A stretch of 64,000 bases of DNA, taken from assembly GCA_902598735.1 (NCBI GenBank), contig CACKCM010000002.1, forward strand, positions 1 to 64,000, written 5' to 3'. Shown one piece after another: positions 1 to 64,000 of the stretch. The position numbers were made by a program, and so were the translations under genes. Source of the DNA: an uncultured Pelagibacteraceae bacterium (GTDB lineage: Bacteria > Pseudomonadota > Alphaproteobacteria > Pelagibacterales > Pelagibacteraceae). How positions within the stretch are numbered: the stretch's first letter is position 1; each line of letters begins with the position of its first letter. The notes beneath the pieces were generated by a model, which saw only the letters and a program-made list of their open reading frames with translations, did no database searches and was not told the origin of the DNA.

Positions 1-198
1 AATGCCTAAAATTTTTTTTGAAATAGAAATATTTCTATATTTTATATTAAATTTTTTTTTAAAGTTCGTATTACCATAAACTGTTATATTTTTTCTAAAC
101 TTACTTTTTTTAGTTACCGCATTTAAAAAAATTGAAACTGCACCGGGATAAATTGGAGAGAAGTTTTCTTTATAGGGAAGTAAAATTGAAATTCTCAT
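1..198 (-). CDS. Probable glycosyltransferase, N-terminal part only (runs off the left edge)
   Basis: An open minus-strand frame starts with ATG at 198 and continues without a stop to base 1, giving 66 residues that begin MRISILLPYKENFSP. A short beta strand followed by PYKE near the N-terminus resembles the first strand of GT-B glycosyltransferases (family 4 type), but the diagnostic C-terminal motifs are outside the window, so this is a tentative call. Its ATG overlaps the TGA of the GIY-YIG gene as ATGA, which implies co-translation with the genes upstream (the minus strand at 443 and above). Confidence 0.5.
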   Translation of the reverse strand, partial: MRISILLPYKENFSPIYPGAVSIFLNAVTKKSKFRKNITVYGNTNFKKKFNIKYRNISISKKILGI

Positions 199-443
199 GT
201 ATATTTTATCTTAATATTATTCCTTAAAACTCTATTATTCTTTATATAATATTCTCTAGAAATTGCTTCACTTTTTGAATTAAGTTTTTCCTTATAAATT
301 AGTTTCCATTTTCTACCTTTAGTAAATTTAGCGCCTTTGCTATTATTATGTAACATAATTCTTTTTTTTAAATTATTCGTATAGCCAACATATGTTACAG
401 AATTTTTGCCCAAGGATTTGAGCATGTAGACGTGATAAATCAT
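195..443 (-). CDS. GIY-YIG domain protein (small UPF0213/YhbQ-like)
   Basis: An 82-residue protein made of a single GIY-YIG nuclease fold. It has VYML near residue 5, TYVGYTNNL in the position of the YIG half, an Arg in the following helix (KKRIMLHN), then a GAKFTKGRKWKL segment and a terminal SEAISREYYIK helix that holds the usual metal-binding Glu. Stand-alone proteins of this size are common in bacteria, and their cellular substrate is generally not known. The gene lies 5 bases after the aldolase gene and overlaps the next gene by 4 bases, so it appears to be part of that transcript. It has no visible functional link to its neighbours. Confidence 0.82.
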   Translation of the reverse strand: MIYHVYMLKSLGKNSVTYVGYTNNLKKRIMLHNNSKGAKFTKGRKWKLIYKEKLNSKSEAISREYYIKNNRVLRNNIKIKYT

Positions 444-448
444 TTTAT

Positions 449-1240
449 TTAATAGCCTTTTCCTAGGTCTTTTTTAGTATTTTTTTTAAGTTTACTAATT
501 GCTGTTTTTGATGCTGCCGTCATATATCTTTGATCTGAACCAATAGTTACTAGTTGAAAACCTTTTTTTATCATTTTTTCAGCATATTCTGGCTGACCAT
601 TTTGAATCCCAGCAATAATATTATTCTTTTTAGCATGTTCTAAAATTTTCATAATTAAATCATATACTGGATCACCCTCTGGTTTATCAAAACTAGGTTT
701 TTCACCAACAGCTAAACTCAAATCAGCTGGACCGATGTAGATACCGTCTAAACCCTCTGTCTGCATTATTTTATCTAAATTTTCTAATGACTCTTTTGTT
801 TCAATCATCGCAAATTTTATTATTTCATCATTAGCTTTTTCAGCATAATCAGCTCCACCATATACTAAACCTCTGATTGGTCCGTAACTTCTGTAGCCTC
901 TAGGAGGATACATGCATGCTTTAACAAAATTCTCTGCCTCATTTTTATTACTTATCATAGGACAAATAATTCCATAGGCTCCAGCATCTAAAATTTTCAT
1001 TATTTGACCTGGTTCATTCCAATTTACTCTAGCCATTGGCACCACATCTTTTGTAGAAATAGCTTGTAACATTCCAACTGCATTAGGATAATCAATAATT
1101 CCATGCTGCATGTCCAAAGTTAATGAATCCCAATCTTGATTAGCCATTAATTCAGCTGTAAAAGAATTTGGTATTTGAAGCCAACCATTTACCGCAGATT
1201 TTCCAGTTTTAAAAATCTCCTTTAATTTGTTTTTTCTCAT
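449..1240 (-). CDS. HpcH/HpaI family class II aldolase
   Basis: A 263-residue protein of the HpcH/HpaI aldolase/citrate lyase family. These metal-dependent enzymes make or cleave 2-keto-3-deoxy (di)acids to pyruvate plus an aldehyde. Visible family marks are LTLDMQHG (the general-base His region, around residue 45), AGAYGIICPMI, PRGYRSYGP, MIETKESLENLD (metal-binding Glu) and GLDGIYIGPADLS. Length is normal. Its ATG overlaps the stop of the aldehyde dehydrogenase gene (ATGA), so the two products are probably made together; the dehydrogenase could oxidise the aldehyde released by the aldolase. The natural substrate cannot be read from sequence. Confidence 0.88.
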   Translation of the reverse strand: MRKNKLKEIFKTGKSAVNGWLQIPNSFTAELMANQDWDSLTLDMQHGIIDYPNAVGMLQAISTKDVVPMARVNWNEPGQIMKILDAGAYGIICPMISNKNEAENFVKACMYPPRGYRSYGPIRGLVYGGADYAEKANDEIIKFAMIETKESLENLDKIMQTEGLDGIYIGPADLSLAVGEKPSFDKPEGDPVYDLIMKILEHAKKNNIIAGIQNGQPEYAEKMIKKGFQLVTIGSDQRYMTAASKTAISKLKKNTKKDLGKGY

Positions 1241-2682
1241 TTGTATGAAATTCCGAAGTGAGTATATTTAATATTTAAATAATCTTTAATGGCCATCGAA
1301 CCGCCTTCCCTGCCATATCCAGTTTGTTTAATTCCACCAAATGGGGCCTCTGCTACAGCAACCACAGGTGTATTTACTGCAACACAGCCTGTTTCTAGTT
1401 TCTCAGACGCTTCGTTAGCTTTTTTTAGATCCGTAGTATAAACGTAACTACATAATCCCAAGTCATTATCATTAGCCCTAGTTATTACTTCATCAAAATC
1501 TTTAAAAGTTAAAATTGGAACTATTGGACCAAAAGGTTCCTCTTTCATTATTGTAAAATTATCTTTTATATTATCAAAAATTGTTGGTTCATAATAATAA
1601 CCTTTATTAAAATTAGCTGCTCTTTGACCGCCTAACAATAATTTTCCGCCTTCTTTTTTTGTTGTTTCCACTAATTTTTCAACACCTTCCAATCTCTGTT
1701 TAGTGCATAGAGGACCAAGTAAAGTATCTTTGTCCATTCCGTTTCCTATTTTCAACTTTTTAGTTTTTTGGACCATAAGATTTGCAAACTCATCTTTTTT
1801 CTTTTCATGAATATAAAATCTATTAGGAGATATACAAACTTGACCATTGTTTCTAAACTTTGCAGTAATTGCCATATCTGTGACTTTATTTAAATCAACA
1901 TCATCAAAAACAATAAATGGCGAATGACCACTTAATTCCATTGTGACCCTTTGAACTTTTTCAGCAGCTTGTTTTAAAATTAATTTACCTACTCTTGTGG
2001 ATCCTGTAATTGAAATTTTCTTTACAATATCAGACGATATCAATTCTGATGAAATATCTGCTGGATCTCCAGATAATAAGTTTACCACGCCAGGAGGTAC
2101 GCCGGCTTCTCTGCAAATATCTACGATTTCCATCACACTTCCTGGTGTAATTACATCTGGTTTAACAATTACAGAGCATCCTGCTGCTAATGCCGTAGAG
2201 ATTTTCCTTGACGCTAAGACTACTGGAAAATTCCATGGAACTAAAGCGGCAACTACTCCAACAGGTTGGTAAATAACGTGAATTTTAGTATTAGGAAAAC
2301 GACTTTGATTAATTTCTCCAAATATTCTTTTAGTTTCTTCAGCATTCCACTCAAATATATCAGCTGCACCTCCTATTTCACCAGGTCCTTCTGTAATTGG
2401 TTTTCCAACTTCTAATGTTAACCACTTAGATAAAATATCTGATTTTTTTCTCATTAATTCTGAAATTCTTCTAATTACTTTTGATCTTTCCCAAGGCGAG
2501 GTATTTTTCCAAATTTCTAAACCTTTTTCTGCAGATTTGAGAGCACTTTGAACATCTTTTGTATTTGCTTTAGATGCTTTACCTATAATTTCCTCTGTTG
2601 CAGGATTTATGACATCGTATGTATCACCACTTGAAGATTGTTGCCATTTACCGTCAATAAACTGACCAAATTTTTCGTACAT
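1237..2682 (-). CDS. NAD(P)-dependent aldehyde dehydrogenase
   Basis: A 481-residue aldehyde dehydrogenase of normal length, oxidising an aldehyde to the acid in the cytoplasm. Motifs in order are VPWNFPVVL (cofactor site), ITGSTRVGK (Rossmann loop), MELSGHSPFIVFDD (general-base Glu), NNGQVCISPNRF (nucleophilic Cys) and EEPFGPIVP. The end has GGIKQTGYGREGG, similar to succinate-semialdehyde and lactaldehyde dehydrogenases, so a small hydroxy- or semialdehyde substrate is plausible. It is the first gene of the minus-strand unit with the HpaI aldolase and is divergent from iolD across 56 AT-rich bases. It is not an obvious IolA: the CoA-dependent methylmalonate-semialdehyde dehydrogenase signature is not seen. 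Confidence 0.9.
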   Translation of the reverse strand: MYEKFGQFIDGKWQQSSSGDTYDVINPATEEIIGKASKANTKDVQSALKSAEKGLEIWKNTSPWERSKVIRRISELMRKKSDILSKWLTLEVGKPITEGPGEIGGAADIFEWNAEETKRIFGEINQSRFPNTKIHVIYQPVGVVAALVPWNFPVVLASRKISTALAAGCSVIVKPDVITPGSVMEIVDICREAGVPPGVVNLLSGDPADISSELISSDIVKKISITGSTRVGKLILKQAAEKVQRVTMELSGHSPFIVFDDVDLNKVTDMAITAKFRNNGQVCISPNRFYIHEKKKDEFANLMVQKTKKLKIGNGMDKDTLLGPLCTKQRLEGVEKLVETTKKEGGKLLLGGQRAANFNKGYYYEPTIFDNIKDNFTIMKEEPFGPIVPILTFKDFDEVITRANDNDLGLCSYVYTTDLKKANEASEKLETGCVAVNTPVVAVAEAPFGGIKQTGYGREGGSMAIKDYLNIKYTHFGISYK

Positions 2683-2738
2683 AAATTTTATATAATTATT
2701 GAATATATTAAGTTAATTATCTATCTTATAAAGAATTT

Positions 2739-4583
2739 ATGAAAAACATTCAACTTACTTGTGCTCATGCGCTTGTCAAATTCCTTACAAAACAAAAAAT
2801 TTTAATCGATGGAAAGAAAGAATCATTGTTTCCTGGTGCATTTGGAATTTTTGGACACGGCAACGTAGCGTGCCTAGGTCAAGCGCTTCAAGAAAATCAA
2901 AAAGAACTTCCTACATGGAGAGGTCATCATGAGCAGAATATGGCACTAACTGGCATTGCGTACTCAAGAGCTAAAAGAAGAAAACAAATTTTTATTGCAA
3001 CAAGTTCTGTGGGGCCAGGTTCAACAAATATGATTACAGCGGCAGCTGTTGCAATGAGTAATAGACTTCCAATATTATTCCTCCCCGGAGATACATTTGC
3101 AAATAGAATGCCGGACCCAGTATTGCAACAAGTTGAGCATTTTAGCAATCCTGGAATTACACAAAATGATGGATTTAAACCGGTTGTAAGATACTTTGAT
3201 AGAATTACACGTCCAGAACAAATAATATCAACTTTGCCTCAAGCTATTGAAGTTATGCTTGATCCTGCTGATTGTGGCCCCGCTTGCATCTCTTTAAGTC
3301 AAGACGTTCAAGGTGAAGTTTTTGATTATCCTGTGGAATTTTTTAATGAACGAATTCATGTAATCAGAAGACCACGACCAGATGACTATCAAATAAAAAA
3401 AGCAGCAGAAGTTATTAAATCTTCGAAAAATCCAATATTAATTTCAGGTGGTGGTGTGTTTTACTCTGATGCAATGGATGAACTATCTAACTTTGCAAAA
3501 AAACATAATATCCCAGTTACTCAAACTATTATGGGTTATTCCACTATGAAAAGAGATCATTCCCATTTTTTAGGTCCCATCGGAGGTCTTGGTGGAAAAG
3601 CAGCAAATAATATGGCTAAAAAAACAGATCTAGCGATTGCTGTAGGAACTAAACTTGCTGATTTTACAACAGGATCTTGGGCAAATTTTGAAAACCCAAA
3701 TTTTAAACTTGTATCTGTAAATGCAGCAAGATTTGACGCGAACAAACATATGGCACAAGCTGTAGTTGGTGACGCAAAAGTATCATTATCAGAGTTATCT
3801 TTAGCTCTTGGAAGTTGGAAAGCAGATGATAATTGGAATAAAAAAGCACAAATAGAATTAAAAAGTTGGAATGAATATGTTGATAAAGAGAGTGGTCCAA
3901 CAAATCAAAAATTACCTAGTTATGCCCATGCTGTAGGTGCAATTTATAGGAATTCTGATCCATCAGATATTGCAGTAACTGCTGCTGGCGGTTTAGTAGG
4001 TGAAGTTGTACAAGTGTGGAGACCTAGAGAATTAAATACTCACGAAACTGAATGGGGCTTTAGTTGTATGAGTTACGAAATTTCAGGTGCGTTAGGTATT
4101 AAAATGGCAAATCCTAACAAAGAAGTCATAGCTTTTGTAGGTGACGGTTCATATCTTCTTTACAATTCCGATATATATAGTTCTGTAATTACTAATAATA
4201 AATTGATTTTAATAGTTTGCGATAACGGTGGCCATGCAGTTATTAATCGACTTCAACTATACAAAGGTGGTAAAGAATTTAATTGTTTACTAAAAAGCTC
4301 AAAAACTCCTAATCTTGTTCCAGTCGATTTTGCCTCACATGCAAAGAGTATGGGTGCAGATGGAGAGCAAGTAAATTCAATTTCAGAACTAGAGGAAGCT
4401 TTTAAAAGGGCAAAAAAATCTAAGAAAACATATGTTATAAGTATCCAGACCGATGGTTATCAATGGTTAGAAGGTTCAGCATACTGGGAAAGCCCTACTC
4501 TTTCAATACCAACAACTGAGGAAAATAAAAGAGCCCTAAAAGAACACCTAGACGGGAAGAAAAAACAGAGAAAAGGTGTATAA
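2739..4583 (+). CDS. iolD: 3D-(3,5/4)-trihydroxycyclohexane-1,2-dione hydrolase
   Basis: A 614-residue thiamine-diphosphate enzyme that opens the ring of the diketo-inositol intermediate to give 5-deoxy-glucuronate, the third step of myo-inositol breakdown. The N-terminal Pyr domain has GHGNVACLGQAL and the TPP-activating Glu in RGHHEQNMA; SSVGPGSTNM, DPVLQQVEH and VRYFDRITRPEQ are typical of IolD. The C-terminal PP domain has the TPP/Mg motif GDGSYLL followed by the Asn of SDIYSSVITNN. Length matches the family (about 610-640). A Gfo/Idh gene follows after 8 bases. iolG and iolE lie nearby, which supports the IolD call over acetolactate synthase. Confidence 0.93.
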   Translation: MKNIQLTCAHALVKFLTKQKILIDGKKESLFPGAFGIFGHGNVACLGQALQENQKELPTWRGHHEQNMALTGIAYSRAKRRKQIFIATSSVGPGSTNMITAAAVAMSNRLPILFLPGDTFANRMPDPVLQQVEHFSNPGITQNDGFKPVVRYFDRITRPEQIISTLPQAIEVMLDPADCGPACISLSQDVQGEVFDYPVEFFNERIHVIRRPRPDDYQIKKAAEVIKSSKNPILISGGGVFYSDAMDELSNFAKKHNIPVTQTIMGYSTMKRDHSHFLGPIGGLGGKAANNMAKKTDLAIAVGTKLADFTTGSWANFENPNFKLVSVNAARFDANKHMAQAVVGDAKVSLSELSLALGSWKADDNWNKKAQIELKSWNEYVDKESGPTNQKLPSYAHAVGAIYRNSDPSDIAVTAAGGLVGEVVQVWRPRELNTHETEWGFSCMSYEISGALGIKMANPNKEVIAFVGDGSYLLYNSDIYSSVITNNKLILIVCDNGGHAVINRLQLYKGGKEFNCLLKSSKTPNLVPVDFASHAKSMGADGEQVNSISELEEAFKRAKKSKKTYVISIQTDGYQWLEGSAYWESPTLSIPTTEENKRALKEHLDGKKKQRKGV

Positions 4584-4591
4584 GCTTTTAA

Positions 4592-5749
4592 ATGGGGAAA
4601 GTTTTTAAAGTTGGCCTAATTGGCTGTGGTCATATTGCTGAGACTTATTTTAGAGCACATAAATATTTCAATAATTTTAAGATAATTAAATGTGCTGATA
4701 TAAATAAATTTGCCGCTAAAAAGTGTGCAAAAATTTTTAAAATCAATTCAGTCTCAGTCAATGAAATACTTAAAGATAAAGAAATTCAAATAATTCTAAA
4801 TTTGACAATACCTAATGCACATTATTTAATAGCTAAAAAATCATTACTTAACGGTAAACATGTTTATTCTGAAAAACCTTTAGCAGTTTCATTGACAGAT
4901 GGAAAAGAACTTATAAAGATAGCAAAAAGAAAAAAGCTTTTTATAGGAAATGCTCCTGATACTTTTTTGGGTGGAGGAAATCAAAAAGCTAGAGAACTTT
5001 TAGATAAAGGCTTAATAGGAAAAGTGAAGTTTGGTACCGGTATATTTGCTTATCCAGGAATACAATCTTATCATCCTAATCCAGAGCCTTGGTTTGCTAA
5101 AAAAGGAGGCGGACCTGTTATAGATATGGGCCCATATTATTTAACAGCTTTAGTGAATTTATTAGGACCAGCTAAAGAAGTGACAAGTATAAGCTCAAAA
5201 GGAGCAAATAAGCGTACTATCGGTATAGGACCAAAAAAAGGTAAAAAATTTAAAGTTGGGTGCCCAACAACTTATTTTTCAACTATAAAATTTCATAATG
5301 GCACGATAATAAGATTAACTTTATCTTTTGATGTTATCTCCCATCTAAGAAACCATATAGAGCTATATGGAGAAAAAGGTTCTATGATAGTTCCGGATCC
5401 AAATATGTTTGGTGGATCAGTTTTAATCAGTAAAAAATTAGGCAGTTCATGGCAAAATCATCAAACAAATAGAATGTCTCTAGGAAGAATTAATATAAGA
5501 ACCCAAAGCTCCAGAGCAAATGAGTCTCCTACTAACGCGAATTATAGAGGTGTTGGATTATCAGAAATGATAAATTCAATTCAAAATAAGAGAATACATA
5601 GGTGTAACGGAGATTTATCTCTTCACGTCCTTAATATAATAGATGCAATTCATTTATCTGCGAAAAATAATAAAAAACAAAAAATTTCCATAAAATGTAA
5701 AAAGCCAGAAAGTTTTTCAAATAAAGAGATTAATTCAATTCTCAAATAG
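4592..5749 (+). CDS. Gfo/Idh/MocA family NAD(P)-dependent oxidoreductase
   Basis: A 385-residue sugar or cyclitol dehydrogenase. The N-terminal Rossmann domain has VGLIGCGHIAETYFRAH and a Cys-Ala-Asp at the end of strand 2 (NAD-type acidic residue). YSEKPLAVS contains the catalytic Lys of the EKP motif, and GGPVIDMGPYYLTAL takes the place of the second catalytic segment. It is longer than iolG here (331) and only distantly similar to it, so it probably acts on another inositol isomer or a related sugar. It is co-directional with iolD with 8 bases between, which suggests one transcript. Its end is 4 bases from the convergent ROK kinase gene. Confidence 0.85.
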   Translation: MGKVFKVGLIGCGHIAETYFRAHKYFNNFKIIKCADINKFAAKKCAKIFKINSVSVNEILKDKEIQIILNLTIPNAHYLIAKKSLLNGKHVYSEKPLAVSLTDGKELIKIAKRKKLFIGNAPDTFLGGGNQKARELLDKGLIGKVKFGTGIFAYPGIQSYHPNPEPWFAKKGGGPVIDMGPYYLTALVNLLGPAKEVTSISSKGANKRTIGIGPKKGKKFKVGCPTTYFSTIKFHNGTIIRLTLSFDVISHLRNHIELYGEKGSMIVPDPNMFGGSVLISKKLGSSWQNHQTNRMSLGRINIRTQSSRANESPTNANYRGVGLSEMINSIQNKRIHRCNGDLSLHVLNIIDAIHLSAKNNKKQKISIKCKKPESFSNKEINSILK

Positions 5750-5753
5750 AACT

Positions 5754-6626
5754 CTATCTGCTTAAAAAAGCTGCACCTCTAACTCCACTAGAATCACCAT
5801 GAGCTGGATGACTGAAAACTGTATTTAATTGTTTTACTTCAAGATATTTTAGTGTAATTTTTTTAATTTCATTTAAATCTTTAATTTCATTTGATAATCC
5901 TCCGCCAAATACAATTATGTCTGGATCAATTATATTAATTAACCCAGCTAAGGACCTAGCTAGTCTATCTTTAAAAAGTTTGACGAATTTATTGTTTTTT
6001 TTATCATTGAATATTGAATGGGCAGTTTTTTTTGATTTATTGTTTAATTTATATAAACTTTCTATACCTTTTCCAGAAATAAATTGCTGAGTTGAAAACC
6101 TATAATGATATTTTATTTTATCCTTTTTCTCATTTATGCCAAATCCTGGTAAGAAATTATGCCCCCACTCGCCAGCAATATGGTTTGCTCCTCTGACTAT
6201 TTTTTGATCTATCACAAGACCACCCCCTGTACCTGATCCAAGAATTATACCAAATACTACATTATAATTTTTTGCAACACCGTCGATTGACTCAGATAAA
6301 GCAAAACAATTCGCATCATTTTCAAAAATTATTTTATTTTTTACTAATGATCTTAAATCTTGTTCAATCTTTTTATTAGCAATCGATTTTAAGTTATATG
6401 TATTAAATATCCTACCTTTATTATCCATTGAACCAGGATGACAAATACCTACACTAAATTCTTGATTATACTTTTTTGTTAAATTTTTGATTATATGAGA
6501 TATTTTTTTAAGTAGTTCTTTATAATTATGTGGTGTTATTTCTCTTTGTCTAATAATTTCAGAGTTATTGTCATCTAAGACAACGTATTCTATTTTAGTA
6601 GCACCTAAATCTATTCCTATTTGCAT
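5754..6626 (-). CDS. ROK family sugar kinase-like protein, zinc motif absent
   Basis: A 290-residue member of the ROK (repressor, ORF, kinase) family, expected to phosphorylate a sugar with ATP. The phosphate-1 loop is GIDLGATKIEYVVLD (residues 4-18), the catalytic Asp is in ENDANCFA (about D104), the phosphate-2 loop is LGSGTGGGLV (129-138), and GEWGH (152-156) is the sugar-binding/zinc-His segment. The usual CxCGxxGCxE zinc site that should follow is replaced by YHYRFSTQ (173-180), with no Cys. There is no helix-turn-helix, so it is a kinase type and not a repressor. It sits one base from the ABC transporter ATPase gene and is likely co-transcribed, so its substrate may be a product of the imported compound. 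Confidence 0.83.
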   Translation of the reverse strand: MQIGIDLGATKIEYVVLDDNNSEIIRQREITPHNYKELLKKISHIIKNLTKKYNQEFSVGICHPGSMDNKGRIFNTYNLKSIANKKIEQDLRSLVKNKIIFENDANCFALSESIDGVAKNYNVVFGIILGSGTGGGLVIDQKIVRGANHIAGEWGHNFLPGFGINEKKDKIKYHYRFSTQQFISGKGIESLYKLNNKSKKTAHSIFNDKKNNKFVKLFKDRLARSLAGLINIIDPDIIVFGGGLSNEIKDLNEIKKITLKYLEVKQLNTVFSHPAHGDSSGVRGAAFLSR

Positions 6627-7420
6627 TAATTAGTTGAAGACCTATTCATTTCTTGAAGCTCAACCTCTAATTTATCTAATTCTTCACCACCAGCCATCAT
6701 GCTTAAAAGCTTTTCCCTAGTAATATTTTTTTTTTCGTAAGTACCTAAACTTTTTCCTCTATTTAAAACTGTAAAACTATTTCCAACAGGATAAGCATGA
6801 TGCACGTTATGTGTGATCAAAATTACAGCTAAACCTTGTGAAGCTGCTTTTACGATGTATTTTAAAACTACTGATGCTTGGTGCACACCTAATGCTGAAG
6901 TGGGCTCATCTAAAACAAGAACTTTTGCTCCAAAATAAATGGCTCTACTAATCGCTAAACACTGTCTTTCACCCCCAGACATTGTTCCAACTGCCTGAGA
7001 TGGATCCCTGACATCAATACCTATCTGACCCATTCTCTCGGCAGCTATTTTATTTGCTTTTTCGATATCAAATGTTTTGAAAAATGGCGGACCTTTCATT
7101 GGTTCTCTTCCCATAAAAAAGTTTCTTGTTACACTCATTAAAGAGACTAAAGCTAAATCTTGATACACTGTAGCAATGCCCATATCTAATGCATCTTTAG
7201 GACTGTCAAATATTGTTTTTTTTCCTTCAACAATAATTTCACCTTCATCAGGCCTATGTACTCCAGCTAATGTTTTGATTAAAGTTGATTTACCTGCACC
7301 ATTGTCACCAAGAAGACACATAATTTCACCTTTTTTTAATTTCATAGTTACATCTTTAAGAGCTATTACTTTTCCAAAAAATTTACTTATGTTGTTAAAT
7401 TGAACTAAATAATCAGACAT
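6626..7420 (-). CDS. Sugar ABC transporter ATP-binding protein (single domain, FrcA-like)
   Basis: A 264-residue ATPase for the sugar importer encoded beside it. Walker A is [10 protein letters not shown] (about residues 38-47), followed by a Q-loop (VYQDLALV), the signature [14 protein letters not shown], Walker [13 protein letters not shown] and the switch His in LITHN. It has one ATPase domain, about half the length of the duplicated RbsA/IatA type, and so resembles FrcA-type subunits that work as a homodimer. The permease gene stops at the same base where this gene starts. The trailing C-terminal segment after residue 235 ([11 protein letters not shown]) has no recognised domain. Confidence 0.92.
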
Positions 7421-8547
7421 TATTTGCTTTCCGTTACTTTTCTTCTTATATAATTATTAAAGATCACAGCGATCAACATCATTGCTCCTAAAAAAACTTT
7501 AAACCAGTCTGTATCCACATCAGTGTAAAATATCCCCATTGATACTGTTCCAAAAATCAAAGCTCCGAATGCAGCACCTATCGCTGAACCATAACCACCA
7601 GTCAATAAACAACCTCCAACAACTGCAGCTGCGATAGCTTCTAATTCCTTTAAAGTTCCACGCATTGTATCGGCTGAACCAGCGTCTAAAACTTGAATAG
7701 TAGCAAATATAGTAGCAGCTACTGCAGTACCTATAAATAAACTTATTTTTACTCTACCAACTGGAACTCCAACATTGTTAGCACCATTTTTATCTCCTCC
7801 AGATGCAAATATCCAATTTCCGTATCTTGTTTTCATTAGTATCCAAGTTGTAATGATTGCCAAACCTATGAACCATATTACAGATGGTGGTATTCCTGTA
7901 GCGAGTGGAGTTCCATCAGTTCTTAATGCAATTAGATTCATCGAACCTAGCCAAGTAAAAACCCATTTAAAAGTATCAGTTGCAAACATCCATGCCAATG
8001 GATCGTCTTCTATTAAAACTCTTAGCCCTGGAACTTGAGTTCGACCAGTAATCAGTCTTGTTATAGCTAAAGTCGCCCCTCTTAAAATGAAAAGCATTGC
8101 AAGAGTAACGATAAATGATGGCAAGCCTGTTCTTACCACTAATATTCCATTAAAATAACCTACAAGTACTGCCATTGAGAATGCAAAAATAATACTCATC
8201 CACAGTGGCCACCCCCAATAAATTGCTGGAATAGCTATACATATACCTGCAAATCCGATCATCGATCCAATAGATAGATCGAATTCTCCTCCTATCATTA
8301 ACATAGCAGCGGCAATAGCTATTATTCCTAGATTAGCTGAGACATCTAAGAAGTTTAATACTCCATATGCACTAAACATTCCAGTATCCCCTGCAACTAT
8401 ACCAAAAAATATAAATACAAGTATAGCTCCACCAAGAGCGCCAAGTTCGGGTCTATTTAACAATAACTTTAATTTAGAAACTTTTTTGAGTCTTTCATCC
8501 TGATTGAAATCAGTTTTTGTTTCAATGCTTTTTGACTTTGTAGACAT
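7420..8547 (-). CDS. Sugar ABC transporter permease (FrcC/RbsC type)
   Basis: A 375-residue inner-membrane permease of the carbohydrate-uptake-2 class. A charged cytoplasmic N-terminus (about 40 residues) is followed by roughly ten hydrophobic segments. The conserved cytoplasmic coupling region is visible as [17 protein letters not shown] with downstream [20 protein letters not shown], which matches RbsC/FrcC/XylH permeases. [16 protein letters not shown] near residue 95 is another family mark. It should form a dimer with two copies of the ATPase encoded next. The binding-protein gene lies upstream across a perfect terminator hairpin, so this gene probably receives only partial read-through from it. 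Confidence 0.92.
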
Positions 8548-8560
8548 ATAAAAAAACTTA

Positions 8561-8596
8561 AAAAAAAAGGCCTAGTGAATAGTCACTAGGCCTTTT
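8561..8596 (-). terminator. Intrinsic terminator between binding-protein and permease genes
   Basis: A perfect 14-bp inverted repeat (8565-8578 with 8583-8596, containing AAAGGCCTAGTGA) closes a 4-base loop. On the minus strand it is followed by an uninterrupted run of T (complement of A at 8561-8568). It lies 11 bases beyond the stop of the binding-protein gene and 13 bases before the permease start. Such hairpins within ABC operons usually let the periplasmic protein be made in large excess over the membrane parts; here that effect is inferred. Confidence 0.9.
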
Positions 8597-8607
8597 GAAT
8601 ATTTTTC

Positions 8608-9531
8608 TTATCTATAACCTTGAGCAGCCCATTTTATTACGTCCTTCGCATTACTAGGAGTAACAAAACCAGGTCCTGTCATAACAACACCAGCTGGCAT
8701 TGTTCCATATCTCATATATTGAGAAAAGATAGCTATAGGTAAATAACCTTGTAGATACTGTTGTTGGTCAATTAAGAACTCAACTTTTCCAGCAGCAGCA
8801 GCTTTTAGCATTCCTGGCGACATATCAAATGTACCAAGTTTAACGTTTCCAACTTTACCAGCAGACTCTAACGCTTTTAAAGCAGCTTCTCCCGCAAGAC
8901 CAGCTCCTAAAGTAAGAATAGTGTCATATCCACCACCTAATTTAGCAGCTACAGCTTTTTGAATTTCAGTTGGGTCATTTGATGTACCTAAAATGTCTAC
9001 GGATCCACCAAAGCCTTTTTTGAATCCAGCGCATCTTCTATCTAAAGCAACATTACCTACTTCGTGGTTAACACATAGTGCTTTTTTACCACCTGCAGCT
9101 TTCATTTTTTGTCCACCGCCTACACCAGCTTCAAACTCTGTTTGACCTACGTGAGCACTAATACCTAGTTTCATATAGTCGTCTGAACCTGAATTCATAG
9201 AGATTACTGGGATACCTGCAGATATTGCAGCTTTTACTGATTTACCTAAAGCGGCAGCATCTGGTAAAGTTATCACAATACCTTTTGGTTTTTGAGAAAC
9301 AGCATTGTCTATTAATTTTGCCATTTCGACCATGTCGAATGTTGCTGGTGCTGTGTATTTGCAAGATACTTTCATATCTTTACAAGCTTTATCAACTCCA
9401 TTTTTTGCAACAGACCAGAAAGGATCATTTGCTTGTCCATGAGATACTACAATAATATCAACTGCTAAAGCAGTTACCGACATCATTGCCCAACTCATTA
9501 GAGCAGCAATTGTTAAGTATATTTTTTTCAT
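8608..9531 (-). CDS. Periplasmic sugar-binding protein of ABC transporter (Peripl_BP_4 type)
   Basis: A 307-residue substrate-binding protein beginning MKKIYLTIAALMSWAMMSVTALA, a clear Sec signal peptide with cleavage expected after ALA. The ATG at 9531 is chosen over an upstream start at 9576 because it follows a strong Shine-Dalgarno (GAGGGAAATAATC) and directly starts the signal peptide. The mature part has DIIVVSHGQANDPFWSVAKNG, GIVITLPDAAALG, AGIPVISMNSGSDD and TFDMSPGMLKA, typical of the ribose/fructose/inositol binding family. Neighbouring iol genes suggest a cyclitol ligand such as myo-inositol, but this is context only. It is transcribed first and followed by a strong terminator. Confidence 0.92.
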   Translation of the reverse strand: MKKIYLTIAALMSWAMMSVTALAVDIIVVSHGQANDPFWSVAKNGVDKACKDMKVSCKYTAPATFDMVEMAKLIDNAVSQKPKGIVITLPDAAALGKSVKAAISAGIPVISMNSGSDDYMKLGISAHVGQTEFEAGVGGGQKMKAAGGKKALCVNHEVGNVALDRRCAGFKKGFGGSVDILGTSNDPTEIQKAVAAKLGGGYDTILTLGAGLAGEAALKALESAGKVGNVKLGTFDMSPGMLKAAAAGKVEFLIDQQQYLQGYLPIAIFSQYMRYGTMPAGVVMTGPGFVTPSNAKDVIKWAAQGYR

Positions 9532-9592
9532 GATTATTTCCCTCATTTGTTTGTTAAATTTGTGCAATTTAAACAAAAAATTTATTAAAATT

Positions 9593-9628
9593 CAAAAAGA
9601 AAAAAAATACATACAACTAGAGGTAGTT
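9593..9628 (-). terminator. Possible weak terminator after iolG
   Basis: Five bases beyond the iolG stop, AACTA (9615-9619) and TAGTT (9624-9628) form a 5-bp stem around a 4-base loop. On the minus strand this is followed, after a short gap, by a T-rich run (complement of 9593-9608). The stem is short and AT-rich, so termination would be weak. It would help isolate iolG from the highly expressed binding-protein gene downstream. Confidence 0.35.
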
Positions 9629-9632
9629 AAAA

Positions 9633-10628
9633 TTACTTTAATTTTATTATCTTTTTATACTTTAGAGATTGATATGCAGCATTTGCAATTTTTAAAGCAT
9701 AATAACCATCTTTAAAAGTTGATCTTGGTTTAATTCTATTTTTATGAAGAGAAATCAATTCATTTAATTGTAAATTATAAGCTTCTTTGTATCTTTCGAT
9801 AAAGAAATTTAAAAAAGGTTTTTGTGAATGGGATTGATTTGAATTAAATATCTCTGTCGCAGTACTCTTTTGATTACCTGATAGAAGCATTCCTTTTTTC
9901 CCAAACAATTCAACCCTTTGATCGTATCCAAAAGAACAATGTCTAGAATTTGTGATTACACATATAACGCCTTGTTTTGATTTCATGGTTACCGTAGCTA
10001 ATTCATGATCTTTGATTTTTTTATAAAAATTCTCAAATGAACTTACAGATGAACTTATTTCGGAAATTTCATCCTTATTTAAATAATACCTACATAAATC
10101 AAAATCATGAATCATCATGTCTCTAAAAATGCCCCCAGACGATTTAAGATAAGTTTTTGAAGGAGGCGCTGGATCTCTACTTGTGATTATTATTTTTTCT
10201 AGCCTTCCTATTTTACCTTGTTCTAAATCTTTTTTAATTGAGTAATGGCCAGGATCAAATCTTCGATTAAACCCCATTTGTATCTTCGAATTATTTTTTT
10301 TAACTTTTTTGAAAGTTTTAACAATCTTACTTATATTCAAGTCTAAAGGCTTTTCACAAAAAATAGTTTTATTGTATCTAATGCCCTCTTCAATAAATTT
10401 AATATGAGTGTTTGTAGGGCTTGAAATAAAAATTATATCTACTGTTTTATCTGAAAAAATTTTTTTATAATTTGTTTCAATTTTACAGTTATAAAGATTT
10501 TTAGCTTTTTTTCTTAGTTTATCAATTTTTTCGTATACATAAAGTAGATTAAGTGTTTTATTCAGATATATATTTTGAGCATGCATTTGTCCAATTCTAC
10601 CAAAACCCAAAAGTGCTACATTGATCAT
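9633..10628 (-). CDS. iolG: myo-Inositol 2-dehydrogenase
   Basis: A 331-residue Gfo/Idh/MocA enzyme that oxidises myo-inositol to 2-keto-myo-inositol with NAD, the first catabolic step. The Rossmann start is VALLGFGRIGQMHAQN. The catalytic Lys lies in FCEKPLDLN, and the family-specific stretches GFNRRFDPGHY, ITSRDPAPP and SGGIFRDMMIHDFDLCRYY (the Asp-x3-His catalytic pair) are those of bacterial IolG. Length is normal. It lies upstream of the binding-protein gene on the same strand and is divergent from iolE across 57 AT-rich bases, which must hold both promoters. Confidence 0.93.
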   Translation of the reverse strand: MINVALLGFGRIGQMHAQNIYLNKTLNLLYVYEKIDKLRKKAKNLYNCKIETNYKKIFSDKTVDIIFISSPTNTHIKFIEEGIRYNKTIFCEKPLDLNISKIVKTFKKVKKNNSKIQMGFNRRFDPGHYSIKKDLEQGKIGRLEKIIITSRDPAPPSKTYLKSSGGIFRDMMIHDFDLCRYYLNKDEISEISSSVSSFENFYKKIKDHELATVTMKSKQGVICVITNSRHCSFGYDQRVELFGKKGMLLSGNQKSTATEIFNSNQSHSQKPFLNFFIERYKEAYNLQLNELISLHKNRIKPRSTFKDGYYALKIANAAYQSLKYKKIIKLK

Positions 10629-10685
10629 AAATTCTTTTGTAACTTAATTATTAATAATATAAAATAATATTACTTTCTTAAAACT

Positions 10686-11585
10686 ATGTCGATAAGATTA
10701 GGAATAGCGCCCATTGCATGGAGTAACGATGATATGCCTGAATTAGGTGGCAAAACTCCATTAGAACAATGTTTAAAAGAAGCAAGTATGGCAGGTTTTA
10801 CTGGTATTGAGTCTGGTGGAAAATTTCCGATGAATTCGAAAGAACTTATTCCAAAACTTGAAAAAGAGAGTCTTAAATTGTGTTCAGGTTGGTATGGAGC
10901 TCAACTATTAAAAAGATCGCCCAAAGAAGAATTTAAACTTATGCAAAAACAACTTAGATTATTTAAAGATTGTGAAGCTCCTTGCATGGTTTTTGCTGAG
11001 GTAACAGACTCTGTACAAGGAGATCCTATAACACCGTTATCAAAAAGACCTAAATTAAATAAAGATGATTGGAATAGATTCATTAATTCAATAAATGAAA
11101 TTAGTAAAATGATGATAGATGAAAATATGCCATTAGCTTATCATCATCACATGGGAACTATAATAGAAACTGAAGAAGATACTTCTAGACTTATAGAAAA
11201 TACAAAAGATACAGTTAAATTATTAGTAGACACTGGTCATATGTTGTTTGCTCAAGGTGACTCTATTAAATTAGTTGAAAATTTTTACGAACGTATAATT
11301 CACGTTCATTGTAAAGATATTAGAAAAGATATTTTGGAAAAATCACTGAGAAATGATGCAACATTTAGACAAGCATTTTTAGATGGAGCATTTACTGTGC
11401 CAGGTGATGGATGTATTGACTACATTCCTTTCTTAAATGCTTTAAAGAAAAAAAATTACTCTGGATGGCTTGTTGTAGAAGCCGAACAGGATCCTGCTAA
11501 AGCAAACCCATTTGAATATGCAAAAATTGGATTTAATTATTTAAGCAAAACTGCAAAGCAATGTGGTTTTGAAATTATTAATTAA
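10686..11585 (+). CDS. iolE: myo-Inosose-2 dehydratase
   Basis: A 299-residue TIM-barrel enzyme of the xylose-isomerase-like family that dehydrates 2-keto-myo-inositol, the second step of inositol catabolism. Seen are LGIAPIAWSNDDMPELGG (the IolE N-terminal signature), GFTGIESGGKFP, SGWYGAQLL, LAYHHHMGTIIE, LLVDTGHMLFA, HVHCKDIR and GDGCIDY; the His, Asp and Glu residues in these form the metal site. Length equals the family norm (about 300). It is a single plus-strand gene divergent from iolG. Its last 4 bases overlap the convergent gene that ends at 11582. Confidence 0.95.
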   Translation: MSIRLGIAPIAWSNDDMPELGGKTPLEQCLKEASMAGFTGIESGGKFPMNSKELIPKLEKESLKLCSGWYGAQLLKRSPKEEFKLMQKQLRLFKDCEAPCMVFAEVTDSVQGDPITPLSKRPKLNKDDWNRFINSINEISKMMIDENMPLAYHHHMGTIIETEEDTSRLIENTKDTVKLLVDTGHMLFAQGDSIKLVENFYERIIHVHCKDIRKDILEKSLRNDATFRQAFLDGAFTVPGDGCIDYIPFLNALKKKNYSGWLVVEAEQDPAKANPFEYAKIGFNYLSKTAKQCGFEIIN

Positions 11586-12091
11586 CGATATACAGAAACT
11601 AATTCATTATTACCCGCAGCTACGCAAGGAGACTTTACGCAAGTGCCAACTACCCACTCAGAACCAGCTTCTGATTCAAAGTTATTTAAAGAAACAAAAA
11701 TTATACCTTTATCTGTAGATTGACCCGCTTTACCCTCAGCTTGAATTCTAGGATCTTGAGAAGTTTGTATTAAAGGCTTTTTAATTGAATATGGATTTTT
11801 TAGATCAATATTAGATAACACGTAACTTACAATTTTATCTGAGGTCCACACTGCATCACATTTCTCACCCCAGGATGTCAAAGCTTCTTCATTTGAAATA
11901 CAACTATTTACTTCATTGTTAATGAAATCTACTACTGACTTATGATTAGATTTTATATCATTAGCTTTTTGTAAAACTTCTGATCTAGTTGAAGCTGTCC
12001 ATAATAACATTGCCACTACATACAAAATAGAACTTAATACTAATACTTCTAAGGGTCCGAAATTTTTAAATTTTCTATTTATATTTATCAT
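11582..12091 (-). CDS. Membrane-anchored protein of unknown function, pilin-like topology
   Basis: A 169-residue protein that I cannot assign. Residues 12-30 form one hydrophobic segment (GPLEVLVLSSILYVVAMLL) after a short basic N-terminus, followed by an amphipathic helix (TRSEVLQKANDIKSNHKS) and a C-terminal domain with two Cys pairs, one around residues 63-77 (CISNEEALTSWGEKC) and one near 152-157 (CVKSPC). That arrangement resembles type IV pilin-like or pseudopilin subunits, but the prepilin GFTLIE peptidase motif is missing. The ATG of this gene overlaps the stop of the dehydrogenase gene (ATGA), so they share a transcript. Confidence 0.6.
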   Translation of the reverse strand: MININRKFKNFGPLEVLVLSSILYVVAMLLWTASTRSEVLQKANDIKSNHKSVVDFINNEVNSCISNEEALTSWGEKCDAVWTSDKIVSYVLSNIDLKNPYSIKKPLIQTSQDPRIQAEGKAGQSTDKGIIFVSLNNFESEAGSEWVVGTCVKSPCVAAGNNELVSVYR

Positions 12092-13044
12092 AATTTTACA
12101 ATCATAGATTTATCAATGTTATTCTCAAAAAAATCAATAATATTTTTTGTTGTTTCTAAAGACATTCTAGATTTACACTCATTCGTAAATGTTGCTGAAT
12201 GTGGACTTAATAAAACTTTTTTATTTGTTAGTAGAGGATTGTTTTTGTCTACAGGCTCCTTTTCAAAAACATCTAAGCCAGCACCAAATATAATATTCTC
12301 ATTAAGTGCTTTATTCAAATCTTCTTCATTAATTACTCCCCCCCGAGCAGTATTAATAACGATTGATTCTTTTTTCATATTCTTCAGCTTAGAGTAATCT
12401 ATTAAATTTTTGGTTTTATCATTTAAAGGAACATGTAATGACAAATAATCACAAATATTTAAACCTTTATCAAGATTTTCAATTTTTTCTCCTCCAAATT
12501 TTTCTATAATTTCTTTTTTTACGTAAGGATCATAAACTTTCACCTTCATATCAAAACCTTTACATCTTTTAATTAAAGTTTGACCTATTCTACCAAATCC
12601 AACAATAAGAATTTCTTTGTTAAATAGTTCTAAAGTTTTAATAGATGAAGCATTTTTTTTAAAATTACCAATTCTTACTTCATGGTCATATTGATTAATA
12701 CTTTTAGAAATAGATAGCATCATATAAATTACATGCTCTGCTACGGCTACCGCATTAGCAGTAGCAGTGATTAATAAAGTTATATTATTTTTCTTGATAT
12801 AATTTAAATCAACATTGTCATAACCTACACCATGCCTTGAAATAACTTTTAATTTTTTACAATTTAGCAAAATTTTTTCATTTAATTTTGAAACTCTGAG
12901 AGTGCATGCATCAAATTTAGGTAAAACTTTAATCAAATTTTCTTCAGAACTATCCTCAATTATTTCAAATTTAAAATTCTGATTTTCTTTTAATAAATTT
13001 AATCCATCTTGATGAATTTTTTCAATTATAGCAACATGTATCAT
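12088..13044 (-). CDS. D-isomer-specific 2-hydroxyacid dehydrogenase
   Basis: A 318-residue NAD-dependent dehydrogenase similar to 3-phosphoglycerate and glycerate/hydroxypyruvate dehydrogenases. It shows HGVGYDNVDL, the nucleotide-binding loop VGFGRIGQTL with Asp at the end of the next strand (VYDPY), the catalytic Arg in INTARGGVINE, Glu in FEKEPVD and His in LLSPHSATFTNE. It has no C-terminal ACT domain, so it is a short SerA-type or a hydroxypyruvate/glyoxylate reductase; the physiological substrate is not determined. It is downstream of an SGNH hydrolase gene with 2 bases between them. Confidence 0.85.
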   Translation of the reverse strand: MIHVAIIEKIHQDGLNLLKENQNFKFEIIEDSSEENLIKVLPKFDACTLRVSKLNEKILLNCKKLKVISRHGVGYDNVDLNYIKKNNITLLITATANAVAVAEHVIYMMLSISKSINQYDHEVRIGNFKKNASSIKTLELFNKEILIVGFGRIGQTLIKRCKGFDMKVKVYDPYVKKEIIEKFGGEKIENLDKGLNICDYLSLHVPLNDKTKNLIDYSKLKNMKKESIVINTARGGVINEEDLNKALNENIIFGAGLDVFEKEPVDKNNPLLTNKKVLLSPHSATFTNECKSRMSLETTKNIIDFFENNIDKSMIVKL

Positions 13045-13046
13045 TT

Positions 13047-14144
13047 TTATATTTTCTCTTTTAATTTTTTTTGAATTTTTTCAGATATGTACTTTGCAAT
13101 TTTTCTATTTCCAGAAGGGCGAGTATGTATACCATCATAAAAATCAACTTTGTTATAAAAATTTGGCTCATCATCTAAACATAAACAATTTATAGATTTT
13201 ATATTACATACTTTTTTGGTTTCTTCATTAATATATTTTAATAAATTAAATAAAATATGATTAGGAGATAATGTTTGAGTAATTACTATAGCTTCTGAGC
13301 CAAATTTACCAATCTTATCAATTAAAGTTTTTAGCCGATCTTTATATTCATTAGAAAATTTTTGAGTTATGTTATTATATTTAAATTCATAGGGCTTAGA
13401 TATATTCTTTTCATTCCAAGTATCTGTTGAATGGATTAAGTTATATTTTTTTGCTTCCTTAATTCCGCTTTTAAGCTTATGCACTTTATATATAAAACTA
13501 TTATTTTTTAAATACTTAAAAATTCTGTCGTATATATTTCTATCTAGCAAATAATCTGATCTATATAAAAATTTTTCAAATTTATTTGAATTTAATGTTC
13601 TTAAAAGTGCAGCTGAGTCATTTATACCGATATAAAGTAAAAATATTTTTGGTTTGAAATTTGGTATCTTGTTAAACCACATATCAAAGTTAAATAAATG
13701 TCCAAGAGTACTTTGTCCATCAACACCTGCATTTGCTACCTTAATATTGAATCCTTTCAAGGCTAATTCTTCTTGTAATAAATGAGACCAGGTTAATTTC
13801 TCATCTATCCATCTTTCATCTGTTGTGCTCCCTCCTAATGTAACAATGTCTACTGATGAAACATCTATGAAATCTCCCCTAAATCCATTTTCATCTCTTT
13901 TATACATTGCTGCATGTTTTGAGTTGTAGTGTTTTGGTTCCCAAACTTTTGTAATATTTCTAGGTATTATAAGAGAAGAAAAATTATTTTTTAATAACCA
14001 GCTTCCAAAAAATAACTCAATTAGAAAAAAACTAATCACGAAAGAAAAAAAAAAGTTATGTGAAAAAAGATATAAAATTATTAAACAAATCGAAAATATT
14101 GAAAAAGACTGTAAAATTTTAAAATTTAATTTTTTGATCTTCAT
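13047..14144 (-). CDS. Membrane-anchored SGNH/GDSL-family hydrolase
   Basis: A 365-residue protein with two hydrophobic segments in the first 55 residues and then an SGNH-like domain. Block I is VTLGGSTTDERW (the Ser of GGST as nucleophile), block III is LLYIGINDSAAL (Asn), and block V is DGIHTRPSGNR (Asp and His). Members of this type in marine bacteria often act on O-acyl groups of cell-surface sugars. That role is an inference here; the substrate is unknown. The product is probably periplasmic, tethered to the inner membrane. The gene follows a small ORF and tRNA-Glu on the same strand. Confidence 0.75.
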   Translation of the reverse strand: MKIKKLNFKILQSFSIFSICLIILYLFSHNFFFSFVISFFLIELFFGSWLLKNNFSSLIIPRNITKVWEPKHYNSKHAAMYKRDENGFRGDFIDVSSVDIVTLGGSTTDERWIDEKLTWSHLLQEELALKGFNIKVANAGVDGQSTLGHLFNFDMWFNKIPNFKPKIFLLYIGINDSAALLRTLNSNKFEKFLYRSDYLLDRNIYDRIFKYLKNNSFIYKVHKLKSGIKEAKKYNLIHSTDTWNEKNISKPYEFKYNNITQKFSNEYKDRLKTLIDKIGKFGSEAIVITQTLSPNHILFNLLKYINEETKKVCNIKSINCLCLDDEPNFYNKVDFYDGIHTRPSGNRKIAKYISEKIQKKLKEKI

Positions 14145-14162
14145 AAAAAATTTTTATAAAGA

Positions 14163-14288
14163 TCACCATAATGGGTAAATATCGTCTGTATCATCTTTTT
14201 TTTCAATATTTTTTTTTTTTGATTTTGACTTAAATATATTTAAGTAAAATAACTTTAATTTATAAAGGAATATTTTTATTAAATTCAT
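14163..14288 (-). CDS. Small ORF, 41 residues, function unknown
   Basis: A frame with ATG at 14288 and TGA at 14163-14165 fills most of the space between tRNA-Glu and the SGNH hydrolase gene. It encodes a hydrophobic/aromatic N-terminal third (MNLIKIFLYKLKLFYLN), a Lys/Ser-rich middle and an acidic end DDTDDIYPLW. The segregated composition and the Pro-Leu-Trp terminus look protein-like, not random AT-rich DNA. No family is recognised and the evidence is composition and position only. Confidence 0.45.
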   Translation of the reverse strand: MNLIKIFLYKLKLFYLNIFKSKSKKKNIEKKDDTDDIYPLW

Positions 14289-14310
14289 AACATTTAAAAT
14301 TTACAAATTT

Positions 14311-14385
14311 TGGCGGTCCCAAGGGGAATCGAACCCCTCTTTGTTGGATGAAAACCAACTGTCCTAACCGATAGACGATGGGACC
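14311..14385 (-). tRNA. tRNA-Glu (anticodon UUC)
   Basis: A 75-base tRNA with encoded CCA (14311-14313). The acceptor stem GGTCCCA pairs with TGGGACC, followed by discriminator G. The anticodon stem GTTGG/CCAAC encloses loop TTTTCAT with anticodon TTC, and the T arm contains GGGGTTCGATTCCCC. The 5' 22 bases (14364-14385) are also the last codons of recJ, so the tRNA must be processed out of a transcript that reads through that gene or starts within it. Confidence 0.97.
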
Positions 14386-16151
14386 ACATTTTTGAGTGTC
14401 TTATTAACAGAAATATCATCGATAATAAACTCCACATTTGATTGCCCTTGCCACTCGTTTAAGGATAATTTTCCAGCAATATTAAATAATTTATTATCTT
14501 TTTTAAGCAAATATGCTCCAATTTCATTTTCTACACAGTTAAATGCTATTGATTTGACTGTTGTTCCGTCTAATCCAACTAAAACTGATTTTATGTGTTT
14601 ATCCTTAACAATCTTATTATTAACAGATTTCATATTTTCTAAAACGAACTTTGGTTCTGGATTACCAGAACCAAAAGGGGCAAGTGTATTGACTTTATTA
14701 AAGAATTGGATGTTCAAGGCAGTTGGAGCTATTACGCTGTCTAAATATAATGGCTTAATTTTTGTATTAATATTATTTAATTTCTCAAATCTTTTAAGAA
14801 TAAATTTTTTAAATTTTTCAATATTTTCATTTTTAATTGTAAATCCTCCCGCCATTTTGTGTCCTCCACCTTTAATTAAAATATTTTCTTGAACAGCAGA
14901 AATAATTACTGAACCAATATCAAAACCGTTAATTGATCGAGCTGATGCTTTACCGATGCCATTATTGTCTTCTGAAATTATTATTACTGGTTTATTAAAT
15001 ATATCTTTAATTCTAGACGCAACTATTCCAATTACACCTTCATGTAAATTTTTCCCATGAATGACCATTGCAGGATCATGTGCTTCGCCTCCTAAATTTT
15101 TCAAGATTTTATCCAAAACATCTTTTTCTAAAATTTGTCTCTCTTTATTGAAGTTATCTAGTTCAGAAGCTAACTTAAAAACATCTTTAGGGTTATTGCT
15201 AATTAATAAATTTGCTCCATGAGAAGACTTTCCTACTCTACCTCCAGCATTAATTCTTGGACCTAATAGATATCCAATGTGATAAACATTTGGTTTGCTT
15301 TGAATATTACAAATATCAAGTAACGTTTTTAATCCTAGATTTTTTTTTGATTTTAAAATTTTTAATCCTTGAGAGACAATTGCTCTATTTAAACCAACTA
15401 AAGGAACTACGTCACAAATAGTTCCTAATGCAACTAAATCCAAATATTCAAGTAAATTCGGCTCTGTTTGTTTTATTTTGTTGAACCATCCAGATTGCCT
15501 TAATTCTTTATTCAAAGAAATTAAAAACATAAAAACAACACCAGCAGCACACAGATATTTTAAATTAGATTTGTCGTCTAATCTGTTTGGATTTACTATT
15601 GAGTAAGCTTTAGGTAAATTTATTTCCGATTGGTGATGATCGAGGACTATCACATCAGTTTTGTAATTAGATGCGAAATTTATTGCATCAAAGGACAGCG
15701 TTCCACAATCTACAGTGAAAATCAATTTAGTTCCGTTATCTATTAATTTTTTGAAAGATTCAGCTGAAGGTCCATACCCTTCTTTTTTTCTATCTGGTAT
15801 ATAAATTTCATAAGAAACATTTATCGAATTAAAAAAATTTGCAAGTAATGCAGTTGCTGAAGCACCATCGACATCATAATCTCCAAAAATACCAATTTTA
15901 TGTTTTTTAGAAATTGCATGCATTGTTCTTTTTGCTGATTTTTGCATATCATTTATAATTTCAGGATTAGGCAGTAAATTCTTAATAGAAGGATTTAAAA
16001 AAGATTGAACATCCTCTTTTTTGATATTTCTAATTGATAAAAGCTTTGATGTTAATTCATCTAATGAATAGTTTTCTTTAAAAAAAATAATATCTTGTTC
16101 ATTATATTTCTTAAAAATCCAGTTTTTGTTACTTACTGAATTTGTAATCAT
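14364..16151 (-). CDS. recJ: Single-stranded-DNA-specific 5'-3' exonuclease RecJ
   Basis: A 595-residue DHH-family nuclease for recombination and mismatch repair. The DHH domain shows GIFGDYDVDGASATALL (motif I), IFTVDCGT, VIVLDHHQSE (DHH) and AAGVVFMFLI. The DHHA1 region has HEGVIGIVASRI and the GGGHKMAGGF motif (about residues 426-435), and a C-terminal OB-like domain follows. Length is normal (E. coli 577). The final residues NVVPSSIG and the TAG stop are read from inside the tRNA-Glu gene. The ATG overlaps the glpX stop by 4 bases. Confidence 0.95.
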   Translation of the reverse strand: MITNSVSNKNWIFKKYNEQDIIFFKENYSLDELTSKLLSIRNIKKEDVQSFLNPSIKNLLPNPEIINDMQKSAKRTMHAISKKHKIGIFGDYDVDGASATALLANFFNSINVSYEIYIPDRKKEGYGPSAESFKKLIDNGTKLIFTVDCGTLSFDAINFASNYKTDVIVLDHHQSEINLPKAYSIVNPNRLDDKSNLKYLCAAGVVFMFLISLNKELRQSGWFNKIKQTEPNLLEYLDLVALGTICDVVPLVGLNRAIVSQGLKILKSKKNLGLKTLLDICNIQSKPNVYHIGYLLGPRINAGGRVGKSSHGANLLISNNPKDVFKLASELDNFNKERQILEKDVLDKILKNLGGEAHDPAMVIHGKNLHEGVIGIVASRIKDIFNKPVIIISEDNNGIGKASARSINGFDIGSVIISAVQENILIKGGGHKMAGGFTIKNENIEKFKKFILKRFEKLNNINTKIKPLYLDSVIAPTALNIQFFNKVNTLAPFGSGNPEPKFVLENMKSVNNKIVKDKHIKSVLVGLDGTTVKSIAFNCVENEIGAYLLKKDNKLFNIAGKLSLNEWQGQSNVEFIIDDISVNKTLKNVVPSSIG

Positions 16152-17089
16152 TTATTGTATATATTTTTAATAATTTTGTTAATCTTTTTACTTTTATGTA
16201 ATGCAAAAGTTGTAACTTCATATTCATTTCCTAGGTCTTTAACACCCTTTGTTAAATCTCCATCTGTTACACCTGTTGCGCAGAATATTACATCTCCTTT
16301 TACCATATCTTCTATATTATATTTCTTTTTAAAATCAGTAACACCAAGTTTTTTTGCCCTAATTTTTTCTTCTTCATTTAAAACTAATCGTCCTTGTATC
16401 TGGCCTCCAAAACAAGATAATGCTGATGCTGCTAAAACTCCCTCTGGACCTCCACCTGTGCTGTAGTATATGTCATTTTTTGGTTTCTCTCCTATTACAC
16501 TTAAAACTCCAGCTATATCACCATCTGTTATGAAGTTTATAGTAACTCCTAATTTGTTCATTATATTAACAATCTCGTCATGTCTTGCTCTTTTCATAAC
16601 ACATGCATTTATTTGTGAAGTTTTTTTATTTTTTGCCTCAGCTAGAATTCTAATATTTTTTTCAACTCCATTATCAATATCTAACAAATTTTTAGGTAAA
16701 TTTGATCCAATTGCTATTTTTTCCATGTAAGAGTCAGGTGCTGATAATAATTCGCCTTTTTTTGCAACTGCAATAACAGAAAAAGCATTCGGTTCGTTGT
16801 TTGCTGTAAATTTTGTTCCCTCTAATGGATCAACTGCTATATCAAACTTTGGTCCATTTAATGTGCCTAATCTTTCACCAATATACAACATTGGAGCTTC
16901 ATCCATTTCGCCTTCTCCGATAACAATTGTTCCTTCCATATTAATTTTATTTAATTCTCTTCTCATAGGATCAACAGCTCCTTTATCAGCAGCAATTTTA
17001 TTTTTTTTACCTATAAATTTTGATGCACCAATTGCTGCGTGTTCAGTGGCTTTAATGAATAGATTTAAAAATTTTTGATCTATTGACAT
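16148..17089 (-). CDS. glpX: Fructose-1,6-bisphosphatase class II
   Basis: A 313-residue GlpX-type phosphatase that removes the 1-phosphate of fructose-1,6-bisphosphate (gluconeogenesis). Metal and phosphate ligands are visible in DKGAVDPMRREL, GEGEMDEAPMLYIGE and AVDPLEGTKFTA. YSTGGGPEGVLAA and FCATGVTDGDL are further family marks. It lacks any class I FBPase signature. The gene abuts hom upstream without any spacer and overlaps recJ downstream by 4 bases, so argC-lipoprotein-hom-glpX-recJ behaves as one run. Confidence 0.95.
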   Translation of the reverse strand: MSIDQKFLNLFIKATEHAAIGASKFIGKKNKIAADKGAVDPMRRELNKINMEGTIVIGEGEMDEAPMLYIGERLGTLNGPKFDIAVDPLEGTKFTANNEPNAFSVIAVAKKGELLSAPDSYMEKIAIGSNLPKNLLDIDNGVEKNIRILAEAKNKKTSQINACVMKRARHDEIVNIMNKLGVTINFITDGDIAGVLSVIGEKPKNDIYYSTGGGPEGVLAASALSCFGGQIQGRLVLNEEEKIRAKKLGVTDFKKKYNIEDMVKGDVIFCATGVTDGDLTKGVKDLGNEYEVTTFALHKSKKINKIIKNIYNK

Positions 17090-18376
17090 TTATTCATCAT
17101 TTATTCTTATTAATTTAGATCTTTTTTTTACGTAAGATTTTCTATTGATAGTCTGGATAATTTTATTTAATGATTTATCTTTTGTTGGATGAGTTATAAT
17201 TATAATTGAGGAAGATCTTTTATTTTTATTTGGATCTTGAACTAATCTTTTAATAGAAACCCTATTTCTTGAAAAAACTTGAGTGATATTTGACAAAACG
17301 CCAGGTTTATCAATTACATTAAATCTGAAATACGCAGAGAAAGAACGTTCTGATATTTGTTTAAAATTTAATTTTTTTCTTTCTTTATTAGATATTGAAA
17401 AAGGAAATTTAATATTACCTCTTAAAATTGATGAGATATCAGAAATTAGCGCAGAGGTTGTTGCTGCAGGACCTGCTCCTTCACCTTGTATTATGTTCTG
17501 ACCAACTGGGTTTCCGTCAATAATAACAGCGTTCAAAACTCCATCAATACTTGCTACATTTGAGCTATTTCTTATTAATGTTGGGTGAACTCTTTGGAAA
17601 ATATTTTTCCCTATTAGTTCTGCATAACCAAGTAATTTTATCTTGTAACCAAGTCTATTTGCATAATTTATATCATCCTTATCTATATCTTTTATACCTT
17701 CAACATGGATATTGTCGTTCAAAAATGAATTAAAACATAGTGATGACAAAATTTTTAATTTAGCGGCAACATCTTCACCATTTAGATCTGAAGTTGGATT
17801 TGATTCTGCGTATCCTAATTTTTGAGCATTTTGCAAAACTTCTTTAAATGATTTATTTTCTTTATCCATTGACGAAAGTATATAATTTGAAGTTCCATTA
17901 AAAATTCCAAAGACTTTGTTAATTTTATTTGCTATCAAACCTTCTTTTAAAGATCTAATGATAGGCACTCCTCCACACACAGAGGCTTCAAATTCTAAGT
18001 TCACTCTATTCTTTTCTGCAATTTTTGATAGTTGATCACCGTATTTAGCAATCAAAGCCTTATTTGCTGTTACCACGTGCTTTTTATTTTTAAGTGCAGC
18101 AAATACTAGCTTTTTTGCAGCCCCTTCAGAACCTCCAATGAGCTCTACAATTAAATCTATTTCTTTTTTTTTTGTAGCATCTAAATAATTTGATAACCAT
18201 TTTTTTTTATTAAATTGAATTATTCTTTTTTTTTTTCTATTTCTTGCTGAAACATAAAGTACATTTGGTATACAATTATTTTTTTTTGCTAAAATAAATT
18301 TATTTTTATTTAAGTATTTGTAAAGATAACATCCAATGTTACCAAGGCCTATAATTGCTATATTTAACTTTTTCAT
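17090..18376 (-). CDS. hom: Homoserine dehydrogenase
   Basis: A 428-residue NAD(P)-dependent enzyme reducing aspartate semialdehyde to homoserine for threonine and methionine synthesis. The Rossmann start is NIAIIGLGNIGCYLY; VTANKALIAKYG, FEASVCGGVPIIRSL, FGIFNGTSNYILSSM, AQKLGYAESNPTSDLNGEDVAAKL and GEGAGPAATTSALISDI are all present. The C-terminal 80 residues form an ACT domain (RFNVIDKPGVLSNI), the usual threonine-sensing region. The ATG at 18376 is preferred, 2 bases after the preceding stop; an in-frame GTG at 18382 would add two residues. Confidence 0.95.
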   Translation of the reverse strand: MKKLNIAIIGLGNIGCYLYKYLNKNKFILAKKNNCIPNVLYVSARNRKKKRIIQFNKKKWLSNYLDATKKKEIDLIVELIGGSEGAAKKLVFAALKNKKHVVTANKALIAKYGDQLSKIAEKNRVNLEFEASVCGGVPIIRSLKEGLIANKINKVFGIFNGTSNYILSSMDKENKSFKEVLQNAQKLGYAESNPTSDLNGEDVAAKLKILSSLCFNSFLNDNIHVEGIKDIDKDDINYANRLGYKIKLLGYAELIGKNIFQRVHPTLIRNSSNVASIDGVLNAVIIDGNPVGQNIIQGEGAGPAATTSALISDISSILRGNIKFPFSISNKERKKLNFKQISERSFSAYFRFNVIDKPGVLSNITQVFSRNRVSIKRLVQDPNKNKRSSSIIIITHPTKDKSLNKIIQTINRKSYVKKRSKLIRINDE

Positions 18377-18378
18377 TT

Positions 18379-18909
18379 TCACTGTCTGGTTGTTATATCA
18401 GGAAACTTTTTCTTTTTTCCCTCATTAATAAGATATTTAGTAATTTCTTCAATACTACATTTTTGTATCTTTGTACAAATATCATTTATTATAATCTTTT
18501 TTTTATTATTGTTTTTTTTAACTATCTTTTCTTTAATGTCATTTACATCTGATTTTTGTTTTTCAAGATTTTTATCTATTCTTGATTTAGATTTTATTTT
18601 GATATCTTTTTTGATGTTTTTTATTTCATTTCTAGATAACACTCTTATCTTATCGTTTGTCTCTTTTTTCTTAATAACTTTAATATTTTCTTTATCATTT
18701 TTATTTTGCAAATTAAGCTGGACTAAATCTATATCTTTGTCATTTTTTTCCTTAATAATTTTTACTTCAATTGATAAATTTTCTTTAAAATAAATTTCCG
18801 CCTCATCTTTATTGACGCAAACATGATCTCCACAAATCAATACTGCTTTAGGTTTATTTGAGCAAGATTCTAAGATAATTAAAAGGCATAGTATTAAAAA
18901 AAATTTCAT
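18379..18909 (-). CDS. Putative lipoprotein, Lys-rich, unknown function
   Basis: A 176-residue protein with a lipoprotein signal, MKFFLILCLLIILESCSN, with lipobox LESC (Cys at 16). The mature part opens with a Cys-containing segment (CGDHVCVNKDEAEIYFKENLSIEV), followed by a long Lys/Asp/Glu/Asn-rich linker of likely extended or coiled structure (about residues 55-135) and a short C-terminal segment with CTKIQKCS. The family is not recognised. It is probably periplasm-facing. The ATG overlaps the argC stop (ATGA) and the gene is followed closely by hom. Confidence 0.7.
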   Translation of the reverse strand: MKFFLILCLLIILESCSNKPKAVLICGDHVCVNKDEAEIYFKENLSIEVKIIKEKNDKDIDLVQLNLQNKNDKENIKVIKKKETNDKIRVLSRNEIKNIKKDIKIKSKSRIDKNLEKQKSDVNDIKEKIVKKNNNKKKIIINDICTKIQKCSIEEITKYLINEGKKKKFPDITTRQ

Positions 18910-19943
18910 TTTAAACCTAAGTTTTCTTTATAATTGAAAAGAATATTCATATTTTGAATTGCTTGTCCTGAGGCGCCTTTTATTAGATTATCTATTGCTG
19001 AAAAAATAACAATTTTATTTTTAATTCTAGTCTCACAAATAGATATTTCACAATTATTAGTATTTAAAACATTTCCCGAACCTAACGGAGAATTCAATTT
19101 TAAAACTTTTATAAACGGAGATTTCTTATAGAAGTTTATTAATTCATTTCTCAGTTTGATCGCTGATGACTTTTTTTTTAAACTTATATAAATTGAAGTT
19201 AAAATTCCTCTATAAGTAGGTAATAAATGTGGATTAAAAGTAAAATTTATTTTTTTTTTTGTGAACTTTAATATTTCTTGTTCGATTTCACATACATGTC
19301 TATGATTTTTGGTACTGTAAGCAAAAGTTGAATTATAAAAATTCTTGTGAGGAAATTTCTTTTTGTATGACTTTCCAGCACCAGAAAACCCTGACTTTGA
19401 ATCAATAGTAATATCTTTTTCATTAATTAAATTCTTTTTTATTAAAGGCACTAACGGTATTTGAATAGAAGTTGGATAACATCCTGGATTTGAAATTATT
19501 CTAAATTTATTTAATCCCCTTTTTTTTTGAAATTCGCTTATAGAATAAACGGAGTGTTTTATTAAATCTTTTGCCTTATGTTTTTTTTTATAATTTTTTA
19601 AATAAATTTTTGAATTAGTAACTCTAAAATCAGCAGACAAATCTATGTAATTTAAATTTTCATATTTATAGAATGTTTTTTTTATAATTTTTTGAGCTTC
19701 TCCATTAGGTAGTGACAAAAAAATTAAATCAATTTTCTTCCAATTTATATCTTTCAAATGGGATACTTTGGGAAGTTTTTTCTTAATTCTTTTATCAAAA
19801 TAAGAAATTTTTTTTCCTATATTTCTTGTGGCACAAAGATTTAAAATTTTTACTCTAGGATGTTTTGAGAGTAAATAAACTAAATCTAAACCAGTAAAGC
19901 CGGTCGCTCCTGCAACTGCTATGTTTATTTTGGATAATGACAT
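18906..19943 (-). CDS. argC: N-acetyl-gamma-glutamyl-phosphate reductase
   Basis: A 345-residue enzyme of the arginine pathway, reducing N-acetylglutamyl phosphate to the semialdehyde with NADPH. Seen are INIAVAGATGFTGLDLVYLL (nucleotide loop), SLPNGEAQ, IDLSADFRV, ISNPGCYPTSIQI with the catalytic Cys, SGFSGAGKS and FNPHLLPTYRGILT. Length matches the longer bacterial type (about 340-350). In alphaproteobacteria argC commonly follows rpsI, and that order is kept here (rplM-rpsI-argC on the same strand). Confidence 0.96.
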   Translation of the reverse strand: MSLSKINIAVAGATGFTGLDLVYLLSKHPRVKILNLCATRNIGKKISYFDKRIKKKLPKVSHLKDINWKKIDLIFLSLPNGEAQKIIKKTFYKYENLNYIDLSADFRVTNSKIYLKNYKKKHKAKDLIKHSVYSISEFQKKRGLNKFRIISNPGCYPTSIQIPLVPLIKKNLINEKDITIDSKSGFSGAGKSYKKKFPHKNFYNSTFAYSTKNHRHVCEIEQEILKFTKKKINFTFNPHLLPTYRGILTSIYISLKKKSSAIKLRNELINFYKKSPFIKVLKLNSPLGSGNVLNTNNCEISICETRIKNKIVIFSAIDNLIKGASGQAIQNMNILFNYKENLGLK

Positions 19944-19987
19944 ATTAATTTATATCATCCTCTATAAGTAAATAAAAATTAAAATGA

Positions 19988-20425
19988 TTATCTTTTTGAA
20001 AATTGAAAGCTTCTTCTTGCTTTTCTGTGGCCGTATTTTTTTCTTTCAACAACTCTTGAGTCTCTTGTAGTAAGTTTATCTTTCTTAAGATTTTTCTTTA
20101 AATTTTCGTCGTGAGCTATAAGTGCTTTTGAAATGCCTAAAATAATAGCACCCGCTTGACCTGATAGGCCTCCACCTTTAACCGAGCATCTTACATCATA
20201 ATTACTAGCAACGTCTGAAATCTCTAAAGGTCTAGTAACAATTATTTGATGAACTGGACGCTTAAAATATTCATTCATTTTAAGACCATTAACATGGATT
20301 TTACCTGATCCTTTTTTCACCCAAACTTTTGCAATAGATTTCTTTCTTCTTCCAGTAGCGTATTTACTGTCTTTAAAATCTAATTTAATTTTTTTTATAT
20401 TTGTTTGGGTTTCAATATTTTCCAT
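19988..20425 (-). CDS. rpsI: 30S ribosomal protein S9
   Basis: A 145-residue S9 of the small subunit. The conserved core begins at YATGRRKKSIAKVWVKKGSGKIHVNG and includes VTRPLEISDVASNYDV, KGGGLSGQAGAI and the basic C-terminal tail RKKYGHRKARRSFQFSKR, which reaches the P-site tRNA. The first 20 residues are a lineage-specific acidic/basic extension. rplM ends on the base where rpsI starts, the usual S9-L13 operon. Confidence 0.98.
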   Translation of the reverse strand: MENIETQTNIKKIKLDFKDSKYATGRRKKSIAKVWVKKGSGKIHVNGLKMNEYFKRPVHQIIVTRPLEISDVASNYDVRCSVKGGGLSGQAGAIILGISKALIAHDENLKKNLKKDKLTTRDSRVVERKKYGHRKARRSFQFSKR

Positions 20426-20883
20426 TATTTAACAATATTTTTGTTATTCATTTTTTTAAAATCAATTATTTTTGGTTTCTGCACATCGTGAGGATGATTA
20501 TTTCCGTTGTAAATTTTTAATTTGTTTAATTGTTTTTTTGCGAGAGGTCCACTTGGTAACATTCTTTTTACAGCTAATTTAAGTATTAATTCTGATTTAT
20601 TCTTTTCATTTAGAGTAAGTGGTGAAAAACTTTTTATTCCACCTGGATGACCCGTGTGTTTATAATATTTCTTATTAACAAACTTTTTTCCAGTAAATTT
20701 AATTTTATCAATATTGGTAACAACAACAAAGTCTCCGTTATCAATATGAGGATTAAATTTAGTTTTGTTTTTTCCTCTCAAAACCTTTGAGATGAAAGAA
20801 GCAAGCCTACCAACAGCTGCGTCCTTTGCATTGATAATATACCAGTCATTTTTAATATCTTTTTTTTTAATAAAAGGTGTCAT
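20425..20883 (-). CDS. rplM: 50S ribosomal protein L13
   Basis: A 152-residue L13, an early-assembly protein of the large subunit. Family blocks are WYIINAKDAAVGRLAS, NPHIDNGDFVVVTN, KYYKHTGHPGGIKS and AVKRMLPSGPLAKKQLNKLKIY. Its stop overlaps the rpsI ATG by one base. The 42-base gap upstream toward ctaA should contain the promoter, but no clear -35/-10 pair was identified. Confidence 0.98.
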   Translation of the reverse strand: MTPFIKKKDIKNDWYIINAKDAAVGRLASFISKVLRGKNKTKFNPHIDNGDFVVVTNIDKIKFTGKKFVNKKYYKHTGHPGGIKSFSPLTLNEKNKSELILKLAVKRMLPSGPLAKKQLNKLKIYNGNNHPHDVQKPKIIDFKKMNNKNIVK

Positions 20884-20925
20884 ATTGATGGGCGATAATT
20901 ACAGAGAATAATTAATAAAGTCAAT

Positions 20926-21951
20926 TTATTTTATTGAATAAAAATATAAATTTAGAGTAGATAAAACAAGAATAACTCCTGAAATTTGATGTGCTAAAGC
21001 AATTATAATGTTTAGATCACTTAAAAGAGTAAAAATACCTAAGTTAATCTGTATCAATACAACAGCTAAAAGTATGAACATAGGTTTGTAAAGATTTATC
21101 TTTTTATTTTTAAAAATAAAAAAACTAAGAAAAAAAATATAAAGAGATAAAATGTAGGCAATATTTCTATGATAAAACTGTACAAGAGAATGATTGTCAA
21201 AACTTATGACACCTGGCCATCCATTAATGTCAAAATCATCGGGAACATAACTTTCACCCATTAAAGGCCAGGTTTGGTAAATTTTTCCCGCATCTAGACC
21301 TGAAACAAATGCGCCCATAATTATTTGAACGAAGATCAAAAAAATTAAAAAAAGATAAGGCAAATTCGTAAATGAAAATTGAAAAAAATTTTTGTAATTA
21401 ATATTCTTGATATTAATAATTTGCCAATAAATTATTGCAGCTATAAGTATAGCCATTGTCAAATGTAGAGATAATCTATAGTGACTTACAGTTACCGCGT
21501 TTAATAATCCACTTTTAACCATATACCAACCAATAATACCTTGTAACAAAATTAAAAAAAATATTATGTAACATGGTAATAATCTGTTTTTTTCTATTTT
21601 ATGGGAAAAATGGAAATACAAAAGTGGAATTAAAAAGAAAATGCCAATTAGTCTTCCGAGTAATCTATGAATATACTCCCAATAAAAAATAATTTTGAAT
21701 TCTTTTAAACTCATATCAGAGTTTAATAAAATATACTGTGGAAGTTTTTTATATTGATTAAAATACATTTCCCATTGAGTTTGAGTTAACGGAGGTAAAA
21801 TACCTTTAAAAAGCTCCCATTTAGTTATTGATAAACCTGAGTCTGTCAATCTAGTAAGGCCACCTATAATTATCATAGTTAAAATAAGTCCAAAACTTAT
21901 AGTTAACCAAATGTAAAATAAATTATTTATTTTTTTGTCGTGAGTCTCCAT
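20926..21951 (-). CDS. ctaA: Heme A synthase
   Basis: A 341-residue polytopic inner-membrane protein that converts heme O to heme A for the cytochrome c oxidase. About eight transmembrane helices are visible. The signature IIGGLTRLTDSGLSITKW and heme-ligand histidines in YIHRLLGR, HYRLSLHL, HRNIAY and HQISG are in place. Length is typical for the alphaproteobacterial and mitochondrial Cox15 type. It lies upstream of rplM on the same strand and is divergent from a chorismate mutase-like gene. Confidence 0.95.
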   Translation of the reverse strand: METHDKKINNLFYIWLTISFGLILTMIIIGGLTRLTDSGLSITKWELFKGILPPLTQTQWEMYFNQYKKLPQYILLNSDMSLKEFKIIFYWEYIHRLLGRLIGIFFLIPLLYFHFSHKIEKNRLLPCYIIFFLILLQGIIGWYMVKSGLLNAVTVSHYRLSLHLTMAILIAAIIYWQIINIKNINYKNFFQFSFTNLPYLFLIFLIFVQIIMGAFVSGLDAGKIYQTWPLMGESYVPDDFDINGWPGVISFDNHSLVQFYHRNIAYILSLYIFFLSFFIFKNKKINLYKPMFILLAVVLIQINLGIFTLLSDLNIIIALAHQISGVILVLSTLNLYFYSIK

Positions 21952-22002
21952 AAAATTTAATATATATAGATTTAAAGTATTAATTATGAATTAAATGTCG
22001 CT

Positions 22003-22284
22003 ATGGCAAATAAAAATATAATTAAAATAAGAAAAAATTTGGATAAACTTGATGATAAATTTCTTAATTTAATTAAAATTAGGACTAAGTATGTAAATCA
22101 AGTTCTTAAAAATAAAAAATACAAAAAGGACATAGTCGACAAAAAAAGAATTAAGGTAATCTTGAAAAACATCTCTATTAAATCAAAGAGAAAAAAAATT
22201 GATCCCATTATCACAAACAAAATATGGAAATCAATAATTAAAGCTTATATTGAATACGAATATAGAAAATTTAAAAAAAGATAA
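22003..22284 (+). CDS. Chorismate mutase-like protein (AroQ type)
   Basis: A 93-residue all-helical protein with the AroQ pattern: RKNLDKLDDKFLNLIKIRTKYVNQV (helix 1, with the Arg/Asp positions of the active site), VDKKRIKVILKN (helix 2) and a last helix IIKAYIEYEYRKF. It would convert chorismate to prephenate. It is highly Lys-rich and short, so the match rests on pattern more than on identity. It is a single plus-strand gene abutting rpmG tail to tail, with no spacer. Confidence 0.75.
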   Translation: MANKNIIKIRKNLDKLDDKFLNLIKIRTKYVNQVLKNKKYKKDIVDKKRIKVILKNISIKSKRKKIDPIITNKIWKSIIKAYIEYEYRKFKKR

Positions 22285-22476
22285 TTATTTACTGTGTGGT
22301 GGCAATTTTTTTTCAATAAAAAACTCATGTTTACGCGTATTAGGATTATACTTTTTAAGTTTTAATTTATCTTTTGCTTTCTCGCCTTTAGTTGGTTTTT
22401 TTGCGTAATAAATAAATTTACTGTCAGGATTACTTTCAGGAACCATCCTTACTTTTATATGTGTTTTTTTTGCCAT
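22285..22476 (-). CDS. rpmG: 50S ribosomal protein L33
   Basis: A 63-residue L33. MAKKTHIKVRMVPESNPDSKF and KLKLKKYNPNTRKHEFFIEKKL match the family, with the usual beta-barrel length plus a short C-terminal tail. It lacks the zinc-binding Cys pairs, so it is a zinc-free (C-) L33. The start is inside the end of the merR-like gene (41-base overlap), and the two end/start in different frames. Confidence 0.93.
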   Translation of the reverse strand: MAKKTHIKVRMVPESNPDSKFIYYAKKPTKGEKAKDKLKLKKYNPNTRKHEFFIEKKLPPHSK

Positions 22477-22846
22477 ATTTTTTTAGTTTTTTAATTTTAT
22501 TAAAAATATTTTTGGTTTTATCTTTAATACTTCGTTTATAGTAGTCAGTTTTTAAACTATCTAATTCATAGTCGTCAAGCTGATTTATTTTTGATTTTAA
22601 AACATTTTTTGCTCCATTTATAGTCATACCCTTTTTTTTTAACAAAAAGTTAATAAAGTTAATTATTTCGACCTGTTTCAAAGAGTAATATCTCCTTTTA
22701 TTTATTAATTCAGGTTTTATTTCTATAAACTCACTTTCCCAATAACGCAGAACATGATTCAAAGGTTTATTATTTTTTGGATTAACAAGGTTAAGTTTTT
22801 TAGAAAGTTCAGATATTGAAATTAATTTTTCAATCTTTTTAGTCAT
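22436..22846 (-). CDS. MerR family transcriptional regulator
   Basis: A 136-residue protein with an N-terminal MerR winged helix-turn-helix: LISISELSKKLNL, then VLRYWESEF (the conserved R-Y/F-W-E of MerR) and RRYYSLKQVEIINFINFLLKKKGMTINGAKNVL. The C-terminal part is a Lys-rich helix with no effector-binding Cys, so the signal sensed is unknown. A MerR gene directly after ihfA is a conserved alphaproteobacterial arrangement. It overlaps ihfA upstream by 8 bases and rpmG downstream by 41 bases. Confidence 0.88.
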   Translation of the reverse strand: MTKKIEKLISISELSKKLNLVNPKNNKPLNHVLRYWESEFIEIKPELINKRRYYSLKQVEIINFINFLLKKKGMTINGAKNVLKSKINQLDDYELDSLKTDYYKRSIKDKTKNIFNKIKKLKKYGKKNTYKSKDGS

Positions 22847-23126
22847 TAATTTGTTTTATTAATTTTTTAGATGGAGAAAATTTAATTGATTTTCTGGAGT
22901 TAATTTTAAAATTTTGCCCAGTTTTTGGATTGCGCCCTATTCTTTCATTCTTTAATATAGTTTTAAATGACCCAATATTCTTAATTATTACTTTTTTAGA
23001 TTTAAGATCAAATATTAATATATTCAATAAATCATTAATTAACTTCTTTGATAAAGATAAAGGAAAACCTTTTTTAAATGATAATATTTTTGAAATTTCT
23101 TCTTTATTAAAGTTCGTTTTTTTCAA
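22839..23126 (-). CDS. ihfA: Integration host factor / HU family DNA-binding protein (alpha-type)
   Basis: A 95-residue nucleoid protein of the HU/IHF family that bends DNA. The N-terminal helices (FNKEEISKILSFKKGFPLSLSKKLINDLLNIL) are followed by the DNA-contacting arm with GRNPKTGQNFKI, in which the Pro intercalates, and the closing helix KFSPSKKLIKQIN. The alpha-subunit assignment comes from its position between plsX and merR, the usual location of ihfA. The ATG overlaps the plsX stop by 4 bases. Confidence 0.88.
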   Translation of the reverse strand: MKKTNFNKEEISKILSFKKGFPLSLSKKLINDLLNILIFDLKSKKVIIKNIGSFKTILKNERIGRNPKTGQNFKINSRKSIKFSPSKKLIKQIND

Positions 23127-24154
23127 TTTTTTAAATGACTTAAATTGTTTTTTATTTGGCTCATTAAGTCACCTTTTACTATTCTATAACACAAATCTAT
23201 TGAATGATAAAATCCAATTGCATCTGTTCCCCCATGACTCTTTACTACTGGACCATTTAAACCTAAAAAAATAGCGCCATTATATTTTCTTGGATCAAGT
23301 TTTTCTTTAAATTTTTTTAATGAAAAATATGAAAATATTAATGAAATTTTTGTAAATAGATTATTTGTTAATGACTTTTTTAGATTATCTGTAATAAACT
23401 TAGCAGTGCCTTCTGCGGTTTTTAATGCCACGTTACCTGTAAACCCATCTGTTACTATAATATTTGATTCACCATCCATAATTTTATTTCCTTCAATGTA
23501 ACCTTTAAAGATAAAATTTTTTTCATTACTTAGTTCGTTTAATTTCTTGAATGTGTTTTTCAAAATTTCTGTTCCTTTTATTTCCTCTGATCCAATATTT
23601 AATAATGATACAATCGGTTTCTCATTTGGATATAATGACTTAAATAAAGCTGATCCTAATTCAGAAAAATCTATTAAATTACTTTCATTACATTCTATAT
23701 TTGCGCCTAAATCTAAAACAACATTCATGCTTTTTTTATTAGGCCATAAACCTGCAAGCGCTGGTTTATTAACATTTTCAATCATTTTTAAAATCATTCT
23801 TGATATAACTAATAAAACACCAGTATTACCTGCTGAGAGACTTATATCTGCTTCTCCATCAACCTGTGATTTTATACAATTCCACATGCTTGTATTTTTT
23901 GAATTTTTAACCGCTTTCAAAGGAGTTTCATCGTCAGAAATAACTGAGTTCGTATGGATTATTTTTACAAGTTTATTTGAAATTTTATAAAATTCTATTT
24001 TTTTATTTATTTTCTCTTCATCGCCATAAACTTTAAAAGCAAAATCATTTTTATCTTTGTTTTTGTTTAAGAAAATACTTAAACCATGAATAGTTTTGTC
24101 AGGTGAATTGTCCCCACCCATTGCATCAATCGCAATAGTTATAATTTTTGTCAT
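23123..24154 (-). CDS. plsX: Phosphate acyltransferase PlsX
   Basis: A 343-residue soluble enzyme that makes acyl-phosphate from acyl-ACP for phospholipid synthesis; PlsY (58600-59181) would use its product. Family marks are IAIDAMGGDNSP, SAGNTGVLL, RPALAGLWP-like KPALAGLWPN, VLDLGANIEC, GSEEIKGTE, GYIEGNKIMDG, VVTDGFTGNVALKTAEG and a C-terminal NGPVVKSHGGTDA. In most alphaproteobacteria fabH lies between plsX and ihfA; here plsX runs directly into ihfA. Confidence 0.96.
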   Translation of the reverse strand: MTKIITIAIDAMGGDNSPDKTIHGLSIFLNKNKDKNDFAFKVYGDEEKINKKIEFYKISNKLVKIIHTNSVISDDETPLKAVKNSKNTSMWNCIKSQVDGEADISLSAGNTGVLLVISRMILKMIENVNKPALAGLWPNKKSMNVVLDLGANIECNESNLIDFSELGSALFKSLYPNEKPIVSLLNIGSEEIKGTEILKNTFKKLNELSNEKNFIFKGYIEGNKIMDGESNIIVTDGFTGNVALKTAEGTAKFITDNLKKSLTNNLFTKISLIFSYFSLKKFKEKLDPRKYNGAIFLGLNGPVVKSHGGTDAIGFYHSIDLCYRIVKGDLMSQIKNNLSHLKN

Positions 24155-24161
24155 TTTAAAA

Positions 24162-24335
24162 TTAAATATCTAAGATTTTTTTACCGTTGTAGTATCCAGA
24201 TTTTAAATCTATATGGTGAGATAATTTATACTCACCACTTTTTTTATCTTCAACTATATTTATATCAGATAGTCTATGATGAGACCTTCTCATTCTTTTT
24301 TTTGAAACTGATGTTTTTCTCTTAGGTACTGCCAT
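24162..24335 (-). CDS. rpmF: 50S ribosomal protein L32
   Basis: A 57-residue protein starting [20 protein letters not shown], the invariant L32 N-terminus, ending [11 protein letters not shown]. It has no C-terminal zinc Cys pairs, as is usual in proteobacteria. The ATG at 24335 lies inside the end of the cytochrome chaperone gene (14-base overlap), and plsX starts 7 bases after its stop, the common rpmF-plsX order. Confidence 0.97.
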
Positions 24336-24834
24336 AAAATTTATTAAAGTTTACTGAATCTCTTATCACATTTTCAAGAGGTAATTCAAAACAAAATTTA
24401 TAAAATTCATTAAAATATACCTCAAATTCATTATATTTTTCCTCTTTTAAATCTTTTAAAACTTTAAAATATTTGAATATTAGACTTTTATTCATTTTAA
24501 AGTCTTGTTTATCACTCAAATTAACTTTTAGTAATATATCATACAATAATTTATTAAGATCCTTCATTTTTTTATTTACTGTTACATCACCAAAACCAAG
24601 TTCCCTAAGATCGTATTCAATATTATTAAATAATGAGTCATAAGACTTTTGATTGAATTTTTGACCTTTTTTTTTAAAAACAATCATCATAATAGAAAAA
24701 TGAATAAACATTAGATAAATTCTCGTTTCAAAATTATCTGATAACTTCATTTTTTTATAAAATAAAATATTTCTAGATAAAATAAGTAATGTATTATACA
24801 AATCATTTGTATGTTTCTTAGATTTAAATATCAT
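24322..24834 (-). CDS. Ubiquinol-cytochrome c chaperone family protein (Cbp3-like)
   Basis: A 170-residue protein of the UPF0174/ubiquinol-cytochrome c chaperone family, related to mitochondrial Cbp3, which helps assemble the cytochrome bc1 complex. The signature region is [25 protein letters not shown] (about residues 71-95), preceded by a helical [15 protein letters not shown] stretch. In alphaproteobacteria the gene stands opposite bamE/omlA and upstream of rpmF-plsX, as here. A DUF177 (YceD) gene that often follows it is missing. Its first codons overlap the divergent bamE by 24 bases. Confidence 0.8.
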
Positions 24835-25278
24835 AATAAAAAAATTATACCTTTACTTTTTATTATTTTAATTGGATGTCAATTACAAGAACCTTATAAA
24901 AATCATGGCATATTATTCCTAAAAAATAGATCTGAAAAATTAGTACTTAATAAAACCAATAAAAATGACGTAATCAATATAATTGGACAACCTCACTCAA
25001 AATCAATAACCGATGAGAACCAATGGATGTATATAGAAAGAATATTAACAAAAGGAAAATATCACAAACTTGGTAAAAATATTTTAAAAACAAATAATAT
25101 ATTAGTTCTAGATTTCGATAAGTATGGAATTTTAAAAAACAAAAAATTATTTGATAAAAATGATAAAGAAGTCGTTAGATTTTCAAAAATGGAAACTGAA
25201 AATGACTTAGTTAAAAGAAGTTTTGTTCAAAGTTTTTTAGAAAGTGTTAGATCAAAAATGTACGGAAATAGAAAATGA
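24811..25278 (+). CDS. bamE: Outer-membrane assembly lipoprotein BamE (SmpA/OmlA)
   Basis: A 155-residue lipoprotein. After a basic N-terminus the hydrophobic stretch IIPLLFIILIGC ends in lipobox LIGC (Cys at 23). The mature domain contains NKTNKNDVINIIGQPHSKSI (the conserved turn-Gly-Gln-Pro of BamE) and WMYIERI, with a C-terminal helix. It would be part of the Bam complex that inserts beta-barrel proteins. The start at 24811 is the only ATG available and it overlaps the divergent chaperone gene. Confidence 0.87.
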   Translation: MFLRFKYHNKKIIPLLFIILIGCQLQEPYKNHGILFLKNRSEKLVLNKTNKNDVINIIGQPHSKSITDENQWMYIERILTKGKYHKLGKNILKTNNILVLDFDKYGILKNKKLFDKNDKEVVRFSKMETENDLVKRSFVQSFLESVRSKMYGNRK

Positions 25279-25291
25279 TAGAGTTAAATTC

Positions 25292-27397
25292 TTAATGTGC
25301 TATTACAGCCAATAGCAACAGTGCAACAATGTTCGTTATTTTAATCATTGGATTTACTGCAGGTCCCGCGGTATCCTTGTAAGGATCACCAACAGTATCT
25401 CCTGTTACTGCAGATTTGTGCGCTTCAGAACCTTTTCCTCCATAATTTCCATCTTCAATATATTTTTTTGCATTATCCCATGCGCCTCCTCCTGCTGTCA
25501 TAGAAATAGCAACAAATAAACCTGTTATTATAACACCCAATAACATTGCACCAAGTGATGATAATGCGGCTTCCATACCTCCAATTTGAAAAATAATAAA
25601 ATATAAAATAATTGGTGACAATACAGGTAACAACGAAGGAATAATCATTTCTTTAATTGCGGCTTTTGTTAATAGATCAACCAATTTTCCATAATCTGGT
25701 TTTCTTTTTCCTTTCATAATCCCAGGAATTTTTTTAAATTGCCTTCTTACTTCTATAACAACCGCACCACCTGCTCTGCCTACTGCTTGCATGCCCATTG
25801 ATCCAAATAAATATGGTAACATTCCACCAACCAACAACCCTGCTACTACAAAAGGATTCGATAAATCGAAAGTAACATTTACACCTTCTAATGATGATCC
25901 AGAAACTTTAGAGAAATAGTTTATATCCTCGGTATAAGCTGCAAATAATACTAGGGCGCCTAATCCAGCTGAGCCAATTGCATATCCTTTTGTTACTGCC
26001 TTTGTTGTGTTACCAACTGCATCTAAGGCATCTGTAGTCTTTCTTACATTTTTCGGAAGCTTCGACATTTCAGCAATACCTCCAGCGTTATCTGTTACTG
26101 GTCCATAAGCATCCAACGCAACAACCATTCCTGTAAGTGCTAGCATTGCAGTAACAGCAATAGCTATGCCATACAATCCAGCCAAGCTGTTTGTGTACAA
26201 AATTCCTGCAACAATAATTAAAGCTGGAACCGCAGTTGCCTCCATTGAGATTGCTAAACCTTGTATAACATTTGTGCCATGTCCAGTTGTAGATGACTTT
26301 GCAACAGTTCTTACTGGCCTATATTCAGTTCCTGTATAATATTCAGTTACCCAAATTAATAAGCCTGTAATAATAAATCCAACTACTCCACAAATATAAA
26401 GATCAAGACCAGAAAAAATAGCTCCAGCATTATTATTATAAGTACTTTTAATTCCAATAATAGCGTCGGTCACCGGATACATTATAATCAATGAGGTAAC
26501 TGCTGTTACTATAAAACCTTTATAAAGAGCACCCATTATATTTTTACTTTTACCCAATTTTACAAACCAGGTACCTACTATAGAGGTGATTATACAAGCT
26601 CCTCCAATAGCTAATGGATAAATCATTAAATTATAATCCTGAGGTGAGAAAATAGAGGCTAAAACCATCGTAGCAACAATTGTTACAGCATATGTTTCAA
26701 AAAGATCTGCAGCCATCCCCGCGCAATCACCAACATTGTCACCAACATTATCTGCAATAACTGCAGGATTTCTTGGGTCGTCTTCAGGAATTCCTGCTTC
26801 AACTTTTCCAACCAGGTCGGCACCTACGTCGGCTCCTTTGGTAAAAATTCCACCACCTAATCTTGCAAAAATCGAAATTAAAGATGCGCCAAAACCTAAA
26901 GCGACCAAAGCATTGATAATTTCTCTTTTATCAACGTTTAAATTAATTAAAACTATATAATAAATTGTGATTGATAGTAATGCTAAACCAGCTACTAAGA
27001 GTCCAGTGATTGCTCCTGATTTAAAAGCAATTGTTAAACCAGATTGCAAACTTTTTCTTGCTGCTTCAGCTGTTCTTACATTTGCCTTTACAGAAATAAG
27101 CATACCAACATAACCTGCGACCCCTGAAAGGAATGCTCCTATAAAATATCCAAGACCCACTAAATAACTGAAAAAATAAGTAACTATAGCTAAAACTATC
27201 ACACCAACAACTGCTATTGTTTTATATTGTCTATTTAAATAAGCTTTAGCTCCAATTTGAATTGCCTCGGCAATTTCTTGCATCTTGGAATTACCAGCAT
27301 TTGAAGATATAATTTGTCCTGACAGTAGGTAGCTGTAAGCCACAGCCAGAATACCAGTAAAAGAAATTAAATACAGAAGTTCTAAATAATTAGTCAT
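25292..27397 (-). CDS. hppA: Membrane-bound proton-translocating pyrophosphatase
   Basis: A 701-residue, roughly 16-helix membrane pump that couples pyrophosphate hydrolysis to proton export. Substrate motifs are [21 protein letters not shown] (about residues 185-205), [19 protein letters not shown] and, near the C-terminus, [32 protein letters not shown]. The diagnostic [12 protein letters not shown] carries Lys at the site that distinguishes potassium-independent enzymes (potassium-dependent ones have Ala). The ATG at 27397 is preferred over an upstream TTG at 27418 because [13 protein letters not shown] begins the first helix. It is typical of SAR11 energetics and a likely bidirectional energy buffer. 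Confidence 0.96.
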
Positions 27398-27462
27398 TAT
27401 TATTCGGATAAATGCCAAAATTGCATTAAAAACGCAAGCTAAAGTTATTAAATATTCAAAAT

Positions 27463-27864
27463 TTATTCACCTTTTCTAAGTTCTTTTGAAATTTTATCTA
27501 AAATTGCGTTTAAATAACCAATTTGAACTCGCTCTAAAAAAAACTCTGAGGCTAACAAATATTCACTAATGATAACCTTTTTTGGATTATTATGCTTAAA
27601 CATAAGTTCAAAAATAGCCGCAAAAAGTATAATTTTAAGTAATTTGTCAGTCTTTTTTAAATTTATGTCATCATTTAAATATTTGTAAACGGTCTCTTCA
27701 ATTAATTCTGCCCTCTCTAAAGTTCCTGAAACGATGTCCTTTATAAACTTTTTATACTGACTTTTTGGGTAAATGATCTCTACACCAGGATTCATCAAAG
27801 CATTATAAATTTTTTGTATCACTCTTATTCTTGGAGATGAATTTTTAAATTTTTTTTGGTCCAT
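27463..27864 (-). CDS. nusB: Transcription antitermination factor NusB
   Basis: A 133-residue all-helical NusB, which with NusE/S10 binds boxA of rRNA leaders. The C-terminal half shows [15 protein letters not shown] and [16 protein letters not shown], the standard family core, and [14 protein letters not shown] at the end. The ATG at 27864 is chosen over a TTG at 27870. The ribH stop at 27845 lies downstream of this start (20-base overlap), and ribH-nusB is the usual alphaproteobacterial order. Confidence 0.93.
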
Positions 27865-28270
27865 TATCAATAATAGACATAACCGCTTTAGCAGCTTCCA
27901 ATCCCTTATTAGTTTTATTTGATCTTCCTAATCCACATCTCTCTTCAGCCTGTTTTATATTAAATGCAGTTATAATTCCGTTTCCGATAGGTTTGTTGTA
28001 TAAAATTGATAAATTCATAATAGCATCGAAAGTAGATTTACATATAAAATCAAAATGTGGTGTTTTCCCTTTTATTACACAGCCTAAAGCAACAAAGGCA
28101 TCGAATTTTTTTATATTCTTTTTAATTGCTACTGGTATCTCAAAAATACCTGCAACGTTGAAAATTTTTACTCTTGTTTTTTTTCGTATAAGTAATTTTT
28201 TTGAAGAACTTAATAAATTTTTTGAAATTTTATCGTAGTAGTTAGCATTTACAATTAGAATTTGTTTCAT
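27845..28270 (-). CDS. ribH: 6,7-Dimethyl-8-ribityllumazine synthase
   Basis: A 141-residue lumazine synthase (riboflavin pathway, penultimate step). Visible blocks are IFNVAGIFEIPVAIKK (substrate Phe/Glu site), FVALGCVIKGKTPHFDFIC with the catalytic His, and GNGIITAFNIKQAEERCG. Length is a little short of the family norm (about 150-160) because the N-terminus is trimmed. It overlaps ribB upstream by 4 bases. Confidence 0.95.
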   Translation of the reverse strand: MKQILIVNANYYDKISKNLLSSSKKLLIRKKTRVKIFNVAGIFEIPVAIKKNIKKFDAFVALGCVIKGKTPHFDFICKSTFDAIMNLSILYNKPIGNGIITAFNIKQAEERCGLGRSNKTNKGLEAAKAVMSIIDNGPKKI

Positions 28271-29325
28271 TTTATTATAATTTGTTTTTTAATTTTTAAA
28301 CCAAATCCCTCTAAACCAATTAGTTTCTTTTTAGTACGCGAAAATAATATCATATTTTTTATATTAAATTCTTTAATTATTTGAGCACCTAAACCGTAGT
28401 ACCTTAAGGTAACATCTGTATCATTCTTCTTAATCTTATTCATTTCATTATTTATTATAACCAGCACAAAATTCTTATTTTTCGAGAGAATTTTAATATT
28501 TTTTTTAATTTCTTTATTTTGAAACAAACTGAATCGACTTATTTTTTTAGATAAAACTCTAATTGGAATTGATTTATTCTTATTGAATTTACCTTTATGT
28601 ATAGCAAAACTTTCAAATTTATTTAATTTATTCTTAAAAATTGATAGATACGTTTTAAAATTCGTTTTTTCAGAAATGCTCTTGGAATGAGTCTTGAAGA
28701 TAAGTTTTTCATTTTTTAATCTATGAGCAATCAAGTCTGTGATAGAAGCTATTTTAATTTTATGTTTTTTTGAAAATTTTACTAAATCATCTAATCTTGC
28801 CATTCTTCCATCCTCATTCATTACTTCACAAATGACTGAACTTGGATTTAATTTTGATAATTTCGAAATATCTATAGAAGCTTCGGTATGACCTGCTCTT
28901 TCCAAAACCCCACCATTTCTTGAAACTAATGGGAATACGTGACCTGGTGAAACAATATCTTTTTTACTCGAATTTTGATTAATAGCTACTTTAATTGTCC
29001 TCGCTCTATCAAAAGCTGAAATTCCAGTTGAAATACCTTTTTTTGCCTCTATTGAAACTGTGAAAGCAGTTTGCATTCTTGATTTATTAATTGGCGACAT
29101 AAGTGGAAGTTTTAATCTATCTATTTGTTTTTTTGTTAGAGCTAAACAGATGAGCCCTCTCCCATGTTTAGCCATAAAATTAATTACTTTTGAATTACAT
29201 TTTGATCCTGGAATAACAAGATCGCCTTCATTTTCTCGATTCTCATCGTCTACCAAGATAAACATTTTACCTTTTTTGGCGTCTTTAATTATAGATGAAA
29301 TGTTTGAAAATTTTTTTTTAGACAT
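28267..29325 (-). CDS. ribB: 3,4-Dihydroxy-2-butanone 4-phosphate synthase with degenerate GTP cyclohydrolase II domain
   Basis: A 352-residue RibBA-like protein. The N-terminal RibB domain is complete: FILVDDENRENEGDLVI (metal-binding Glu), FMAKHGRGLICLAL, FTVSIEAKKGISTGISAFDRA, PGHVFPLVSRNGGVLERAGHTEASID. The C-terminal half (about 205-352) aligns in position with GTP cyclohydrolase II, but where the zinc site and catalytic residues should be it reads IRVLSKKISRFSLF, with no Cys, so it cannot be an ordinary RibA. The ATG at 29325, one base after the ribE stop, is preferred over an upstream start at 29358. Confidence 0.92.
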   Translation of the reverse strand: MSKKKFSNISSIIKDAKKGKMFILVDDENRENEGDLVIPGSKCNSKVINFMAKHGRGLICLALTKKQIDRLKLPLMSPINKSRMQTAFTVSIEAKKGISTGISAFDRARTIKVAINQNSSKKDIVSPGHVFPLVSRNGGVLERAGHTEASIDISKLSKLNPSSVICEVMNEDGRMARLDDLVKFSKKHKIKIASITDLIAHRLKNEKLIFKTHSKSISEKTNFKTYLSIFKNKLNKFESFAIHKGKFNKNKSIPIRVLSKKISRFSLFQNKEIKKNIKILSKNKNFVLVIINNEMNKIKKNDTDVTLRYYGLGAQIIKEFNIKNMILFSRTKKKLIGLEGFGLKIKKQIIIK

Positions 29326-29326
29326 A

Positions 29327-29914
29327 TTAACTTGTGTACTTGTATATATATTTACCAAATATATCTAATTCAACATTTACTAAATCATTCACTTTAAGAT
29401 ATTTTAAATTCGTTAACTTTAAGGTGTGAGGTATTATATTTAATTGAAAATCTTTTTTATGAACTTTAGAAACGGTAAGTGACACACCATTTATAGATAT
29501 GGATGCCTTTTCTTCTAAAAATTTCATAAATTTTTTATTTTTTATTTCTAGTTTAATTGACCACGAATTGTCGATTATATTAATTTTTTTTATTTTAGCT
29601 GTTGTGTCGACATGCCCTTGGGTAAAATGACCTGAGATTTTCTGACCATATATAAGAGATTTTTCTAGATTAATTATCTGACCAATTTTAATTTTTTTAA
29701 AATTTGATCTATCGATAGTTTCATTTGATATATAAAAATAAATAGTGTCTTTTTGAATTTTTGTGAGTGTTAAACAAACACCACTACAATTAACAGACGA
29801 ACCAATTTCATTCTGTTTAAAGTTTAAATTAGATTTAATACCTATCAGCAAAGATTTCTTATTTTTTAAGATATTTTTAATTGTACCTGTACTATATATT
29901 ATTCCGTTAAACAT
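29327..29914 (-). CDS. ribE: Riboflavin synthase alpha chain
   Basis: A 195-residue riboflavin synthase with two tandem lumazine-binding repeats: the first starts [10 protein letters not shown] and contains SSVNCSGVCLTLTK, and the second contains SGHFTQGHVDTTAKI and SISINGVSLTVSKV. It dismutates two lumazine molecules to riboflavin. Length is normal. Its ATG overlaps the ribD stop by one base, within the nrdR-ribD-ribE-ribB-ribH-nusB run. Confidence 0.95.
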   Translation of the reverse strand: MFNGIIYSTGTIKNILKNKKSLLIGIKSNLNFKQNEIGSSVNCSGVCLTLTKIQKDTIYFYISNETIDRSNFKKIKIGQIINLEKSLIYGQKISGHFTQGHVDTTAKIKKINIIDNSWSIKLEIKNKKFMKFLEEKASISINGVSLTVSKVHKKDFQLNIIPHTLKLTNLKYLKVNDLVNVELDIFGKYIYKYTS

Positions 29915-30978
29915 TATTTTACCCTTAATTTAAAAAGTTCATCATTGTCCAAATTTACATTAATTTTATTCTTGATTTTCAGTTTCTTAATAAAATTGAT
30001 GCTTATATTATTGTAACCATTTAAATGTAAAAATTTACTTGATTTAAATAAATACAAGTTATTAATAAATTTATATTTAAATAATTGATTAAGAAAAACC
30101 AAACCTGATTCAATTAAAACTCTTCCTTTTCCAATTTTCATTATTTTTTTAAAAAGATTTTCAAAATCAAGTTTATCTTCAAGTTTTTGAATATTAATAA
30201 TTTTAATTTTTTTTTTTTTAAAAAAAGAAATTTTTTTTTTATTATTACTAAAAGTAAATATATAAATATTTCTTCGGGTTGATGAATTTAATAATCTAAG
30301 TTTTCTTTTAAGCTTTAAATACCTATCAATTATAATTAAATCAGGTTTATTATTATTTAATCCCTCTATTCTACAATTTAACATAGAATTATCCTTATTT
30401 ATTGAATAAGAAGTTGAAACTATACAATCATATTTTGATCTAATTAAATGACCAACTTTTCTAGACCTAGGATTAGTAATCCATTTATCTTTTTTACTTA
30501 TTGAAAAAAAATCTTTAGAAACTGCAATTTTTGCGTCTATTAATGGTAAATTTTTAATTTTATTTAAGAAATAACTTTTGTAAAAATTCTTATATTTAGG
30601 GTCTATTTTTTTAATTTTTTTTACATTTTTTAAAATTTTTTCCGCTTTTTTATACGTTCTCAAGTCAGGATCGTTGAGGTTAAAGTAAACATTCTTAATT
30701 TTTTTCCTCTTGATAATATTTGTACATGGTGGGGTTACTCCAAAATGTGTGCAAGGCTCTAATGTGACATACATAGTGGAATTTTTAAAATTAATATTTT
30801 TATTTAAGGCATTGAATTCAGCGTGAGGTCTTCCATTTTGAGATGTTGTGCCTGAGCTTATAACAGAATTATTTTTCACAATTACACATCCGACAGATGG
30901 ATTTTTATTGGTTTTACCTAAATTTTTTTCAGCTAAATTAAATGCAAGATTTGAATAAATTTTATGATTTATTTTCAT
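29914..30978 (-). CDS. ribD: Bifunctional pyrimidine deaminase/reductase RibD
   Basis: A 354-residue two-domain enzyme. The N-terminal cytidine-deaminase-like domain has [20 protein letters not shown] (zinc His and Glu) and [18 protein letters not shown] (zinc Cys pair). The C-terminal reductase domain starts near [18 protein letters not shown] and ends with [11 protein letters not shown]. The reductase part is very Lys/Asn/Ile-rich. It acts in the second and third riboflavin steps. It overlaps nrdR by 17 bases. Confidence 0.94.
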
Positions 30979-31423
30979 TTATATTGCCTACAAATTCTTC
31001 AAAGTCTTTTGCTTCCTTAAAGTTTTTATAGACAGAGGCAAAACGTACATAGGCAACTTTATCTAAGGATGAAAGACCTTCCATAATAAATTTACCTATG
31101 GTTGGTGTTGGTATTTCGCTTTCACCAAGTCCCTCAAGATTACGTACAATTTTTGAAATAAATTTCTCAATAGTCTCGGAGTCTATTGGTCTTTTTCTAG
31201 TAGCAATTCTTATAGATTTTGAAATTTTATCTCTGTCAAAAGGTTCTCGTTTGCCGTTACCTTTGATGACTGTTAATTCTTGAAATTGAACTCTTTCAAA
31301 TGTTGTAAATCTTTCTTTTCTTTCACATCCACAAAGTCTTCTTCTTCTAATTGCTGTACCGTCCTCTGTGGGTCTAGAGTCTACTACCGAAGTGTCTTTT
31401 TCTCTACAAAATGGACAAAGCAT
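30962..31423 (-). CDS. nrdR: Ribonucleotide reductase regulator NrdR
   Basis: A 153-residue repressor of ribonucleotide reductase genes. The N-terminal zinc ribbon has [22 protein letters not shown] and [19 protein letters not shown]; the ATP-cone domain follows ([22 protein letters not shown] and [13 protein letters not shown]). The spacing CGC in the second ribbon half is a little unusual. Position between glyA and ribD is standard for alphaproteobacteria. Confidence 0.96.
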
Positions 31424-31428
31424 ATTAT

Positions 31429-32730
31429 CTAACTACTATATATAGGAAAAGATGAGCAAAGTTCAATTATTTCTTTTTGAACTTCTTTTTCTATTTTAGA
31501 GTTGTCTTCTTTGTTTTTGCTTAGTCCATCTATTACTTTAAAAATTAAATCTCCTACAAGCTTAAATTCGTTTGCTCCAAAACCTCTTGTAGTGCATGCA
31601 GGAGTGCCCAATCTTATTCCAGAAGTTATCATCGGGCTTTCGGTATCAAAAGGAATTCCGTTTTTATTACAAGTTATATTAGATCGACCCAGGGAGGCTT
31701 GTGCATCTTTACCAGTTACACCAAAAGATCTTAGATCTATCAACATCAAGTGAGTATCAGTTCCACCTGAAAAAATTTTGAAACCTTTTTCAGTTAATCT
31801 TTCCGAAAGAACTTTAGCATTATTTATTACGTTTTTTGTATAATCTTTAAAATCAGCAGAGAGTGCCTCATTAAAACAAACAGCTTTTGCGGCTATGACA
31901 TGCATTAAAGGTCCGCCTTGCAATCCCGGAAATATAGCACTGTTAAATTTTTTAATTAAATCTTCTCTATTAGTTAAAATAATTCCACCTCTCGGTCCTC
32001 TTAAAACTTTATGTGTAGTAGAAGTTACAACATCAGCATACTTAGTAGGATTTGGATATGCGCCTCCAGCAACCAAGCCAGAAAAGTGAGCCATATCTAC
32101 AAGAAAATATGCACCGACTTTATCACAAATTTCTCTGAACTTTTTAAAGTCTATTATTCTTGAGTAAGCACTTCCGCCAGCAATAATAAGTTTAGGTTTG
32201 TTTGCAATAGCAATTTTTTCAACACTATCATAATCTATGAGCCCAGTCTTTTGGTCTACTTCATAATGTAAAGCATTAAACCATTTTCCTGATTGTGCGG
32301 GTTTAGCTCCATGAGTTAAGTGTCCGCCTGAATTTAAACTCATAGCTAGTGTGGTATCCCCGGGTTTTAATAAAGCTAAGTAAACTGCACCATTAGCTTG
32401 TGCTCCTGAGTGTGGTTGTACATTAGCAAATTTACAATCAAATAATTTTTTAGCTCTCTCTATTGCTAAATTTTCAGAAACATCTACATGCTCACATCCA
32501 CCATAATATCTTTTACCTGGGTAACCTTCTGCATATTTATTTGTTAAAACAGATCCTTGAGCTTCAAGAACTGCTCTTGAAACAATATTTTCAGAAGCAA
32601 TTAGTTCAATGTGGTTTTGTTGTCTTGAAAACTCTTCTTGTATAGATTTATACAATTCTTTATCAGCTTCTTTTAAATTTAATTTAAAAAAACTGTTCAA
32701 ATATTTATTTAACTTTAATGCTATCGACAT
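31429..32730 (-). CDS. glyA: Serine hydroxymethyltransferase
   Basis: A 433-residue PLP enzyme interconverting serine and glycine with folate. Blocks are [91 protein letters not shown], and the PLP-Lys site [16 protein letters not shown]. The C-terminal fold is complete. It starts 2 bases after rpiB and is followed by nrdR after 5 bases. Confidence 0.97.
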
Positions 32731-32732
32731 AA

Positions 32733-33185
32733 TTAAATTTTTTTAACCCTTCTCAAATGTCTACCACCTTCAAATTTAGTTTCAAAAAAAGTTTTAACTA
32801 ATTTTAAAGATAATTTTTTATTAGTAAATCTAGCTCCTAAAGAAATTATATTAGCATTATTATGTTGTCTAGACAATCTTGTAGACTTTAAATTATAGCA
32901 AACAGCTGCTCTAATTGTTTTGATTTTATTGGCACTTATTGCCATACCTGTACCTGAACCACATACAAGGATGCCAACATCGCTCTTTTTTAATTTGATT
33001 CTATTTCCAAGCTTTTTTGCGTAATCTGGATAATCTACTGACCGATCATTATATGGACCAAGATCAAATACTGAAAAATTATTATCAATTAAATAATCTT
33101 TGATATCCTCTTTCAACTTGAACCCCGCATGGTCTGAGGCAATACATGCAGTTTTAAATATTTTATTTAGTTTTATATTGCTCAT
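32733..33185 (-). CDS. rpiB: Ribose-5-phosphate isomerase B
   Basis: A 150-residue RpiB/LacAB-type isomerase for ribose-5-phosphate and ribulose-5-phosphate. Characteristic stretches are [46 protein letters not shown] (catalytic Cys and phosphate loop) and [17 protein letters not shown]. It begins the rpiB-glyA-nrdR-rib run and is divergent from hemB across 78 bases. Confidence 0.96.
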
Positions 33186-33263
33186 ATTATCTAATTAAAT
33201 TACACTATTTAAATTAATATTAATATATTTGTCACATAAAACTATAAATTATCAGAGCTTTAC

Positions 33264-34259
33264 ATGAATATTGTCGGTTCATACCCTAAAACAAGGTTAA
33301 GAAGATTAAGAAAATCAAAATGGCTACGAAATCTTATCTCTGAAACAAGTATATCTACCAACGATCTTATTCTACCAATATTTATCAGAGAAGGAAAAAA
33401 TAAAATTGAGTCGATTAAATCAATGCCTGGAATTAAAAGATACTCATTAGATAAACTATCATCAATTTTAAACCAAGTAAGAAAATTTAAAATTCCTATG
33501 ATTGCATTATTTCCTTATACTCCTAATTCAAAGAAGGATAAACATGGAACAGAAGCCTTAAATCCTAATAATTTAGTTTGCAGAGGAATAAAGTTAGTTA
33601 AAAAAAAATTTCCAGAAATCGGAGTTATGTGTGATGTTGCTTTAGATCCTTATACTTCACATGGTCACGATGGGATAATTATAAAAAATAAAATTGACAA
33701 CGATCAAACTATAAAAATTTTAGTGAAACAAGCATTACTACAAGCAAGAATGGGATGCGATATCATCGCTCCATCAGATATGATGGATGGTCGAATTGGA
33801 AAAATAAGACAAGAGTTAGATCGAAATAATTTAAAAGATGTAAGTATTTTATCTTACGCAGTAAAATATGCTTCAAATTTTTATGGTCCATTTAGAGATG
33901 CTGTGGGAAGTAAATCAAAACTTAAAGATGATAAAAAAACATATCAGATGGACTTCAGGAATAGTTCTGAAGCATTTAGAGAAGTTGCGTTGGATATAAA
34001 AGAAGGTGCCGATATGGTTATGGTAAAGCCCGGTATGATATATTTGGATATTATAAAACAAATCAAAAATAATTTCAAAATTCCTGTCTTAGCTTATCAA
34101 GTTTCAGGAGAATATTTTTTAATTAAAAATGCAATCCAAAAAAAAATTTTAAAAGATGATTCAATTATTGAAAGTTTGATTGCATTTAAAAGAGCTGGGG
34201 CTTGCGCTATTGTAACGTATTTTGCTATTGATATTGCTAAAAAGATAAAAAATATTTAA
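33264..34259 (+). CDS. hemB: Delta-aminolevulinic acid dehydratase (porphobilinogen synthase)
   Basis: A 331-residue enzyme that condenses two aminolevulinates in heme synthesis. RLRRLRKSKWLRNLISETSIS, the region VMCDVALDPYTSHGHDG, IIAPSDMMDGRIGKIR (first Schiff-base Lys area is DMVMVKPGMIYLDI) and VLAYQVSGEY are all visible. The zinc-binding Cys cluster (CxCxxxxxxxxC) is replaced by DVALDPYTSHGHDG, the pattern of alphaproteobacterial enzymes that use magnesium. Its end overlaps the convergent recO end by 4 bases. Confidence 0.96.
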   Translation: MNIVGSYPKTRLRRLRKSKWLRNLISETSISTNDLILPIFIREGKNKIESIKSMPGIKRYSLDKLSSILNQVRKFKIPMIALFPYTPNSKKDKHGTEALNPNNLVCRGIKLVKKKFPEIGVMCDVALDPYTSHGHDGIIIKNKIDNDQTIKILVKQALLQARMGCDIIAPSDMMDGRIGKIRQELDRNNLKDVSILSYAVKYASNFYGPFRDAVGSKSKLKDDKKTYQMDFRNSSEAFREVALDIKEGADMVMVKPGMIYLDIIKQIKNNFKIPVLAYQVSGEYFLIKNAIQKKILKDDSIIESLIAFKRAGACAIVTYFAIDIAKKIKNI

Positions 34260-34933
34260 CTGTAATAACTCTCCAATAAAATTCTTGACTTTGGAAAAGG
34301 TAAATTATTTGGAAGAAAAAATCTATTTTGAATAATGTTTCTAGTAAAATTGAGCGAAGCTTTTATTAAATTTTTTGAAAGATCGTCCGGAATTTTATTT
34401 TGTATTAAATATGATGGTACGTCGTAAGTAAATGTATCAATTTTAATTTTTTGGAAGTCAGTTTCTGATTTATTATTTTTGAACTTTTCTAAGTTTGGAT
34501 CGTATCCTAAATCTTTAATTAAACTTAATTCTAAGAATATATAAAGAATTACCCAATTATCTAACTTTATTGAGTTTAAAAATTCTTCAAAAGATTTATA
34601 AATTTTTTTATTGGGTTGAGAGTCGGGCAATATCATATTTAAAATTGATGATATTGATAACAAAGCTGAAGAACGTTCCTTATCATTGAAATATAGTGGA
34701 GATATGGGTTTTACTAGTTCAGTTTTGAAATAACCTAATCTGTTTTCATTTTTAGCATTGTGATTTATGTAAAGTTTATTGGATATTTGTAAATAATTTT
34801 TTATTTTTCTAGAGCTCCCTCCATATACTACTCCAGATACTTTTCCTCTATTTTTTGAAAATACATTTATTATGTTTGCGTTTTCTCTAAATTTTTTCTT
34901 AGACAAAAGATAGCATTCATCTTCCCAGTTCAT
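34256..34933 (-). CDS. recO: DNA repair protein RecO
   Basis: A 225-residue RecO that loads RecA with RecR in the RecFOR pathway. An N-terminal OB fold (DECYLLSKKKFRENANIINVFSKNRGKVSGVVYGGSS) is followed by a helical part with LELSLIKDLGYDPNL, which replaces the usual ExxLLxxxGxxP region. It has no zinc Cys, which varies in the family. The ATG overlaps the rnc stop by 4 bases; the era gene usually found between rnc and recO is absent. Confidence 0.9.
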   Translation of the reverse strand: MNWEDECYLLSKKKFRENANIINVFSKNRGKVSGVVYGGSSRKIKNYLQISNKLYINHNAKNENRLGYFKTELVKPISPLYFNDKERSSALLSISSILNMILPDSQPNKKIYKSFEEFLNSIKLDNWVILYIFLELSLIKDLGYDPNLEKFKNNKSETDFQKIKIDTFTYDVPSYLIQNKIPDDLSKNLIKASLNFTRNIIQNRFFLPNNLPFPKSRILLESYYS

Positions 34934-35595
34934 ATATTCAACATTTTTATTAATTTTTCTGCAGCATTTTGTTGAGCTTTTTTTTTGGAAGCCCCTTCAC
35001 CAATTATCTTTTTAGACTCTGGAATTTCTACCTCAGTCTTAAATATGGGTTTGTGTTGAGGACCTGTTTTTTTAAAAAAAGTGTATTTAGGTAATTTTTT
35101 AAATTTTTTTAAACTGTACTCTTGTAGTTTAGTTTTTGAATCAATTAGAGTAATGACTGAATTAACAATAAAACTTTCCCACAGATTTAGTATAAATTTT
35201 TCTGATGATTTTATTCCTCCATCTAAGTATATCGCTCCAGCTATTGCTTCGAGACAATCACTTACAATTTTGTCTGCAGATCTTTCTATATTTTTTTGTG
35301 ATGTACCTAAATAAAGATATTTTTTAAGATTTAACTTTCTTGCGATCTTAATACAGGTTTTTTTGTTTACTAAATTTGCAAATTTTTTATCAATAATTCC
35401 CTCTTTTTCATTAGGATATTTTTCTAAAAGTTTTTTTGAAATAACTAAGCCTAGGACTCTGTCTCCTAGAAATTCTAATTTTTCATTGTTATTATCTGAA
35501 TTAAAGCTTTTGTGAGTTAATGCCTTATGAAGTAAATCTTTATTCTTAAAACTATATTTTATTGAACTTTCTAGCTCTTTTATGGATTTGCTCAT
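34930..35595 (-). CDS. rnc: Ribonuclease III
   Basis: A 221-residue double-strand-specific RNase III. The catalytic signature is NEKLEFLGDRVLGLVIS (residues about 37-53), and DCLEAIAGAIYLDGG carries the second acidic pair. The C-terminal dsRNA-binding domain shows KLQEYSLKKFKKLPKYTFFKKTGPQHKPIF and GEGASKKKAQQNAAEKLI. Length is normal. It overlaps lepB by 4 bases. Confidence 0.97.
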   Translation of the reverse strand: MSKSIKELESSIKYSFKNKDLLHKALTHKSFNSDNNNEKLEFLGDRVLGLVISKKLLEKYPNEKEGIIDKKFANLVNKKTCIKIARKLNLKKYLYLGTSQKNIERSADKIVSDCLEAIAGAIYLDGGIKSSEKFILNLWESFIVNSVITLIDSKTKLQEYSLKKFKKLPKYTFFKKTGPQHKPIFKTEVEIPESKKIIGEGASKKKAQQNAAEKLIKMLNI

Positions 35596-36335
35596 TTTAA
35601 ACTTTTAAATAACCTTTCCAATCTAAAAGAATTATGTAGATTCCAAAATTTTAATAAACTTCCTTTCTGTGTATCATTTGAAAAAAAGATTATTTTTGCT
35701 TTTCCTACCAAGTTCAATTTATTAACATAGCCAACCTCCTCAAGGAATCTGCTATCTTTTGAACAATCTCGGTTATCTCCCATCAAAAAATAATGATTTG
35801 GTGGAACAATATATTTTTTTGTATTTTGTAATGATCCAGCTTTATTATAAGTTGCTAAATGTTTTACGCCGTTGGGCAGAGTTTCAGTATAAGCAATAGA
35901 GTCAAATGTAAAATTTCCACATCTTGTAGGTTCTATAATCTCATTTTTTTCTCTTAGTATTTTATTCCCATTAATAAAAAGATCTCCATTAATAAATTGA
36001 ATTTCATCTCCAGGTAGTCCAATTAATCTTTTAATATAATCGGTTCTATTATCTGCTGGAGTTTTAAATACTACTAAATCACCTTGTTTTGGGTTTTTTG
36101 ACATAAAACGCTTATTAGAAAAATTTGGGCTGAACGGAAAAGAATGTTTGCTATATCCGTACACATATTTAATTACAAATATTCTATCGCCTACCAACAA
36201 AGTAGGCTCCATTGATGAGGAGGGTATATAAAAAGGTTGAATTATCAAGGACCTTATCAATATAGCTATAAATAATGCACCTAATAAAGTTTTTATATTT
36301 TCTACAATAATTTTAATAAAACTTTTTTTTTTCAT
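35592..36335 (-). CDS. lepB: Signal peptidase I
   Basis: A 247-residue membrane serine protease. One N-terminal transmembrane segment (ALFIAILIRSLII) precedes the catalytic Ser motif IPSSSMEPTLLVGD (Ser about 37-40), RVYIKRLIGLPGDEI-like DYIKRLIGLPGDEI (general-base Lys) and MGDNRDCSKDSRF. It removes Sec signal peptides at the outer face of the inner membrane. It overlaps acpS and rnc by 4 bases each. Confidence 0.97.
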   Translation of the reverse strand: MKKKSFIKIIVENIKTLLGALFIAILIRSLIIQPFYIPSSSMEPTLLVGDRIFVIKYVYGYSKHSFPFSPNFSNKRFMSKNPKQGDLVVFKTPADNRTDYIKRLIGLPGDEIQFINGDLFINGNKILREKNEIIEPTRCGNFTFDSIAYTETLPNGVKHLATYNKAGSLQNTKKYIVPPNHYFLMGDNRDCSKDSRFLEEVGYVNKLNLVGKAKIIFFSNDTQKGSLLKFWNLHNSFRLERLFKSLK

Positions 36336-36715
36336 ATTGAAATTGTTACAAAAGCAACTGCATACTCGTCTTCGTCTGTAAGCGACAATGAAATTTTATA
36401 ATTTTTTTTCTTTAACTTTTTTTCAACATTTTTTTTAGTGTTTTCAATTAACTTAATAAAGGGTTTGCCATTTTTTTCATTTAGAACAACTATCTGATTA
36501 AAGTTAATTCCTTTTGAAATTCCAGTCCCCAATGCTTTTGAAAAAGCCTCTTTTGCAGCAAATCTTTTTGCAAAACAATTTGTCATTTTTTTTATTCTTT
36601 TGCATTTTGAAATTTCTTCTTTATTAAACAATTTTTCTAAAATATTCTTCTTTCTCAATAATTTTTGAATTCTATTAGTTTTTACTATATCAGTGCCAAC
36701 ACCAAATATTTTCAT
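36332..36715 (-). CDS. acpS: Holo-[acyl-carrier-protein] synthase
   Basis: A 127-residue phosphopantetheinyl transferase that activates the acyl carrier protein. The two family motifs are FGVGTDIVKTNRI near the start (Mg-binding Asp) and CFAKRFAAKEAFSKALGTGI (Glu), followed by VVLNEKNGKPFI and SLSLTDEDEYAVAFV. Length is standard. pdxJ ends on the base where it starts, in the conserved pdxJ-acpS-lepB order. Confidence 0.96.
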   Translation of the reverse strand: MKIFGVGTDIVKTNRIQKLLRKKNILEKLFNKEEISKCKRIKKMTNCFAKRFAAKEAFSKALGTGISKGINFNQIVVLNEKNGKPFIKLIENTKKNVEKKLKKKNYKISLSLTDEDEYAVAFVTISI

Positions 36716-37437
36716 TACTTAACGATCTTTCTGAAATTTTTAATAGTTTTATTGAGACCTACAAAAATTGACTCTCCAATTAAAAAATGACCAATATTAA
36801 ATTCTTTTATACCTGAGATTTTTGCTAATATTTTTGCAGATTTATAAGTAAGGCCATGCCCAGCGTGAACTTCCAAACCTAATTTATTGCCTAATGATAC
36901 AGCTGATTTTATTCTTTTTAATTCATTTTTATAATTTTTATTTTTGTTAATTAAATTACAAAATTTTCCAGTATGTATTTCAACACAATCAGCATTTAAA
37001 TTTTTTGATTCTTTAATATCATTTAAATTTGGTTCTACAAAAAGACTGATTCTTGATTTATTTTTCTTTAATTTATTTATTATTTTTTTTAGAAAATTTT
37101 TTTTAAAGTTTAAATTAAGTCCACCTTCTGTTGTAATTTCTTGTCTTTTTTCTGGAACTATACATATAAATGGTGGTTTTCTTTTTAAAGCTATTTTAAA
37201 CATTTCATTAGTAGCTGCAATTTCAAGATTAAATGGAATTTTTAGTTTAGATTTTATTTCTTTTAAATCGGAGTCATTAATATGTCTTCTATCCTCTCTT
37301 AGGTGAATGGTTACAGAGTCAGCACCGCTTTTTTGCGCAAATAAGGCGGCTCTTAATGGGCTTGGATAGCTTTCTCCTCTTGCGTTTCTTACTGTAGCAA
37401 CGTGGTCTATATTGACACCAAGTCTTATTTTACTCAT
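36715..37437 (-). CDS. pdxJ: Pyridoxine 5'-phosphate synthase
   Basis: A 240-residue TIM-barrel enzyme that closes the pyridoxine ring. RLGVNIDHVATVRNARGESYPSP, ADSVTIHLREDRRHINDSD, NLEIAATNEM, CIVPEKRQEITTEGGLN, VEIHTGKFCN and LGLEVHAGHGLTYKSAK are all clear. It starts on the pyrE stop base. This shows that the organism can make vitamin B6. Confidence 0.97.
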   Translation of the reverse strand: MSKIRLGVNIDHVATVRNARGESYPSPLRAALFAQKSGADSVTIHLREDRRHINDSDLKEIKSKLKIPFNLEIAATNEMFKIALKRKPPFICIVPEKRQEITTEGGLNLNFKKNFLKKIINKLKKNKSRISLFVEPNLNDIKESKNLNADCVEIHTGKFCNLINKNKNYKNELKRIKSAVSLGNKLGLEVHAGHGLTYKSAKILAKISGIKEFNIGHFLIGESIFVGLNKTIKNFRKIVK

Positions 37438-38018
37438 TAAAGATTTCTACTTCCAGGTTTTACAGCTTTAAGAGTTAATAAATTTTTTGGTAAATTATTT
37501 TCTGTATAAGTAGGAATGTCTATCTTTACCTGTGATACTATTTTTTCTTTAATTGTTGATTTTCCATTAGATCTATCTATTAAACAGGCATATCCTACGA
37601 TAATTGCATTATTATCTTCCACAATTTTAGAACATTCTAAGCTTGATTTTCCAGTAGTTATTACATCTTCGATTATTAAAACTTTTTGATTTTTATTTAT
37701 TGTAAAATCTCTTCGCAGTTTAAATTCACCATTAACCCTTTCAGAAAAAATGGTTTCTTTATTTAATATTCTTCCAATTTCATAGCCTACAATTATACCT
37801 CCCATAGCGGGTGATAAGATAAGGTCGAATTCTTTGAATTCTTTTTTTATTTTTTCGGAGAGAGAGGAGCATATTTTAAATGCTTCACTTGGTTTGCTCA
37901 TCAATTGAGCACATTGAACATATTGAGGACTATGTAATCCAGATGACAATATAAAATGTCCTTCTAAAAGAGCGTTAGTTTCTTTTAAAATTTTCAAAGA
38001 TTCTTTTAATGAAAGCAT
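37437..38018 (-). CDS. pyrE: Orotate phosphoribosyltransferase
   Basis: A 193-residue enzyme attaching orotate to PRPP in UMP synthesis. Seen are GHFILSSGLHSPQYVQCAQL, ILSPAMGGIIVGYEIGR, FSERVNGEFKLRRDF and the PRPP loop VLIIEDVITTGKSSLECS. The start at 38018 lies 44 bases inside the 3' end of spoT; no later Met is available before the conserved first helix, so the overlap appears real. Confidence 0.95.
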   Translation of the reverse strand: MLSLKESLKILKETNALLEGHFILSSGLHSPQYVQCAQLMSKPSEAFKICSSLSEKIKKEFKEFDLILSPAMGGIIVGYEIGRILNKETIFSERVNGEFKLRRDFTINKNQKVLIIEDVITTGKSSLECSKIVEDNNAIIVGYACLIDRSNGKSTIKEKIVSQVKIDIPTYTENNLPKNLLTLKAVKPGSRNL

Positions 38019-39723
38019 TTTTTTTCTGTTTATGTCGAATAATTTTAAATTTTAAATTACTTTGCTTTATTTGACTTATCAAGTTTGTAAAGTTTTTCAA
38101 ATCTTTAATTTGAAGATCAAAAGAAAAAGTGAGATGTTCCTTTGATCTTTTAATAATTTCTAAATTCACTATATTTCCTTTATTAAGTCCTATAAGCGAG
38201 GTTATATGACCTAATACTCCAGGTTTGTGAGGTAAATCAACTTCAATTGTGCTTGAATAATTTTTTTCTATAACATTTAAGTTTTCTGTAGATCTATCTT
38301 GCCAAAATCTTCGAATGGCAGAACGAGCTTTTCCAGTTTTAGAGGATGAAAGCCAATGTAAAGATGGAGTTGCATTTTTAGAAGTTTCGATATTCACTAA
38401 ATCTCCATTTTTCAAAATTGTTTGTAATGTAGAGTGACTTCCATTTACAGTGCAACCTACAGCACTATTTCCAATTTTCGTGTGAACAGCATACGCAAAA
38501 TCAATCGGGGTCGCTTGTTTAGGTAGTTTTATAACAGCTCCTTTGGGAGTAAAACAAAATACATTTTCTTGAAACATTTGTAATTTTGTAAATTCATAAT
38601 AATGTTCAGGGCTAGTACCTGCCTCAATGATTTCGACCAAATCTCTTAACCAGTCGTATTCTTTCCATGATAATTCTGAAAACTTTTCTGAAGATTTATA
38701 TTTCCAATGAGAAGCTATACCCCGTTGGGCAAACTCGTGCATTTCATGTGTTCTAATTTGTATCTCTATTCTATTTTTTTTAGGACCAATCACAGCTGTG
38801 TGAATTGATTTGTATTTATTGATCTTAGGTGTTGATATATAGTCTTTAAACTTGCCTGGTATGGTTGGAAATCTACTATGAAAGATACCTAAAGTTTTGT
38901 AGCAATCTTCCAATGTGTTTACTATTACCCGAAAGCCTATAATATCAGTAAGTTGTTCAAGGGATATTTTTTTATTTTGAATTTTGCGCCAAATTGAAAA
39001 AGGTGTTTTTTCTCTTCCTGTAATAGTTGCAGTTATTCCATTTTGATTTAGTATTTCAATTAATTCTTTAGAAATTGTTTTGAATGTATCATCAGTGTTA
39101 TTTTTAATAAAATTTAATCTTTCTAAAATTAAATCTCTTGCTGGTTTATTAAGGACTGAAAAAGATAAATCTTCTAACTCGTCTCTAATTCTATTCATCC
39201 CCATCCTATCTGCTAATGGGGCGTAAATTTCCATAGTTTCTTTTGCTTTTCTAATTATTTTGTTTTTATCTTTTACAAATTGAATTGTCCTCATATTGTG
39301 TAATCTGTCAGCAAGTTTGACTAATAAAACTCTTATATCCTTAGATGTTGCTAAGATTAATTTTCTAAAATTTTCAGCTTTAGAATCTGTAGATGCTTTA
39401 TCCTCTAATGCAGAAATTTTAGTTACACCATCAACTAAATTAGCAACTTCTTCACCAAATTCTTTTTTAACAGTTGCATAGGTTACTTTAGTATCCTCTA
39501 TCGTATCATGAAGAAGTCCAGTTGTAATTGTTGCGCTATCTAATTTTAATTCTGTTAAAATTTTTGCTACTGCAACTGGATGAATAATATATGGGACCCC
39601 CTCTTCTCTTTTTTGGTTTTGATGAGCCTCTAGAGCAAAGTCATATGCTTTGCTTAATGACTCTGAATTTAAAAATTTATTGTAAGATTTAATCTGATTA
39701 ATTAATTCATTATTGTTAATCAT
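37975..39723 (-). CDS. spoT: Bifunctional (p)ppGpp synthetase/hydrolase (RSH)
   Basis: A 582-residue RelA/SpoT homologue. The HD hydrolase has VPYIIHPVAVAKIL and LLHDTIEDTKVTY (H72, D73), and LVKLADRLHNMRT completes the site. The synthetase has GREKTPFSIWRKI, DIIGFRVIVN, GKFKDYISTPKINKYKSIHTAV. TGS (CFTPKGAVIKLPKQATPIDFAYAVH) and a C-terminal ACT domain follow. It is about 120 residues shorter than E. coli SpoT, with a reduced helical and zinc-finger middle. Both active sites look intact. Confidence 0.95.
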   Translation of the reverse strand: MINNNELINQIKSYNKFLNSESLSKAYDFALEAHQNQKREEGVPYIIHPVAVAKILTELKLDSATITTGLLHDTIEDTKVTYATVKKEFGEEVANLVDGVTKISALEDKASTDSKAENFRKLILATSKDIRVLLVKLADRLHNMRTIQFVKDKNKIIRKAKETMEIYAPLADRMGMNRIRDELEDLSFSVLNKPARDLILERLNFIKNNTDDTFKTISKELIEILNQNGITATITGREKTPFSIWRKIQNKKISLEQLTDIIGFRVIVNTLEDCYKTLGIFHSRFPTIPGKFKDYISTPKINKYKSIHTAVIGPKKNRIEIQIRTHEMHEFAQRGIASHWKYKSSEKFSELSWKEYDWLRDLVEIIEAGTSPEHYYEFTKLQMFQENVFCFTPKGAVIKLPKQATPIDFAYAVHTKIGNSAVGCTVNGSHSTLQTILKNGDLVNIETSKNATPSLHWLSSSKTGKARSAIRRFWQDRSTENLNVIEKNYSSTIEVDLPHKPGVLGHITSLIGLNKGNIVNLEIIKRSKEHLTFSFDLQIKDLKNFTNLISQIKQSNLKFKIIRHKQKKNAFIKRIFENFKRN

Positions 39724-40234
39724 GCTTTATTTTAACATTTTTATTTAATCTTGTAATCTCAATCCGAGATTTTTGGCTTAAATTATTTATTAAAAATTGG
39801 GCGTTTTTCTTTAAAATTGGATGTGACCATTTAGGATCAATTTCTAAAATCGGATATAAAACAAAATTTCTTAAATGTGCTCTCGGATGCGGTAAAACAA
39901 GATCTTTTGAGTCTTTTATCAAACCATTATAATCAACTATATCAATATCAATTACTCTAGGATCATTTTTCTTTGTTTTAATCCTACCAATTTTTTTTTG
40001 TATTAAATTTATATTTTGAAATAATCTTAAAAGATTTAAGTTTTTATTAACTAAAATTCCTACATTTAGAAACTTTGGTAGTTTCTGATTTGGATAAGAA
40101 GGAGTTTCATAAAAATTAGAAATTTTTTCAATTTTAATTTTTGTTTCAATTAGTAACTGAATGCCAATTGAAATATTATCAAATCTAGAACCATGAATAG
40201 AATTCAGATTTGATCCAATATTAAGGTGTATCAT
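39716..40234 (-). CDS. folK: 2-Amino-4-hydroxy-6-hydroxymethyldihydropteridine pyrophosphokinase
   Basis: A 172-residue HPPK of folate synthesis. [52 protein letters not shown]-like [15 protein letters not shown] and [23 protein letters not shown] are the family blocks, with the magnesium Asp pair in DIDIVDY. It overlaps the spoT start by 8 bases and smpB by 4. Confidence 0.95.
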
Positions 40235-40704
40235 TTATTATTTCTACTCATCAATCTTGCTCTTTCTCTATTCCAGTCTCTCTTTTTCTTTACTTGTCTT
40301 TTATCATAAAGTTTTTTTCCTTTTGCAACGGCAATTTCAATTTTAACTTTTCCTTTAAAGAAATACATTTTAGTTGGAATAATAGTCAACCCTTCCTGAT
40401 TTATTCTTCCAATCAACTTGTTAATTTCTCGTCTTTTTAAAAGAAGTTTTCTTTCACCTTTAGGATTATGGTTGTTATACGATGATTGTCTGTAAAGCGG
40501 GATATGAGAATTAATTAAAAATAATTCTCCGTTGTTGTCTATAGCGTATGAGTCTGCAATGCTTCCTTTGCCCTCTCTTAGCGATTTGACTTCTGATCCT
40601 TTTAAGGAAATACCTGCCTCTAAAGTTTCTAAAAAAAAATAATTAAAACTAGCTTTTCTATTTAAACAAATTATTTTTCTTCCAGGGGCTATATTTTGTT
40701 TCAT
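40231..40704 (-). CDS. smpB: SsrA-binding protein SmpB
   Basis: A 157-residue partner of tmRNA in ribosome rescue. Clear stretches are [60 protein letters not shown] and the basic tail [24 protein letters not shown]. The dapA stop overlaps its start by one base, in the common dapA-smpB order of alphaproteobacteria. The tmRNA gene itself is not in the window. Confidence 0.97.
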
Positions 40705-41573
40705 TAAAGTAATTTAGCTACTTTAAGTGCTTCTGAAACTTTCTTTTTTGTTTCTTCTCTAATTTCAACTAATGGTAATCTTACAGATGGATTACACATA
40801 CCTAACAATGATGCTGCATATTTCACTGGTGATGGATTGCTTTCAATGAATAGCGCTGAATGTAAAGGCTGTAAGAGCTTATCTAACGTTTCTGCTTCTT
40901 CATTTTTTTGCTCACAAGCTTTTTGAAAATCAGAAGAAATTTTTGCAGCTATATTTGCTGTGACTCCGATAGCTCCCACTCCGCCTCTTTTATTAAACTC
41001 AAGAGCATTGTCATCATTTCCAGTAAGCTGAATAAAATCTTTTCCCATTGCTTTTAATTGCTGATTTACTCTATTTAAGTCACCAGTTGCATCTTTTACA
41101 CCAGCTATATTTTTTAGTTCATATAGTTTGCTCATGGTTTCAACTGACATATCTATTACTGATCTTGACGGAATGTTGTAAATTATAATTGGTATTCCAA
41201 CACTATCGTTTATCTTTTTATAATGTTGGTATAAGCCCTCTTGAGTTGGTTTGTTGTAATATGGTGTAACAACTAACAACGCGTCTGAACCGGCTTTTTC
41301 TGCGTATTGAGATAGCTCAACAGCCTCATCCGTTGAATTAGATCCTGTACCAGCTATAATAGGTATTTTTCCTCTACATTCTTTAACCGCTATCTCTATA
41401 ATTTTTTTGTGTTCACTATGAGATAAAGTGGGAGACTCTCCAGTGGTACCCCCGGGGACTATACCATTAGTGCCGTTATTTAAGTGATAATCAATTAAAC
41501 TTCTATATGTGTTTTCATCAAGATTATCATCTTTAAATGGGGTTATTAATGCAACAATTGATCCTTTAAGCAT
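40704..41573 (-). CDS. dapA: 4-Hydroxy-tetrahydrodipicolinate synthase
   Basis: A 289-residue class I aldolase of lysine and diaminopimelate synthesis. [69 protein letters not shown] (the catalytic Tyr), [14 protein letters not shown] and [11 protein letters not shown] (Schiff-base Lys) are visible. It is divergent from the lytic transglycosylase gene, with 31 bases between. Confidence 0.97.
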
Positions 41574-41604
41574 AAAATAATATAAGGTAGATATCCTTAA
41601 ACTT

Positions 41605-43860
41605 ATGCTTAATAGATTAATTAGTCTAGTATTTTTATTATCATTTTTGAAAATTAGTATCGTTTATTCAGAGACAGATTTCTTATTACCGCAAAAAAAA
41701 CCATCAATTTTTAAAAAATCAGAAAAACAGATCCAAGAAAGTATTAATAAAAATCTACCTGCACCAAAGCCATTATTAGAAAAAAAAGGTGAGACTAAAC
41801 CAGCCATAGTTGAACAAAAAAAAGAGCCTGCTAAAAAAAAAGAAATAAAAACGGAGCTTAAAGAAAAGGTAAAGGCACAAGTATTATCTACTTTTGTGTA
41901 CCCTAGAAAAAAACCAATTACATATAAAGTTTCATCAAAAGAAGTAAAAAGTTCAAAAGTTCTTAATAAAAAAGATTTTGATAGAGCAAAAGAAACAATT
42001 GATTTTATTAAACAAAAAAAATGGAATAGTGCTTTAAAAAGTGCCCAAAAGGTTAAAGATAGTGAATTCAGAAAATTAATTACTTGGATGCATCTTAAAA
42101 CTACTAGAAATGGAGCATCATTTAGTGAATATAAAAAATTTATAGAGCAAAATGACTATTATCCAAGAATTAACAGAATAAGGTATTTGGCAGAAGAAAA
42201 AATATATTTAAGAAATAATTCACCTACATCAATAATTAATTGGTTTGAAAAATATCCTCCCTTAGGTGGTTTAGGTAAAATTAAATTAGCTGAGGCCTAT
42301 CTAGAACAAGGAAAAATAGAAAAAGTCAAAGAGTTAGTTAAAGAAGGATGGACCACTGCTGAGATAAGAAAAAATGATTTGGGTTATTACAGAGCTAAAT
42401 TTAAAAAGTTTATCTCGTCAGATGATCATGTAAAGAGAGCTGATTATTTAGCATGGGAAAGGAAATATTGGGATCTAAAAAGAATGCTTAAGTATTTGCC
42501 TACAGATCAAAGGGCTCTTTATAATGCAAGACAAATTTTAATGAGTAACTCTTACGGTGTAGACAATGCAATAGCAAAGGTACCTCAATATTTAAAAAAA
42601 GATCCTGGTTTAGAGTTTGATAGATTGAGATGGAGAAACCGAAGAGGACGATTAGACGGATCTTTAGAAATTTTATATCAAAACGCGAATAAAACTGAGA
42701 CACAAATGGTTAGACCGGATAAATGGTGGGAACAGAGGGAGAGTGTTACAAGAAGTCTAATTTACAAAAAAAGATATAAGACGGCATATAAAGTAGCTAG
42801 TGAACACTCCCTTTCATCTGGTCCGTCCTTTGCGGAGGCTGAATGGCTATCTGGTTGGATAGCTTTAACTTTTTTAAAATCTCCTGAGTATGCAATTAAT
42901 CATTTTCAAAATTTTTACAATAATGTCGGCTATCCGATAAGCTTAGCTAGAGGAGCATATTGGTTAGGAGAGTCATATGAAAAATTAAATGAAAAGGAAA
43001 CTGCTAATAAATTTTTTTCAGAAGCAGCAAAGTTTCCAATGACTTATTATGGACAACTTGCTTTCAATAAGGTTAATCCTGGTGGGAATTTTGAATTAAG
43101 AGACGAAAGTAATTTTGATAAAGATTATGAAAAAGAGTTTAAAAAAAATAAACTCATTAAACATGTTATTCTATTGCACGAACTTGATGCAAGCCAATAT
43201 GCTAAAGATATTCTTAAACATTTGGCTGAACTTAATATTGAGAAAGGTAGTGAAGTTTTAGCAGCTGAGTTATCTACATCTGTTGAAAGATACGATTTTG
43301 CAATTCAAATATCAAAAAAAGCATCCTATGAAAAAAGATTTTTGAATAAATATAATTATCCAGTAATTGCCACTCCGAAAATTGTAAATAATAAACAGAT
43401 GCCTAAGCAAGAAATTATTCTTGCAATAATCAGACAAGAAAGTGAATTTGACAGGAAAGCAAATAGTTGGGCTGGAGCTAGAGGTATGATGCAATTAATG
43501 AAGTACACTGCTAAGATCGTGGCTAAACAAGCGAAACTACCTTACAGTATTAGTCGACTAACAACAGATCCTGAATACAACATCAAGCTTGGTTCATATT
43601 ATTTTAATGGATTGATTAATGATTATAATGGCGTTTTCCCTTTTGCTATTGCTGCGTACAATGCCGGGCCAAATAGAGTAAAAACTTGGAGGAGAGTAAA
43701 TGGAGACCCTTCTAAAGGTCAAATTTCTTACATTAATTGGATTGAACAAATAAGATTCGAAGAAACTAGAAATTACGTTCAACGAGTTCTAGAAAACATT
43801 AATGTTTACAAATATATTTTAAGAAAAGAACCGGTACAAATAGATAGTTATTTTAACTAA
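41605..43860 (+). CDS. slt: Soluble lytic murein transglycosylase
   Basis: A 751-residue periplasmic muramidase. A signal peptide (LISLVFLLSFLKISIVYS) is followed by a Lys/Pro/Glu-rich linker (residues about 25-115), a long alpha-superhelical region (about 120-590) and the C-terminal SLT domain: ILAIIRQESEFDRKANSW holds the catalytic Glu, GARGMMQLMKYTAKIVA and FAIAAYNAGPNRVKTWRR complete the family pattern. It would cleave peptidoglycan glycan strands. The linker is longer than in E. coli Slt70 and may span the periplasm. It stops one base before tRNA-Ser on the other strand. Confidence 0.93.
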   Translation: MLNRLISLVFLLSFLKISIVYSETDFLLPQKKPSIFKKSEKQIQESINKNLPAPKPLLEKKGETKPAIVEQKKEPAKKKEIKTELKEKVKAQVLSTFVYPRKKPITYKVSSKEVKSSKVLNKKDFDRAKETIDFIKQKKWNSALKSAQKVKDSEFRKLITWMHLKTTRNGASFSEYKKFIEQNDYYPRINRIRYLAEEKIYLRNNSPTSIINWFEKYPPLGGLGKIKLAEAYLEQGKIEKVKELVKEGWTTAEIRKNDLGYYRAKFKKFISSDDHVKRADYLAWERKYWDLKRMLKYLPTDQRALYNARQILMSNSYGVDNAIAKVPQYLKKDPGLEFDRLRWRNRRGRLDGSLEILYQNANKTETQMVRPDKWWEQRESVTRSLIYKKRYKTAYKVASEHSLSSGPSFAEAEWLSGWIALTFLKSPEYAINHFQNFYNNVGYPISLARGAYWLGESYEKLNEKETANKFFSEAAKFPMTYYGQLAFNKVNPGGNFELRDESNFDKDYEKEFKKNKLIKHVILLHELDASQYAKDILKHLAELNIEKGSEVLAAELSTSVERYDFAIQISKKASYEKRFLNKYNYPVIATPKIVNNKQMPKQEIILAIIRQESEFDRKANSWAGARGMMQLMKYTAKIVAKQAKLPYSISRLTTDPEYNIKLGSYYFNGLINDYNGVFPFAIAAYNAGPNRVKTWRRVNGDPSKGQISYINWIEQIRFEETRNYVQRVLENINVYKYILRKEPVQIDSYFN

Positions 43861-43861
43861 T

Positions 43862-43956
43862 TGGCGGTGAGAGAGGGATTCGAACCCTCGGTAGCATAGT
43901 TAAATACTACGGAAGTTTAGCAAACTCCTGGTTTAAACCAACTCACCCATCTCACC
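43862..43956 (-). tRNA. tRNA-Ser (anticodon GCU)
   Basis: A 95-base class II tRNA with encoded CCA (43862-43864). The acceptor stem GGTGAGA pairs with TCTCACC, discriminator G. The anticodon stem GGAGT/ACTTC encloses TTGCTAA (anticodon GCT), a long variable arm (CGTAGTATTTAACTATGCTAC) follows, and the T arm contains GAGGGTTCGAATCCCTC. It is transcribed toward slt. Confidence 0.97.
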
Positions 43957-44011
43957 ACAAGCTTTACGTATCTTTATAAAGAAAATTAACTTATATTGCA
44001 TCAACTTTGTA

Positions 44012-44884
44012 ATGCAACAAAAACAGTTATCAGGAATTTTTTATGCTGCTTTTGCATCTCTTTGGTGGGGTGTTGTAGGGACGATTTTTTTCAAATTTGT
44101 ATCTTTTGCATCATTTATTGAATTAACTGTTCACAGAACTATTTGGACTGCAGTTCTTTTAATCCTTACAACAAGTTTTTATAAAAAATGGCCAGAATTT
44201 ATTAAAATTTTCGAAAAGAAAAAAAATCAATTATTACTTTTTGTATCAGGCTTATTGGTAAGTATAAATTGGGGAACCTGGCTTTATGCCGTCAGTGTAA
44301 ATAGATTATTAGATTCAAGTTTAGGCTATTATATTTACCCAATAATAAGTGTCTTTTTAGGAAGAGTATTTTTGAATGAAAAACTTAATAGAAATCAATT
44401 TATAGCTGTTGTACTAGTTGTAATTTCCTTATTTTACTTTTTACTTAAGTTAGGTGAATTACCGTGGATTGGTTTAACTGTTGCAATAACCTTTAGTATT
44501 TACGGATTAATAAGAAAAAAAATCAAAGTCTCATCAGATATAGGTCTACTAATTGAGACATTATTAATTTCTCCTATAGCAATCGTATTATTTATTTATC
44601 TTATAAATTTAAACCTAAATGTTTTTTCATATAAAGAACCTCTTTTATCTTTTTATTTATTTTGGTCTGGTTTTATGACTTTGGTGCCTCTCTTTTTGTA
44701 TACTTTAGGTTTTAAGATAATTGGAATCGGTCCAGCAAGTATGATTTTATTTTTAACTCCAACATCTCAATTTCTTTTAGGAATAACATATTTTGATGAG
44801 ATTCTAACCTTGGAAAAATTTTTTGGTTTTGTAATAATTTGGATAGCTGTATCTATTTATCTTAATGAATTACGTAAAGAGTAA
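44012..44884 (+). CDS. rarD: RarD family EamA/DMT permease
   Basis: A 290-residue polytopic protein with about ten transmembrane segments, of the RarD subgroup of drug/metabolite transporters. It opens QLSGIFYAAFASLWWGVVGTIF, with ELTVHRTIWTAVLLIL, SINWGTWLYAVSVNRLLDSSLGYYIYP and LGFKIIGIGPASMILFLTPTSQFLLG, all typical RarD stretches. The transported compound is not known for the family. The gene ends 28 bases inside the convergent thiV. Confidence 0.88.
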   Translation: MQQKQLSGIFYAAFASLWWGVVGTIFFKFVSFASFIELTVHRTIWTAVLLILTTSFYKKWPEFIKIFEKKKNQLLLFVSGLLVSINWGTWLYAVSVNRLLDSSLGYYIYPIISVFLGRVFLNEKLNRNQFIAVVLVVISLFYFLLKLGELPWIGLTVAITFSIYGLIRKKIKVSSDIGLLIETLLISPIAIVLFIYLINLNLNVFSYKEPLLSFYLFWSGFMTLVPLFLYTLGFKIIGIGPASMILFLTPTSQFLLGITYFDEILTLEKFFGFVIIWIAVSIYLNELRKE

Positions 44885-46308
44885 GTCGTAATTATAACAA
44901 GTGGCACAATTATTGCTACAATAAATGAAATGAATAGTAAGTTTGATAAGATTATTGGACTAAAATTTTCTACAGACATAATATTGCCTACTAATAAACT
45001 TGATTGGAAATTTTGACTTGGGAAAAATAATAACCCTGAGCTTAAACCTAAAATTATTGAGAATAATGATAATCTAGTATTAATTTTTTTCTTAAAGAAA
45101 CCATAGAATATCGTTACAACAGCCGCGCAGCATAGTAGATCTGCAAATAAGAATAAATATAAGATGCTGTAGCCTTTAGAAGCAAAAATAAAAACAATCA
45201 CACATAATAATAAAATTAATTTATTACATTTATTTTTTATTTCTCTACCGCTTAAAAATTTATTTAGTTCTTTTCCATCAATAATTATTAGGCTTGAAAT
45301 AGCGTTTATTAATGTATCAATTGTACTTAATGTTAAAGCTAGAGCCAAAATTAAAATAGAAACAATTATTAAAACATTATCATTAGATAACATTATTTTA
45401 AAAAAAGCTAAATCAGGTTTTATTTTAGGGTCAAGTGAAAAAGATATAAGACCTGTATAGCCCATCCAAAAAACAATCAAAAAAGAAATAATTGATGAGT
45501 AAATTAAACTTTTTTTTAAAATAAAGTTATTTTTTGCAGCAAAGACACGTTGCCAATTACCCTGGTGAAATAAGTTTGTTGCTGCTACAGCAATAAAAAA
45601 TGTCAATCCAGCAGTATAATTTGGAATATAATTTTTACTTACAAGTTTTGCAGAATTTTTTTTAATTAGTTCATAACTATTTATTTCTAAATTTCCTAAA
45701 ATTAAAAATATAGAAAATAATATTATGCTTAAAACTATTATAAATTGATATTTATCTGTAATAATCGAAAGTTTAAATCCACCTCTTAATATATATAAAA
45801 GACATATGATTAAAGTTAGCCCAGATGTTATCCATAAAGGTGTTTTTGAGATTAAATTTAATAAAAAAGCTATTGCTGTGACTTCGGCTATTAAGAAAAT
45901 TGTTAAATAAAATAGAATTAAGGTTAACATTATCTTTAAAATTCCAGTCCCAAATCTTCTTTTTATAAATTCAGTTAGTGACATCCCGTTAGGAAACTCT
46001 CTTCTTATTTTCGGTCCAAAATTTAATAAAAATAACATAGGTGCAGCTGTGCCTAACGCATATCCCATTACTGCCCCTATTCCTCCCCAAGTTGCTGCTG
46101 AGGCTGGTCCAAATAATATCCAAGCTCCCAATGCAGATGCTGATAAACTCGTTGTTAATGAAAAAATACTCTCATTTCTGTCACCAATTATGAGGCTTTT
46201 ATTATCTGAAATTTTTTTTAAATTTATATAACCTAATGCGATAAAAAAAGCGCCTACTATTAGAGTGATAATTAGCGTTGTTTGTGTTGATAGGTATATA
46301 TCTTTCAT
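44857..46308 (-). CDS. thiV: Sodium:solute symporter under TPP riboswitch, probable thiamin-pyrimidine (HMP) transporter
   Basis: A 483-residue member of the sodium:solute symporter family with about 13 transmembrane segments. It has SLSASALGAWILFGPASAATWGG, FPNGMSLTEFIKRRFG (SSS core), and LALALTLSTIDTLINAISSLII. A TPP aptamer lies immediately upstream and its 3' edge carries the Shine-Dalgarno. In SAR11, an SSS protein in this setting (ThiV) is proposed to import 4-amino-5-hydroxymethyl-2-methylpyrimidine, which these bacteria cannot make. The substrate here is inferred from the riboswitch and lineage, not from sequence motifs. Confidence 0.87.
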   Translation of the reverse strand: MKDIYLSTQTTLIITLIVGAFFIALGYINLKKISDNKSLIIGDRNESIFSLTTSLSASALGAWILFGPASAATWGGIGAVMGYALGTAAPMLFLLNFGPKIRREFPNGMSLTEFIKRRFGTGILKIMLTLILFYLTIFLIAEVTAIAFLLNLISKTPLWITSGLTLIICLLYILRGGFKLSIITDKYQFIIVLSIILFSIFLILGNLEINSYELIKKNSAKLVSKNYIPNYTAGLTFFIAVAATNLFHQGNWQRVFAAKNNFILKKSLIYSSIISFLIVFWMGYTGLISFSLDPKIKPDLAFFKIMLSNDNVLIIVSILILALALTLSTIDTLINAISSLIIIDGKELNKFLSGREIKNKCNKLILLLCVIVFIFASKGYSILYLFLFADLLCCAAVVTIFYGFFKKKINTRLSLFSIILGLSSGLLFFPSQNFQSSLLVGNIMSVENFSPIILSNLLFISFIVAIIVPLVIITTYSLRNSLR

Positions 46309-46380
46309 TTATCCCTTACTGAATTACCGGTCAGGTTCTTTGGGTATGATCTCAGTCTTTATGACACCCCTTATACAAAT
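46309..46380 (-). promoter_or_regulatory. TPP (thi-box) riboswitch upstream of thiV
   Basis: On the minus strand the conserved TPP aptamer elements occur in order: GGGGTGTC (46370-46363), CTGAGATCATACCC (46355-46342) and GAACCTGACCGGTAATTC followed by AGTAAGGG (46338-46313). The AAGGG at 46317-46313 doubles as the Shine-Dalgarno of thiV (ATG at 46308). ATTTGT (46380-46375) can pair with ATAAAT (46312-46307), which would form P1 across the start region. No terminator stem with a T run is present, so translational control is the likely mode. Confidence 0.9.
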
Positions 46381-47657
46381 TATATATTTATTTTAGGCAG
46401 GGAGTCAAATGAAGCTGTATCTATTCTAGATGAGTGTTCTCTTCTCATTTTCCAATCGTTACTTATACCAGCTTGAGCTATACTGATTGCATTTCGTCCA
46501 TATTTTGCATTGGTAAAATCGATTGCTCTCATTAATGGTTGAGATTTATTCTCTAAAATTGGTGCTAATAAATTTAGCTCTTTTTCAGAAGCGTCTCTAA
46601 GCTTTGATAAAATAATTCCAGCTTTTTGATAAAAATAACCATATTTATAAATCTTTACTAGTCCGCTAATTGCAGTTTTTACAAGTTCAATACTGTTATT
46701 AGTTGCCACCGGCAATTCAATAGTAATAGAATTTGAATAGTATTTTCTATTTTTATCAAATGGACTTGTTCTTATAAATATAGTGACAGCTCTCGTAGTT
46801 TGTTTATCTGTTCTTATTTTTTCTGCTGCATTTAAACAATGAGTAGTTATAGACTCTTTTAATTTATCTAAACTCTCAACTTTTTTTCCAAACGATCTTG
46901 ATACACAACAACTTTTTCTTCTTGTTTCCTCGGTTTCTAAATCTATACAAGGAATTCCTCTTAACTCCATTACTGTTTTCGCGCCTAAAACATTAGTGCT
47001 TTTCTTAACCCATGTGTTTGAAATATTTTTTAGTTTATAAGCATTGTCTATTCCATTTTTAATATATAGTTTTGATAACTGTCTTCCAACTCCCCATACA
47101 TCTGCAATATCAAAATTTTTTAGTATATTATCAATATTTTCTTTTAGAAATACCACTCCTGCTTTATTTTTTTTGGCAATATGATTTGCAACTTTACTTA
47201 AAGTTTTTGTATTCGAAATTCCTACACTTGTTGGTATTCCTGTCCATTTTAAAACTCTTTCTCTTATTTCTTTTCCATATTCTTCAACTTGTTCATCTTT
47301 GATATGCGATAAATCTAAAAATGCTTCGTCTATAGAATAGATTTCAATTTTATCAGTAAAACCTTTTAAAACTTTCATCACTCGTCTAGAAAGGTCTCCA
47401 TATAATGCATAATTTGAAGAAAATATCTGAACGTTGTTCTTTTTAACTAAATCTTTAACTTTAAAATATGGTTCTCCCATTCTTATTCCAAGTTTTTTTG
47501 CTTCAGTAGATCTTGATATTACACATCCATCATTATTAGATAGCACTACGACTGGTACATTTTGTATTTTAGGATTAAATAATCTTTCGCAGGAAACATA
47601 AAATGAATTACAGTCAATTAATGCAACTTTTTTTCTACTGCTGTTTGTGTATGACAT
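46380..47657 (-). CDS. umuC: Translesion DNA polymerase V catalytic subunit UmuC
   Basis: A 425-residue Y-family polymerase. [19 protein letters not shown] (first acidic site), [28 protein letters not shown] (catalytic Asp-Glu), [25 protein letters not shown] and [11 protein letters not shown] are the family motifs; the C-terminal little finger domain and a UmuC-type tail ([24 protein letters not shown]) are complete. Its 5' end overlaps umuD by 23 bases. It extends 3 residues past the usual start because no later Met exists before VALIDC. The stop meets the TPP aptamer. Confidence 0.96.
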
Positions 47658-48030
47658 ATGTTACTACTCCCCAAATTATTATTTCTGGATTATCTTTTAA
47701 ATTAATTTGATCCGATGTGTTTTTTGAACCTGATGTTAAGTAGTTGTTGCCCTTACTTTTAACCAGAGTTTTGACTACAAGTTCTTCGTTGATATTTGCT
47801 ATAACAGTCGAGAAATTTTTTGGATTTAAACTTTTATCTACTATTAATAGATCTCCATCATATATGCCCACATTAGTCATAGATTTACCTTGTACTCTAA
47901 TGATGAAAGTAGCTGGTGCATTTGTTATGAGATGAGAGTTTAGATCTATATCGTCCTCAATATAATCTGTTGCCGGAGAAGGAAAACCAGCTCCCACTTT
48001 ATGTAAATAATAAGGTATTGTTAACTTCAT
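47635..48030 (-). CDS. umuD: Translesion polymerase V accessory protein UmuD
   Basis: A 131-residue LexA-like S24 peptidase that self-cleaves and then joins UmuC. The cleavage site is Ala-Gly in [12 protein letters not shown] (about residues 12-16). The catalytic Ser lies in [23 protein letters not shown], and the Lys in [10 protein letters not shown]. Length is near the family norm (139). A promoter with a LexA-type operator sits just upstream. Confidence 0.95.
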
Positions 48031-48034
48031 AAAT

Positions 48035-48049
48035 GTTCTTGTTTTGTTC
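48035..48049 (-). promoter_or_regulatory. LexA (SOS) operator of umuDC
   Basis: GTTCTTGTTTTGTTC on the plus strand is a direct repeat GTTC-N7-GTTC, the LexA box of Alphaproteobacteria (GAAC-N7-GAAC on the umuD strand). It ends 4 bases before the umuD ATG and sits directly downstream of a TATAAA -10 hexamer, so LexA would cover the transcription start. Confidence 0.88.
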
Positions 48050-48079
48050 TTTATAGCTGATAAATTACCTTTCAGTCAA
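48050..48079 (-). promoter_or_regulatory. Sigma-70-type promoter of umuDC
   Basis: On the minus strand TTGACT (48079-48074) and TATAAA (48055-48050) are separated by 18 bases, a good -35/-10 pair. The predicted start falls in the LexA operator, which gives a very short leader. It is recognised by pattern only. Confidence 0.7.
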
Positions 48080-48155
48080 CCCCCTTTTCAAAAGGTTGTT
48101 AAAGTGGGTCAAATTGCAAATCGAAAAAAAGAGAGAGATTAGCTATTAACACAAA

Positions 48156-48926
48156 GTGATTAAAAAAATATTTTCAGTATTATTAGTATTACTTGTAACA
48201 ACAAGTGCTCAAGCTGCATCTAAGTTAGACACAATCAGAAAAAGTGGTGAGCTAAGAGTTGGTACGACAGGAGACTGGGATCCAATGTCAATGAAAGATC
48301 CAAAAACAAACAAGTACAAAGGATTTGATATTGATGTGATGAATGAACTAGCTAAAGATTTGGGCGTAAAAGTCAAATTTGTGCCTGCAGAGTGGAAAAC
48401 TATTGTTGCAGGTATAACAGCTGATAGATACGATATATCAACTAGTGTAACCAAAACGCCAAAAAGAGCGGAAGTAGCTGGGTTTACAGCTACGTATTAC
48501 AAGTATGCAACAGTCCCACTTGTTTTAAAAAAGAATTTAAAAAAGTTTTCAACTTGGGAGTCTCTAAACAATAGTAGTGTTACAATAGCTACAACGTTAG
48601 GTACATCTCAGGAAGAAAAAGCAAAAGAATTTTTTCCAAAATCAAAACTTCAATCAGTTGAGGCTCCTGCAAGAGATTTCCAAGAAGTTTTAGCAGGTAG
48701 AGCTGACGGAAATATTACAAGTTCAACAGAAGCAAACAAACTAGTTATTAAATATCCCCAATTAGCTATAGTTCCTGATGGAGGAAAAAATCCAGCATTT
48801 TTAGCGATGATGGTTCCGAAGGGTGACAAGATATGGAATGATTACGTCAGCAATTGGATTAAGAAAAAACAATCATCTGGATTTTTTAAAACTTTACTGG
48901 CAAAGTACGATCTAAAAAGCTTATAA
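48156..48926 (+). CDS. Periplasmic amino-acid-type ABC binding protein (SBP family 3)
   Basis: A 256-residue solute-binding protein with a signal peptide ([20 protein letters not shown], cleavage after AQA), starting with GTG. The mature domain has [77 protein letters not shown] and a [20 protein letters not shown] stretch, the family 3 pattern (amino acids and cyclohexadienyl-type ligands). The ligand is not determined. A permease gene follows after 41 bases. Confidence 0.9.
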
Positions 48927-48967
48927 TTTAAGTTTCAATACCTTCCATTTACAAATATAGTCAATTA

Positions 48968-49702
48968 GTGAGATTTTTAAAAATAATTTCTATTTTATTT
49001 TTGCTTCAAGGATGTAGTTCTAACTATGAATGGGGTTGGTATATTCTAAGTCCAGATAATATAGATGGTTTAACTAATCTAAAATTCTTAATTAGCGGAA
49101 TTACAACTACGATTTATATTTCAGTAGTTTCAATAATTCTAGCAATGATTATCGGTTTGATAGTTGCTCTACCTTCGTTGTCAAATAATAAATTCTTAAC
49201 TTATTTCAACATAACATACGTAGAAATTGTTAGAGCCATCCCTTTATTAGTTTTAATTCTTTGGATTTATTATGGCCTTCCAATCATGATTGGAGTAAGT
49301 TTCTCGCCATTTGTATCCGGAATAATAGCTTTGACCATTAGTGAGAGTGCGTTTCAAGCAGAAATTTTTAGAGCTGGAATTAATTCAATTTCAAAAGGTC
49401 AACATGAAGTATCTGAGTCATTAGGAATGGATTTCTGGAGAAAAATGAGATTAGTAATTCTTCCTCAAGCGGTTAAAGTTGTGTTACCAGCCATGGGAAA
49501 CCAATTTGTTTATGTTTTAAAAATGTCCTCTCTAGTGTCAATTATAGGTATAGGGGATTTAACAAGAAAAGCTAATGAGCTAGTCACAACAACCTATAGG
49601 CCTTTAGAAATATATACTTTTTTAATTCTGGAATATTTAGTGCTTATCTTGGTTGTATCTTATTTTGTAAGAAAATTAGAGAGTAAACTAGAATACAAAT
49701 AA
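48968..49702 (+). CDS. Amino-acid ABC transporter permease (HisM/GlnP type)
   Basis: A 244-residue permease starting with GTG. After an unusual N-terminal segment (FLKIISILFLLQGCSSNYEWGWYI) about five transmembrane helices follow. The EAA loop is visible in SESAFQAEIFRAGINSISKGQHEVSESLGM, followed by RLVILPQAVKVVLPAMGNQFV. It likely works as a homodimer with the binding protein encoded upstream. No ATPase gene follows: the next gene is convergent. It overlaps the MATE gene end by 15 bases. Confidence 0.9.
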   Translation: MRFLKIISILFLLQGCSSNYEWGWYILSPDNIDGLTNLKFLISGITTTIYISVVSIILAMIIGLIVALPSLSNNKFLTYFNITYVEIVRAIPLLVLILWIYYGLPIMIGVSFSPFVSGIIALTISESAFQAEIFRAGINSISKGQHEVSESLGMDFWRKMRLVILPQAVKVVLPAMGNQFVYVLKMSSLVSIIGIGDLTRKANELVTTTYRPLEIYTFLILEYLVLILVVSYFVRKLESKLEYK

Positions 49703-51049
49703 TTTTTTAAAAGAAATTTTAAATACTCTCTTTAAAAAGAATGGTACGAAAGTCAATACAACTAATCCCATCATCCAATTCGTTACTAAAATCGTATAAA
49801 AAATATCTTGATACTCACCATTTCTAATATTTATTACATACCATAGTGACATAAATGGAATTAACGTTAGTCTTAGAATTGTCATATACAAACTAAAAAT
49901 TGGTCTTTTGAGTGCCTGGAATAAAGCAGAGGTAATAAAGAAGACGGGGTACACGGGTCCAATTAAAGCGGCAACTTGCAAGTAAAGCGCACCTCTTCGA
50001 ATAACTTCTAAATCATTAGTAAAAAAAGAGATTATAATTTCTGAAGTTAGATAAACAAATATACCTGCTAATACCATAAATCCTGAACCAAACATTAGAG
50101 CTTTTCCATATACTTCTTTTACTCTAAAATACATTTTTGCTCCAAAATTTTGGCCTGCAATTGATAAAACAGCAGTATTTAAACCTATGACTGGTAACAA
50201 TAAAACTTGTTCTATTCTTACAGCAGTACCATAACCCGCTGTAGCTAATTCACCAAACTGACCAACAAAATAGAAAATATTGAATACTCCAAACATTATC
50301 ATCAACATAGTAAACATTATTGGCACTGATTGTTTGAAGAGCAAGCTTAAGTACTCAATTTTTGGTTTAAAGCATTCTAGATAAAGGAATTTTTTTAATT
50401 TACAGCAATAAACTTTATTAACTAAATATATTAAGCCAATACACTGAGAAACTAGCGTAGCGATAGCTAAACCAGCAATCCCAAATGCCGGTATAAATCC
50501 ATAACCAAAAATAAATAATGGATTTAAAAAAATATTTAAGAAAAAGGTAAAAATTAAAACATTTCTATAACTTCTTGTATCACCTTGGGCATTTAAAGTT
50601 CCGTTTAAAGATAGTTGAACTAATACAATGATAGCTCCAAAAAAAATTATATCTAAATATTCACGTGTTAAGATTATACTTTCTTCAGTAGAACCCATAA
50701 TTCTCAAGAGTTCATCAGAAAAATTTAAGCCAAATAAAGTTACGAAAATTGAAATTACGATTGCTAATACTATTGATTGAGCAACGTACATTGAGGCTTT
50801 CCTATCCTCTTTAGCTCCAATTGAATTACTGATTAAAGCTGTAGTTCCGGCTCCAATACCAACCGCAACAGCTATTGCTATGAAGTATATTGGCCATGAT
50901 TTTGCAATCGCTGCTAACGCTTCTGGTGAAATTCTACCTGCAAAATAAGTATCAACTAAATTATAAAAAGTTTGAAATAGAGATCCTGTGCTTGCAGGTA
51001 TGGTCACTTTTCTTAAAAGTTGCCAAATTGAACCTTTAGTCAAATCCAT
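49688..51049 (-). CDS. MATE family multidrug/sodium efflux transporter
   Basis: A 453-residue polytopic protein with about 12 helices in two homologous bundles. The N-terminus LTKGSIWQLLRKVTIPASTGSLFQTFYNLVDTYFAGRISPEALAAIA is the classic MatE start; the second repeat begins near LFKQSVPIMFTMLMIMFGVFNIFYFVGQFGE with YGTAVRIEQVLLLP. It would export cations or drugs in exchange for sodium or protons. It is 2 bases downstream of trhO. Confidence 0.92.
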   Translation of the reverse strand: MDLTKGSIWQLLRKVTIPASTGSLFQTFYNLVDTYFAGRISPEALAAIAKSWPIYFIAIAVAVGIGAGTTALISNSIGAKEDRKASMYVAQSIVLAIVISIFVTLFGLNFSDELLRIMGSTEESIILTREYLDIIFFGAIIVLVQLSLNGTLNAQGDTRSYRNVLIFTFFLNIFLNPLFIFGYGFIPAFGIAGLAIATLVSQCIGLIYLVNKVYCCKLKKFLYLECFKPKIEYLSLLFKQSVPIMFTMLMIMFGVFNIFYFVGQFGELATAGYGTAVRIEQVLLLPVIGLNTAVLSIAGQNFGAKMYFRVKEVYGKALMFGSGFMVLAGIFVYLTSEIIISFFTNDLEVIRRGALYLQVAALIGPVYPVFFITSALFQALKRPIFSLYMTILRLTLIPFMSLWYVINIRNGEYQDIFYTILVTNWMMGLVVLTFVPFFLKRVFKISFKKLFVF

Positions 51050-51051
51050 AA

Positions 51052-51957
51052 TTAATATTCCTTTTGAAATTTATGCTTTCTTCCAGCTTTTTTAGCAAGA
51101 TTAATTTGATTTTGCCTCATGCGAAATCTTATTTTTTGTGAATTTGAGAGTGTGTCATAACACCTTGGACACGAAACACCTTCCTCATATTTGTAAGATT
51201 TTTTATCTTTTATTGAAAAAGTCATTCGACATCCACTGCATACAGAGTAAGTTCCTTGTTTTAATTTGTGTTTAAGAGATACTCTATTATCAAAAACAAA
51301 ACACTCTCCTTTCCATAGACTCTCTTTCCTCTCAGTTTTTTTCAAATAATTAAGTATTCCTCCTTTTAACTGAAAAACATTTTTAAACCCTTTTCTTTTT
51401 AAAAATATTGAGGCCTTTTCACATCTAATTCCTCCAGTACAGAACATTGCTACAGGTTTGGCTTTATTGACTTTTTTTAGATATTTCGGAAAATCTCTAA
51501 AATTTTGAATATTTGGATTTATAGAATTTTTAAAGGTGCCCACATCATGTTCAAATGGTTTTCTAGCATCTATAACTAAAGTTTCTTTATTTGAAATAAG
51601 TTTATTCCATGATTTTCCAGAAACATATCTATTAAGTTTTTTATTATTTGGGTTTATTTTTAAACCCAATGGAACAACTTCATTTTTGATTTTTATCTTA
51701 CCTTTGTGGAATGGTTGAAAAAGACTTTGAGACATATTCTTACTATCAAAGTCCTTCAACCGAAATTGTCTTTTTATAATCTTTACTATTTTGCTTATAT
51801 CATTTTTTTTGCCTGCAATTGTTCCATTTATACCCTCTGCTGATAAAATTATTGTGCCCCTCACATTATTTTTAAAAATTTCTTTTTGAAATAAAGATTT
51901 ATATTTTTTCAGAAATTTTATCTTTTTAAACTTATAAAAACCAAAAATTGTATACAT
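51052..51957 (-). CDS. trhO: tRNA uridine hydroxylase / rhodanese-related protein TrhO
   Basis: A 301-residue UPF0176 (YceA) protein that uses oxygen to hydroxylate U34 of tRNA. An N-terminal acylphosphatase-like domain (GTIILSAEGINGTIAGKK) is followed by a rhodanese domain with LVIDARKPFEHDVGTFKNSINP and the catalytic loop MFCTGGIRCEKASIFL (two Cys), and then a C-terminal zinc-like region with CSGCRMTF and CPRCYD. Length matches the family. The ATG is adjacent to the O-methyltransferase stop. Confidence 0.92.
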   Translation of the reverse strand: MYTIFGFYKFKKIKFLKKYKSLFQKEIFKNNVRGTIILSAEGINGTIAGKKNDISKIVKIIKRQFRLKDFDSKNMSQSLFQPFHKGKIKIKNEVVPLGLKINPNNKKLNRYVSGKSWNKLISNKETLVIDARKPFEHDVGTFKNSINPNIQNFRDFPKYLKKVNKAKPVAMFCTGGIRCEKASIFLKRKGFKNVFQLKGGILNYLKKTERKESLWKGECFVFDNRVSLKHKLKQGTYSVCSGCRMTFSIKDKKSYKYEEGVSCPRCYDTLSNSQKIRFRMRQNQINLAKKAGRKHKFQKEY

Positions 51958-52610
51958 TATTTTTTAATACAAATTGTAAGTCCATCACCTATTGGAATAA
52001 TATTTTTTGCAACTCTGCTATCTTTCTTAATGTGTGTATTAAATTCCCTTATAATATTTGTAAATTTATCGTTTTTCGTATCATCTATTACTTCTCCGTG
52101 CCATAAAACATTATCTATAACAATAAGTCCATTTTTATTAATAAGATCCATAGATGCTTCATAGTATTTTAGGTAATTTTCCTTATCAGCATCAATAAAA
52201 ATTAAATCAAATCTTTGACTTGAATCTTTCAATTCATTAAGGCTTTCAATAGCAGGTTTTACAATTTGCTTTATTTTTTTTTCATTTGCTTTTTTATAAA
52301 ATGATTGTGCTTTCGTACTGAATTCAGGACTTTTATCTAAGCTAATTAGAAGACCATCAGATGGAAGGGCTAAGGCCATTGATAAAGCGCTAAAACCTGT
52401 AAAACTTCCTATTTCTAAAATCTTTTTAATATTAGAGATTTTAATTAATGTTTGTAGAAATTGTGCTTGAGAAACTGAAATCTGTAATCTCTGTTGATCA
52501 CCAAGACTTATATTATATTGAATTATCTCTTTCTGAACATCAGTTAAAGATTCTGAATGATCAATAATGTATTTTTCAAGATTTTCAGTTAAATCTAATT
52601 TCTTAGGCAT
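51957..52610 (-). CDS. Class I SAM-dependent O-methyltransferase (caffeoyl-CoA type)
   Basis: A 217-residue methyltransferase of the O-methyltransferase family 3. SAM-binding motif I is KKILEIGSFTGFSALSMALALP, followed by LISLDKSPE, RFDLIFIDADKENYLKYYE (motif with the metal Asp), LIVIDNVLWHGEV and a C-terminal PIGDGLTICIKK. The acceptor is not known. The family methylates small catechol-like compounds in many bacteria. It is 2 bases after gatB, on the same strand. Confidence 0.88.
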   Translation of the reverse strand: MPKKLDLTENLEKYIIDHSESLTDVQKEIIQYNISLGDQQRLQISVSQAQFLQTLIKISNIKKILEIGSFTGFSALSMALALPSDGLLISLDKSPEFSTKAQSFYKKANEKKIKQIVKPAIESLNELKDSSQRFDLIFIDADKENYLKYYEASMDLINKNGLIVIDNVLWHGEVIDDTKNDKFTNIIREFNTHIKKDSRVAKNIIPIGDGLTICIKK

Positions 52611-52612
52611 AA

Positions 52613-54078
52613 TTAGCCTTTTAAAAGTTTTTTTAGAATTTCATTTGTCAATTGAGGGTTTGCTTTCCCACCAGATAATTTCATAACCTGTCCAACAAAA
52701 AAACCAAACAATTTTTCTTTTCCAGCTTTATATTGATTAACTTTATCTTTATTTTTTGATAGTATTTCATTAATCATTTTCTCTAATTCTTTAGGATCGC
52801 TTTGTTGTTTCATCCCTTTTGACTCTATGATTTTTTTTGGGTTATCACCGCTTTCAACCATAATTTCAAAAACTTCTTTTGCTATTCTTCCTGAAATTTC
52901 TCCAGATTTAATTGATTGTACTAACTCAGCAAAATTTTTAGCAGAAATTGGTGAGTTAGAAATATTAAGTCCTTTGTCGTTGAGCATTGCAAATAAATCA
53001 CCCATCATCCATGTAGCTGCTAGTTTTTTGTCAGATAATTTTGCAACTTCCTCATAATAATCAGAGATTTCTTTTTCGGAAACCAGTACGTTTGCTTCGT
53101 ATGAGTTAAGCCCATATTCTTGAATAAATCTCTCCTTCTTATTATCTGGCAACTCAGGCAAAGATTTTTTTAAATCATCAATTAATTTTTGTTCAAGTTT
53201 TAACGGTAAAAGATCTGGATCAGGAAAGTATCTATAATCGTGAGCATCTTCTTTTGATCTCATTGATCTTGTTTCATTTTTTTTTGTATCAAATAATCTT
53301 GTTTCTTGATCTATCTTTTTTCCATCTTCTAGTAATTCAACCTGTCGATTAGCCTCATATTCAATTGCCATTTGCATAAATTTAATTGAATTTACATTTT
53401 TAATTTCACATCTTGTGCCGAAATTTTTATCGCCTACTTTTCTTACTGATACATTTACATCTGCTCTTAATGAACCTTCTTGCATATTGCCATCACATGT
53501 GCCCAAGTATCTCATAATGGTTCTTAATTTTTTTATGTAAGCATTTACTTCATCGGGCGAACGAAGATGGGGTTTGCTAACGATTTCCATTAAAGCTATT
53601 CCAGAACGATTTAAATCAACGTAAGTGCTTGAAGGATCCATATCATGGATACTTTTACCTGCATCCTGTTCTAAATGAAGCCTTTCAATGCCAATTTCTT
53701 TTGAACCATAAGGCATATCTAGTAAAACTTTTCCTTCACCAACAATAGGATTTTTATATTGGGAAATCTGGTAGCCCTGTGGAAGATCTGCATAAAAATA
53801 ATTTTTTCTATCGAATACTGAATAATTATTTATTTTTGCATTTAAACCTAAGCCTGTTCTTACAGCTTGTTTCACGCACTCCTCATTGATAACTGGTAGC
53901 ATTCCGGGAAAAGCAGAGTCAATTAAACTTACTTGTCTGTTAGGATCAGCTCCGAATTTAGTTGAGGAGCCTGAAAAAAGTTTAGAATTAGAAAGGACTT
54001 GAGCATGAACTTCTAAACCTATAACTACTTCATACTTCCCTTTCTCACCATTTATAAAATAATCAAATTTTTCTTTGC

Positions 54079-54082
<4 letters not shown>
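52613..54082 (-). CDS. gatB: Asp/Glu-tRNA amidotransferase subunit B
   Basis: A 489-residue GatB that binds mischarged Glu-tRNA(Gln) or Asp-tRNA(Asn). [74 protein letters not shown] and a C-terminal helical YqeY-like tail ([27 protein letters not shown]) are all present. The ATG at 54082 overlaps the gatA stop as ATGA and is preferred over GTG codons up to 54091. Confidence 0.97.
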
Positions 54083-55535
<1,453 letters not shown>

Positions 55536-55536
<1 letters not shown>

Positions 55537-55823
55537 TACTCAACCACCTTTGGAACTACAAAAAACTCCTCATTTTTTTTTGGAGAATTTTTAAGAATTT
55601 TTTCTCTTATCTTGCCATCACTGATTTCGTCTTTCCTTGATCTTAATGACTGGTTTAAAATCGATGTTAATGGTTCAACTTTATCAGTATTCAGTTCATT
55701 TAATTGCTCAATAAACTTGAAAATTGAGTTTAAATCTTTGGTTAAACTGTCTACTTTAGCTTCATCAACTGAAATTCGAGCTAATTTAGCTACATGTTTA
55801 ATTTTCTCTTTATCTAAGGACAT
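55536..55823 (-). CDS. gatC: Asp/Glu-tRNA amidotransferase subunit C
   Basis: A 95-residue GatC that wraps GatA and GatB together. The N-terminal helix [21 protein letters not shown], and [25 protein letters not shown] and the end [19 protein letters not shown] follow the family closely. It is the first gene of gatCAB and is divergent from ruvX across 51 bases. Confidence 0.96.
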
Positions 55824-55874
55824 TTGTGCAATAAGTTAATTTAAATGTGTTTTATCACAAATTAGGTAAATTTC

Positions 55875-56339
55875 ATGCTCGATATTGACGTATTTATTAA
55901 AAAAACCAAGAAAAAATCAAGATTAATAGGTATTGATCCTGGCGGCAAAAGAATAGGAATAGCTCTATCAGATGAAAATAAAATTGTAGCTACGCCATAC
56001 ACAACGATTATTAAAGAAAACTACAGAGGTCTAGTGGATCAAATTAAGAAAATTGTCAAAGAATATGACATAGACGGGATAGTCATAGGTAATCCAATTA
56101 ATATGGATGGAACGGAAGGGCCTTCTTCACAATCAGCTAAAGATCTAGCTAAAAATCTTTCAAAAGATATTACAGAAAATATCACTTTATGGGATGAGAG
56201 ACTATCTAGCCAGGGAGCCTTTAATCTATCTAATGATTTAGCAATTAATTCATCAAAAAAAGTGAATAAATTAGACGAGAATTCTGCTCAATTTATACTT
56301 CAAGGGATCCTAGATTATTATCATAAAAAAAATACTTGA
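55875..56339 (+). CDS. ruvX: Putative pre-16S rRNA nuclease / Holliday-junction resolvase-like YqgF
   Basis: A 154-residue RNase H-fold protein. SRLIGIDPGGKRIGIALSDENKIVA carries the first catalytic Asp, IVIGNPINMDGTEGPSSQSAKDLAKNL the signature of the family, LWDERLSSQGA the acidic pair, and KKVNKLDENSAQFILQGILDYY the final Asp. It takes part in 16S rRNA 5' end maturation in E. coli. The pyrB gene follows after 35 bases. Confidence 0.93.
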   Translation: MLDIDVFIKKTKKKSRLIGIDPGGKRIGIALSDENKIVATPYTTIIKENYRGLVDQIKKIVKEYDIDGIVIGNPINMDGTEGPSSQSAKDLAKNLSKDITENITLWDERLSSQGAFNLSNDLAINSSKKVNKLDENSAQFILQGILDYYHKKNT

Positions 56340-56374
56340 TATAATAGAGTAAAAGGCCTATAGAGTTGATTTTA

Positions 56375-57319
56375 ATGGCAACTGAAAAAAAAGTTATAGC
56401 TATTAAAAACACTCCCAAACATCTATTAGGTATTCAAAATTTATCAGTTCTTGAGGCAAAAAAGATTTTAACCGAAGCAAAATCCTTCATAAAATTAAAC
56501 AGAGGAAGTTCTAAAAAACTAGATGTCCTAAGGGGAAAAACTCAAATAAACTTATTTTTTGAACCTTCTACAAGGACACAGAGTTCATTTGATTTAGCCG
56601 GAAAAAGACTAGGAGCGGACGTAATGACGATGAATATGGGTAACTCCGCGTTAAAAAAAGGTGAAACATTAATTGACACTGCCATGACATTAAATGCCAT
56701 GCATCCTGACATAATAGTTATAAGACATCAAGACTCGGGTGCACCGAATCTTCTTTCACAGAAAGTAAATTGTACAGTCATCAATGCAGGTGATGGAAGG
56801 AGAGAACATCCTACCCAAGCCTTACTTGATGCTTTAACAATTATTAATAGAAAAGGTAACATCGAGGGATTAAAAATTGCAATATGTGGAGACATACTTC
56901 ATTCAAGAGTTGCTAGGTCTAATATTTATTTAATGAATATGTTGGGCGCAGAAGTAAATGTCATTGCGCCAAAAACTTTAATGCCCAAAGAAATAGATAA
57001 CTTAGGTGTTAAATCATTTACCGATATGAAAAAAGGATTAGATGGTTGTGATATTGTTATGATGTTAAGATTACAAAATGAAAGAATGCAGGGATCTTTT
57101 CTTCCATCAAAGAGAGAATATTATGAATTTTTCGGATTAACACCAGAAAAACTAAAGTTTGCAAAAAAAGATGCTTTACTAATGCACCCTGGTCCAATGA
57201 ACAGAGGTGTTGAGATTGATACTAAATTAGCAGATGACATAAATGTTAGTCTGGTGAAAGAACAAGTTGAATTAGGTGTAGCTGTCAGGATGGCATGTTT
57301 AAAATTATACTGTAATTAA
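56375..57319 (+). CDS. pyrB: Aspartate carbamoyltransferase catalytic subunit
   Basis: A 314-residue enzyme of pyrimidine synthesis. The carbamoyl-phosphate site [84 protein letters not shown] and [14 protein letters not shown] are complete. The ATG at 56375 is preferred over a TTG at 56366. pyrC-like follows with no spacer; no regulatory pyrI is seen. Confidence 0.97.
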
Positions 57320-58600
57320 ATGAAAGAAAAAATTTTGACAAATGTAAGAATTATCGACCCATCTCAAAAGATGGATGAAGTAGGAAATATAGTTATCGAT
57401 GAAAAAGGGAAAATAAAATCTATTGGAAAAAAATCTACTACATCAAAATCAGCAGAAAAAATCGATTTGAAAGGCCTGATAGCTATTCCTGGATTAATTG
57501 ATATGAAAGCTTTTGTTGGAGAGCCTGGCTTTGAATATAAAGAAAACTTTAGAACACTAAGCCAAGCAGCTTTGGCAGGAGGTGTAACTTCAATTGTGAC
57601 GATGCCAAACACTAAGCCAATTATAGACAATGTATCTATGGTGGACTTTATAATTAGAAGAGGGAGGGATAAAGCTAAAGTAAATCTTTTTCCATGCGCT
57701 TCGATTACTAGACAGAGGGAGGGTAATCAAATGACTGAATTTGGCTTGTTAAAAGCAAGAGGAATTATTGGATTTAGTGATGTTAATAAAACTATCCAAA
57801 ATTCTGAATTGATGTCTAGAATTATGAATTATGCTTCAGACATTGATGTTCTTATTATGCAACATGCTGAGGATTATGAATTAGCTAAAAATTCATGCAT
57901 TAATCAGGGTGAAGTAGCAACAAGATTAGGTTTGCAAGGTGTCTCAGATATTGCTGAAAAGATTATTATTGAAAGGGATTTATCTTTGTTAAGTGAATTT
58001 CCTTGCAGATATCATATTAATCAAATTTCCTCAAAAAATTCTCTAAACGTTATTAAAAAAAATAAATCTAATGGAATAAAATTCAGTACAGGGGTTTCTA
58101 TAAACAATTTATCGTTAAATCAAAATGACATCGGAGAATTTAGAACTTTTTTAAAACTATCCCCCCCTCTTAGAAGCGAGGAGGATAGGCTTTCATTAAT
58201 AGAGGGTATAAAGAATGATCTTATAGATGTAATTGTATCAGATCACATTCCTGAAGATGAGGAAAGTAAAAGACTTCCGTTTGCACAAGCAGCGACAGGC
58301 TCTATCGGTATAGAGACATTACTATCTTTATCTTTAGAACTTTATCATAATGAATCATTGTCTTTGGATAAAATAATTAAATGTTTAACAATCAATCCTG
58401 CTAAGATACTAAAAATAAAAAAAGGTACCCTTCAAGAAGGATCGGATGCAGATATTTGTATATTTGATCTAGAAAAACCATGGGTAGTGAAAGCCGAAGA
58501 ACTTAAATCAAAATCAAAAAATACTGCGATTGAAAATAGAAAATTACAAGGTAAAGTGAGAATGACTTTGCTTAAAGGTGAAGTATCATATTCGAACTAA
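57320..58600 (+). CDS. Dihydroorotase-like protein PyrC', metal-binding His missing (probable pseudoenzyme)
   Basis: A 426-residue amidohydrolase of the multifunctional-complex dihydroorotase type. The first metal motif, normally D-x-H-x-H followed by LREPG, reads DMKAFVGEPG (residues 61-70): both His are replaced (Lys63, Phe65) and the substrate Arg by Gly67. Later ligand regions look partly kept: MQHAEDYELA, CRYHINQISSKNS and VSDHIPEDEESK. This matches inactive PyrC' proteins that are structural partners of PyrB. A working dihydroorotase must be encoded elsewhere. It is contiguous with pyrB. Confidence 0.88.
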   Translation: MKEKILTNVRIIDPSQKMDEVGNIVIDEKGKIKSIGKKSTTSKSAEKIDLKGLIAIPGLIDMKAFVGEPGFEYKENFRTLSQAALAGGVTSIVTMPNTKPIIDNVSMVDFIIRRGRDKAKVNLFPCASITRQREGNQMTEFGLLKARGIIGFSDVNKTIQNSELMSRIMNYASDIDVLIMQHAEDYELAKNSCINQGEVATRLGLQGVSDIAEKIIIERDLSLLSEFPCRYHINQISSKNSLNVIKKNKSNGIKFSTGVSINNLSLNQNDIGEFRTFLKLSPPLRSEEDRLSLIEGIKNDLIDVIVSDHIPEDEESKRLPFAQAATGSIGIETLLSLSLELYHNESLSLDKIIKCLTINPAKILKIKKGTLQEGSDADICIFDLEKPWVVKAEELKSKSKNTAIENRKLQGKVRMTLLKGEVSYSN

Positions 58601-59181
58601 TGGATATAAATTTAATTATTGTAGCAATTTACTCGTACCTTTTGGGATCAATACCATTTGGATTACTTTTGACTAAAATATTTCTAAAAAAAGATATTAG
58701 AACTGTTGGCTCTGGCAATATCGGAACTACAAATGTGCTTAGAACCGGAAATAAATTTCTTGCAATAACCACGTTAGCTCTTGATTTATTTAAAGGATAC
58801 ATTTCAGTTTATATAACAATATTTTATTTTGAAGACTTAACCTCTCTATCTGCATTAATTTGTTTCATCGGACATATTTTTCCTTTTTGGTTAAAATTTA
58901 AAGGAGGAAAAGGTGTGGCAACTTACCTTGGTGTAATTTTAGCTTTATCTTATAAATTTTTTTTTATTTTCGTCATAGCATGGATTTCTTTATCATTATT
59001 ATTTAGATTTGCGTCGTTATCTTCAATGATTTCTACGTTAATAGTTTTTCTCTATGCATATTTTTACGAAATAAATAACAGCGTCCTAATTCTTTTTATT
59101 TTTTTCGTGATGATTCTTTTTACACATAAAGAAAATATTTTAAGACTTAAAAGTTCTACAGAAAATAAAATTAAGTTATAA
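58600..59181 (+). CDS. plsY: Glycerol-3-phosphate acyltransferase PlsY
   Basis: A 193-residue inner-membrane enzyme using acyl-phosphate (from PlsX) to acylate glycerol-3-phosphate. YLLGSIPFGLLLTKIFLKKDIRTVGSGNIGTTNVLRTG, LALDLFKGYISVYI, FIGHIFPFWLKFKGGKGVATYLG and FTHKENILRL are the family blocks. About five transmembrane helices are visible. The start overlaps the preceding stop by one base. Confidence 0.96.
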   Translation: MDINLIIVAIYSYLLGSIPFGLLLTKIFLKKDIRTVGSGNIGTTNVLRTGNKFLAITTLALDLFKGYISVYITIFYFEDLTSLSALICFIGHIFPFWLKFKGGKGVATYLGVILALSYKFFFIFVIAWISLSLLFRFASLSSMISTLIVFLYAYFYEINNSVLILFIFFVMILFTHKENILRLKSSTENKIKL

Positions 59182-59249
59182 GTGCTGTCTTTTCTAGTTT
59201 TTCAATAATAAATTTGACAAACTCGCTTAATTTTGAAAATAAACAATTA

Positions 59250-61817
59250 ATGAACTTGGTAATTGTTGAAAGTCCAGCTAAAGCAAAAACAATAAATAAA
59301 TATTTAGGAAAAAATTATTTAGTTTTAGCAAGTTATGGACATATAAGAGATTTGCCTTCAAAAAATGGATCGGTTGATCCTGAGAATAAATTTCAAATGG
59401 AATGGGAAATTGACTCTTTCTCAAAAAAATATTTAAAAGAAATTACAAATGCTGCTGAAGATTCGGATAAGATTATTCTAGCAACGGATCCAGATCGAGA
59501 AGGTGAAGCTATCGCTTGGCATGTAAAAGAAGTTCTAGAAAAAAAGAAATTGCTCAAAGATAAAAATTTGGAGAGAGTTGTCTTTAATGAAATTACTAAA
59601 AAAGCAATACTTGATGCTATAAAAAATCCAAGACAAATTCATCTTCCATTAGTTGAAGCTTACTTGGCTAGACGGGCATTAGATTATCTTGTTGGATTTA
59701 ATATCTCTCCAATTCTTTGGACCAAACTTCCTGGATCAAAATCAGCAGGAAGAGTTCAATCTGTAGCCTTAAAGCTTATAACTGAAAGAGAAAAGGAAAT
59801 AGAGTTATTTAAGCCAGAAGAATATTGGACTCTTACTTCAGATTTTACGAATAAAGATAATAAAAATATTTTTTCAAAATTAAGTTTATTTAATGGAGAG
59901 AAAATTGAAAAATTTTCTTTTAGAAATAAAGATGAAATACAAAAAGCAATTAATGTTATCAATAAAACAAAATTTAAAATTACAGATGTGAACACAAAAA
60001 TATTTAGGCGTAACCCCCTAGCCCCTTTTACAACTTCAACTTTACAACAAACTGCTTCAGGGCGATTTGGGTTTGGAGCTTCCAGAACGATGCAAATTGC
60101 ACAACGGCTGTATCAAGGAGTAGATATTGAGGGTGAAACTACTGGATTAATTACTTATATGAGAACTGATGGAACTAATATTTCAAAAGAAGCAATTGAT
60201 GATTTTAGAAAATTCATTACCGATGATTATGGTGATAAATATTTACCAGAGGTTGCTAATAGTTATGCAGGAAAAAAAGCAAAGAACGCCCAAGAAGCTC
60301 ATGAAGCCATTAGACCAACTAACATAAGTAGGAAACCTTCTGATATTAAAAAATATGTGAATGCAGATCAATTCAAACTCTATGAATTAATTTGGAGCAG
60401 AGCCTTATCGTCTCAAATGACACCAGCAGAATTTGATAGAAATACAATAATTATTTCCTCAAATAATAATAAAATTAACTTTAGAGCTAGCGGCTCGGTA
60501 GTAAAATTTGATGGCTTTCTCAAAGTGTATCAAGTTCAGGAAACTGACGAAGATGCAAAGAATATTTTGCCTGAGGTCAAAGTTGGAGAAGAAATTAGTA
60601 TTCTAAAGCTAAATAATGAGCAGCACTTTACAGATCCACCTCCACGATACTCTGAAGCTAGTTTAGTGAAAAAGATGGAGGAGCTAGGCATAGGGAGGCC
60701 CTCCACTTATGCTAGTATTATTTCAGTATTATCAACCAGAAATTATGTCGAATTAATTAATAAAAGGTTTAATCCAACTGACAGAGGTAAGCTAATTTCA
60801 GCCTTTTTAGAGAAATTGTTTTCTAAATACGTGGATTATAACTTTACTGCAGACTTAGAAAATCAGCTAGATGAAATCACTAGTGGTAAAATTGAGTGGG
60901 TTCAGGTTTTAGATAATTTTTGGAAAGATTTTTATGAAAATGTTGGAAAAGTTAAAGAAAAGAGAACAAGAGAAGTTTTAGATTTATTAAATGAAAGTTT
61001 AGGAGCTTTAATTTTTGAAAGAGATGATAAAGACGCTATAGATCGAAAGTGCAAGTTATGTTCCAATGGAGAACTAAGTCTAAAGAATAGTTTTAGAGGT
61101 GGTGCTTTTATAGGATGTTCAAATTATCCAGAATGTAAATTTACTAGACCTTTATCTAAAGCTAAAGCTGCAGCTCAATATAATTTAGCGGAGCCTAAAT
61201 TACTGGGCCAAAATGAAAAAGGTAAAGATATATATTTAAAGAATGGAAGATTTGGCCCCTACTTACAATATGAAAAAGAAAAAGACGAACTAGAAACCCA
61301 AAAGAAAAAAGGTAGAAAGAAAAAAATTGAGAATGAGCACCTTAAAAATGTTTCAATTCCAAAAGGTATTGATGTTGATAGTGTCGATTTAGATAAAGCA
61401 AAATATTTATGCTCTCTTCCTAAAGTATTAGGACAGCACCCTGAAAATGGAAAAGATATAACTTTAAATTCTGGAAGATTTGGTCCATATCTAAAATGTG
61501 AAAATAAATCTGCTAGACTTGAAAATGTTGAGGATCTATTTTCTATTGGAATTAATCGAGCCATAACATTAATTGCTGAAGCTAAGCCTGGAAGAATTTC
61601 CTCCTCATTAATTAAAGATCTTGGAGAGCATCCTGAAGATAAAAAACCTGTTAGAATTATGAAAGGTCAATATGGTCCTTATATTAAATATAAGTCTTTG
61701 AATGCAACTATCCCTGAAGAAAAAGATCCAAATGAACTGAATATGGAAGAGGCACTTATATTAATTGAAAAAAGAAAAGAATACGATAAAGCAAAAAAAA
61801 AAGGCAAAAGAAAATGA
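59250..61817 (+). CDS. topA: DNA topoisomerase I
   Basis: An 855-residue type IA topoisomerase. The Toprim domain starts LVIVESPAKAKTINKYLGKNY and has ATDPDREGEAIAWH; the catalytic Tyr is in GLITYMRTDGTNIS, and ALDYLVGFNISPILW and SYAGKKAKNAQEAHEAIRPTN follow. One C-terminal zinc finger is present (CKLCSNGELS and GCSNYPECKF), then three C-terminal repeats of the form GRFGPYLKY (about residues 660-850). The ATG at 59250 starts the conserved MNLVIVES; a TTG at 59214 would add 12 residues. dprA, usual between plsY and topA, is absent. Confidence 0.97.
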   Translation: MNLVIVESPAKAKTINKYLGKNYLVLASYGHIRDLPSKNGSVDPENKFQMEWEIDSFSKKYLKEITNAAEDSDKIILATDPDREGEAIAWHVKEVLEKKKLLKDKNLERVVFNEITKKAILDAIKNPRQIHLPLVEAYLARRALDYLVGFNISPILWTKLPGSKSAGRVQSVALKLITEREKEIELFKPEEYWTLTSDFTNKDNKNIFSKLSLFNGEKIEKFSFRNKDEIQKAINVINKTKFKITDVNTKIFRRNPLAPFTTSTLQQTASGRFGFGASRTMQIAQRLYQGVDIEGETTGLITYMRTDGTNISKEAIDDFRKFITDDYGDKYLPEVANSYAGKKAKNAQEAHEAIRPTNISRKPSDIKKYVNADQFKLYELIWSRALSSQMTPAEFDRNTIIISSNNNKINFRASGSVVKFDGFLKVYQVQETDEDAKNILPEVKVGEEISILKLNNEQHFTDPPPRYSEASLVKKMEELGIGRPSTYASIISVLSTRNYVELINKRFNPTDRGKLISAFLEKLFSKYVDYNFTADLENQLDEITSGKIEWVQVLDNFWKDFYENVGKVKEKRTREVLDLLNESLGALIFERDDKDAIDRKCKLCSNGELSLKNSFRGGAFIGCSNYPECKFTRPLSKAKAAAQYNLAEPKLLGQNEKGKDIYLKNGRFGPYLQYEKEKDELETQKKKGRKKKIENEHLKNVSIPKGIDVDSVDLDKAKYLCSLPKVLGQHPENGKDITLNSGRFGPYLKCENKSARLENVEDLFSIGINRAITLIAEAKPGRISSSLIKDLGEHPEDKKPVRIMKGQYGPYIKYKSLNATIPEEKDPNELNMEEALILIEKRKEYDKAKKKGKRK

Positions 61818-62278
61818 GCCAAATAGAAAATAAAATAAAAAATTTAAATATAAAATTACCTGAACCAAAAGCACCAGTTGGAGCTTATGTTGCTACTAAG
61901 ATTGTTGGAAAACTATTATATATCTCTGGTCAAGTATCTATTGATGAAAATGCAAAACTTATAACAGGTAAGATTGGAAAAGATTTAGATTTAGAGAATG
62001 GCTATAAAGCTGCCGAAAGATGTGGTTTAAGTATTGTCGCACATGTTAAAAATGCTTGTGGAGGAGATTTAGATAAAATTAAATCTTGTGTAAAACTAAC
62101 AGGTTATGTCAATTCAACAGATGATTTCAAAGATCAACCAAAAATTATAAACGGTGCTTCAGATATTATAGCTAAAATTTTTGATAAAAAAGGTGAACAC
62201 ACGCGGGCTGCAGTGAGTGTGAATAGTTTACCTTTAGGAGTTGCTGTAGAAGTTGATGCAATCTTTGAACTTAATTAG
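61814..62278 (+). CDS. RidA family (YjgF/YER057c/UK114) protein
   Basis: A 154-residue RidA-like protein. These trimers hydrolyse reactive enamines/imines made by PLP enzymes or act in nucleotide and amino-acid breakdown. APVGAYVATKIVGKLLYISGQVS, IVAHVKNACGGDLDKIKSCVKLTGYVNSTDDF and GEHTRAAVSVNSLPLGVAVEVDAIFEL (with the conserved Arg and Glu) are present. It is in the longer, about 150-residue subgroup. It overlaps topA by 4 bases and its end overlaps the convergent ugd by 8. Confidence 0.92.
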   Translation: MSQIENKIKNLNIKLPEPKAPVGAYVATKIVGKLLYISGQVSIDENAKLITGKIGKDLDLENGYKAAERCGLSIVAHVKNACGGDLDKIKSCVKLTGYVNSTDDFKDQPKIINGASDIIAKIFDKKGEHTRAAVSVNSLPLGVAVEVDAIFELN

Positions 62279-63575
62279 TGTTAGGTCTGCCAACGGAATA
62301 GTATCTAATCTTATTTTTTTTCATTTCTTCAGCAGAATAAAGGTTTCTTAAATCATAAACTTTAAATTTATTATTTTTTACAATCTTTTTGAAATCTATT
62401 GATTTGAATTCATCCCACTCAGTGAGTAGAACTACTAAATCTGTATCATTACAATTAGATTTTATATTATTTCTGTAATTACAGTTTTTGATTTTTTTAA
62501 ACTCATTTTTTTCTCCAGATGGGTCATAATATCTGACTTTAGCGCCTTTTTTACATAGATAGGGTATCATTTTAAGGCTAGAGGAGTCCCTCATATCGTC
62601 AGTGTTTGGTTTAAATGTAACACCTAAAAAAGAAATCTTTTTATTTTTTAAATTTGATCCTAAAATTTTGTGAACTCTTTTTGTGAGTAAATTTACTCTT
62701 TCTTGATTAGATTTGATAACTGATTTTACAACTGATAAATTTATTTTGTATTTATCCGCTGCAGATACAAGCCCTTTGGTATCTTTTGGAAAACATGATC
62801 CGCCATAAGCTGGACCGGCACGTAAAAACCTACCGCCTATCCTGCTGTCAGAGCCCATTCCTAATGAAATATCCTCAATATTTACGCCAGACTTTTCACA
62901 AAAATTAGCAAGCTCATTAATAAAAGTAATTTTAGTTGCAAGAAAAGCATTTGATGCATACTTTATTAATTCAGCTCCTCTTCTTGAAGTAGTAAAAAAT
63001 TTTGAGCCCTTGTTAATTAATGGTGCATAAAGTTTTTTCATAATATTAAAGGGTTTTTTTTCGTTAGAGCCAATTACAATTCTATCTGGATATCTGAAAT
63101 CTCGTATTGCTTCGCCTTCTCGTAAAAATTCAGGATTAGATATTACTGTAAAAAGTTTTTTCTTTCTTTTTACAATTTTTTCAATCTCGTCACCTGTTCC
63201 CACTGGCACGGTAGACTTTGTTACAATAATTTTTTTTCTTTTTGAATATTTTAATATTTCTTTTGTACATTTATAAACAAAAGATAAATCAACTTTAATT
63301 GACTCTTTTTTTGTAGGGGTTCCCACACATATAAAAATTATATCTGAGGAACTTACGGCTCTATTAATATTTGTAGTAAATGAAAGACGCTTAGCTGTAA
63401 AATTTTTTTTAATTAATTCATTTAATCCTGGTTCGTAGATTGGAGAAATTCCAGAGTTGAGTTTATCTATTTTATTTTTATCTTTATCAACACACACAAC
63501 CTGATTTCCTATGTCAGCAAAGCAAACTCCGCTTACTAAACCAACATAACCAGTTCCTATCATACATAATTTCAT
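62271..63575 (-). CDS. ugd: UDP-glucose 6-dehydrogenase
   Basis: A 434-residue enzyme oxidising UDP-glucose to UDP-glucuronate. KLCMIGTGYVGLVSGVCFADIGNQV is the NAD loop, SDIIFICVGTPTKKE, ITKSTVPVGTGDEI, NPEFLREGEAIRDF, GGRFLRAGPAYGGSCFPKDTKGLV (catalytic Cys) and LGVTFKPNTDDMRDSSSL complete the family pattern. It lies directly after galU (adjacent base), so the pair makes UDP-glucuronate for surface polysaccharide. Confidence 0.97.
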   Translation of the reverse strand: MKLCMIGTGYVGLVSGVCFADIGNQVVCVDKDKNKIDKLNSGISPIYEPGLNELIKKNFTAKRLSFTTNINRAVSSSDIIFICVGTPTKKESIKVDLSFVYKCTKEILKYSKRKKIIVTKSTVPVGTGDEIEKIVKRKKKLFTVISNPEFLREGEAIRDFRYPDRIVIGSNEKKPFNIMKKLYAPLINKGSKFFTTSRRGAELIKYASNAFLATKITFINELANFCEKSGVNIEDISLGMGSDSRIGGRFLRAGPAYGGSCFPKDTKGLVSAADKYKINLSVVKSVIKSNQERVNLLTKRVHKILGSNLKNKKISFLGVTFKPNTDDMRDSSSLKMIPYLCKKGAKVRYYDPSGEKNEFKKIKNCNYRNNIKSNCNDTDLVVLLTEWDEFKSIDFKKIVKNNKFKVYDLRNLYSAEEMKKNKIRYYSVGRPNTN

Positions 63576-64000
63576 TTATTTCCTCTTAGAAATTTCAATT
63601 CCTGAATTAATATATCCACTTAAAGTTCCACAATCTAAATATTTACCCGTAAAAATATTTCCGTAAAACTTATTTCCTTTTTTAATTAAGCTTCTTATTG
63701 CGTCAGTAATATGTATTTCTCCACCTTGACCAGGTTTTAATTTTTTAATTTCTCCGAAAATTTTCATTGGCAATATGTATCTACCGATAATTGCAAAATT
63801 TGATGGCGCTTTTTTGATGCTAGGTTTCTCTATGACGTCTTTAATTTGAAAATATCTTTTTTTTTTATTTTTAATTGATAAGATTCCCCATCTTGATACT
63901 GTTTTTCTTTCTACTCTTTTAGTAGCAATTATAGATCCATTAGTTTTTTTATGTAATCGTATCATTTCTTTAGAGCAATTATTTCTTATGATTAAGTCAT
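63576..64000 (-). CDS. galU: UTP-glucose-1-phosphate uridylyltransferase, C-terminal part (runs off the right edge)
   Basis: The frame is open to base 64000 (upstream codons read DLIIRNNCSKEM), so the gene continues beyond the window and its true start is not visible. The piece has 140 complete residues: TVSRWGILSIK, VIEKPSIKKAPSNFAIIGRYILP (the GalU family EKP-SNLAIIGRYIL block), GQGGEIHITDAI and FTGKYLDCGTLSGYI. These are the C-terminal half of GalU. It supplies UDP-glucose to Ugd, encoded next. Confidence 0.93.
   Translation of the reverse strand, partial: DLIIRNNCSKEMIRLHKKTNGSIIATKRVERKTVSRWGILSIKNKKKRYFQIKDVIEKPSIKKAPSNFAIIGRYILPMKIFGEIKKLKPGQGGEIHITDAIRSLIKKGNKFYGNIFTGKYLDCGTLSGYINSGIEISKRK

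Follow-up and report, generated by a model that had tools for sequence, protein, structure and literature searches.

How can a protein-coding gene come to end within a tRNA, and what becomes of the stop codon of the one, and of the upstream control sequence of the other, when the space between them has gone? The question is raised by recJ of an uncultured member of the Pelagibacteraceae, whose nearest named relatives are likewise uncultured Pelagibacteraceae of the SAR11 group, on contig CACKCM010000002.1 of assembly GCA_902598735.1; the window, that is, the whole stretch of DNA that was analysed, comprises its first 64,000 nucleotides. Four genes lie there in one direction on the minus strand, packed end to end:

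17090..18382, minus strand: homoserine dehydrogenase gene, directly 5' of glpX and on the same strand.
16148..17089, minus strand: glpX, class II fructose-bisphosphatase, with a 4-base overlap with the start of recJ.
16151..14364, minus strand: recJ, 595 aa, with its TAG stop at 14366..14364.
14385..14311, minus strand: tRNA-Glu (anticodon TTC/UUC), CCA encoded, found by ARAGORN and Rfam.

The identities of the two genes at issue are secure. The 595-residue product matches the RecJ equivalog TIGR00644 (531 bits against a cut-off of 397) and carries the three Pfam domains DHH, DHHA1 and RecJ_OB, all over cut-off, the last of which ends at residue 579. The tRNA gene is intact, scores 59 bits and thus above cut-off against the Rfam tRNA model RF00005 in agreement with ARAGORN, has a TTC anticodon, and is the sole tRNA-Glu found in its genome, the assembly of which is 84% complete. 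Between it and a GDSL-lipase-like gene there is a small minus-strand ORF of some 41 codons ending ...DIYPLW (approximately 14164-14292, by eye).

The bases common to recJ and tRNA-Glu are 14364-14385, 22 nucleotides on the same strand. The first-pass annotation had described these as the last seven codons of recJ plus its TAG; the overlap itself is as it stated, but the codon count is not, as the shared bases comprise the third base of a GTG, six sense codons (GTC CCA TCG TCT ATC GGT) and then the TAG, which forms bases 20-22 of the tRNA, in the D-arm. Only the recJ frame meets a stop within the tRNA, the other two being open across all 75 bases, and a frame entering from upstream can therefore end early only at that TAG. 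Among the 29 distinct tRNA loci of this genome, recJ provides the one instance of a same-strand ORF of at least 80 aa that enters a tRNA at its 5' end. At tRNA-His of the same genome (L007), the longest reading of a downstream 466-aa ORF begins 15 bases inside the tRNA, which is probably a start called too early. A search of the open-licence literature found no paper on an overlap between a bacterial recJ and a tRNA.

Whether related genomes keep the overlap had been put forward as a check, and in two genera most do. In the genus of the window's genome (g1) a RecJ match was present in 121 of 169 genomes and in none of the other 48, most of the assemblies being partial; each of the 121 contributes one recJ locus, and 120 could be classified, in the one excluded, recJ ends within the tRNA where the contig stops. 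The 22-base overlap occurs in 104 of the 120. Three loci overlap the tRNA by one base, its first G completing a TAG, eight stop exactly at the tRNA (seven with TAA, one with TGA), four stop 5-11 bases short of it, and in one (G021) an insert of about 0.9 kb separates the two genes. In a second genus (g138) the 22-base overlap is found in 8 of 12 loci and the one-base overlap in the other 4. Given that 104 of 120 separate loci agree, a sequencing or assembly artefact is ruled out, and the ending of recJ inside tRNA-Glu is a real, conserved and derived overlap.

The remainder of the order mostly retains a spacer of 36-78 bases before tRNA-Glu. Within the family, 40 recJ loci from genera other than g1 were examined, g138 included; three genera represented by one locus each (g144, g142 and g143) have gaps of 3, 11 and 14 bases and constitute intermediates, whereas the spacer measures 47-78 bases in g6 (6 loci), g145 (5) and g141 (2), and 36-50 bases in 9 of the 10 loci of g140, a sample taken from a larger set of recJ matches. 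The tenth g140 locus has no tRNA-Glu beside recJ, and neither of the two g139 loci adjoins one. Across the loci of g6, g145, g141 and g140 that do have the tRNA, the spacer is 36-78 bases long in 22 of 22, and most carry TTGATT or TTGATA upstream (by eye). In a second family (f2) the spacer is 45-49 bases in 26 of 26 loci, and 45-47 bases in a separate set of 12 loci that has four genomes in common with the first. Further afield, among the 29 best-matching other loci of a class sample, which represents the closest matches only, tRNA-Glu lies downstream on the same strand in 17, at 36-1295 bases. In g140, the largest genus group, recJ is missing or has diverged strongly (31-39% identity) though many of the genomes are more than 90% complete, and RecJ may possibly have been lost or replaced there.

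On a RecJ tree of 96 rows, from which the C-terminal residues were left out, the overlap must have been gained or lost at least nine times in all among the 94 rows that have tRNA-Glu downstream. With f2 as the outgroup, the simplest reading would be one gain before the split of g1 and g138, followed by at least eight losses, on a tree that was built quickly, has one measure of support and leaves many inner branches open, and that recombination could mislead. Judged from these comparisons, the overlap has its origin in loss of the spacer in the streamlined SAR11 genomes.

If the spacer was lost, whatever control sequence it held for the tRNA should have had to go elsewhere, and the 3' end of recJ contains a candidate:

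14400..14444, minus strand: recJ stretch from -59 to -15 relative to the tRNA (approximately codons 570-584), under strong synonymous-site constraint; proposed embedded tRNA-Glu control element.
14401-14431, minus strand: core of the block, AGTTTATTAT..TCTGTTAWTAA.

Constraint was measured in 10-codon windows by comparing how often sequences that share an amino acid also share its codon with the expectation from codon usage, on 116 of the 120 g1 coding sequences (four short ones were dropped) thinned to 58 representatives under 85% identity. Codons 573-582 show an agreement of 0.89 against 0.53 expected (z=4.95), the highest of 586 windows once those touching the tRNA or the linker are set aside, and the top-scoring windows all lie at the 3' end of the gene. 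Over 50 g1 representatives hardly any variation is seen at -47 to -39 and -26 to -16, and more in the part between them. The same stretch is constrained in g138 (z=4.1; 12 loci, 10 representatives), codons 571-583 being nearly fixed at synonymous sites in both genera, whereas in the spacer-keeping groups (f2, g6 with g145 and g141, and g140) the reported 3'-end windows range from z -1.9 to 1.9, except that z reached 2.4 in a single f2 window close to the 3' end. Selection for the overlap itself through avoidance of stop codons was also considered; it is not separable from the conservation of an A-run at -8 to -4, since that run, whose bases would need to change, is conserved as well.

The position of the block relative to the tRNA is similarly rigid. 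The pair of core motifs keeps its inner distance in 118 of 120 g1 loci, and the core lies 15 bases from the tRNA in 101 of the 104 overlapping loci (one has 18, and two have a substitution in the motif), although in most of these the frame of recJ also sets the distance to the tRNA. In all 16 other g1 loci, including those where recJ stops before the tRNA, the distance is 13-16; stops regained at the tRNA boundary go with a linker that is one base longer (distance 16, 8/8) or of unchanged length (distance 15, 3/3). Excess synonymous conservation and a fixed distance to the downstream gene, the two marks sought for an intragenic cis element, are thus both present. In G021 a non-coding copy of the block, about 50 bases long and nearly identical to that of relatives, adjoins the tRNA outside recJ, and the sequence upstream of the copy is unlike recJ; it may have arisen recently, as a direct repeat created by the insertion. 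The same locus (L047) carries an inserted ORF of about 250 codons within the recJ 3' end, sialic-acid-synthase-like by eye, with some 30 bases of the recJ tail directly repeated on either side. From the comparisons above, loss of the spacer appears to have brought an upstream control element of the tRNA inside recJ, which is our main point and had no place in the first-pass annotation; the constrained block is probably a tRNA-Glu element, which may act in either direction.

The likeliest reading of the block is that it would serve as the promoter of tRNA-Glu. The spacers of the outgroups contain TTGATT or TTGATA together with an AT-rich -10 at a similar distance. A canonical sense promoter was sought and rejected, the scan between the last codons of recJ and the tRNA having found none; with an approximate E. 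coli matrix, which makes for a weak test, the sense hexamers of the overlapping clade score below synonymous shuffles (200 of 200 shuffles equal or exceed the observed score) and do not rise above the coding background as those of an intragenic sigma-70 promoter would. The passages of PMC5069720 covered here give no start site for tRNA-Glu. On the opposite strand, the same approximate scan gives a rather different picture:

14404..14431, plus strand: antisense promoter-like TTAACA-16-TAAACT, a rival reading of the same block.

With 9 of 12 matches in the promoter scan, a score of 7.63 against 6.34 for synonymous shuffles (0 of 200 reach the observed value), and both hexamers coinciding with the two most frozen stretches, this site could be taken to make an RNA against recJ, unrelated to the tRNA. 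Many sites were tried, however, and the best one varies among representatives, the form given being the commonest at 12 of 41. Furthermore, the constraint is found only in lineages without a spacer, and the distance from block to tRNA stays at 13-16 where recJ stops earlier, a fixity that favours a role for the tRNA over an antisense one; we consider the antisense reading improbable. It might also be supposed that the block is no promoter at all and acts in RNA, as a processing or protein-binding site in a recJ-tRNA precursor, and the non-canonical sense hexamers would suit such a role. Folding of three loci nevertheless gave a leader that is only weakly structured (-3.1 to -5.6 kcal/mol) and left the tRNA fold unchanged, and RNase P is not known to require such a leader; an RNA-level signal thus seems very improbable. 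Pairing between leader and tRNA was likewise discarded, as the tRNA stayed intact on folding in the three loci tried.

The putative promoter bears directly on the model that accompanied the original observation, in which tRNA-Glu comes mainly from a hom-glpX-recJ transcript, a recJ stop is spent on every mature tRNA, RecJ synthesis competes with tRNA maturation, and tmRNA clears the products. Part of this follows from the arrangement itself, for with the stop inside the tRNA a stop-bearing recJ mRNA always carries tRNA sequence, and an RNase P cut necessarily takes the stop off any transcript that reads through in full. Such a cut would cost RecJ the residues VPSSIG, whose identity the tRNA dictates and which belong to none of the RecJ domains. 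The means for rescue that the model invoked are also encoded: alpha-tmRNA is found with the alpha two-piece model (220 bits), the classical tmRNA model RF00023 giving no match over cut-off, and its partner lies in the window:

40246..40671, minus strand: smpB, the tmRNA partner, which bears on non-stop mRNA rescue.

Together with the shared strand, the end-to-end packing that leaves no room for a terminator, and the missing canonical sense promoter, these genes speak for the model, and RNase P may compete with translation of RecJ. The spacer of the spacer-keeping relatives is, on the other hand, promoter-like, and the synonymous constraint arises together with spacer loss; these comparisons speak for a cis element of the tRNA's own within recJ, which comes close to the separate promoter that the first-pass annotation had itself named as incompatible with its model. 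That at least eight lineages lost the overlap argues, moreover, against a coupling of recJ and tRNA that is essential. Repeated loss, and a RecJ tail that extends beyond the OB domain, suggest that the cost is low and that no essential switch is involved. In sum, we regard the shared-transcript model as unlikely.

A rather probable explanation, in our estimation, is that spacer loss moved a tRNA-Glu element, most likely a promoter, into recJ, which in consequence ends at the D-arm TAG, as a tolerated side-effect of compaction and no dedicated switch. The common ancestor of two SAR11 genera would have lost a recJ/tRNA-Glu spacer of about 47 bases, whereupon the upstream control element of the tRNA would have landed in the last RecJ codons (about 571-584), constraining their synonymous sites. 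With its old stop gone, recJ would read into the tRNA as far as the TAG of the conserved D-arm, its frame being the only one to meet a stop there. The tRNA would probably be made mostly from the embedded promoter, and recJ mRNA would have to enter the tRNA; copies spanning the whole of it could be cut by RNase P, yielding a recJ mRNA without a stop, which would be subject to decay or to tmRNA rescue. A stronger version, which we hold to be improbable, would see three layers in a 67-base stretch (the final strand of RecJ with its tail, a non-canonical promoter of the only known tRNA-Glu, and the 5' part of the tRNA that ends recJ), with RecJ translation and tRNA-Glu maturation mutually exclusive per shared transcript and the output of a repair exonuclease thereby tied to the rate of tRNA-Glu processing.

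The arrangement resembles several known systems and differs from each. In animal mitochondria, genes overlap and are punctuated by tRNAs, cleavage by RNase P or Z sets the ends of the mRNAs, and stops are restored by polyadenylation; there, as here, a frame enters the following same-strand tRNA, and excision removes all or part of the stop. In SAR11, however, the cut is preceded by AC, AA, AT or a similar pair of bases in 104 of 104 overlapping g1 loci and never by TA, so that an added A cannot restore TAA, and completion of the mitochondrial type, from a T or TA left at the cut, was not found in these loci; only in the one-base overlaps (3 of 3 in g1) is TA left, from which an added A could restore TAA. 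A separate control element, in addition, seems to lie within the SAR11 frame. Streamlined SAR11 genomes with overlapping genes and short spacers were reportedly described by Giovannoni in 2005, and neighbours without a spacer are in keeping with such packing, but the partner of recJ is a single-copy tRNA whose upstream element had, it appears, to enter coding sequence. In mRNA-tRNA transcripts of the E. coli secG-leuU type, processed by RNase P or RNase E, the tRNA likewise lies downstream of a coding gene, here possibly co-transcribed, but the stop codon precedes the tRNA, whereas that of recJ is inside it. Intragenic promoters with synonymous constraint are also known, and the putative promoter of a downstream gene inside an upstream coding sequence would be of this kind; what differs is that its origin by spacer loss is traceable across genera, along with the move of the stop codon into the tRNA.

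The tRNA-Glu locus of some related genomes has a history of another kind. In G070:C12, G134:C2, G157:C12 and G007:C4, for example, the 3' part of tRNA-Glu, beginning at bases 33-41 and running to base 75, recurs some 0.8-11 kb downstream of the complete gene, with as many as four such copies per genome. These are likely attachment-site repeats of islands that have integrated at tRNA-Glu, some of them in tandem; the window's genome has no partial 3' copies.

Gene finders often forbid or trim overlaps between coding sequences and tRNAs, and recJ with its tRNA-Glu is a warning for them. The related genomes in which recJ stops before, at or inside the tRNA provide a natural series on the cost of a stop codon within a processed RNA. 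More broadly, genome streamlining can pass the point of zero spacer, with a protein gene ending on a stop codon supplied by a tRNA; the tRNA, in return, seems to take regulatory DNA from the protein gene.
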